Assembly: GCA_944363605.1 (NCBI GenBank)
Contig: CALVUM010000079.1
Location: forward strand, 1 to 32,659
Origin: an uncultured Bacilli bacterium
GTDB taxonomy: Bacteria; Bacillota_I; Bacilli_A; RF39; UBA660
Length of the DNA: 32,659 bases
Direction of reading: 5' to 3'
A program made the position numbers and the translations under genes. Below the pieces are notes generated by a model, which saw only the letters and a list, made by a program, of their open reading frames with translations, was not told the origin of the DNA and searched no databases. This document shows positions 1 to 32,659 of this stretch, piece after piece. The number at the start of each line of letters is the position of its first letter. The stretch's first letter is position 1.

Positions 1-7
1 TCCTTTA

Positions 8-110
8 TTGGTAACGATAGCCTAGTGGGTACACCTCTTCCCATCCCGAACAGAGAAGTTAAGCACTAGTACGCCGACGATAGTGATAAGCGAAAATAGG
101 TAGTTGCCAA
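8..110 (+). rRNA. rrf: 5S ribosomal RNA
   Basis: The 5' end TTGGTAAC (8-15) pairs with the 3' end GTTGCCAA (103-110) to give the closing helix I. Positions 40-64 carry the conserved loop B/C block containing CCGAACAGAGAAG and TTAAGC, and ACGCCGA (71-77) fits the start of the helix IV/V arm. The RNA is about 103 nt, shorter than the usual 115-120 nt and close to the size known for Mollicutes and some relatives, with the shortening in the helix IV region. A run of ten T follows directly, so this is the last gene of an rRNA operon whose 16S and 23S genes lie outside the window. Exact ends are inferred from base pairing. Confidence 0.93.
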
Positions 111-173
111 TTTTTTTTTTGCAAAAAATTCAATAATTCCTTTACAACAGTTTTTTATTGTGATAAAATGAAT

Positions 174-198
174 AAGCAACTGAAAAAGTGCTTTTTTT
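174..198 (+). terminator. Rho-independent terminator behind the rRNA operon
   Basis: AAGCA (174-178) and CT (180-181) pair with AG (187-188) and TGCTT (189-193) around a GAAAA loop, with one bulged A at 179. The T run 192-198 follows. It is a second stop after the T10 run at 111-120 that directly follows the 5S gene. Confidence 0.6.
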
Positions 199-229
199 AT
201 CCTCTTTTTTAGTTGATGAATACAAACGG

Positions 230-311
230 ATCAAGTTTCCTTCTATCACTACTTTTTACGTTACTTGATAGTTTGAATTCTGTTATAAAGGAACAAATAT
301 GTTCTTTTTTT
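230..311 (+). promoter_or_regulatory. Possible promoter and structured leader of the next gene
   Basis: A weak promoter can be drawn as TTACTT (261-266), a 17-base spacer and TATAAA (284-289). ATCAAGT (230-236) can pair with ACTTGAT (263-269) across a 26-base loop. GAACA (291-295) pairs with TGTTC (300-304) and is followed by seven T (305-311), just upstream of the ribosome binding site at 315-320. The last hairpin resembles a weak terminator or attenuator. None of the T-box or common riboswitch motifs is visible, so a regulatory role is only a possibility. Confidence 0.3.
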
Positions 312-324
312 ATTGGAGGAAATT

Positions 325-1017
325 ATGGAATTATGGAATAATTTAAATATCATTATATTTGCTTTACAAAGGTCGATACAGGATATATATAGTTTTCCTT
401 CTCAAGAATTGTTTAATTCTTTTTATATAGAAAAGGATACGAATAAAATCGATCAAGCATACTACTCTTTACCAAATAGATTAATGGCTTTAAAAAATCC
501 CAATCACCTTGAAAATTTTTTATTAGCTTCAGCTAATTTTTATCAAACGTTAGAAGAAAATACAAGTTACTGGTGTCTTTCTCATGCCTATACCGTATAT
601 ATTTTAAAACAATTAGAAAAAGGTGGTTTGATTTGCGATCTAAATATTAAAAGCAGCAGCGCTTTAGACCTCAATCAATTACGATTTGGTTATGGTGTCG
701 AAGAACGTGCCAAAGATACCAAAATGTACTATATTTCCTTTACAAAAGTAAGAAATATCTTATTAAAAGATTTAAAGTGGATAATGAATTTAAAGCAAAA
801 GTTAAGTTTATCCTCAGATCCACTTTCATATAAAATAAATAAGGATAAAATAGAGTTTATCACGCCTCGTAAAAAAATTTCACTTGAACAAATAAAAACC
901 GTGCTTATTCTAATAAAAGATTTACAAAACATGTTAGGTTCATTAGTAGAGGATATAACACATACAACTGTACACTATTATAAATTAATGAAAAAATGTC
1001 AAATTATGATGAAATAA
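325..1017 (+). CDS. Unrecognised 230-aa protein
   Basis: An intact reading frame with a good ribosome binding site, GGAGGA (315-320), five bases before ATG 325. An upstream TTG at 313 in the same frame overlaps that site and is less likely. The protein has no signal peptide or membrane segment and looks cytoplasmic and mostly helical. The N-terminal part (about 1-110) is rich in Leu, Asn and aromatic residues. The C-terminal third is Lys/Ile-rich with a helix around residues 180-205 that could form a coiled coil. I do not recognise a family or catalytic motif. It stands alone between the rRNA operon terminator and tsaE, 56 bases before the tsaE start, so it may be cotranscribed with tsaE. It is likely a real gene, because the site and codon use match its neighbours, but its function is unknown. 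Confidence 0.7.
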   Translation: MELWNNLNIIIFALQRSIQDIYSFPSQELFNSFYIEKDTNKIDQAYYSLPNRLMALKNPNHLENFLLASANFYQTLEENTSYWCLSHAYTVYILKQLEKGGLICDLNIKSSSALDLNQLRFGYGVEERAKDTKMYYISFTKVRNILLKDLKWIMNLKQKLSLSSDPLSYKINKDKIEFITPRKKISLEQIKTVLILIKDLQNMLGSLVEDITHTTVHYYKLMKKCQIMMK

Positions 1018-1027
1018 TAAGTATATA

Positions 1028-1056
1028 TTGCAAAGAGATTTAGAGTATATTAAAAT
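1028..1056 (+). promoter_or_regulatory. Possible promoter of tsaE
   Basis: TTGCAA (1028-1033), a 17-base spacer and TAAAAT (1051-1056). The -10 matches the consensus at 5 of 6 positions. The start point would fall at about 1063, leaving only about 11 leader bases with the ribosome binding site at the very 5' end, so the call is tentative. Confidence 0.35.
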
Positions 1057-1073
1057 AATTTTAGGTGATAAGA

Positions 1074-1526
1074 ATGGATTATAAATATACATCAAAAGAT
1101 GAAATGGATACCCTTGAATTAGCGCAAAATATCGAGAGTGAAAAATTTCCCAATATGGTCATCTGTTTAAATGGAGAACTTGGTACTGGAAAAACAGTTT
1201 TTGTTAAAGGTTTTGCCCAAGCTCTAGGTATTGAAGAAACAATTACTTCACCAACATTTAATATTGTAAAAGAATATGAGATGGGAGAATTACCATTATA
1301 CCATATGGATGTTTACCGTTTAGAAGAAAATAAAGAGAATATAGGAATTAGAGATTATTTTACAAAAGGTGGAGTAACTATCATTGAATGGGCAGATATG
1401 ATAGAAGAGGAATTACCTGAGGAAAGATTAGATATAGATTTTCGCTTTATTGACGAGAATACTCGCGTTTTAATATTTAAACCACACGGAAAAATATACG
1501 AAGATGTATGCGATTCAGTCCTATAA
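1074..1526 (+). CDS. tsaE: TsaE, ATPase of the t6A tRNA-modification complex
   Basis: A P-loop ATPase that works with TsaB and TsaD to put threonylcarbamoyl on A37 of ANN-decoding tRNAs. The Walker A loop GELGTGKT lies at residues 34-41. The family-typical TSPTF (59-62 region), HMDVYRL (77-83) and IIEWAD (103-108) motifs follow in the usual order, and the 150-aa length is normal. The start is ATG 1074, because AGGTG (1063-1067) sits about six bases upstream. A GTG at 1065 in the same frame falls inside that site and is rejected. The gene is followed 72 bases later by tsaB, which has its own strong promoter, so tsaE can be regulated apart from tsaB-rimI-tsaD. The identification rests on clear motifs and the neighbouring t6A genes. 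Confidence 0.95.
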   Translation: MDYKYTSKDEMDTLELAQNIESEKFPNMVICLNGELGTGKTVFVKGFAQALGIEETITSPTFNIVKEYEMGELPLYHMDVYRLEENKENIGIRDYFTKGGVTIIEWADMIEEELPEERLDIDFRFIDENTRVLIFKPHGKIYEDVCDSVL

Positions 1527-1542
1527 CAATGGGGCTTTTTAT

Positions 1543-1572
1543 TTGACAAACAATTAGAAAAAAAAGTATACT
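1543..1572 (+). promoter_or_regulatory. Strong sigma-A-type promoter of tsaB-rimI-tsaD
   Basis: A perfect TTGACA (1543-1548), an 18-base spacer rich in A, and TATACT (1567-1572, 5 of 6). The start point would be near 1579, giving a leader of about 20 bases that contains the ribosome binding site at 1588-1593. Confidence 0.75.
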
Positions 1573-1598
1573 ACATACACATATAGATTGGAGCATTT

Positions 1599-2168
1599 AT
1601 GAACACGTTATTTATAGATACACACGGCGAAAAAATTCTTTTGGCAATTTATCAAGAAGAAAAGCTTTGCTTTAAAAAAGAAGGTTCCGAAAGTCAAAAT
1701 CACAGCACTATCTGCATGCCATTATTGACAGATTTATTAGCCGAGGCAAACTTATCGATTCAAGACATAGACGATATAATTGTAGTTAATGGACCAGGTT
1801 CATTTACAGGGGTGCGTATAGGCGTCACTATAGGAAAGACCTTAGCCTATACTTTAAAAATACCTATCCGAACAATAACTAGTCTTGAACTTTACATAGA
1901 CAATGCTAAAGAAAATGAATATCTTGTTTTAAAAGAAAAAAATGGCGTTTACGTAGGCCAAAAAACTCAAAATCAAATTGTGGATTATCAATATATAAAA
2001 ACAAGTGATTTAGAAGACTGGGTTATCAACAAAAATATTTGCTATTGCGAAAAAATAAATGAGGAAAATTTGTGTATTTTTGCTCATCAGAAATCTCCAA
2101 CAAATCCCCACATAGTAAATCCCCTTTATGTAAAAAAAATTGAGGTAGAAAATGATAAGAAAAGCTAA
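1599..2168 (+). CDS. tsaB: TsaB, non-catalytic partner of TsaD
   Basis: An ASKHA-fold paralogue of TsaD that forms a heterodimer with it in bacterial t6A synthesis. The diagnostic motif NGPGSFTGVRIG lies at residues 64-75, preceded by an N-terminal beta-strand block starting FIDTHG and followed by the family-typical T(I)TSLE segment. The C-terminus keeps the NPLYVKK ending seen in the family. At 189 residues it is on the short side for TsaB (commonly 210-240), mainly through a reduced C-terminal half. ATG 1599 has TTGGAG (1588-1593) upstream. The last 17 bases overlap rimI, which indicates translational coupling. Confidence is high from motif and operon context. Confidence 0.93.
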   Translation: MNTLFIDTHGEKILLAIYQEEKLCFKKEGSESQNHSTICMPLLTDLLAEANLSIQDIDDIIVVNGPGSFTGVRIGVTIGKTLAYTLKIPIRTITSLELYIDNAKENEYLVLKEKNGVYVGQKTQNQIVDYQYIKTSDLEDWVINKNICYCEKINEENLCIFAHQKSPTNPHIVNPLYVKKIEVENDKKS

Positions 2169-2580
2169 AAAAGAAGATTTTGAACAAATATATAAATTAG
2201 GGGAAAATCTTCACGAAAACTATCGCCAAAAGTATAATTTGGATGAGTTAATTAAAGAAGAATATTTTCACGTAGTAGTCTATGAACAAGATGAACAAAT
2301 TGTAGGATTCTTAATATATACAACTGTTGATAACTCGACCGATATTGTGGACATATACGTAGAGAAAAAATATCGATGCCAAAAAATAGCTTCAAATTTA
2401 CTTGATCAAATGATAAGTGTGAGTAAGCCAAATACCATTTTCTTATTAGAAGTAGCTGTTGATAACATAAATGCGATAAAACTCTACGAAAAATTTGGTT
2501 TTAAAGTTATCCACACCAGAAAAAAATACTATGGCCAAAAAGATGCTTATGTAATGGAAAGGAAAATGAAGGATGAATAA
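2152..2580 (+). CDS. rimI: RimI-like GNAT N-acetyltransferase
   Basis: A 142-aa GNAT acetyltransferase of the RimI type, which is known to acetylate the N-terminal amino group of ribosomal protein S18 and is very often encoded between tsaB and tsaD. The acetyl-CoA-binding motif A is seen as YVEKKYR-x-QKIASNLL (about residues 68-84), with the usual Gly residues replaced by Cys and Ala. The VDNINAIKLYEKFGF block (about 102-116) and the following YYG segment are typical of RimI. It overlaps tsaB by 17 bases at the start and tsaD by 8 bases at the end. The substrate is inferred from position and family; GNAT proteins are diverse and the substrate is not proven by sequence. Confidence 0.85.
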   Translation: MIRKAKKEDFEQIYKLGENLHENYRQKYNLDELIKEEYFHVVVYEQDEQIVGFLIYTTVDNSTDIVDIYVEKKYRCQKIASNLLDQMISVSKPNTIFLLEVAVDNINAIKLYEKFGFKVIHTRKKYYGQKDAYVMERKMKDE

Positions 2581-3604
2581 AGATATCCACATTCTTGCTA
2601 TAGAAACTTCATGTGACGAGACTTCTATGGCAATAGTGAAAAATGGTCGAGAAGTCGAAGCTCTCACTATCGCAACCCAAATGGAAACGCATGCAAGTTT
2701 TGGCGGAGTTGTCCCAGAAATTGCTAGTCGAATGCATACCGAAAGTATAACTTTGGTTTTAGAAGAAACATTAAAGAAATTTTCTGGAAAAATAGAAGAC
2801 ATTGATGCTATCGCAGTGACTTATGCACCTGGATTACTTGGAAGCCTTTTAGTTGGGGTAGAATGCGCAAAAACACTTTCTTTGGTATATAACAAACCTT
2901 TAATAGCTGTAAATCATACTATGGGACATATATATGCAAATAATATTGAATACGAAATTACATATCCAACCCTTGCACTCATAGTTAGCGGAGGTCATAC
3001 GGATATGCTTATTTTAAAAAATGAAACAGAAATGGAAGTTTTAGGAAGTACAATGGATGACGCAGTAGGAGAAGTATATGACAAAGTAGCAAGAGTTTTA
3101 AATTTACCTTATCCAGGTGGTCCTAAAATTGAGAAAATGGCTTTAGAAGGAAAAGACACCTATGAACTTCCAAAACCAATGAATGATGACTCGTACAACT
3201 TTAGTTATAGTGGATTAAAAAGTTATATAATTAATCTTGTTCATAACGAAAGACAAAGAAATCATGGGATTCGTGTCGCGGACCTAGCTTGTTCCTTTCA
3301 AAAAACAGCGGTTGAAGAACTAACAAGAAAAGTAGGACTAGCTTTAAAAAATACTCAAATCAAAAACATGATTTTAGCAGGCGGTGTTTCCGCAAACAAA
3401 TATTTAAGAGAAGAAATGGCCAAAACATGTGCCGAAGCGGGCGCAACATTTCATGTTCCAAATATTCTATATTGTACAGACAATGCTGCAATGATCGGGT
3501 GTGCAGCTTATCCACTTTTCAAAGCTCAAAAATTTGCTGATTTTACTTTAAATGCCAAGAGCAGTGAGAACATAAAAAAATATATTGAAGACAGCCAAAA
3601 ATAG
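2573..3604 (+). CDS. tsaD: TsaD, tRNA A37 threonylcarbamoyl transferase
   Basis: The catalytic subunit that transfers threonylcarbamoyl from TC-AMP to A37 of tRNA. All hallmarks are present: AIETSCDETS at residues 9-18, the metal-binding HxxxH (His115 and His119 in NHTMGH), SGGHTD (139-144), the nucleotide-binding FSYSGLKSY block near 210, AGGVSANKYLR near 270, and the metal-ligand Asp in CTDNAAMIG near 300. The 343-aa length is typical. The start ATG overlaps the rimI stop region by 8 bases. It ends the tsaB-rimI-tsaD unit, with a terminator hairpin overlapping its stop codon. The gene is essential or near-essential in most bacteria. Confidence 0.98.
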   Translation: MNKDIHILAIETSCDETSMAIVKNGREVEALTIATQMETHASFGGVVPEIASRMHTESITLVLEETLKKFSGKIEDIDAIAVTYAPGLLGSLLVGVECAKTLSLVYNKPLIAVNHTMGHIYANNIEYEITYPTLALIVSGGHTDMLILKNETEMEVLGSTMDDAVGEVYDKVARVLNLPYPGGPKIEKMALEGKDTYELPKPMNDDSYNFSYSGLKSYIINLVHNERQRNHGIRVADLACSFQKTAVEELTRKVGLALKNTQIKNMILAGGVSANKYLREEMAKTCAEAGATFHVPNILYCTDNAAMIGCAAYPLFKAQKFADFTLNAKSSENIKKYIEDSQK

Positions 3605-3615
3605 CTGTTTTTTTT
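3588..3615 (+). terminator. Terminator of the tsaB-rimI-tsaD unit
   Basis: ACAGC (3591-3595) pairs with GCTGT (3604-3608), extended by weaker A-T and G-T pairs, with an 8-base loop and eight T (3608-3615). It overlaps the tsaD stop codon. Confidence 0.8.
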
Positions 3616-3620
3616 CATAT

Positions 3621-3644
3621 AAAAAACTTTGCAATTTGCAAAGT
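3621..3644 (-). terminator. Terminator of the LCP gene
   Basis: On the minus strand CTTTGCA (3637-3643) pairs with TGCAAAG (3627-3633) around a 3-base loop, followed by six T (complement of 3621-3626). It lies immediately after the LCP stop codon and faces the tsaD terminator. Confidence 0.8.
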
Positions 3645-5594
3645 CTAATCATCTAAAGCAGGCTCACCAGGTGTACTTGATGTATCCTCATCATCAGGCG
3701 TAGTTGGTTTATTGTCATTTTCCTCGTTTTCGTTAGAGGAATCAGAATCATCGGGATCAGTACTAGGTTCTTCTGGAGTACCGGGAATAGTTGGTTCCTT
3801 CTCATCATCTGGTTCTTTAGAAGGATCTTCAATTGGTTCTTCAGGATCATCATCTGTAGGCTCATTTTCATCTATAGAAGGCTCGCTAGGCTGAGGATCT
3901 TCCTCTGGTTCTGGATCTGGAGTAGGAGGATTTGTTACAGAACTATCTGGAACTTTTCCGCCAGAATAAATTCCTTTACCAATAATCTCGCTATCTTGTT
4001 CATAATCTACAGAATAATCATAACTTAAAGTTTTAATTGTTTTTGGAGTAGATAATCCTAAATTTTCTTCCATTTCTTTCGTAATAGCATTTAAACTACC
4101 TTCATAATACCCTAGACAAGATAAACCATAAACATTAGAAAAGCTAAAATATGTAAGTTGCATTTTTTTAATTTCAATAAAATTATCTCCACTTAAAGCT
4201 CGTAGTAACATTCCTTTCAAAGATTGATAAAAAGACAGTATTTGAGAAGTACTCATATTTGTTGCAATATTTTTACTAATTGTATCCAAAAGATTTTCAA
4301 AATCACTAAAACTTGAAGTTTGAACAAGTTTCTTAGCAATGGCTTCAATAATTTGTTGTTGATGACGATTTCGCGCAATATCACTTTCTAAAAAACCATG
4401 ACGATTTCGCGCATAAGCTAATGCTTGTTCACCGTTTAAATGTTGCCATCCAGTATCCATACAAACCATATTGGTGTATGTTCGATCAGCTCCACTTTCA
4501 CATAGTCTTCCTTCACCATAAGTATTAATATAAGGTTTATAATCAGGCGCTTCGACATCAACATCAATTCCACCTAAAGTATTGACTAAATCAATAACCC
4601 CTTGAAAATTTACTTTTACAAAATAATCAATTTCAATATCTGTTAAATTCTCAATTGTATTTACCGTACTAGCAGTTCCATAAGCAGCCGAAGAATTGAT
4701 TTTACTTAATCCTAAATTTCTTCCAGAACTACTAATAATAGGGACATATAAATCCCTTGGAATACTAAACATTGTTGCTGTCAAAGTTTTGGGATTAAAA
4801 GTAATCAAAATCAATGTGTCGCCATTAAAAGCAGCATTGGCATCTAATCCATCAGTAGCTTCCGAATCAACGCCCATTACTAAAACTGTAAATGGTTCAG
4901 TTAAACTTTTTGTACTAACTAATAATTCACTTTCTTCCGTTTTCATTTCTTTAGAATACTCTTGAACAATTTTTGTTTCTGAAGCAATATTTTGATATTT
5001 TTCCTCACCACTATATAAAGTTACATAGTCTTTATTAATAAAAATCGCATCAACTTCGCCAGCGTATAAAGCATCGAGCATTTCCAAAGTATTATCATAA
5101 TATTCAATAGAATTAGAAATATTTTTTTTATTAATCATTTCCATTGGTAAAATATAGCCAGTTCGATCCTCTTCATCTGTAATCATTCCAATAGTGCTAT
5201 CTTTATCAAAAGCCGTAGAAGTAAGTGTGACTATTGCCGTGGTATATGTACTAGTTTCCTTTGCTGTAAAATTTTCAATCTTATTATATAACCGATCAAT
5301 ATAATAAGATGCAAAACTAAAAACTAAAGCAAATAAAAATGTAAAAACAGTTAATAAAATAAAACCAACTTTTTTATGTTGAAACATTTTTGTGAGTCCG
5401 AATATTGTATAAATAAGACCAAATATCGCGGCAACAACCAAAACAATAATTCGGATTACCGTTTCAATTCCAACAAGGGAAAGAACACTTTTACAAAAAA
5501 AGCCATAACTAACCCAATAAAGAATTAATGTAAGAAAATAAAAAATTTTCATTACCATATTTGCTCTTTTTAATTTTGAAAAAAATACTTTCAT
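3645..5594 (-). CDS. LytR-CpsA-Psr (LCP) family wall-polymer ligase
   Basis: LCP enzymes move undecaprenyl-linked glycopolymers onto peptidoglycan outside the membrane. The LCP domain spans about residues 234-425, with the conserved SIPRDL (Arg280, Asp281) and the NGEQALAYARNRH / SDIARNRHQQQ blocks (387-413) that hold the phosphate-binding Arg residues. Unlike the usual single anchor, the N-terminus has three predicted membrane segments (about 16-38, 46-67 and 77-98). Residues 115-215 form an extra domain resembling a piece of a type-3 solute-binding protein. The last 95 residues or so are a Pro/Asp/Glu/Ser/Thr-rich acidic tail without a sorting signal. Start ATG 5594 has AAAGGGTG just upstream; two earlier ATG codons in frame lack such a site. 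Its probable substrate is the polymer made by the locus to the right. Confidence 0.93.
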   Translation of the reverse strand: MKVFFSKLKRANMVMKIFYFLTLILYWVSYGFFCKSVLSLVGIETVIRIIVLVVAAIFGLIYTIFGLTKMFQHKKVGFILLTVFTFLFALVFSFASYYIDRLYNKIENFTAKETSTYTTAIVTLTSTAFDKDSTIGMITDEEDRTGYILPMEMINKKNISNSIEYYDNTLEMLDALYAGEVDAIFINKDYVTLYSGEEKYQNIASETKIVQEYSKEMKTEESELLVSTKSLTEPFTVLVMGVDSEATDGLDANAAFNGDTLILITFNPKTLTATMFSIPRDLYVPIISSSGRNLGLSKINSSAAYGTASTVNTIENLTDIEIDYFVKVNFQGVIDLVNTLGGIDVDVEAPDYKPYINTYGEGRLCESGADRTYTNMVCMDTGWQHLNGEQALAYARNRHGFLESDIARNRHQQQIIEAIAKKLVQTSSFSDFENLLDTISKNIATNMSTSQILSFYQSLKGMLLRALSGDNFIEIKKMQLTYFSFSNVYGLSCLGYYEGSLNAITKEMEENLGLSTPKTIKTLSYDYSVDYEQDSEIIGKGIYSGGKVPDSSVTNPPTPDPEPEEDPQPSEPSIDENEPTDDDPEEPIEDPSKEPDDEKEPTIPGTPEEPSTDPDDSDSSNENEENDNKPTTPDDEDTSSTPGEPALDD

Positions 5595-5633
5595 AAAACA
5601 CCCTTTCATATTCATTTAAAATATCTAACTAAA

Positions 5634-5662
5634 ATTATATAATAAAAGAAAAAAATACTCAA
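5634..5662 (-). promoter_or_regulatory. Promoter of the LCP gene
   Basis: On the minus strand: TTGAGT (complement of 5657-5662), a 17-base spacer and a perfect TATAAT (complement of 5634-5639), about 40 bases before the LCP start codon. Confidence 0.7.
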
Positions 5663-5701
5663 TATTTGATAGTTTATTTACAGCAAAAAAAAGAGGAGTA
5701 T

Positions 5702-5730
5702 TTTAAGAACTATAAGAAATATGGTATAAT
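5702..5730 (+). promoter_or_regulatory. Extended -10 promoter of the dockerin-hydrolase gene pair
   Basis: TGGTATAAT (5722-5730) is an extended -10 with a perfect hexamer. The -35 (TTTAAG, 5702-5707, 17-base spacer) is poor, as expected for this promoter type. The ribosome binding site GAGGAGGA (5743-5750) follows. Confidence 0.7.
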
Positions 5731-5757
5731 ATTGTCGAATACGAGGAGGATAGATGA

Positions 5758-7545
5758 ATGAAGTTTATAAAAAAAACATTTTCGCTTACAATGTCCATTG
5801 GAATTCTTTTTTTATCAATCACATCTTTTCTTCCAATTGCTAGTGCTGCAACCCAAGGAACTATTACTGGAAACGAAGTAAGATTTAGAAGCTCACCAAC
5901 TACAAACAGTTCTATCCTTGGTTATGTAAATAAAGGAGTTATAGTAAGTGTAACAAATACGAGTAAAATTGCTGGTGATGGATGTAGTGAAGGATGGTAC
6001 AGTGTCGATTATAATGGCAAAAGCGGATACATTTGCTCTAGTTATGTAGCTTTAGCTGGGGAAATCGTCAGTGCCTCTTACGGTAGACCATGGACAAGTC
6101 CTAAAAAAGCCATCATGGGAGGTGCCGATTTTTTAGCAAGTGATTATATTTCTCAAGGTCAAAATACCAGCTATCTTCAAAAATTTCAAGTGAATCCTAA
6201 TGCAACAAGTGCCTTATTTAATCATCAATATCAAACTGATATTCAAGCACCTAAATCAAAGGCAAGAATATCTTATAGTAGCTATAAAAGTAATGATTTA
6301 TTATCATTACCACTTCATTTCTATATTCCAATTTTTGAAAATATGCCAGAAGCCACTGCTCATCCACGAGATGGAGTAAAAAGTGGTGGAACAAGCATAG
6401 TTACAGATCAAGAATTTGAAGCACAACTTGATGCTCAGGGGTTTGATGAAAGCTATAAGAAATGGTTAAGAGAATTACATAACAAATATCCGAATTGGAC
6501 TTTTGAAGCTCTAAAGACAGGATTAGATTTTTATACTTCAGTGAATGAAGAACATAACGTGAGTTATATTCAAAAATCGAATTGTCAAGTATGTATTGAC
6601 CCGTCAAATCAATTAAAAGAGGGAAATGATTGGTATCTTGCAAGTACAGAATCGGTTGCATACTTTATGGATTCTAGAAATTTTCTGACAGAAGAATCTA
6701 TTTTAATGTTTGAAGATTTATCCAACAATCCCATTTATACAGAAGAAATTGTAAAAAGTGTTTTATCTAATACTTTCATGAATGGAAAAGATCCGATTGA
6801 TAATTTAGAATACTCAAGTATTTTTATGGAAGCCGGAAGAACTTATAATGTAAGTCCTGTTTATCTAGCTTCTTTGTCAAAACTGGAAGTTGGAACAACA
6901 GGAAGTGCAGCAGTAACTGGAGCACAATTTACATACAACGGACAAACATATATTGGATTTTATAACTTCTTTAACATTGGAGCTTATACAGGGGTTTATG
7001 ATGGATTACATTATGCAGCAGCTGGAGCCTCAATAAATAGTGATGGAATTTTTGTTGGAAATACTAGTGGAGATTCCTCTATACCAGTCGTCACTCCTGA
7101 AGAACCAAGTACCCCAAATGTAACACCAGTAGCTACTCATTTATCTAATATGGGGCTAAATAGAAAGGGAAGTTATATTACCAATTTAACTGTAAATGCT
7201 ACCGTTTCTTCCTTAAAAAATAAGACAAATTCATCTGAAGTGACTTTTAAAAATGCAAATGGAAATTTATTAGGAAATACAGAAAAAGTAACTACTGGTA
7301 CAACAATAACTTTTAGTACAGGAGAAACCTATACAGTCGTTATCTACGGCGATCTTACAGGAGATGGAAACATTAATTCAGCTGATTTACTTAGAATGAG
7401 ACAGTATCTACTAGGTCAAGTGAATTTATCAGGTGCCTATTTAGAGGCTGCAAAATTAGCCAATACAACAGGTAATATTAACTCAGCCGATTTATTAAGA
7501 CTTAGACAGTATTTACTTGGTCAAAAAGGAATTAACCAAGCATAG
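5758..7545 (+). CDS. Secreted SH3b / glucosaminidase-like / dockerin protein, hydrolase halves permuted
   Basis: A signal peptide (1-30, cleavage after Ala-Ser-Ala) is followed by an SH3b domain (about 36-100). Residues 105-198 match what is normally the C-terminal half of LytD-like glucosaminidases: GRPWTSPKKAI, YISQGQNTSYLQKF, an NHQY motif and IPIFENMP. Residues 228-425 match the N-terminal and catalytic half: LHNKYPNWTF, AGRTYNVSPVYLAS, probable catalytic Glu377 in KLEVG, and YNFFNIGA. A linker rich in Pro and Thr (about 436-462), a beta module (463-530) and a type I dockerin (531-592) end the protein. The first dockerin loop, GDLTGDGNINSADLL, is complete; the second repeat has lost its leading Gly-Asp. 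Expected role: cleavage of peptidoglycan glycan strands at the surface while docked on a cohesin. The gene is 12 bases from its downstream partner. Confidence 0.88.
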   Translation: MKFIKKTFSLTMSIGILFLSITSFLPIASAATQGTITGNEVRFRSSPTTNSSILGYVNKGVIVSVTNTSKIAGDGCSEGWYSVDYNGKSGYICSSYVALAGEIVSASYGRPWTSPKKAIMGGADFLASDYISQGQNTSYLQKFQVNPNATSALFNHQYQTDIQAPKSKARISYSSYKSNDLLSLPLHFYIPIFENMPEATAHPRDGVKSGGTSIVTDQEFEAQLDAQGFDESYKKWLRELHNKYPNWTFEALKTGLDFYTSVNEEHNVSYIQKSNCQVCIDPSNQLKEGNDWYLASTESVAYFMDSRNFLTEESILMFEDLSNNPIYTEEIVKSVLSNTFMNGKDPIDNLEYSSIFMEAGRTYNVSPVYLASLSKLEVGTTGSAAVTGAQFTYNGQTYIGFYNFFNIGAYTGVYDGLHYAAAGASINSDGIFVGNTSGDSSIPVVTPEEPSTPNVTPVATHLSNMGLNRKGSYITNLTVNATVSSLKNKTNSSEVTFKNANGNLLGNTEKVTTGTTITFSTGETYTVVIYGDLTGDGNINSADLLRMRQYLLGQVNLSGAYLEAAKLANTTGNINSADLLRLRQYLLGQKGINQA

Positions 7546-7557
7546 AAAAGAGGTAAA

Positions 7558-9117
7558 ATGAAAAATTTTAACAAAATATTATTTTCAATTATGTGTTTTT
7601 TTACAGGAATAATTTTTGCTAATGCAGCACCTACATACAGTTTTTACACTGGAGCAAGTTCCATTGAAGTGGGTTCTTCAGTTACAGCAACAATCCAACT
7701 GAAAAATGTTGCTTCATGGAACATAACAATTAAAAGTAGTGGGTCAACAAGTGGTTGTACTACTTCTTTTGCAGACGCTACGGCAGATGCAGCCAATACA
7801 ACAAAATATCTTTCAGTAACTTGCAAATCAACAAGTACTGGAGCAATTGGTTTTACAGTTACTGGGGATGCGACTAGCCAAGATGGAACTACAACATCGA
7901 TAAACGCATCACGTACAGTTTCTGTAACTACAGCCCGCGAAAAAGACAGCAATAATTATTTAAAAAGCATTGGCGTAACGGGTTATACATTAACTCCTGA
8001 ATTTAATCAAGATACCGTGGAATATACAGTAGAAGTACCAAATACTGTAGATAAAGTTACTCTAGAGGCTTCAGCAGCAAGTGGATATGCCATGGTATTT
8101 GGAACTGGTGAAGTAGAAGTAAATGAAGGAGCAAATACATTTGAAATTAAAGTTACAAGCGAGACAGGTGTTGAGCGAATTTATAAAATCACTGTTAATG
8201 TCAAAGATGAAAATCCAATAAATATCAAAATAAATAATACAGAGTACACGATTATGAAAAATGTAAAAAATGTTGAAATTCCATCTACTTATGAAGCCAC
8301 AACTGTAAATATTAACAATTTTGATATTCCAGCATTTCAAAGTGCTACTTCCGGTTTTACATTAGTCAGTGTCAAAGACAGTAAAGGAGACCAATATTTT
8401 GCCATTTATGATGCGGAAAAAAACACTTATGAACTTTATAACGAAAATCAGTCAAATCAACTACTATTATATATACTACCAATTGATTCAGAATTTGAAG
8501 GATTTACAAAAACAAAAATTACTATTTTAGAAGAGTCTTACGAAGCCTTAAAAGCAAATACAGAAGATGTGTATATAATTTATGCTATGGATATTGTCAC
8601 AGGTAAGAAAAATTATTATCTATATGATAAAGAGAATAATTCATACACTCTTTATAATGAAAATTGGATAAATACGTATACAGAACAATTAAAAAAATAT
8701 AAAATAGGTATTTTAGGTTTTGGAGGCCTTTGCATTTTTTGCTTAATTATTATTACAATACAAGCAATTAAAAGTCCGAAGAAAAAGAAAGAAAAAAAAC
8801 AAAAAGAAGTAAAAATAGAAGAGCCAATAATCAAAGAGGAAAAGAAAGAAAAACAAAAGAAGGGCAACCAAAAAAATTCAAAAGAATCAAAAAAAGTAAC
8901 TGAAGAAATTCCATTTCCAACCAAGTTAACAAATGAAGAAGCAATGAAAAAAATGGATGATGTAACTAAAATGATTGAAGATTATGAAAAAACAGTTACT
9001 TTAAATAAAAAAGATTTAGAAGCGGCCAAATCAAAAGAGAAAAAAGAAGAAGTACCAGAAGAAACTATGTTTGATATTTTAGGCGATGGCAAGAAGAAAA
9101 AAAAGAAAAAGAAATAA
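7558..9117 (+). CDS. Membrane-anchored surface protein, cohesin-like region plus cadherin-like domain
   Basis: A signal peptide ends near residue 23. Residues 25-127 form a beta-rich region whose start (SIEVGSSVTATIQLKNV) resembles cohesin domains, although it is shorter than a classical cohesin. Residues 132-217 match the Cadherin-like beta-sandwich family (PF12733): YLKSIGVTGYTLTPEF, then VEYTVEVP and ERIYKITVNV. Two related segments near 270-295 and 340-369 share D-x(3-4)-Y-x-LY-D and LYNEN patterns. One membrane helix (383-404) precedes a highly charged Lys/Glu-rich cytoplasmic tail ending in eight Lys, with a possible coiled coil near 455-495. SD AGAGG before ATG 7558 and a gap of 12 bases show cotranscription with the dockerin hydrolase. 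I infer that it tethers that hydrolase to the membrane; the cohesin assignment is tentative. Confidence 0.8.
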   Translation: MKNFNKILFSIMCFFTGIIFANAAPTYSFYTGASSIEVGSSVTATIQLKNVASWNITIKSSGSTSGCTTSFADATADAANTTKYLSVTCKSTSTGAIGFTVTGDATSQDGTTTSINASRTVSVTTAREKDSNNYLKSIGVTGYTLTPEFNQDTVEYTVEVPNTVDKVTLEASAASGYAMVFGTGEVEVNEGANTFEIKVTSETGVERIYKITVNVKDENPINIKINNTEYTIMKNVKNVEIPSTYEATTVNINNFDIPAFQSATSGFTLVSVKDSKGDQYFAIYDAEKNTYELYNENQSNQLLLYILPIDSEFEGFTKTKITILEESYEALKANTEDVYIIYAMDIVTGKKNYYLYDKENNSYTLYNENWINTYTEQLKKYKIGILGFGGLCIFCLIIITIQAIKSPKKKKEKKQKEVKIEEPIIKEEKKEKQKKGNQKNSKESKKVTEEIPFPTKLTNEEAMKKMDDVTKMIEDYEKTVTLNKKDLEAAKSKEKKEEVPEETMFDILGDGKKKKKKKK

Positions 9118-9135
9118 GAAATTTTCTTTTTTTTT
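9114..9135 (+). terminator. Weak A-T hairpin with T run after the surface-protein gene
   Basis: AAGAA pairs with TTCTT across the stop codon region and is followed by nine T (9127-9135). The stem is short and all A-T except one pair, so termination would be partial. Confidence 0.35.
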
Positions 9136-9176
9136 ACTTTAGTAAATGATAAGATAATAATAACGAGGTGGTAAAA

Positions 9177-10424
9177 ATGGCAGCAAATAAAAAGATTCAT
9201 AAATTAATTTATTACTTTCTTCTTATCATGCCTTTCATTGATCTATTTTCATCTATAGCTACTTGGAACAATTGGCCGAGTATTGGTTTAGCCTTCAAAG
9301 GAATTTTCCTATTATTTGCTATTTTTTCTTTAATAAAAAATGAAAAAAAATGTTGGAAATATTTCATTGCAATTACTATTTATAGCATAATAAGCTTATG
9401 GATAAATAGTCAAAATGGCTCCCTTTTTCAAGAAGTATCAAATCTGATAAAAATCTTTTATTTACCAACCCTCATTCTTTATTTTGCGAATGCAGTAAAT
9501 CCTTATTTAAATCCCAAACTAATCACTCAAATATCAGTTTTATATCTACTAATCTATTTAATTCCCTATCCCTTTAATTTAGGGCATAACATTAATGAAA
9601 TTTATCCAAATAAAAATCTTTATCTTTCCTATTTTTATATCGGAAATGAATTAGCGAATATTTTTATTCTTCTAATACCCATTGCTTTTACGTATTTATA
9701 TCATCAAAAGAAAAAAAGAAATCTAATTTTATATAGTCTATTAGTCTTAAGTATGTTAGCTTTGTTAGGAACCAAAACGATGTATTTAAGTGTAATTTTA
9801 ATTGTCCTTTTCTTCCTTTATGTAAATCGTCAAAAAGTGTTATCAACAATAAAAAAACACCGTTCGATTTTTTTAACGGGCTTTATTATAGGCATAGTAG
9901 GAACCGTTATAATACTACCTAAAACAGCTTTCTATCAAAATATTAGTACTTCATTAGATTACTATAAAATTAGTTCCATAGGAGAACTTATTTCTATCGA
10001 AAATATTGATAATATCATTTATAGTAATCGTCTCGATTTTTTGGCAAACATTCACCAAGAATATATAAAAAGTCCCTTAATAAATCAATTTTTTGGTATT
10101 GGTCGAAGTAAAATTTTAGCAAGTAAAGATATTGAAATCGACATTTTTGACATTTTCTATAGTATTGGTATAATAGGATTTGTCCTTTATATTTTTTATA
10201 GTATTTTTGCTTTACGTCAAAAAAAATTGTCTATGTTATATAAATTTCTACTAATCCTATTAATAATTATTTCCCTTTTCAGTGGCCATGTACTAATAAG
10301 CCCGATGGTCTCAACTTACTTAGCCTTATTGTATGGATTAAATGAAGAAAAGAAAGGAGCAAAAGAGAATGAAACCGTGGACCAAAGACCAATTAAAAAG
10401 ATTAAGAATCGCTTTAATGCTTAA
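9177..10424 (+). CDS. O-antigen ligase/polymerase-like membrane protein
   Basis: A 415-aa polytopic membrane protein with about ten hydrophobic segments. It shows the pattern of the O-antigen ligase / Wzy-like family: a large loop (about 245-330) followed by FFGIGRSK, a DIFDIFYSIGIIGF block and a late FSGHVLISP segment. Such proteins join or polymerise lipid-linked glycans on the outer face of the membrane. The central part of the fusion protein at 12328-14916 is clearly related (KGI, LPTLILYF-like, FFGI/IFGI, DIFY-x-G-x-x-GF/FG and GH-x-L blocks line up), so this is a paralogue. Start ATG 9177 follows GAGGTGG (9165-9171); the in-frame GTG 9168 lies inside that site. The last 56 bases overlap the acetyltransferase. 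Whether it acts as polymerase or ligase cannot be told from sequence. Confidence 0.75.
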   Translation: MAANKKIHKLIYYFLLIMPFIDLFSSIATWNNWPSIGLAFKGIFLLFAIFSLIKNEKKCWKYFIAITIYSIISLWINSQNGSLFQEVSNLIKIFYLPTLILYFANAVNPYLNPKLITQISVLYLLIYLIPYPFNLGHNINEIYPNKNLYLSYFYIGNELANIFILLIPIAFTYLYHQKKKRNLILYSLLVLSMLALLGTKTMYLSVILIVLFFLYVNRQKVLSTIKKHRSIFLTGFIIGIVGTVIILPKTAFYQNISTSLDYYKISSIGELISIENIDNIIYSNRLDFLANIHQEYIKSPLINQFFGIGRSKILASKDIEIDIFDIFYSIGIIGFVLYIFYSIFALRQKKLSMLYKFLLILLIIISLFSGHVLISPMVSTYLALLYGLNEEKKGAKENETVDQRPIKKIKNRFNA

Positions 10425-10908
10425 CAGCGACAAACGAAATAAGTATTTAAAAAAACATCAAATATTTAAAGAAATGGGTGAGAATGTTTTCTTTCAACCA
10501 CGATTTATTCCATCAGATCCCAAATTAATTAAATTTCATAACAACATCATTGTCACAAGCAATGTAACTTTTGTTACCCACGATATTTTTCATTTAGGAT
10601 TAAACCAACTAAATCAAGGAGAATTTAGTTATGAACAAAATTGTATTGAAATAATGGACAACGTATTTATCGGATGTAATTCAACCATTTTAGGAAATAC
10701 CAAAATAGGCCCGAATGCTGTGATTGCCGCGGGAACCGTAGTTACAAAAGATGTTTTACCAAATACAGTGGTTGCTGGAAATCCTGCAAAAGTTATCGGT
10801 ACATTTGAAGAGTATATAAATAAACGGAAAAATAATCCCAAAACTTTGGATAAAGAAGTACTGTGGCAACAATTTACTGAAGAAAAAAAGAAATCAGATA
10901 CCATATAA
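10369..10908 (+). CDS. Hexapeptide-repeat (LbH) O-acetyltransferase
   Basis: A 179-aa left-handed beta-helix acyltransferase of the CatB/NodL/maltose-acetyltransferase type. The catalytic His is His71 in FVTHDIFH. The C-terminal coils show hexapeptide periodicity from IMDNVFIGCNSTILG through KIGPNAVIAAGTVVTKDV to the closing VAGNPAKVIG. The start is ATG 10369, nine bases after AAAGGAG (10353-10359). An earlier in-frame ATG at 10342 lies upstream of that site. It overlaps the ligase-like gene by 56 bases, which implies coupled translation, so it probably acetylates a sugar of the polymer handled by that protein. The acceptor is unknown. Confidence 0.9.
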   Translation: MKPWTKDQLKRLRIALMLNSDKRNKYLKKHQIFKEMGENVFFQPRFIPSDPKLIKFHNNIIVTSNVTFVTHDIFHLGLNQLNQGEFSYEQNCIEIMDNVFIGCNSTILGNTKIGPNAVIAAGTVVTKDVLPNTVVAGNPAKVIGTFEEYINKRKNNPKTLDKEVLWQQFTEEKKKSDTI

Positions 10909-10946
10909 TTTAAATAATAAAATAACAAATAAAATGACCTAAAGTG

Positions 10947-10976
10947 ATAGAATTTTTCGTTTTAATTCTATGTTTT
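10947..10976 (+). terminator. Hairpin after the acetyltransferase gene
   Basis: ATAGAATT (10947-10954) pairs with AATTCTAT (10964-10971) over a 9-base loop and is followed by GTTTT. The T tail is short, so it may be a weak terminator. Confidence 0.5.
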
Positions 10977-10996
10977 CGTGACAATGAAAAGAAGGA

Positions 10997-11176
10997 ATGT
11001 TAACATTTAATACAAACCATTTATTTGTTTATGGAGCGAATAATGTAGTTGTAAATGAAGAAAATCCTCAAACAAAAGATAACATCATCACTATCTTAAG
11101 TGTGCTTGGAGTCGCAACTTTAGTTATGATAATCCTTGGTAGCAACTTTGCAAGAAAAATCAAAGAAAATAATTAA
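10997..11176 (+). CDS. Orphan 59-codon ORF with a sortase-type sorting signal (possible remnant)
   Basis: The ORF encodes 59 residues. Residues 22-59 form the layout of a cell-wall sorting signal: an NPQTKD motif (23-28), a hydrophobic stretch (about 29-48) and a positively charged tail with ARKIKEN. NPQT-type motifs are known for class B-like sortases, and NPxTG/NPxTN-like motifs occur in several Bacillota. There is no signal peptide, so as it stands the product could not be exported by Sec. A stop codon lies in frame 12 bases upstream of ATG 10997, and GAAGGA directly abuts the ATG, which is too close for good initiation. It may be the last piece of a decayed surface-protein gene, or a real small protein. 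A strong terminator follows. No sortase gene is in the window. Confidence 0.45.
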   Translation: MLTFNTNHLFVYGANNVVVNEENPQTKDNIITILSVLGVATLVMIILGSNFARKIKENN

Positions 11177-11193
11177 CATAAGGAAAAAAATTT

Positions 11194-11222
11194 ACAGAAA
11201 CAAAGACGTGTTTCTGTTTTTT
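11194..11222 (+). terminator. Strong terminator before tagO
   Basis: ACAGAAACA (11194-11202) pairs perfectly with TGTTTCTGT (11209-11217) around a 6-base loop, followed by T 11217-11222. Confidence 0.88.
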
Positions 11223-11237
11223 CTTGGAAAAATAAGG

Positions 11238-11243
11238 TATAAT
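11238..11243 (+). promoter_or_regulatory. -10 element of the tagO promoter
   Basis: A perfect TATAAT preceded by AAGG. No good -35 exists at 16-18 bases, because that position falls in the T tail of the preceding terminator. The tagO start lies 23 bases downstream, with AAGGAG at 11254-11259. Confidence 0.55.
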
Positions 11244-11266
11244 AAGAAATAACAAGGAGTGGTAGT

Positions 11267-12331
11267 ATGCGCTTAGAAGTCAATATAACAAATATTTTGT
11301 TGATGATCGCGACAACTTTTATTTTTAGTTTAATCTTAGTACCTATTTGTAAAAAAATTGCTTTTCATATCGGAGCAATTGATTATCCAAATAAACGAAG
11401 ATTAAATAAAGTACCAATGCCAACCATTGGTGGACTAGCAGTCTTTATTTCTTTTCTATTTGGATACATGATTTTTGGTCGTGGAACGACCGAAATGATT
11501 TCTATTTTAATAGCTAGTTTCATTATCCTAATGGTAGGACTCATTGATGATATTAAGCCCATCAGTGCAAAATACCAACTAATTGGTCAAATAGTTGCTG
11601 TTTTAATTATAATTTTATACGGAAAAATTACCATTGATGACGTTACCATATTAGGCGCTCATTTTGTTTTTCCAACACCTCTAAACTATCTAATCACATT
11701 AATTTTTATGGTTGGAATTATCAATGCCATTGATTTGTCCGATGGTATGGATGGCCTAAGTAGTGGCATCAGCATTATTTACTTTTTAACGATTACGATC
11801 ATTGCCACGATTATTGGGGGCGGGAAACTTGGAAACATGGATACGACAATTGCGATTCTTATGATTGGCTCCCTATTAGGCTTCTTAGTTTATAATTTTC
11901 CACCAGCTAAAATATATATAGGAGACTCAGGTAGTAACTTCATGGGACTTATGGTCGCGACAACCGCACTTTACGGTTTTAAATTAGCCACATTTACATC
12001 CCTTCTAATCCCGCTTGCTATCCTTGCCACACCAATTATCGATGTTTTATTTTCAATAATTAGACGAAGCTTAAAAAAGCAAAACCCTTTTACCAATCCT
12101 GATAAAGAACATCTCCATCATCAATTATTAAAAATGAAATTTTCAACAAAAACTTCTCTTTTAATTATCTATACAATAAATCTTTGCTTTTCTGCTGTTT
12201 CCATTCTTTATGCTTTAGGTGACATCACCTACGCTTTAATTCTCTATTTTGCTTTAATGATTATCTTCTTATTTATTGTTTTAAAAACGGATATTCTATT
12301 TCCTAAACGAGAAAAGGGGAAGAAAAAATGA
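11267..12331 (+). CDS. tagO: Undecaprenyl-phosphate N-acetylhexosamine-1-phosphate transferase (TagO/WecA family)
   Basis: A polytopic membrane enzyme (354 aa, about ten helices) that starts wall-polysaccharide synthesis by moving GlcNAc-1-P (or a related sugar phosphate) from UDP-sugar to undecaprenyl phosphate. Diagnostic motifs in order are GLIDDIKP with the Asp pair near residue 91, NAIDLSDGMDGL near 152-163, GDSGSNFMG near 226 and the HLHHQLL cytoplasmic loop near 284, which fits the HIHH-type signature of WecA/TagO rather than MraY. The N-terminal PNKRRLNKVPMPTIGG block is also typical. AAGGAG is seven bases before the ATG. The last four bases overlap the following fusion gene (ATGA), so both form an operon. 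The exact sugar is not shown by sequence. Confidence 0.93.
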   Translation: MRLEVNITNILLMIATTFIFSLILVPICKKIAFHIGAIDYPNKRRLNKVPMPTIGGLAVFISFLFGYMIFGRGTTEMISILIASFIILMVGLIDDIKPISAKYQLIGQIVAVLIIILYGKITIDDVTILGAHFVFPTPLNYLITLIFMVGIINAIDLSDGMDGLSSGISIIYFLTITIIATIIGGGKLGNMDTTIAILMIGSLLGFLVYNFPPAKIYIGDSGSNFMGLMVATTALYGFKLATFTSLLIPLAILATPIIDVLFSIIRRSLKKQNPFTNPDKEHLHHQLLKMKFSTKTSLLIIYTINLCFSAVSILYALGDITYALILYFALMIIFLFIVLKTDILFPKREKGKKK

Positions 12332-14916
12332 ACAATGAAAAAATAAAAGAAATCATTCGTTACTTAATAGTTGGTGTTCTAACGACAATTGTAAGCCTAG
12401 GAATTTATTATGGATTAGTATATACAATTTTAAATCCTGAAAATGGAACCCAGTTACAAATAGCCAATATTGCGAGTTGGATAGGTGCTGTCATATTCGC
12501 CTACATAACAAATCGTCGTTTCGTCTTTAAAAGTCAAAATCAAAATCGTTTAAAAGAAGCAACGAGTTTTGTAAGTTCAAGATTACTCACTCTAGTGATG
12601 GATATGGCAATCATGTTTATTGGTGTAACTCTTTTAAAACAAAATGACAAAATAATTAAATTAATTAGTCAAGTAGTCATAACAGTTGCAAACTATATAT
12701 TTAGCAAACTCTTCGTCTTTAATTCCAATAAAAAAGAAAATCAAACCAAAAAAAATATTACCAACTCTCTGACATATGGAATAGTCTTTTTCGTTCCGTT
12801 ACTTGATTTTTTATTTATCATATTCCCTTTTAAAGAATATACATTCTGGCTACTTATGATTATAAAAGGTGGTATATTATTAGGCTTTAGTTTATATTTA
12901 TGGCGTTTAAAAAAAGAACGAAAATTCTTAATTACGATTTTAAGTTTAGTAAGTATTTATGTATTATACAATTACTGTAAAGGATACGATTTTCTATGGA
13001 GTCTAAAAACAATTTTAGAAATTGTCTTCTTTCCAATTGCATTACTTTTCTTCAAAAATATTTCAAACGAAAAAATCGACAACTATTTATATGCTAAGGC
13101 CTTTTTATTCTATGCCTTCGCTTTCTTAATTACCTTAGTTATTCTAAGTCCAGCAAAAACATTTTGGTTTTACTATATTAAAAAAGAAGTACTTGCTATC
13201 TTAATTTGTTTGCTTCCAGTTACTCTTAAAGTGTTAAAAGATCATCCAAATTATTTTAGTAAATTTTTAGGCTTATTTTTAATTACTCTAGTGATTATTT
13301 TTTATCAAGCTCCAATATTATGTGTTATTTCTGTAATTACTTTTTTCTATTTCCTTTGGGAAGAACGAGAAAAACTCTTTACCAAAAAGCCATTTTTAAT
13401 AATAACAACGATTTTGATTATCAGTTTTAGTATATATCCAATTATGTATTATGCAAATAATTTTGAAAAAGTGACAACAACCAAAATAGAAAAAATTGAA
13501 CAAACGACGAACTTGTTTATGAATAGTAATATAGATGAACAAATATTTGGGATTTCACAAGTCTATTCCCAAGAAGAAAAAAATACCTCTTTTGATTTAT
13601 TAGACATTTTTTACGATTTAGGCTATTTTGGCATAATCTTATATATTTTATTATTATCTTATGCTTTAAGCAAAATTAAAGTAAAGGGAATTTACCGTCT
13701 ATCTGTTCTAATCACTTTACTATCCTCTTTCGTGTTTGGTCATATCTTATCCAATGCTTCATTAACCCTTTTCTTAACATCAATGCTCGTTGCAAACAAA
13801 AATAAACCTAAAAACAAAATTTTACTTGTCTCAAATATGTATCCATCAAAAAAATTTAAACATTATGGTTCCTTTGTAAAAAATACCAAAGAATCTTTAG
13901 AAAAATTAGGATTTCAAGTAGACTTAGCAGTCAAAAAAAAGAATATTTCTTTTCCAGCGAAATTTGTGGGTTATAGTTGGATGTATATACAAGCTATTTT
14001 TAAATCCCTTTTCTATTCTTATGATTATTATTATGTCCATTTCGTTGCCCAATCAACATTTTCGGTAATTTTTGGTAGAATTACCGGAAAGACAAAATTA
14101 ATATGCAATGTTCATGGAAATGATATTGTTATGGACTATAAATTTGAAAAAAAGAATGAGATACGTTCCAAAATATCCCTTTTTTTCGCAGATATTGTAA
14201 TTTCTCCATCAGAATATTTTAAAGAAGTGTTAATGGATAAATATCATATACCTGAAGAAAAAATAAGAATCTATCCATCAGGTGGGATTAACTTTGAGAT
14301 TTTTAAAGAAAAAGATCAACAAGAATGTCAAAAAAAATTAGGTTTAGACCGGAGTTACAAATATATAGGTATGGTAAGCAGAATTGAAAAAAATAAAGGC
14401 TGGGACACATTATTAAATGCTTTAAACATCTTAAAAAAAGAGTCTTTTATGAAAAAAACAAAAGTAATTCTAATTGGTACAGGAGAAGAACAAAAAGAAA
14501 TGAAACAGAAAGTTAAAGAGTATCAACTAGAAGAGACAATTATTCAAAAAGAATTTGTTTTACAAAAAGATTTAGTAGATTATTACAATGCATTTGATGT
14601 TTTCATTTTTCCAACCAAAAGAAAAAGTGAATCTTTAGGGCTTGTCGGTTTAGAAGCAATGGCTTGCAAAACTTTTGTCATCGCGTGTGATCTGTATGGT
14701 CCAAAAGAATATACAGAAAACAAAAAAAATTCTTTGACCTATCAAAACGATAACAATGGTAAAGAATTAGCTGAGAAAATTAAAGAATTTATAAACATGA
14801 AAGAAACAGAAAAACAAAAAATCCTTAATAACGCTTATCAAACAGCTAAAAAGTATGATGTAACGAAACTAGAAGAAAAATTAAGAAAAATATTTGCAAA
14901 AAAAGAAGAAGACTAA
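12328..14916 (+). CDS. GtrA + O-antigen-ligase-like + GT4 glycosyltransferase triple fusion
   Basis: One 862-codon frame with three parts. Residues 1-135 are a GtrA-type four-helix flippase domain (RYLIVGVLTTIVS, then FAYITNRRFVFKS and a C-terminal NYIFSKLFVF). Residues 145-490 are a polytopic O-antigen-ligase/Wzy-like segment related to the protein at 9177-10424, including IFGISQ, DIFYDLGYFG and FGHILS. Residues 495-862 are a cytoplasmic GT-B, family GT4 transferase: NVHGNDI (594-600), SRIEKNKGWDTLL (684-696) and the EX7E motif Glu768/Glu776 before LEAMACK. The frame has no stop or shift at either junction, and the junctions fall in charged linkers. It overlaps tagO by four bases. The fusion suggests one polypeptide that adds a sugar, moves the lipid-linked product and joins it; the order of these acts is inference. 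Confidence 0.85.
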   Translation: MNNEKIKEIIRYLIVGVLTTIVSLGIYYGLVYTILNPENGTQLQIANIASWIGAVIFAYITNRRFVFKSQNQNRLKEATSFVSSRLLTLVMDMAIMFIGVTLLKQNDKIIKLISQVVITVANYIFSKLFVFNSNKKENQTKKNITNSLTYGIVFFVPLLDFLFIIFPFKEYTFWLLMIIKGGILLGFSLYLWRLKKERKFLITILSLVSIYVLYNYCKGYDFLWSLKTILEIVFFPIALLFFKNISNEKIDNYLYAKAFLFYAFAFLITLVILSPAKTFWFYYIKKEVLAILICLLPVTLKVLKDHPNYFSKFLGLFLITLVIIFYQAPILCVISVITFFYFLWEEREKLFTKKPFLIITTILIISFSIYPIMYYANNFEKVTTTKIEKIEQTTNLFMNSNIDEQIFGISQVYSQEEKNTSFDLLDIFYDLGYFGIILYILLLSYALSKIKVKGIYRLSVLITLLSSFVFGHILSNASLTLFLTSMLVANKNKPKNKILLVSNMYPSKKFKHYGSFVKNTKESLEKLGFQVDLAVKKKNISFPAKFVGYSWMYIQAIFKSLFYSYDYYYVHFVAQSTFSVIFGRITGKTKLICNVHGNDIVMDYKFEKKNEIRSKISLFFADIVISPSEYFKEVLMDKYHIPEEKIRIYPSGGINFEIFKEKDQQECQKKLGLDRSYKYIGMVSRIEKNKGWDTLLNALNILKKESFMKKTKVILIGTGEEQKEMKQKVKEYQLEETIIQKEFVLQKDLVDYYNAFDVFIFPTKRKSESLGLVGLEAMACKTFVIACDLYGPKEYTENKKNSLTYQNDNNGKELAEKIKEFINMKETEKQKILNNAYQTAKKYDVTKLEEKLRKIFAKKEED

Positions 14917-14939
14917 AGTAATTTTAATCTTCTTCTTTT
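14901..14939. terminator. Bidirectional terminator between convergent genes
   Basis: AAAAGAAGAAGA (14901-14912) pairs with TCTTCTTCTTTT (14928-14939). Inside, TAAA (14914-14917) pairs with TTTA (14923-14926). It overlaps the stop codons of the fusion gene (plus) and the PP2C-like gene (minus). On the minus strand it runs into seven T. Confidence 0.75.
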
Positions 14940-15778
14940 AATAGAATCAAAGTTCTTTCTTTTCCGTATAACCCATAATTTTCTGTTGCTTTTTGTTGAA
15001 CGTATTTTTCAAAATTCATTTTATCAAAATTCAAAATTTGTTCTATAAATTGGGGATCATGCAAGTAATTAAAAAATCCATCACTATAAACTACCACGAC
15101 ATTGTCATTTTTTAAAGGAAGCATCCCTTCACGTATAAAGAATTTAGCACTATCCTCACCCGTTAAAGCTCCATAAGAAACGCATTTACCATCACAAATC
15201 ATATTTAAATTATTTCGATAATCTCTTCGTCTAATAACCCTTGCACGATCATCTTCCCATAGATAAGGAAGTTTCTTAAAAAATGGTCTAGAAATTTTTT
15301 CGTATTCATCTTCCGTCTGAAAAATTATCTTTCCATTTTTATCATAAACAATGATACCACAGTCACAAATGTAAGCATAATATAAAATATGATTTTCGAT
15401 AAAAGTAGCCGCCGCTACTGTTCCGTAATAATCGTTTTCTAAATAATCACAGACAGGAACATATTTTTCATTAAGTAATTTTATATTGTTATTTGCTAAA
15501 ATCATTGTTTCTTTTAAATTTCCAGTAAAATTATGTTCAAAAGTCGAAGCAACTTCCTTTGCTGCAAGTTCTGCTCCACTAGGTCTAGGATAGTGTTCTA
15601 TAGCCTTTTTTAAATTTTCTTTAGTTTCTGTCCAAGAAATTCCTATAGGATCTCTAGTAATTCCATCTGCAACAACAGCAACTTTTTTATTAGCAAAAAA
15701 CTGATCTTCTCGAGGAAAATTACTATCATATTTTTGAGTTATTGTATTATCAAAAGTATTTTTATAAAGAATTTTCAT
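14924..15778 (-). CDS. PP2C-like serine/threonine phosphatase
   Basis: A 284-aa soluble protein of the PP2C/PPM metallophosphatase family, which removes phosphate from Ser/Thr residues with two metal ions. Recognisable motifs are RED (23-25), VAVVADGI with Asp38-Gly39, the GTVAAATFI strand (119-127), YICDCG with Asp139 in place of the usual GDSR, GALTGED (203-209) and VVYSDGF with Asp233. The last canonical metal Asp, normally in a DN/DD-x-T motif near the C-terminus, is replaced by KERT (273-276), so activity may be altered. ATG 15778 follows AAGGTG. It lies alone on the minus strand inside a plus-strand polysaccharide locus. It could counter a Ser/Thr kinase acting on wall synthesis, but no kinase is in the window. 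Confidence 0.72.
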   Translation of the reverse strand: MKILYKNTFDNTITQKYDSNFPREDQFFANKKVAVVADGITRDPIGISWTETKENLKKAIEHYPRPSGAELAAKEVASTFEHNFTGNLKETMILANNNIKLLNEKYVPVCDYLENDYYGTVAAATFIENHILYYAYICDCGIIVYDKNGKIIFQTEDEYEKISRPFFKKLPYLWEDDRARVIRRRDYRNNLNMICDGKCVSYGALTGEDSAKFFIREGMLPLKNDNVVVVYSDGFFNYLHDPQFIEQILNFDKMNFEKYVQQKATENYGLYGKERTLILLKEED

Positions 15779-15795
15779 TTCATCACCTTACAAAA

Positions 15796-15824
15796 AGTAT
15801 AGCATACGAATTTAAAAATTGGAA
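15796..15824 (-). promoter_or_regulatory. Possible promoter of the PP2C-like gene
   Basis: On the minus strand TTCCAA, a 17-base spacer and TATACT (complement of 15796-15801). The leader would be only about 11 bases. Confidence 0.35.
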
Positions 15825-15829
15825 AAATA

Positions 15830-15858
15830 TTTATCTTTTAGAGAAAAAACGTTATAAT
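15830..15858 (+). promoter_or_regulatory. Promoter of the GT2 / DUF1972 transferase pair
   Basis: A perfect TATAAT (15853-15858) with a weak -35, TTTATC (15830-15835), at 17 bases. It is divergent from the PP2C-like gene promoter. Confidence 0.5.
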
Positions 15859-15879
15859 AAATACCAGAAAGAGGAAATC

Positions 15880-16725
15880 ATGAAAACAGGAATAATTATT
15901 TTAAATTACAATGATTATGAAAATACAACGAAAATGCTTAACCAGATCAAAGACTATAGTTGTCTTTCAAAAATTGTTGTTGTTGATAACTGTAGTACGG
16001 ATGAATCAGTAGAAAAACTAAAAGAGTATGAAAACAAAAAAATTATTTTGATACAATCTAAAAAGAATTTGGGATATGCTACCGGAAATAATTTAGGCTT
16101 AAAATATTTAGAAAAAGAGACTTCTTGTGAAATAGGGATTATCTCAAATCCTGATGTCATCGTAGAAGAAAGTGTTATAAAAGAATTAATTCATGATTTA
16201 AAAACTCATGACGAAATATCTTTTTTAGGACCAAAAATCACTGAGTACGGGCGAATAACAAAAGGGTGGAAACTTCCCAGTTATTTTGTTGAAATGCTTT
16301 CTACAGTAAACTTATTACATCGTTTTAGTTTTCGTTTTCAAAAATATCCTGAAAGTCATTATAAAGAAAGACTAACAGAAGTAGAAGTTTTGCATGGATG
16401 TTTTTTTCTAGCTAGGATGAGTGATTTTAAAAAAATAAAATATTTTGATCCAAACACATTTCTTTATTATGAAGAAAATATTATAGCTAAAAAAGCCCAA
16501 ATGAAAGGATTAAAAAGTTATATAGATAATACATTAACCGTAAACCACTTAGGAGCTCAAACGGTTTGTAAAAATTTAAAAAAAGTTAAAAAATACAAAG
16601 CAATAAAAAAAAGTATGTTTTATTACGAAAAAGAATATAATCATTTAAATCCTATAAAAATGTTCTTTTTAAAAGCTTTTTATTATATTAGTCTATTTTT
16701 TGTTTATTTAACATTTTGGATTTAG
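15880..16725 (+). CDS. GT2 glycosyltransferase, rhamnosyltransferase-like
   Basis: A 281-aa GT-A fold transferase of family GT2. The nucleotide-sugar site shows ILNYNDYENT at the start, VVVDNCSTDES with Asp36, and ISNPDV (88-93) in the place of the DXD motif. The acceptor-side VLHGCFFLARMSDF and YYEEN blocks follow. This layout matches the WbbL/RfbF/RgpB group of rhamnosyl- and related transferases. A longer frame reaches back to 15742, but ATG 15880 has AAAGAGG (15868-15874) at good spacing and a promoter just upstream, so it is the real start. The C-terminal 25 residues are hydrophobic and may bind the membrane. The next gene starts 12 bases after its stop. The sugar specificity is inferred from the neighbouring DUF1972 transferase. 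Confidence 0.88.
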   Translation: MKTGIIILNYNDYENTTKMLNQIKDYSCLSKIVVVDNCSTDESVEKLKEYENKKIILIQSKKNLGYATGNNLGLKYLEKETSCEIGIISNPDVIVEESVIKELIHDLKTHDEISFLGPKITEYGRITKGWKLPSYFVEMLSTVNLLHRFSFRFQKYPESHYKERLTEVEVLHGCFFLARMSDFKKIKYFDPNTFLYYEENIIAKKAQMKGLKSYIDNTLTVNHLGAQTVCKNLKKVKKYKAIKKSMFYYEKEYNHLNPIKMFFLKAFYYISLFFVYLTFWI

Positions 16726-16737
16726 GGGGAAAAAGAA

Positions 16738-17907
16738 ATGGAAAAAAATATTATCATAATTGGAGCTCGTGGATATAAATATAACTATGGTGGTTGGGAG
16801 ACGTTTGTAACAAATTTAGTTGAAAATACAAAAGACAAAAATATAAAATATTATATTCCAAATTTAACTCATGAAAAAGAAAAAAACAAAAAAATTAATA
16901 GTATGGATAATGTGATTTGCCCAAATATTTATATTCCTAAACAAGGTTTTGTTACTATGTTTACATTTACAATTAAATCGATAAACTATTTTATAAAATA
17001 TATTAAAGAACAAAAATTAAAAAATACAGTCATGCTTATTTTAGGGTGCAAAGTTGGGCCACTATTTCCCTTTTGGATTCCTAAACTTCATAAGATGGGA
17101 GTAAAAGTAATCATTAATCCTGATGGTTTAGAATGGAAAAGAGAAAAGTGGGCATGGTGGATAAAGCAATGTTTTAAAATTAGTGAACGATACAGCATAA
17201 AATATAGTGATTACTGCGTGTGTGACTCCAAAGAAATACAAAAATACATTGATGAAAAATATCAAAAATACCATACACCAACCGCTTTTATTGCTTACGG
17301 AGCATATGAAAACAAAAAAGTTTTAAAAAATGAAACTGTAAAAAAATTATGGAATAAATATCAAATAAGTTCTAAAAACTATTATCTAATTGTTGGAAGA
17401 TTTATTCCGGAAAATAATTATGAAACAATGATCAAAGAATTTATGAAAACAAAAACTAAAAAAGACCTAGTGATCATTTGCAATTTAGAAAAAAATAAAT
17501 TCTATAAAAATTTACAACAAAAAACCAATTTTGAAAAAGATAAAAGAATAAAATTTATTGGTTCAGTGTATGATCAAGATGCTCTTTTATATTTTAGAAA
17601 ACAAGCTTTTGCTTATCTTCATGGTCACTCAGCTGGTGGAACGAATCCATCACTTTTAGAAGCCTTAGCAAATACAAATGTCAATATTCTGTATGACGTT
17701 CCTTATAATAAAGAAGTGGGGGAGAAAAGTTGTTTTTATTTTACAAAAGAAGAAAGTAATTTAAAACGAGTTATAAACAAAGTGGAAAAATTATCAGAAA
17801 GTGAACAAAGAGAATATGGCAAGTTAGCTAAAGCACGGATTCACGAAGAATACACTTGGTCGAAAGTAGTTGAAGAATATTTTCAAATATTTTCTAGTTT
17901 AATTTAG
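16738..17907 (+). CDS. DUF1972 / GT4 glycosyltransferase (Cps2T/RgpA/GacB-like)
   Basis: A 389-aa GT-B transferase. The N-terminal IIGARGYKYNYGGWETFV (6-23) is the signature of the DUF1972 domain (PF09314), found in beta-1,4-rhamnosyltransferases such as Cps2T/WchF, RgpA and GacB. The C-terminal half has IVGRFIPENNY and SAGGTNPSLLEALA, which is the GT4 donor-binding region. In streptococci, enzymes of this kind add the first rhamnose to the lipid-linked GlcNAc made by a TagO-type enzyme, and a TagO-type gene is indeed nearby. ATG 16738 is preceded by GGGGGAAAAAG. It is cotranscribed with the GT2 gene. The rhamnose substrate is inference; no rml genes are in the window. Confidence 0.85.
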   Translation: MEKNIIIIGARGYKYNYGGWETFVTNLVENTKDKNIKYYIPNLTHEKEKNKKINSMDNVICPNIYIPKQGFVTMFTFTIKSINYFIKYIKEQKLKNTVMLILGCKVGPLFPFWIPKLHKMGVKVIINPDGLEWKREKWAWWIKQCFKISERYSIKYSDYCVCDSKEIQKYIDEKYQKYHTPTAFIAYGAYENKKVLKNETVKKLWNKYQISSKNYYLIVGRFIPENNYETMIKEFMKTKTKKDLVIICNLEKNKFYKNLQQKTNFEKDKRIKFIGSVYDQDALLYFRKQAFAYLHGHSAGGTNPSLLEALANTNVNILYDVPYNKEVGEKSCFYFTKEESNLKRVINKVEKLSESEQREYGKLAKARIHEEYTWSKVVEEYFQIFSSLI

Positions 17908-17943
17908 ATACAAAAAATATTGACAATTTTTTAAAATAAAAGA

Positions 17944-17972
17944 TTGTAATTTAAAAAACAAGTTGATACAAT
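17944..17972 (+). promoter_or_regulatory. Possible promoter of the Cys-repeat protein gene
   Basis: TTGTAA (17944-17949), a 17-base spacer and TACAAT (17967-17972, 5 of 6). An all-A/T hairpin at 17912-17932 just upstream may be a weak stop for the preceding pair. Confidence 0.5.
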
Positions 17973-17993
17973 TTAAATAATAAAAGAAAATAT

Positions 17994-18014
17994 GTTCAAA
18001 GTGAATTTTTGAAC
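17994..18014 (+). promoter_or_regulatory. Leader hairpin ahead of the Cys-repeat protein
   Basis: GTTCAAA (17994-18000) pairs with TTTGAAC (18008-18014) around a 7-base loop, followed by six A. It lies between the proposed promoter and the ribosome binding site. With no T tail it is not a terminator on this strand; an operator or a 5'-stabilising stem is possible. Confidence 0.4.
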
Positions 18015-18036
18015 AAAAAAGGAAATGGAGCTTTAT

Positions 18037-18999
18037 ATGAAAATGAGTAAAAAGGAATTCAAAGTCTATTGTAAAATATATGTTGTTTTAATTGTTGTGG
18101 TACTTTTTTCAATTATTATGAGTGTAGTGACTTTTTATCAAAAAAAAGATAATGAGCCAACAATAGAAGAAACGGATTATAAAAGTTTATTAAAAGAGTA
18201 TTACGAAAACAATGATCAAGTATGGAACGATGAAGTAGAGATAGTCGTTCTTAGTGAAGATGAATGTGCTGTAAATTTGAAGGTAATTTGTCCAAACGAA
18301 GAAGCATGTATTGCATTACCTAACACTTTATCTGTAATTGAAGATAATAAATGGACTTTTACTATAACAGCAGTTTTAGATAATAATAAGATTAATGCAT
18401 TATATTTGCCGAATGTTTTAGAAACAAATTCATTACTCACATCTATTTGGGAAAAATTAGGAACCCAAATAAATCAAGAGATGATTAATGAAGCTAGTGT
18501 CATCGAAACAATATATTATGGACTAATAGATAATAAAATAAGTTATTTAGTAAACATTGAATATAGCTGTGAAGATAATACAAATTGTCTTAATGTACAA
18601 GAAGAAACACGAAATGAAAATGGAAAATTAATTGCCTCATACATTGTTCAATTTAGTTTAAATGAAAATAATGGAATTATCATTAGTGATGTTTTACCAA
18701 GCGTTAATATTCGAGAAAAAGTTTTAAAATATGAAGAAACGCCAAGCGATCCACAATCTTATGAAAAAGAAATTGTTAAAGAATATATGTTAAAAAAAGA
18801 ACTACTTACTGAAGAAAGTTTAATTTTAATTGAACCTAACGAAGGAATAATCATTAGCTGTATGGATGGTTCAGCATCTTGTACAAATATTTCAACTACA
18901 GTGCTAGAGGAAAGAGAAAATGGCTATTTCTTAAAATGCTCATATGATATTGTAGCTACAGAATTTAACAAAGTATATGTTTCTTATTTAGAATTTTAA
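18037..18999 (+). CDS. Membrane-anchored extracellular protein with three Cys-pair repeats
   Basis: A 320-aa protein with a short cytoplasmic start, one membrane helix (about 12-34) and an extracellular part of about 285 residues. That part contains three related units of 60-70 residues (about 65-126, 153-220 and 257-320). Each has a Cys pair (Cys85-x5-Cys91, Cys178-x5-Cys184, Cys275-x6-Cys282), then a short acidic turn and two or three beta-strand stretches. Extra Cys residues occur at 77 and 301. Start ATG 18037 follows TGGAG (18026-18030) at six bases; an ATG at 18025 in frame is worse placed. I do not recognise a family. It has its own promoter and a strong terminator, and sits between a rhamnosyltransferase-like gene and the ABC exporter. 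A role in polymer export or attachment is a guess from position only. Confidence 0.72.
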   Translation: MKMSKKEFKVYCKIYVVLIVVVLFSIIMSVVTFYQKKDNEPTIEETDYKSLLKEYYENNDQVWNDEVEIVVLSEDECAVNLKVICPNEEACIALPNTLSVIEDNKWTFTITAVLDNNKINALYLPNVLETNSLLTSIWEKLGTQINQEMINEASVIETIYYGLIDNKISYLVNIEYSCEDNTNCLNVQEETRNENGKLIASYIVQFSLNENNGIIISDVLPSVNIREKVLKYEETPSDPQSYEKEIVKEYMLKKELLTEESLILIEPNEGIIISCMDGSASCTNISTTVLEERENGYFLKCSYDIVATEFNKVYVSYLEF

Positions 19000-19006
19000 A
19001 AAAGAC

Positions 19007-19044
19007 GTTGAGAAATGAATAAAATAATTTCTTAACTTTTTTTT
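19007..19044 (+). terminator. Strong terminator after the Cys-repeat gene
   Basis: GTTGAGAAAT (19007-19016) pairs with ATTTCTTAAC (19027-19036) with one G-T pair and a 10-base loop, followed by eight T (19037-19044). Confidence 0.88.
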
Positions 19045-19070
19045 ATTTTAGCACAAAATTTTGAGAAAAA

Positions 19071-19099
19071 TTGATATTGTAAGTCTTATTTGGTATACT
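19071..19099 (+). promoter_or_regulatory. Strong promoter of the ABC exporter operon
   Basis: TTGATA (19071-19076), a 17-base spacer ending TGG, and TATACT (19094-19099): 5 of 6 in both hexamers plus an extended -10 TG. The ATPase gene starts 28 bases downstream. With the terminator just upstream, this marks a new transcription unit that probably runs to 25416. Confidence 0.8.
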
Positions 19100-19127
19100 A
19101 TAAAAGAAATGAATATTGAGGTGAGCT

Positions 19128-19871
19128 ATGAAACAATTAGCAAATGAGTACGCAATTGAAGTTGTTGATGTGACTAAAAAATTTAAAATTTATTATGACA
19201 AAGCAAGCACTTTAAAAGAACATATGTTATTTTGGAAAAGGAACAAAAGTGAAGACTTTGTTGCTTTAAAAAATATTAATGTCAAAATAAAAAAAGGAGA
19301 AACCGTCGGATTGATTGGTATAAATGGTTCTGGGAAATCTACTCTTTTAAAATTGATGACGAAAATTATCTATCCAACAACAGGAAAAGTCATTACCCAT
19401 GGTAAACTCACTTCCTTACTTGAACTAGGAGCTGGCTTTCACCAAGATTTTACCGGAAGAGAAAACATTTATTTCAACGCCGCCATTTTTGGCTTAACGA
19501 AAGAAGAAATTGATAAAAGATTAAATGATATTATTGAGTTTTCTGAATTAGGAGAATTTATTGATAATCCAGTTCGAACCTATTCATCAGGAATGTATAT
19601 GCGTCTAGCATTCTCTATTGCAATTAATGTTGATGCCGAAATTTTACTAATTGACGAAATTCTAGCTGTAGGAGATCAGCATTTTCAAGAAAAATGTTTT
19701 AATAAATTAGAAGAATTAAAAAATAGTGATAAAACTATAGTGATTGTAAGTCATAGCTTAGATCAAATTGAAAAATTGTGTAATCGGGCTATTTGGATTT
19801 ATGATGGGGAAGTAGAGATGGATGATTCTCCAAAAAAAGTGATTCCCAAATACTTAGAGAAGTGTAGGTGA
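19128..19871 (+). CDS. wzt: Polysaccharide ABC exporter ATPase (Wzt/TagH/RgpD type)
   Basis: The 247-aa ATPase half of an ABC exporter for undecaprenyl-linked glycans. Walker A is GINGSGKST (64-72), the signature is YSSGM (152-156), Walker B is EILLIDE (171-177), and the switch His lies in IVVSHSL near 211. The N-terminal EVVDVTKKFKIYYD and the LLELGAGFHQDFTGRENI segment are characteristic of the Wzt/TagH/RgpD group. It ends after the nucleotide-binding domain and so lacks the C-terminal carbohydrate-binding domain of long Wzt proteins, like RgpD and short forms in Gram-positives. GAGGTGAG precedes the ATG. The permease starts 4 bases after its TGA stop. Confidence 0.95.
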   Translation: MKQLANEYAIEVVDVTKKFKIYYDKASTLKEHMLFWKRNKSEDFVALKNINVKIKKGETVGLIGINGSGKSTLLKLMTKIIYPTTGKVITHGKLTSLLELGAGFHQDFTGRENIYFNAAIFGLTKEEIDKRLNDIIEFSELGEFIDNPVRTYSSGMYMRLAFSIAINVDAEILLIDEILAVGDQHFQEKCFNKLEELKNSDKTIVIVSHSLDQIEKLCNRAIWIYDGEVEMDDSPKKVIPKYLEKCR

Positions 19872-19875
19872 GAAT

Positions 19876-20646
19876 ATGACAATTTTCAAAAACTTATATC
19901 AGTATCGTGAATTATTAAAAACAAATATTCAAAAAGAAATAAGAGGAAAATATAAAGGATCATTTTTAGGTGTTTTATGGTCATTTTTAAATCCACTTTT
20001 AATGGTTTTAGTTTATGCTTTAGTATTTTCAATAATTTTAAAACAAGATATTCCAAATTATATTATTTTTCTAATTGTTGGAGTTATTCCTTGGAACTTT
20101 TTTACAACCGTCATTACTCAAGGAACCAATTGCATATGGATAAATGGTGGGATTATTAAAAAAGTTTTCTTCCCAAGAGAAATATTACCCGTATCCGTCG
20201 TATTAGCAGGGTTAGTAAATTTTTTAATTTCATGTGTTATCATTTTGATTTTTGTTTTATTTAGTGGAATGGGTTTTAGTTGGCACTTAATTTGGCTACC
20301 ATTAATAGCTATTTTACAAACTTTATTTAGTCTAGGACTACTGTTTATGTTAAGTGCAATCGATGTTTACGTAAGAGATGTTGAATATTTAATAAATTTT
20401 CTTTTAAGTCTTTTATTTTATGCAACACCGATTGTTTATACTGCTGATATGTTTGGAAATTATAAATGGATATTATATCTAAATCCAATGACACATTTTA
20501 TTGAAGCATATCGAAGTATCTTTTACTATCAAGCATCCCCATCATTAACAAGTTTAGCCTACATAAGCATCTTTGTAGTGGTGTTCTTGTTATTAGGGTA
20601 TTTTATCTTTAGAAAACTAGAAAGAAATTTTGCGGAAGAGGTGTAA
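19876..20646 (+). CDS. wzm: Polysaccharide ABC exporter permease (Wzm/TagG/RgpC type)
   Basis: The 256-aa ABC-2 family permease partner of the preceding ATPase, with six membrane helices. The N-terminal KEIRGKYKGSFLGVLWSFLNP (about 17-37) is the signature of Wzm/TagG proteins, and the LNPMTHFIEAYRSIFYY block near 201-217 is equally typical. Together the two move a completed lipid-linked polysaccharide from the inner to the outer face of the membrane. AGGTGAGA (19866-19873) gives the ribosome binding site. The next transferase starts one base after its stop, so translation is coupled. Confidence 0.95.
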   Translation: MTIFKNLYQYRELLKTNIQKEIRGKYKGSFLGVLWSFLNPLLMVLVYALVFSIILKQDIPNYIIFLIVGVIPWNFFTTVITQGTNCIWINGGIIKKVFFPREILPVSVVLAGLVNFLISCVIILIFVLFSGMGFSWHLIWLPLIAILQTLFSLGLLFMLSAIDVYVRDVEYLINFLLSLLFYATPIVYTADMFGNYKWILYLNPMTHFIEAYRSIFYYQASPSLTSLAYISIFVVVFLLLGYFIFRKLERNFAEEV

Positions 20647-20647
20647 T

Positions 20648-22636
20648 ATGAAAAAATGTGATGTAATAATTCCGGTTTACAAAGCTCCGGAGTGGGTAAA
20701 ATTATGTGTATATGCACTATTTAATAACAGTGACGAAAAGGATCTAAATAAAGTTTATTTAATAAATGATTGTAATGATGAAGCTACGATTAATTGTTTG
20801 CAAAATTTAGAAAAAAAATATTCTAAAATTACAATACTACAAAATCAAAAAAATGTAGGATTTATAAAAACCGTGAATCGAGGCTTAAAAATATCAGAGG
20901 CGGACTACGTTTTACTTTTAAATACAGATTGTTTAGTTTCTAAAAATACAATTGGAAAACTAATGAAACATATGGATACGGATGAAAAAATTGGATTAAT
21001 ATGTCCTATATCAAGTAATGCAGCAAACTTAACATTAGATTTATACTCTGGGTTTAATTATTCAATGATGAATGAATTGTTAGAAAAAAAATTTAATGGA
21101 AAACTTTTTGATGCGTGTACAGTAGTTGGTAATTGTTTAATGATTAGCAAAAACTGTATACAAAATGTAGGATTTTTAGATGAAGCTTATGGAACAGGGT
21201 ATGCAGAAGAAACAGACTATCAGTTTAAAGCAATGGAAAAAGGATTTAAAGCTAAAGTAGCTATTGATACATACGTTTTTCATAAATCTGAAGTATCTTT
21301 TGGAACATCTAAAGAAAAACAAGAAAAATTAAATAAGAATCGTGAATTGTTTTTTTCCAGATGGCAAGATGATTATAATCGAGAAATGAAGAAATATCTA
21401 AAAAATGACCCAATCAAGTACATTGAAAAAAATATAACAGAGGAAGACAAAAAAGTAGAGTTAAATTCTCTTTTTTACCTTAATGGTATTCTTCAGAACG
21501 CGGGAGGAGTACATATTATAGTAGATCTTGTCAATTATTTAGCCATTCAAAATCAAAAAGTAAACATTGTCTATGATGTAATGGGAGAATACAAAGAAAT
21601 TATGTTATTTAACCCAATTTCATCGAGTAATATTCCTAAAGACTTTTCTTGTAAAGAAATCATTTCAACTATTTGGTTATCAACATATGTAGCTTATGAA
21701 CTGGCAAATAAACTTAATTGTAAATTAACAAATTTCGTACAGGGATATGAAACATATTTTGAAAATGGCTTAAATTATGGATATGTGGAATTAAGTTATA
21801 AATTATCTGATAGTATTTTAACTATTTCTAATTATTTAAAAAATGAATTAAAAAATGTCTTTGATGTTCCTTCTACAGTGATTACAAATGGCGTGCCTTA
21901 CGATGTATTAGCTAAAAAAAATACCCATGAAAAAGCTTCGGTAATTACGATGATTTTAAGGAATAATTGTATGAAAGGAGACTGGATAAATTTAGACATT
22001 TTAAAAAAACTAGATAAAAAGGGATATAAAATTAAAGTAAATGTTGTCTATATGGATGAACATATAAAATTTCCAAAATTAGAAAATATCTATTTGAATA
22101 AAATATTAGGCCCAATCGGTCGTCAAGAAATATATGCCTTATTGCAAAAGACAGATATTTATATAGATTGTTCATTATCAGAAGGATTCGGATTAACCGC
22201 ATTAGAAGCTATCACAGCTGGATGTGTTTCTGTGACCTCAGATTCTAAAGGTGTAAGAGAATATATGGAAAATGAAAAAAATGGGTTTGTTATAAAAGAA
22301 GTCAATGATAGTGATAAATATGTCGAGGCTGTTGAAAGATTGATAAAAGATTCAAACTTATTTAGGAATATGATAGAAAATAATCAAAAAATATCCGAAA
22401 AGTTCGATTATGATAAAAAAGTAGATGAGTACATAGCCTTTTTAAATGATAATGCAAGATTTAAAAAAAGAATAGCGTTAAATAAAGAAGAGAAGCAAAT
22501 GGTGACAGAAATTAATGATTTATTTAAAAAATCAACAAAATCAAAAAGTCTTATATTTAAATTAGCTAGAAAATTACCTAAAGGAGTAAAAAGAAGAATC
22601 AAAAAAATAATAAATTTGTTAAAACAATGTTATTAA
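20648..22636 (+). CDS. Two-domain glycosyltransferase (GT2 + GT4)
   Basis: A 662-aa cytoplasmic protein with two catalytic units. Residues 1-240 are a GT2 domain: VIIPVYKAPEWV at the start, LLLNTDC (89-95) as the DXD-like site, and GFLDEAYGTGYAEETDY as the acceptor/base region. Residues about 280-600 are a GT-B fold: NAGGVHI near the start, a TITNGV-like hinge segment (VITNGVPYD), and the EX7E motif in LSEGFGLTALEA, followed by GVREY. The Lys-rich C-terminus (600-662) is probably a membrane-surface helix. The start is ATG 20648 with AAGAGGTG upstream; an in-frame TTG at 20630 is rejected. Position after Wzm-Wzt and two-domain build recall the chain-extending RgpF/GacG-type enzymes. Sugars are unknown. 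Confidence 0.88.
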   Translation: MKKCDVIIPVYKAPEWVKLCVYALFNNSDEKDLNKVYLINDCNDEATINCLQNLEKKYSKITILQNQKNVGFIKTVNRGLKISEADYVLLLNTDCLVSKNTIGKLMKHMDTDEKIGLICPISSNAANLTLDLYSGFNYSMMNELLEKKFNGKLFDACTVVGNCLMISKNCIQNVGFLDEAYGTGYAEETDYQFKAMEKGFKAKVAIDTYVFHKSEVSFGTSKEKQEKLNKNRELFFSRWQDDYNREMKKYLKNDPIKYIEKNITEEDKKVELNSLFYLNGILQNAGGVHIIVDLVNYLAIQNQKVNIVYDVMGEYKEIMLFNPISSSNIPKDFSCKEIISTIWLSTYVAYELANKLNCKLTNFVQGYETYFENGLNYGYVELSYKLSDSILTISNYLKNELKNVFDVPSTVITNGVPYDVLAKKNTHEKASVITMILRNNCMKGDWINLDILKKLDKKGYKIKVNVVYMDEHIKFPKLENIYLNKILGPIGRQEIYALLQKTDIYIDCSLSEGFGLTALEAITAGCVSVTSDSKGVREYMENEKNGFVIKEVNDSDKYVEAVERLIKDSNLFRNMIENNQKISEKFDYDKKVDEYIAFLNDNARFKKRIALNKEEKQMVTEINDLFKKSTKSKSLIFKLARKLPKGVKRRIKKIINLLKQCY

Positions 22637-22681
22637 ACAAGTAAGTGAAAAATAAAGCAAACTATATGAGGTGATATGCAA

Positions 22682-23101
22682 ATGAAAACATTATTAAATA
22701 GACAAGAAATCAGATTTTTATTAGTTGGTGGACTTAATACAATTGTTGGTTATGGTCTCTATGTTATATTAGTTTTTTTTAATATAAATTATTTAATAGC
22801 AAATACAATTTCAACAATTATAGGAGTTCTTCATAGTTATTTATGGAATCGTTTCTTTACCTTTAAAAGTAAAGAAAAAGCATTTAAAGAAATTTTAAAG
22901 TTTATTTCTGTTTACATTATCAGTTATTTACTTGGAATGGGCACGTTATTTGTATTTAAAGAAGTTTTAAATTTAAGTCCATATATAGCAGGCTTTATTA
23001 ATTTGTTTATAACTACTTTAATAAGTTGGTTTGGGCATAAATATTTTAGCTTTAAAAATTCAAAAAATAACAAGGAGGAATACAAAAATGCAGAAGCTTA
23101 A
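22682..23101 (+). CDS. gtrA: GtrA-family lipid-linked sugar flippase
   Basis: A 139-aa protein with four membrane helices and the GtrA pattern RFLLVGGLNTIVGYGLY (11-27), then LWNRFFTFKS and a closing FGHKYFSFKN. GtrA proteins are thought to flip undecaprenyl-phosphate-linked monosaccharides for side-group addition outside the membrane. ATG 22682 lies eight bases after GAGGTG (22668-22673); ATG 22676 in the same frame is only two bases away from that site and is less likely. It overlaps the GT-C gene by 14 bases and forms a three-part module with it and the GtrB gene at 24460. Confidence 0.9.
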   Translation: MKTLLNRQEIRFLLVGGLNTIVGYGLYVILVFFNINYLIANTISTIIGVLHSYLWNRFFTFKSKEKAFKEILKFISVYIISYLLGMGTLFVFKEVLNLSPYIAGFINLFITTLISWFGHKYFSFKNSKNNKEEYKNAEA

Positions 23102-24446
23102 AAAGAAAGACGTTCCAACAAAAATTGAGTGGATTTTCCTGATAATTTTATTTTTATTCTTATTTGTGAACTTTATGTTTCCAGATATTATATTAACTAC
23201 TAATCATTCCATAAGTTTTTACGATTTATTGTTCAAAAATGATTTGATCCATTTTTATTCAGAAAATTATATTATAAATGGTCCTTTAGGAACAACTTTT
23301 ATGACTTATGATTTTCCGATATTTGCGGTTATGGGTTTATGGAACATTCCATTATTGCTTTTACAAAAAATATTTAATTTTATTTGGTACAATAATTTCT
23401 TTTCAATATTGTATGCAAAGTCTATTTTAATATTGTTTTCAATTTTGACATTATGGATTATGAAAAAAATATTAATATTACTAAAAAAAGAGAAAAATGA
23501 TATTAGTTGGTATAATTTTTTATTTATAAGTTCTCCCATATTTTTAATGGTAATAGGTCTTTTTGCAGGGTATGACATTATTTCAATTTTCTTTAGTTTA
23601 GTTGGAATATATTACTATTTACAAAATAAAGATAAACAATTTTTACTTTTTTTCGCAATAGCTATTAGCTTAAAGTTATTTGCACTAATTTTATTTATTC
23701 CTCTACTTTTATTAAAATACAAGAAGTTAGGCAAAATAGTTTTATATTTAGCTATATCATTAAGCATCTTAGTATTTTCGAAAATTATTTATATGAATGC
23801 TCCTATGTATCAAGAGTCACTAAATTCATTTAATGATGGCATGATAACTTATTTAATGACAAATAACTTTGCAGGATCTTTTAGTAACGTTTCAATATTT
23901 GCTATAATATATACGATTATTTGCATATGGTGTTATTTAAAGGAATATAAAGGAAAGGAAACTTTAGAAAAATATACCATGTATATTGGTTTAGTCGTTA
24001 TGGGAGCTTTTTGTACATTTGTTACAATACATCCTCAATGGTTTATTTTAATATTGCCGTATTTATGTTATTTTTTAATTGAAAATAAAGAAGAAAGATA
24101 TCAGAACGTTTTATTAGAAATTGTTTACGTTGTTAGTATATTACTTGTTCTTATTACTCATTATACATGGGTATTTTGTCCGACGTTGTTGTATAGAATG
24201 CTCATAAACAACTTATTCCCATTAGAAACAATTTCAACACATATGCCTTTAATTGCTCGTTTAAATGAATACTTGCCATTATTAAGCGGAGTTTCAATTG
24301 CCTGCTTTATAGCAATTTTATATTTAAATTTTCCTGATAGAAAGAAAAAAATAGTAAATACAGGCATGCCAAAAAATTTAATTTGGATTCGTATGTGTTT
24401 TATATTAATACCGGTTTTGTTAATGATTATTGGATATTTTAGATAG
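23088..24446 (+). CDS. GT-C type polytopic glycosyltransferase
   Basis: A 452-aa membrane protein with about ten helices, a first helix near residues 13-32 and a long first outside loop. The FAGYDIISIFFSLVGIYYYL block, the AISLKLFALILFIPLLLLKYKK stretch and late HPQWFILILPYL segment resemble GT-C mannosyl/glucosyltransferases of the DUF2029/GT87 kind, which use lipid-phosphate sugars on the outer face. No other family is clearly better. ATG 23088 follows AAGGAGG (23072-23078). An in-frame extension back to 23031 lies within gtrA and is rejected. Encoded between GtrA and GtrB, it is the likely transferase (GtrC/GacL position) of this side-group module. Donor and acceptor are not known. Confidence 0.78.
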   Translation: MQKLKKKDVPTKIEWIFLIILFLFLFVNFMFPDIILTTNHSISFYDLLFKNDLIHFYSENYIINGPLGTTFMTYDFPIFAVMGLWNIPLLLLQKIFNFIWYNNFFSILYAKSILILFSILTLWIMKKILILLKKEKNDISWYNFLFISSPIFLMVIGLFAGYDIISIFFSLVGIYYYLQNKDKQFLLFFAIAISLKLFALILFIPLLLLKYKKLGKIVLYLAISLSILVFSKIIYMNAPMYQESLNSFNDGMITYLMTNNFAGSFSNVSIFAIIYTIICIWCYLKEYKGKETLEKYTMYIGLVVMGAFCTFVTIHPQWFILILPYLCYFLIENKEERYQNVLLEIVYVVSILLVLITHYTWVFCPTLLYRMLINNLFPLETISTHMPLIARLNEYLPLLSGVSIACFIAILYLNFPDRKKKIVNTGMPKNLIWIRMCFILIPVLLMIIGYFR

Positions 24447-24459
24447 AGGAGAAGTTTGA

Positions 24460-25416
24460 ATGAAAACAATAAGCATAATGGTTCCTACATATAATGAAGA
24501 AGAAAATGTCGAGTTAATGTATCAAGCCTTAAAAGAAATGTTTAAAAAAGATTTACCAAAGTATCAATATGAAATTCTTTTTATTGATAATAAATCAAAA
24601 GATAATACAAGAAAACTCATAAGAAAAATCTGTGAAAAAGACCAAAATGTTAAAGCAATTTTTAATGCTCAAAATTTTGGACAATTTAACAGTCCTTATT
24701 ATGGATTAATTTCTACAACAGGTGATTGTACAATAAGTGTCGCGGCAGATTTTCAAGACCCAGTAGATATGATCCCCAAATTTGTAAAAGAATGGGAAAA
24801 TGGGTATAAAATAGTTATTGGAATAAAAAACAAAAGCGAAGAGAGTAAAATCGTTTATTTATTAAGAAGTTTATATTATAAGCTAATTAAAAAATTTTCC
24901 GAAGTAGAACAAATAGAGCATTTTACTGGCTTTGGCTTATATGATAAAGAATTTATTAAAGTATTAAGAGAGCTAGATGATCCAGAACCATATCTAAGAG
25001 GAATAGTTTCAGAACTTGGATTTGAAAGAAAAGAAATGCCTTTCACACAACCAAAAAGAGAAAGAGGAAAGTCAAGCAACAATTGGTATCGTCTATATGA
25101 TGGTGCTATGCTTGGTATAACATCCTACACGAAAATTGGTTTAAGAATTGCCACGATTATTGGATTTATCGTTTCCTTTCTTTCTATAATAGTTGCCATA
25201 GTATACTTGATATTAAAACTTTGCATGTGGAACTCATTCCAAGCCGGAATAGCTCCATTAATTATCGGAGTATTTTTCCTAGGCGGTTTACAAATATTTT
25301 TTATCGGATTTTTAGGAGAATATATTCTAAAAATCAATCAACGAGTTATGCATAGACCTTTAGTTGTGGTTGAAGAAAAAATAAACTTTAAAGAATCAAA
25401 AAGAGAAATGAATTAG
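24460..25416 (+). CDS. gtrB: GtrB-type polyprenyl-phosphate sugar synthase (copy 1)
   Basis: A 318-aa GT2 enzyme of the DPM/GtrB group that makes undecaprenyl-phosphate-linked sugar from a nucleotide sugar. Motifs: MVPTYNEEENVE at the start, FIDNKSKDNT with Asp, and VAADFQDP (96-103) as the DXD region. The KRERGKSSNNWYRLYDG block precedes two C-terminal helices (about 230-255 and 265-290). The DGS usually seen after the first Asp is changed to DNKS in this copy. AGAGGAGAAG precedes ATG 24460, 13 bases after the GT-C stop. It completes the GtrA/GT-C/GtrB module. Confidence 0.9.
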   Translation: MKTISIMVPTYNEEENVELMYQALKEMFKKDLPKYQYEILFIDNKSKDNTRKLIRKICEKDQNVKAIFNAQNFGQFNSPYYGLISTTGDCTISVAADFQDPVDMIPKFVKEWENGYKIVIGIKNKSEESKIVYLLRSLYYKLIKKFSEVEQIEHFTGFGLYDKEFIKVLRELDDPEPYLRGIVSELGFERKEMPFTQPKRERGKSSNNWYRLYDGAMLGITSYTKIGLRIATIIGFIVSFLSIIVAIVYLILKLCMWNSFQAGIAPLIIGVFFLGGLQIFFIGFLGEYILKINQRVMHRPLVVVEEKINFKESKREMN

Positions 25417-25425
25417 GAGAAGTAT

Positions 25426-26292
25426 ATAAATAATAAATTAAATAATATGATTACTGAATTTTTAGAAAACACAGATGTTAAAGACTAAAAAGAACTAAAT
25501 GAAAAATTACAAGAATTTATTGACAAATATAATGATGGAGAAATAGATTATGAAAATACTCCATTAGACGACGCTAATGAACTCTTAGAAAAAGCAGAAA
25601 ATGCCAAAACTAAAAATCAAGCAATCAAGTTAGCCAAAAAAGCCTATGAAATGTGTCCTGCTTGTTTTGATGCCATATTATTTCAATTAGAATTAGAAGA
25701 AAGCCTTCTTGAGTGTGAAAAAATGCTTAATGAAGGATTAGAATTTGAAAAAGAAAGATTAAAGAAAGAAGGATATTTTAGTAAAGAAACGATTGGTCGG
25801 TTTTATGGTGTTTTAGGAACTAGACCGTATATAAGAGGATTATATAAAAAAGCTCAAATTTTATTAGATGAGGGAAAGGTCAAACTGGCAAAAGAAGTCT
25901 GCTTGGAAATTCTTAAATTAAATGAAAATGATAATACAGGTGCTAGATATGTATTGATGGCTATATATGCCTATTTAGAAGAAGAAAAAGAACTTTTAAA
26001 AATCGTTAAAAAATATCCAGAAGAGGCATTGGAAGTATTATATCCTCAATTTGCACTTTACTATAAATTAGGAAAAAATAAAGAAGCAAAAGCTTTGTTA
26101 AAAAGAATGAATAAAGCAAATCCTTATTTTATAAAAGTTTATAATGGAACGCTTAAAGAAGAAGATATGGAATATGATGGAAGTTATCAAAAAGGAAGAA
26201 TGTCCGAAGTGGTTATGTATTTTGAAGAATATACTTTTTTACTTATGACAATGATCAATGCTTCAGAATTTATTTTAAAAAATAGTAAATAA
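25426..26292 (+). pseudogene. TPR-repeat protein pseudogene (ST7-like), start lost and nonsense codon
   Basis: A well-placed AGGAGAAG (25415-25422) is followed at normal spacing by ATA (25426-25428) instead of ATG, and the same frame then meets TAA at 25486-25488. Beyond it the frame is open to 26292 and clearly coding: 68 codons upstream of the first possible restart ATG (25651) read as a charged helical protein continuous with the rest. No ribosome binding site precedes 25651. The product resembles the ST7-like/TPR proteins of Bacillota: LGTRPYIRGLYKKAQILL, LKLNENDNTGARYVL, and a Gly-x-x-x-Glu ending with Asn-Pro-Tyr. Two independent lesions make a decayed gene likely; a truncated product from 25651 is a weaker option. 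It directly follows gtrB copy 1. Confidence 0.75.
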
Positions 26293-26438
26293 CATAGTAT
26301 TTTAATATAGAACTTGTAAAAAGAATTTTAGTTATCCTTTATAAGGAATTTACATAAAAATTCGACAATACAACTCATTATGCGACAAAACTTATCAAAA
26401 AAAGCTCTTGATAGAAAAGAAAAGAGTCTATAGAATAT

Positions 26439-26458
26439 CTCTCCAAGAAAGAGGAGAG
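26439..26458 (+). promoter_or_regulatory. Hairpin that hides the Rpn ribosome binding site
   Basis: CTCTCC (26439-26444) pairs with GGAGAG (26453-26458) across an 8-base loop, with one more T-A pair outside. GGAGAG is the ribosome binding site of the gene starting at 26465, so the stem would reduce its translation. Confidence 0.5.
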
Positions 26459-26464
26459 AATTTT

Positions 26465-27307
26465 ATGATTGAAACAAAAGAAAAATTTTATACAGCGAAA
26501 TATGACCGAGTTTTTAAAGAAATCTTCTTAAAAGAAGAAAATGAAGATTTATTAAAAAAACTTTTAAAAGTTGCTTTAAAAGAAGTTTCTATAAAAGAAA
26601 TTAAAAAAGTGTTAAATACGGAAAAGAATGTGAGGAATATTCATGTTCGAAGAAAATATGTCGATGTCTTATTAGAAACAGATATTGGTTTAGTGGCAAT
26701 TGAGTTAAATAGTACAGTAAAAGATTATTTGCACGTGCGAAATCTTGCCTACCAATGTGATACCTATTCTCATTACACCGAAACTGGCGAATACTACCGT
26801 GAAGACATTTATATTATTCAAATTAATTTGACTTACGGAATAAAAAATGATGAAGAAATAATGAGAGTTTATGAAATCCAAGATAAGACTCAGAAAAAGT
26901 TTGTCGAAAACTTCCAAGTTATTGAATACAATATGGACAAAGTCATGAAGTATTGGTATACTAAGGACGAGAAAAAGATAAAGGAATACTTATATTTAAT
27001 TCTGCTTGATTTAGGAAAAGAAGAATTAGAAGAAGTAGCAAAGGAAAGTCTGGAGGTAGAGAAATATATGAAAGATTTAGAAAAAGTGAATGAAGACCCA
27101 AGATTCAGAGAATTTATGACCAAAGAAGAAGATGAAAGAAAAATTAGAAATACCGAATTATATGCAGCCAGAGAAGAAGGTCTTAGTCAAGGATTTTTAC
27201 AAGGAAAAATCGAAATTGCTAAAAACTTATTAGGGATACTCTCAATAGAAGAGATATCAAAAGCTACCGGCTTAGAAATAGAAGAAATCAAGAAATTAGA
27301 ATCTTGA
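26465..27307 (+). CDS. Rpn-family PD-(D/E)XK nuclease / putative transposase-like protein
   Basis: A 280-aa protein of the Rpn (recombination-promoting nuclease, PD-(D/E)XK_2, PF12784) family. The start FYTAKYDRVFKEIFLKEEN is typical. The nuclease core shows YVDVLLET with Asp67, and VAIELN with Glu80 and Asn82 in place of the usual Lys or Gln. The C-terminal end, a helical IEIAKNLLGILSIEEISKAT with a short helix-turn-helix look, is also common in the family. Family members studied so far are DNA endonucleases that promote recombination; some act in defence. ATG 26465 follows AGGAGAG (26452-26458), and a hairpin covers that site. An upstream TTG at 26408 in frame is rejected. The stop lies in a terminator stem. 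It sits in an accessory stretch between two GtrB modules. Confidence 0.85.
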   Translation: MIETKEKFYTAKYDRVFKEIFLKEENEDLLKKLLKVALKEVSIKEIKKVLNTEKNVRNIHVRRKYVDVLLETDIGLVAIELNSTVKDYLHVRNLAYQCDTYSHYTETGEYYREDIYIIQINLTYGIKNDEEIMRVYEIQDKTQKKFVENFQVIEYNMDKVMKYWYTKDEKKIKEYLYLILLDLGKEELEEVAKESLEVEKYMKDLEKVNEDPRFREFMTKEEDERKIRNTELYAAREEGLSQGFLQGKIEIAKNLLGILSIEEISKATGLEIEEIKKLES

Positions 27308-27314
27308 TTTTTTT
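27285..27314 (+). terminator. Terminator of the Rpn gene
   Basis: AAATCAAG (27285-27292) pairs perfectly with CTTGATTT (27303-27310) over a 10-base loop, and the T run continues to 27314. It overlaps the stop codon. Confidence 0.85.
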
Positions 27315-27415
27315 ATGTAAAAATAAAACATTTAAATTGATTTTATTTATTTTTGCAAACATTATACTAAAAATAAGAGTCTATTGCTTTTTTCCTTTAT
27401 TTATGTAAAAATAAA
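27312..27415. repeat. Pair of 16-bp direct repeats before GtrB copy 2
   Basis: The 16-mer TTTATGTAAAAATAAA occurs at 27312-27327 and again at 27400-27415. The 72 bases between them contain a TATACT and no gene. Being A/T-rich, the repeat may be chance, but an exact 16-base match so close is notable. Confidence 0.6.
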
Positions 27416-27437
27416 CCTAGGAAGTGAGCTTAAATAA

Positions 27438-28394
27438 ATGGAAAAAGTATTATATGTTGTTACTACTTGCTATAACGAAGAAGAAGTACTCGAAGAAACA
27501 TCTAAACAAATAGATAAAAAATTAAAAGATTTAATAAAAGAAAAGAAAATTTCCAAAAAAAGCAAAGTAATGTTTGTAAATGATGGTTCAAAAGATAAAA
27601 CTTGGGAAAAAATTCTTGAATTGCATCAAAGAAATTCTCTTTTTACTGGTATCTGTTTATCTAGAAATAAAGGGCATCAAAATGCTTTATTGGCAGGGCT
27701 TTTAACTGCAAAAAAATATGCAGATGTAGTAATTAGTATGGATGCCGATCTACAAGATGATATCAATGCAATCAATGAGATGATTGATAAATACCTTAAT
27801 GGTTGTGATATTATCTACGGAGTAAGAAGCTCACGAAAAAAAGATAGTTGGTTTAAAAGATTCAGTGCAGAAGCTTTTTATAAAATCATGAAATTTTTAG
27901 GAGTCAACATCGTATTTAATCATGCCGATTATAGACTAACTAGTAAAAGAGTTTTAGATGCTTTAGAAGGATATGAAGAAGTAAATCTATTTTTGAGAGG
28001 AGTTTTTCCTTTAATAGGATACAAAAGCGATGTTGTCTATTATGAAAGAAACAAAAGATTTGCTGGGGAAAGTAAATATCCTTTAAAGAAAATGCTTCAC
28101 TTTGCTTGGGACGGCATAACTTCTTTCAGTGTGAAACCAATTCGTTTAATTTTAAATTTAGGAATTTTAATATTTATTATTAGTCTATTTGTAACTATTT
28201 ATTGCATTATTGTGAAATTATTTGGCTATACCGTCGATGGCTGGACATTCCTCGCATGCTCAATTTGGTTAGTAGGCGGAGTACAGATGCTTTCTTTAGG
28301 AATAGTAGGCGAATACATTGGAAAAATCTATAGTGAAACCAAAAAAAGACCAAGATATCACCTCGCGAGAAATTTGGAGGAAGAAAATGATTAA
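27438..28394 (+). CDS. gtrB: GtrB-type polyprenyl-phosphate sugar synthase (copy 2)
   Basis: A 318-aa GT2 enzyme of the GtrB/YkoT group. Motifs: VTTCYNEEEVLEE at the start, FVNDGSKDKT with the donor Asp, SMDADLQDD (residues about 107-115), NHADYRLTSKRVLDAL and RFAGESKYPLKKML before two C-terminal helices (about 235-260 and 268-292). It differs clearly from the copy at 24460 and is closer to the copy at 30684 in its active-site motifs. The ribosome binding site is AGGAAGTGAG, also present before the copy at 30684. It overlaps the following GT-C gene by eight bases, so those two form a pair that lacks its own GtrA. Confidence 0.92.
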   Translation: MEKVLYVVTTCYNEEEVLEETSKQIDKKLKDLIKEKKISKKSKVMFVNDGSKDKTWEKILELHQRNSLFTGICLSRNKGHQNALLAGLLTAKKYADVVISMDADLQDDINAINEMIDKYLNGCDIIYGVRSSRKKDSWFKRFSAEAFYKIMKFLGVNIVFNHADYRLTSKRVLDALEGYEEVNLFLRGVFPLIGYKSDVVYYERNKRFAGESKYPLKKMLHFAWDGITSFSVKPIRLILNLGILIFIISLFVTIYCIIVKLFGYTVDGWTFLACSIWLVGGVQMLSLGIVGEYIGKIYSETKKRPRYHLARNLEEEND

Positions 28395-30006
28395 AGCACT
28401 TTCTATTATTTTTACTATAATAACTATCTTACTTATTCTATTTTTATGGAAGAAATCGTCAAATAAACCAAATGAAAAAAAGATAGATAAAATCTATAAA
28501 AGGGCAATACTTATCTTAGCTGGACTTTTTGTTTTCCTTCTAACATTTAATTTAGGAAATATTCCAAATGGCCTTCATGTGGACGAAGCAGGAATGGCTT
28601 ATGACGCAATGAATTTAAGTAGATATGGTGTCGATCGTTTTTTATATAAAAATCCGGTTTACTTTATTAACTTTGGTGGTGGACAAAACGCATTATACAC
28701 ATATCTTGCTACCATCATGATTAAAATCTTTGGCTATAGTATAGAAACTTTAAGATTACCAGCTATTCTTTTAGCTTTTCTATCCGCATTCTGTCTTGTT
28801 TCCATGATAAAAAAAGAAAAAGGCAAAAAAGAAGCTTTAATCGCCTTATTTCTCCTATGTGTTCTTCCATTTTCCATTATGCACTCAAGATGGGGATTAG
28901 AATCTTATTTGTTTTTTCCAATGATAATCATTTCGTGTTATCTACTACTTAATGCGTTAAAAAAACAAAAGAAACTTTGGTTCATACTCTCTGGTCTAAG
29001 TCTTGGTTTAACCCTATACACCTATGCCATATCTTATCTAATTTTACCTATTTTTTTAGCCATCATTTTGCTCTATACTTTAAAAAATAAAAAAATTAAA
29101 TGGAGTGAACTTTTCTGTCTAAGTATTCCTTTAGCCATTTTAGCTTTACCTTTAATATTGATGCTCGCGGTTAACAACGGCCTAATTAACGAGATAAAAA
29201 CCCCAATTCTTTCTATTCCTAAAATGTTTTTCTATCGAGGAAGTGAATTTAGTTTACAAAATATTTTAAATAATCTGAATCTTTTTGAAATATTATTCTC
29301 AAGTGATGGGTTAATTTACAATTCATTTAAAGAATTTGGAACTCTTTACTATTTTAGTATTCCATTTTGTATCTATGGTTTTATAATAACTTGTCAAAAA
29401 ACAATTCAAGCTATCAAAGAAAAAAATATCAACTTAGATTTTATAGTTTCAAGCCTGTTTATTTCGGTTTTATTAATAACCTTAACCTTAGATGGCCCGA
29501 ATATTAATCGGGCAAACGCGATATACTTTCCATTAATTTATTTTATCGTTATCGGAATAAGCACTTTACTATTTAAGAAAAACTGGACGAGCTATATTAT
29601 TTTGCCTATGTATCTTACGATGTTTCTTTTCTTTGGCCATTACTACTTTAAAGATTACCCCAAAGAAGTTCATGATACCTATTTTTTTGTCACTCAAGAA
29701 GATGTAGAGTCAGCACTTAGATTTGCAAATAGTCAAGATCCATCAAAAATCTATGTGATTGATGAAGGATATCATCAACCTTATATTTATACAGTGCTCG
29801 CATTAGAAATGGATCCTTATACATTTAATGAAAAGAAGGTAATGGATGGAATAGATATCATATCAATCGATAAATATTTCTTTCGTTTAGATGAAATAAA
29901 AAAAGGAAATATTTACATCTTTTTAAAAGAAAACCAGATTCCAGAGGAAATAAAAACAAAGAATTTTAACCAATTGTCTTTTGGAAGCTCAACTCTTTAC
30001 TATTAA
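28387..30006 (+). CDS. GT-C type glycosyltransferase (PMT/ArnT-like)
   Basis: A 539-aa polytopic membrane protein with about 11 helices. After two N-terminal helices, the first outside loop carries NGLHVDEAGMAYDAMNL (near residues 57-73), an acidic Asp-Glu motif placed like the catalytic one of PMT_2/ArnT/GT83-type GT-C enzymes. A short extracellular domain at the C-terminus (about 425-539) follows the last helix. Such enzymes use undecaprenyl-phosphate sugars on the outer face, which suits the directly upstream GtrB. ATG 28387 follows TTGGAGG (28374-28380); the longer frame from 28318 lies within gtrB and is rejected. Codons use more C than those of the neighbours on either side. The acceptor is unknown: glycan or protein are both possible. 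Confidence 0.82.
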   Translation: MIKALSIIFTIITILLILFLWKKSSNKPNEKKIDKIYKRAILILAGLFVFLLTFNLGNIPNGLHVDEAGMAYDAMNLSRYGVDRFLYKNPVYFINFGGGQNALYTYLATIMIKIFGYSIETLRLPAILLAFLSAFCLVSMIKKEKGKKEALIALFLLCVLPFSIMHSRWGLESYLFFPMIIISCYLLLNALKKQKKLWFILSGLSLGLTLYTYAISYLILPIFLAIILLYTLKNKKIKWSELFCLSIPLAILALPLILMLAVNNGLINEIKTPILSIPKMFFYRGSEFSLQNILNNLNLFEILFSSDGLIYNSFKEFGTLYYFSIPFCIYGFIITCQKTIQAIKEKNINLDFIVSSLFISVLLITLTLDGPNINRANAIYFPLIYFIVIGISTLLFKKNWTSYIILPMYLTMFLFFGHYYFKDYPKEVHDTYFFVTQEDVESALRFANSQDPSKIYVIDEGYHQPYIYTVLALEMDPYTFNEKKVMDGIDIISIDKYFFRLDEIKKGNIYIFLKENQIPEEIKTKNFNQLSFGSSTLYY

Positions 30007-30031
30007 AGAAACAAAAAACACATTTTATAAT
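30003..30031 (+). promoter_or_regulatory. Possible promoter of the small nuclease-like gene
   Basis: A perfect TATAAT (30026-30031) with a weak -35, TTAAAG (30003-30008), at 17 bases. Confidence 0.4.
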
Positions 30032-30069
30032 TTTTAAATATATGGTATCTAGAAATGAGGATTTTATAA

Positions 30070-30597
30070 ATGGTAAAATTATTAGAATTAATTAATAAAA
30101 CGTTAGACATGTTATATGATAAAGAAGCTTACATTTTTCAGAATGATACATCTGAAAAAAATATGGTTTTTCATTTTTCTCGTTATTTTATTGATATGTT
30201 AAAAGACATAAATTATAATGATTTGTCAGTGGACTGTGAATATAATAAAAATGCATTAAGCGAACACAAATACAAAGAGATTATATATAATTATGATAAA
30301 AAGTCACATAAAATTTATCCGGACTTAATCCTTCATAAGCGCGGAAGTAATGATAGTAATATACTTGCAATTGAGTTTAAAAAGCATACGAATCATAGTC
30401 GAAAAGCCATAGAAAAAGACAGCTTAAAACTAAAAGCATTAACTAGTGAACAAGGTGAATTTAAATATAAAATAGGATTATTCATTACTTTAGGAAAAAC
30501 TAGAGAAAGAGTAAAAATAAAAAAATACATAAATGGTAAGGAGGTTATAGAAAGTAAAAATAAATTGAATAATCAAAAAATAAAATGTAAATGTTAA
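30070..30597 (+). CDS. Small PD-(D/E)XK nuclease-like protein
   Basis: A 175-aa soluble protein. The segment YPDLILHKRGS (83-93) followed by ILAIEFKKH (98-106) gives the PD-(D/E)XK arrangement, with Asp85, Glu102 and Lys104 as the likely metal-binding and catalytic residues. A helix at about residues 30-45 has the position of the first active-site helix in such folds. The C-terminal 30 residues are Lys/Asn-rich and end in Cys-Lys-Cys. No target-recognition domain, methylase or antitoxin is encoded beside it. ATGAGG (30055-30060) lies nine bases before the ATG. Standing between a GT-C gene and a GtrB gene, it looks like an inserted accessory gene, perhaps of a defence type. The fold is supported by the motif; the function is not. 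Confidence 0.65.
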   Translation: MVKLLELINKTLDMLYDKEAYIFQNDTSEKNMVFHFSRYFIDMLKDINYNDLSVDCEYNKNALSEHKYKEIIYNYDKKSHKIYPDLILHKRGSNDSNILAIEFKKHTNHSRKAIEKDSLKLKALTSEQGEFKYKIGLFITLGKTRERVKIKKYINGKEVIESKNKLNNQKIKCKC

Positions 30598-30683
30598 GAA
30601 TTAATAATACTATTTTTATGAAAAAAGTAATATATTGTTAAAATTTCAAAAAAATTTGATAAAATAAAGTTAGGAAGTGACAT

Positions 30684-31616
30684 ATGAAAAAAATTAGTGT
30701 TATCGTCTCTTGTTATAATGAGGAAGAATCCTTACCACTTTTTTATAAAGAAATAAAAAAAGTGATGGAAGAATTAAAGAAATATGAATTTGAGCTTATT
30801 TTTGTAAATGATGGTTCAAAAGATAATACGTTAAAAATTATTAAAGAAATCCATCAACATGATAAAAGAGTACGCTATGTGTCTTTCTCAAGAAACTTTG
30901 GAAAAGAAGCCGCGATGTTAGCCGGACTTGACTATTCAACTGGTGATTATGTGACGCTTATGGATGCTGATTTACAAGATCCACCGCAAATGCTACCAGA
31001 AATGTTAAAATATATTGAGGAAGAAAACTATGACTGTGTGGGCACTAGAAGAGTAAGTAGAAAAGGCGAGCCACCAATAAGAAGTTTCTTTGCAAGAAGA
31101 TTCTACAAAATTATCAATCGCATGAGTAAAGTAGAAATGGTTGATGGAGCAAGAGATTATAGACTTATGACAAGACAGATGGTTGATTCGATAATTTCGT
31201 GTCGTGAATATAATCGATATTCAAAAGGATTATGGAGCTTTGTTGGATATAAAACGAAATGGTTAGAATTTGAAAATGTAAAAAGAATTGCTGGCGAAAC
31301 AAAATGGTCTTTTTGGAAATTATTTAAATATGCAATTGAAGGAATCGTAGCCTTTACAACAGCTCCTCTCACAATCGCTGCTTTTTTAGGTATTCTTTTT
31401 TGCTTTGTAGCTTTTATTATGATAATTGTAATTATTTGTAAAACTCTAATTTGGGGCGACCCAGTAGGGGGATGGCCCAGTCTTGCATGCATCATAATTT
31501 TTGTGAGTGGAATCCAATTATTTTTCATGGGAATATTTGGTAAATACCTAGCTAAAACTTATTTAGAGACCAAAAGAAGACCAATTTATATAGTAAAAGA
31601 AACGGAAAACAGTTAA
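30684..31616 (+). CDS. gtrB: GtrB-type polyprenyl-phosphate sugar synthase (copy 3)
   Basis: A 310-aa GT2 enzyme. Motifs: VIVSCYNEEESLP at the start, FVNDGSKDNT, TLMDADLQDPPQ (near 91-102), the GARDYRLMTRQMVDSI block and RIAGETKWSFWKLFKYA before two C-terminal helices (about 225-250 and 262-290). This is the classic GtrB/bactoprenol glucosyltransferase layout and the most canonical of the three copies here. AGGAAGTGA is the ribosome binding site. It has no GtrA or GT-C partner within reach on this side; a strong terminator follows. It may supply donor to the GtrA or GT-C proteins encoded upstream. Confidence 0.92.
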   Translation: MKKISVIVSCYNEEESLPLFYKEIKKVMEELKKYEFELIFVNDGSKDNTLKIIKEIHQHDKRVRYVSFSRNFGKEAAMLAGLDYSTGDYVTLMDADLQDPPQMLPEMLKYIEEENYDCVGTRRVSRKGEPPIRSFFARRFYKIINRMSKVEMVDGARDYRLMTRQMVDSIISCREYNRYSKGLWSFVGYKTKWLEFENVKRIAGETKWSFWKLFKYAIEGIVAFTTAPLTIAAFLGILFCFVAFIMIIVIICKTLIWGDPVGGWPSLACIIIFVSGIQLFFMGIFGKYLAKTYLETKRRPIYIVKETENS

Positions 31617-31651
31617 CCAAAATTAATTTTAATAAAGTTTTTACTAAATAT

Positions 31652-31686
31652 AAAAAATATAAAGCTATCAAAACTTTATATTTTTT
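31652..31686. terminator. Strong bidirectional terminator
   Basis: AAAAAATATAAAG (31652-31664) pairs perfectly with CTTTATATTTTTT (31674-31686) around a 9-base loop. It can stop GtrB copy 3 (plus) and the convergent surface-protein gene (minus). Confidence 0.88.
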
Positions 31687-31755
31687 GTTTTAAAAAAATA
31701 ATTTGTTTCAACTTTTGGTAGTTTAGATTGTTTGTACTACAAATTATCAGGAATA

Positions 31756-32659
31756 TTAACTCACTGATAATACAAATGGATCATTTGCAGTTCCGATACC
31801 GCCGGATATTTCAACATCCGGTTTTAAGTTGATAACTCCACGTACTCCATTATTACTAGTAACATAGTTATAAGGAAAATAGCCTGTAAAATGAGCATAG
31901 AAATTAAAAGATGCAATATGCTTTAGACTGAAAAGAGTAGGTGACATGGTCCAGTAACTATATGAAGAATAGGTATAAGATAAGCGATTTAAGTATCCAT
32001 CTGCAAGTCCTCCTAACATTAACTCATCAACTGTGATTAAGCCGATTGGATAGGTTAAAGCTTTATTTCCAACATTTGATGCACTTGTCGTAAACAAATC
32101 ATTTTCTACATTTGGGCATTCAAGATTTGGTGTATAATTTTTAATCCTATCATTTCCCGAATAATAGGTATCTTTATTCGTTTGTACACCATCTCCATTT
32201 GATAAACTTCGATCATTGCAGAATCCTGAGTCAGCTATATATTTACTGTATCCTTTTTCTTCTATATTTTGTTTATACCAACTATCTAAGTATTTTTTGA
32301 TTGTTGAATCATTTTCATTGGCATTCGTTTCTTCATAACTACTGTTTAATGTTGTTCCATACATGTATCCGACATATGCTGGATTTGTTCTTATTGAATT
32401 AAATGGAGAAGTGGTTTTATTGGTATATCCTAAACTACTGTCAGTTAATTTCATGTTTAAATTATTTCCTGTTGCATCAGATGTTTCTCCAGCATATAAA
32501 AGTCTGATCGAACCATCACCATTAATTCTTACAATCCTCCAATAGTATCCAGCAAATTTTACATAATTATTTGTTACACTTCCTCGATAATAATAACTAT
32601 CTCCATATTCATCTGCTAGGACATATAACCCTTTATCCGATTTATCACTTTCTCTTTCT
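31756..32659 (-). CDS. C-terminal part of a large surface protein, 5' end outside the window
   Basis: The minus-strand frame is open from the window edge to the stop at 31756, about 301 codons; no start is needed at the internal ATG 32454. Near the edge it reads LYVLADEYGDSYYYRG, VTNNYVKFAGYYWRIV and RINGDGSIRLLY, and it ends VRGVINLKPDVEISGG with FVLSVS. This resembles repeated-type extracellular proteins of uncultured gut Bacillota in which a WRI(V/I)RINGDGS block precedes a SYWTMSP and a G-V-R-(P/G)-V-I-N-L-K segment, in the manner of DUF6273/SUMF-like lectin folds. I state this from memory of such sequences and cannot name the family with certainty. Only two Cys pairs' worth of Cys is seen. 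No sorting signal or membrane anchor is present at the C-terminus, so any anchor must be N-terminal. Confidence 0.75.
   Translation of the reverse strand, partial: ERESDKSDKGLYVLADEYGDSYYYRGSVTNNYVKFAGYYWRIVRINGDGSIRLLYAGETSDATGNNLNMKLTDSSLGYTNKTTSPFNSIRTNPAYVGYMYGTTLNSSYEETNANENDSTIKKYLDSWYKQNIEEKGYSKYIADSGFCNDRSLSNGDGVQTNKDTYYSGNDRIKNYTPNLECPNVENDLFTTSASNVGNKALTYPIGLITVDELMLGGLADGYLNRLSYTYSSYSYWTMSPTLFSLKHIASFNFYAHFTGYFPYNYVTSNNGVRGVINLKPDVEISGGIGTANDPFVLSVS

Follow-up and report, generated by a model that had tools for sequence, protein, structure and literature searches.

A dockerin-tailed glucosaminidase and a membrane receptor with a cohesin-derived domain form a predicted one-to-one pair in uncultured gut Bacilli

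Two adjacent genes of an uncultured Bacilli bacterium very probably encode a dedicated, noncellulosomal, one-to-one cohesin-dockerin pair that tethers a wall hydrolase to the membrane; the binding, its dependence on calcium, the activity of the enzyme, and what the tethering is for are all inferred. A secreted glucosaminidase (ORF1) would plug its C-terminal dockerin into the cohesin-derived N-terminal domain (N-domain) of a receptor (ORF2). This receptor would be anchored by a single helix on the outside of the cytoplasmic membrane, its cadherin-like and membrane-proximal domains forming a stalk. Tethered in this way, the peptidoglycan glucosaminidase would stay at the membrane, close to where new wall and glycopolymers are synthesized, and would not diffuse off. 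An earlier note on this DNA had proposed that a dockerin and the N-domain link the products of a two-gene tethered-hydrolase system, and its proposal is now supported by conserved adjacency, domain-specific covariation, joint replacement, enzyme exchange, joint absence, and a fused structural model, although there are no binding data.

Results

The window (the whole stretch of DNA analyzed, 32,659 nucleotides) carries ORF1 (595 aa) and ORF2 (519 aa) with 12 bases between them, at the coordinates that the earlier note had given. The sequence GAGGAGG lies upstream of the ORF1 start (5743-5749), and AAAGAGG precedes that of ORF2. The features of the locus are as follows.

3645 to 5615, minus strand: context, divergent LytR-CpsA-Psr (LCP) wall-polymer ligase (Pfam, 138.8 bits)
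5758 to 7545, plus strand: ORF1, secreted protein with SH3, permuted SagB-like glucosaminidase, linker module, and dockerin
5758 to 5850, plus strand: signal-peptide-like start of ORF1 (aa 1-31), read from the sequence
5878 to 6048, plus strand: SH3_3 domain (aa 41-97; Pfam, 41.3 bits)
6067 to 6360, plus strand: C-terminal half of a SagB/AtlE-type glucosaminidase fold, placed first in ORF1
6448 to 7053, plus strand: N-terminal half of the glucosaminidase, placed second in ORF1
6886 to 6888, plus strand: putative catalytic Glu377 of ORF1, aligned with the catalytic-region Glu
7105 to 7341, plus strand: linker beta module preceding the dockerin (aa about 450-528), seen in the sequence and also in homologues
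7345 to 7518, plus strand: type I dockerin (aa 530-587; Pfam and fold match)
7558 to 9117, plus strand: ORF2, membrane receptor
7558 to 7626, plus strand: signal-peptide-like start of ORF2 (aa 1-23), likewise read from the sequence
7630 to 7938, plus strand: N-terminal beta domain (aa 25-127), a remodeled cohesin by inference and the predicted dockerin-binding domain
7960 to 8199, plus strand: cadherin-like beta-sandwich domain (aa 135-214; Pfam PF12733, 37.3 bits)
8206 to 8691, plus strand: family-specific membrane-proximal region (aa 217-378), conserved across the receptor family
8698 to 8769, plus strand: single membrane helix (aa about 381-404), a hydrophobic stretch at the same position in homologues
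8770 to 9114, plus strand: basic cytoplasmic tail, with a motif conserved in the genus
9168 to 12331, plus strand: context, O-antigen-ligase-like, hexapeptide acyltransferase, and TagO/WecA-like genes, making up a wall glycopolymer cluster

The first glucosaminidase half of ORF1 aligns to residues 198-262 of SagB (6u0o) and 151-214 of autolysin E, and the second aligns to residues 71-183 of SagB and 35-165 of an AtlA construct. As judged from these alignments, the enzyme is circularly permuted, both halves being present with their order swapped; this is an addition to the earlier note, which did not mention it. Both catalytic halves and the Glu that mark a GH73/SagB glucosaminidase are thus present, if in swapped order, with activity itself inferred.

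The C terminus of ORF1 matches Dockerin_1 (PF00404) at 41.8 bits against a cutoff of 22.9, and in a fold search its model superimposed on 4fl4_G with a Z score of 11.0 and an rmsd of 1.7 over 65 of 67 residues. Calcium loop 1 (DLTGDGNINSAD) is canonical and complete, whereas loop 2 (LANTTGNINSAD) has no acidic residue at position 1 or 5, which leaves only the first loop with a full set of calcium ligands. In their helix segments, the repeats nevertheless agree at 16 of 17 positions, and they evolve in concert (72% within versus 35% between), as would be predicted of a binding surface. The ORF2 tail of about 115 aa is rich in K and E and contains a motif, ETM(Y/F)DI(L/F), that is conserved in the genus; HMMER matches of this tail to borealin, FAM176, and AmaP were treated as low-complexity noise. 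The earlier note was therefore correct in giving ORF1 a C-terminal type I dockerin with a degenerate second repeat, in placing ORF2 12 bases downstream, and in describing ORF2 as anchored by one helix with a basic tail. The hallmarks of a cellulosome (a scaffoldin bearing several cohesins, a carbohydrate-binding module, and plant-fiber enzymes) are missing: ORF2 has one such domain and, in a Pfam scan, no carbohydrate-binding module, and its partner is a glucosaminidase.

The same note had called the ORF2 N-domain cohesin-like, which holds by descent but not by direct test. No Pfam cohesin (PF00963) match was found anywhere in the window, ORF2 aa 25-127 included, and direct searches of Pfam, NCBIfam, and the PDB with these residues returned nothing useful. 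Homologues of the domain in sister genera do pass PF00963 (L088, 25.7 bits; L090, 24.8 bits; cutoff, 24.1), and the first 19 PDB matches to the sister-class profile were all cohesins (best E value, 1.6e-6). In profile comparisons, the window class (A4) matched the sister class (A5) at 95% and the sister class matched true cohesins (A7) at 96%, but the direct comparison of A4 with A7 was weak (23%); the control, the cadherin-like domain, gave 0.1% and 0.5%. Against the PDB, the A4 profile found solely designed coiled coils and titin, and the class-C profile found nothing. The window's domain was modeled as an eight-stranded domain (aa 26-124) that aligned to Clostridium perfringens cohesins 2jh2, 2w1n, and 2vo8 (Z, 8.8 to 9.4; rmsd, 2.7 to 2.8; ~101 to 102 residues), with complement C3 and transglutaminase domains scoring equally; in fold searches with N-domain models, Ig-like folds tie and no single family stands out. 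Homology of the window's N-domain to cohesins, which we infer from these profiles, is well supported and runs through the intermediate sister class.

Homologues of ORF1 and ORF2 are codirectional and adjacent at all 77 loci where both were found, with gaps of −29 to +30 bases, an arrangement that cannot be put down to chance. A dockerin terminates every ORF1 homologue with a readable C terminus except one (L107), whose receptor has a cohesin-type domain, yet the dockerin is absent, which counts against the pairing. Beside the same receptor family, the position of ORF1 may also be taken by a PF01832 (GH73) glucosaminidase, a GH25 enzyme, an Amidase_2 enzyme, an M6 peptidase, or a metallo-beta-lactamase fold; the exchanged enzymes keep the dockerin, and the receptor is retained too. 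The M6 peptidase and metallo-beta-lactamase-fold partners leave room for the idea that the pair binds but displays a secreted enzyme against foreign walls or the gut matrix, with no role in remodeling the cell's own wall. We consider this unlikely, because most partners are peptidoglycan hydrolases, because the pair adjoins the LCP ligase and wall glycopolymer genes in the window's genus (and the ligase gene in many relatives), and because a membrane anchor would place the enzyme under the wall.

Divergence of the dockerin tracks that of the N-domain. When the other segments were controlled for, the partial Mantel correlation between them was 0.42 (71 pairs, P = 0.0005), rising to 0.65 in the window's genus and 0.58 outside it (P = 0.001), whereas that between the dockerin and the adjacent linker module was 0.11, 0.03, and 0.01 (all, genus, and outside, respectively). 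For the signal peptide, whose coding sequence lies between those of the two domains, the values were 0.11, 0.12, and 0.20 against the dockerin and about 0 against the N-domain. With distant families included (92 pairs), the dockerin-N-domain partial correlation fell to 0.29 and was exceeded by some other segment pairs (cad-mid, 0.44; enz-mid, 0.43; enz-X, 0.30). Classes assigned by motif, with hand corrections to the assignment, agreed in 71 of 78 pairs; L109 and L067 break the match. Class changes mapped onto the enzyme tree number 15 for the N-domain and 14 for the dockerin, and the independent contrasts never oppose each other but are too few to give significance alone.

In three close species pairs, both domains have been replaced on an otherwise similar background. 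Identities for the enzyme, linker, and cadherin-like domain were 87, 91, and 92% in L127/L144, against 42% for the dockerin and 33% for the N-domain; the corresponding values were 87, 86, and 93% against 49 and 52% in L128/L134 and 85, 71, and 80% against 38 and 38% in L044/L045. The signal peptides of these swapped pairs also differ (26, 40, and 48% identity), as a single replaced tract would yield. Just a spacer and the signal peptide separate the two domains in most loci, so that joint replacement may partly reflect shared recombination, and the covariation could in principle be hitchhiking, the dockerin end and N-domain start being exchanged as one tract without any selected interaction, as in variable surface antigens. 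After the signal-peptide and linker-module tests, neither of which tracked the pair, linkage was judged insufficient as the sole cause. Furthermore, the class match persists at two loci whose first gene is that of the receptor (L122 and L143, both domains of class-C type; in L122 some 4 kb separates the two), and the dockerin repeats evolve in concert, as would suit a binding surface. Hitchhiking without interaction is therefore very improbable.

Two receptors without an N-domain (L129 and L130) both lack a dockerin neighbor. The earlier note had accepted that its proposal would be refuted if another part of the genome encoded a better cohesin, and on paper one exists: only C26 and C38 gave Pfam cohesin matches in the incomplete (69.5%) genome, of which C38 (E value, 0.05; a small lipoprotein-like ORF) was dismissed, and the C26 domain is nearer to the Pfam model than ORF2 is (23.4 bits, under the cutoff). 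That the ORF1 dockerin docks on such a protein, ORF2 being a mere neighbor with an unrelated adhesive domain, is nonetheless scarcely credible, since C26 has a dockerin of its own on the same chain, about 19 related genomes (our own tally) have a single ORF1-type dockerin and no Pfam-recognized cohesin, and ORF2 is the partner indicated by the covariation and by the joint replacement.

Structure prediction, which the earlier note had proposed as a check, gave a high-confidence fused model that points to docking of the dockerin on the N-domain. AlphaFold2, applied to an in-frame read-through fusion, returned a pTM of 0.80 over 205 aa, 24 of them disordered, with pLDDT values mostly of 87 to 98 in both domains; we estimate that an undocked dockerin would have given about 0.52. 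Both domains were in one chain with no mismatched control, and, without coordinates or PAE, the interface was not inspected.

Discussion

Plant-fiber digestion is the best-known setting of cohesin-dockerin recognition; if our reading of ORF1 and ORF2 as a tethering pair is correct, such recognition serves the cell's own wall in small-genome uncultured gut Bacilli. We found no earlier report of such a system among the papers searched, all of them from open-license PubMed Central. Nearly a hundred natural cognate pairs are available in the family, and in three of these the specificity has been exchanged on a near-identical background; together they are a ready set for studying partner change at such interfaces and for orthogonal connectors. 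A broader suggestion, which we offer tentatively as falling just short of probable, is that the domains are specificity cassettes: repeatedly remodeled cohesin classes would be replaced with their cognate dockerins while enzyme and stalk stay unchanged, and insulated pairs across the family would let gut Bacilli tether chosen hydrolases to dedicated receptors without cross talk.

The pair resembles those of cellulosomes (Clostridium thermocellum and Ruminococcus) in its type I dockerin, near-identical paired helices, and cohesin-related partner. It differs in consisting of one receptor domain, one membrane protein, and one enzyme with no carbohydrate-binding module seen, in having a wall hydrolase in place of plant-fiber enzymes, and in a partner domain that has drifted beyond the Pfam model. 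The C. perfringens structures 2jh2, 2w1n, and 2vo8 are noncellulosomal cohesins borne on glycoside hydrolases; in our pair, by contrast, the dockerin is on the enzyme and the cohesin-type domain is on the receptor. Cell wall hydrolases with dockerins also occur in the Ruminococcus champanellensis cellulosome, where they are reported to associate with scaffoldin cohesins (reviewed in PMC6403190), whereas here each enzyme has its own dedicated neighboring receptor.

The nearest functional parallel may lie in the peptidoglycan release complex of Staphylococcus aureus, in which a separate membrane protein, the CAAX-protease homologue SpdC, positions SagB, itself membrane associated (PMC10581084). 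Both systems combine a SagB-type glucosaminidase, matched by the two halves of ORF1, with a separate membrane protein, but ours uses a dockerin and a cohesin-derived receptor, and its glucosaminidase is circularly permuted. By analogy, the arrangement of ORF1 and ORF2 is best read as resembling SagB held by SpdC.

The two genes and their setting

The genome of the window is 1.5 Mb in size and 69.5% complete, the window being one of its contigs (C79), and the closest named records come from uncultured gut Bacilli. The pair of genes analysed here is as follows.

5758-7545, forward strand: ORF1, 595 aa, with a signal-peptide-like start, SH3_3, two blocks that align with glucosaminidases of staphylococci, a beta module as linker and, at the C terminus, a type I dockerin
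7558-9117, forward strand: ORF2, 519 aa, with a signal peptide, a beta domain (aa 25-127, here the N-domain), a cadherin-like domain (aa 135-214), followed by a membrane-proximal region, a single membrane helix and a K/E-rich tail

The dockerin with which ORF1 had been said to end was recovered at 41.8 bits, and ORF2 does start 12 bases past the ORF1 stop codon, as the earlier note had it, in the identical reading frame. The single helix and large basic tail ascribed to ORF2 were also found, the tail being rich in lysine and glutamate. Most loci of the window's genus have a divergently oriented LytR-CpsA-Psr ligase gene upstream of the pair and, often, wall glycopolymer genes downstream.

Conservation of the pair in relatives

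ORF2 had matches in 103 of 196 related genomes (E <= 0.001), part of which matched only through the widespread cadherin-like domain. In all 77 loci with homologues of both genes, the two are transcribed in the same direction with -29 to +30 bases between them, and every ORF1 homologue with a readable C terminus except one carries a C-terminal dockerin. In the exceptional locus, L107, a receptor with a cohesin-type domain adjoins a glucosaminidase that lacks a dockerin and has an SH3-like repeat apparently inserted within its catalytic domain. Two receptors (L129 and L130) lack the N-domain entirely, and no dockerin gene was found beside either; L133 was left out of this count of joint absences, its locus being cut by a contig end. 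Both receptors have a homoserine succinyltransferase-like gene nearby.

By our tally, a single dockerin is encoded in 31 genomes of the family; in 29 of these a receptor gene adjoins it, and in about 19 of the 29 Pfam recognized no cohesin at all, absences that are soft in draft assemblies. Beside same-family receptors, dockerins are also carried by M6 peptidases in a number of genomes from the window's own family and, in other families of the class, by PF01832 glucosaminidases, a GH25 lysozyme, an Amidase_2 protein and a metallo-beta-lactamase-fold protein.

Four genomes have two systems with differing dockerin types (G015, L056 and L143; G185, L114 and L116; G412, L137 and L138; G472, L141 and L142), a pattern that avoidance of cross-talk would predict; G073 (L115 and L117) does not follow it. 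Three tandem dockerin matches of equal score lie in one 327-aa frame at G039:C4:102723-103238. L120, a 1323-aa open frame on another contig of the window's genome (G000:C26; read in L001), joins a second cohesin and a dockerin in one polypeptide, with intervening hydrophobic segments, and Pfam-cohesin proteins of about 2,400 aa are present in many relatives; such proteins are perhaps a separate cohesin-dockerin system.

Dockerin and N-domain change together

We computed partial correlations between dockerin and N-domain distances, removing those of the linker module and the cadherin-like, membrane-proximal and catalytic segments. All 71 pairs together gave 0.42 (p 0.0005); the window's genus alone gave 0.65 and the pairs outside it 0.58 (each p 0.001). 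The dockerin and its adjoining linker module gave 0.11, 0.03 and 0.01, respectively. For the signal peptide, whose coding sequence separates the two domains, the values were 0.11, 0.12 and 0.20 against the dockerin and close to 0 against the N-domain. In a wider set of 92 pairs that included other enzyme families, the dockerin/N-domain value fell to 0.29 (p 0.002), below that of a few other segment pairs; it is therefore within the family that the effect shows most clearly. These are pairwise distances in which kin are treated as replicates, which permutation p-values do not fully correct. Of 78 pairs, 71 agreed in the motif-defined classes of dockerin and N-domain (among them the window class, class B of the sister genera and class C); more trust belongs to the distance test, because classes were set by eye and motif, with hand corrections, after both columns had been seen. 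On the catalytic-domain tree, the N-domain changed class 15 times and the dockerin 14 times.

Natural swaps display the same relationship. L127 and L144, from two species of one genus, share 87% identity in the enzyme, 91% in the linker, 92% in the cadherin-like domain and 82% in the membrane-proximal region, but only 42% in the dockerin and 33% in the N-domain, and L128/L134 and L044/L045 repeat the pattern. Since the intervening signal peptides differ too in all three pairs (26, 40 and 48% identity), the swap may have come as a single tract spanning both domains. That tract appears to end at the boundaries of the dockerin and N-domain, which we hold to be the point that matters. The gene order is reversed at two loci with an M6 peptidase (L122 and L143), where the receptor precedes the enzyme; in L122 this separates dockerin from N-domain by about 4 kb. 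Nevertheless, both domains are of the class C type.

A cohesin-derived N-domain and its predicted docking

The earlier note had ORF2 begin with a cohesin-like beta region. Direct tests did not bear this out: no library named aa 25-127, the window has no Pfam cohesin match, and hhalign gave the window-class N-domain a probability of only 23% against true cohesins, a set drawn nearly all from the same bacterial family. Kinship emerged through class B, the equivalent domain of the sister genera (pattern GSWxFxIxYDxSxLxL): two of its members, L088 and L090, score above the Pfam cut-off for cohesins, and the class B profile found cohesins as its first 19 PDB matches. In profile comparisons, the window class matched class B (95%) and class B matched true cohesins (96%), both along the length, and class C matched class B (97%); the cadherin-like domain, as a control, gave 0.1% and 0.5%. 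Judged by these linked matches and the near-zero control, the ORF2 N-domain is a drifted domain descended from or sharing ancestry with cohesins, and we call it cohesin derived rather than a canonical cohesin.

Because the two genes share a frame, a natural fusion could be modelled by reading the TAG stop as glycine, with the ORF2 signal peptide as the linker. The model of dockerin, N-domain and cadherin-like domain reached a pLDDT of 92.8 and a pTM of 0.78, and that of dockerin and N-domain alone reached 87.5 and 0.80 for a chain of 205 residues that includes 24 disordered ones. Our own estimate for a randomly placed dockerin is a pTM near 0.52 (d0 5.3), well below 0.80, and the dockerin is thus confidently placed. 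The fused model, which had no mismatched control, supports the predicted interface but does not prove it, and it leaves the orientation of the calcium helices undetermined.

The degenerate second dockerin repeat had been suggested to affect dual binding. The second calcium loop is degenerate in the window's genus, but this probably does not abolish two-way binding, an inference made without binding data from the near identity of the helix segments of the two repeats (16 of 17 positions in the window; generally 72% within one dockerin versus 35% between dockerins).

A permuted glucosaminidase

The N-terminal part of the staphylococcal glucosaminidases SagB and AtlA corresponds to ORF1 aa 231-432, where the glutamate of the catalytic region is also present (E377); SagB 198-262 corresponds to aa 104-201. 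With the C-terminal block of SagB thus preceding the N-terminal one, the glucosaminidase domain (6067-7053) is, on alignment evidence, circularly permuted. The permuted order was recognized in 28 of 71 rows of the catalytic tree, an undercount because the recognition pattern missed some, and all 28 fall in one clade with the window. In sister genera the halves stand in the usual order, and the permutation appears to have had a single origin, within the clade that surrounds the window's genus. A literature search limited to open-licence PubMed Central turned up no description of a permuted GH73.

How the pair may work

The cytoplasmic tail of ORF2 (8770-9114) has a C-terminal motif, ETM[YF]DI[LF], common to much of the genus, which suggests that the tail is a site for a cytosolic partner. 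An IIExYEKT segment is also kept in the genus, and tails are mostly short in other genera. Most likely, the hydrolase would be exported, its dockerin would plug into the N-terminal domain of the receptor, and the docked enzyme would stay at the membrane, near the site where wall is made; that the two proteins bind, that calcium is needed and that the enzyme is active are all inferred. In Staphylococcus aureus, the membrane protein SpdC holds SagB, likewise retaining a glucosaminidase at the membrane but by means other than a dockerin and its receptor (PMC10581084).
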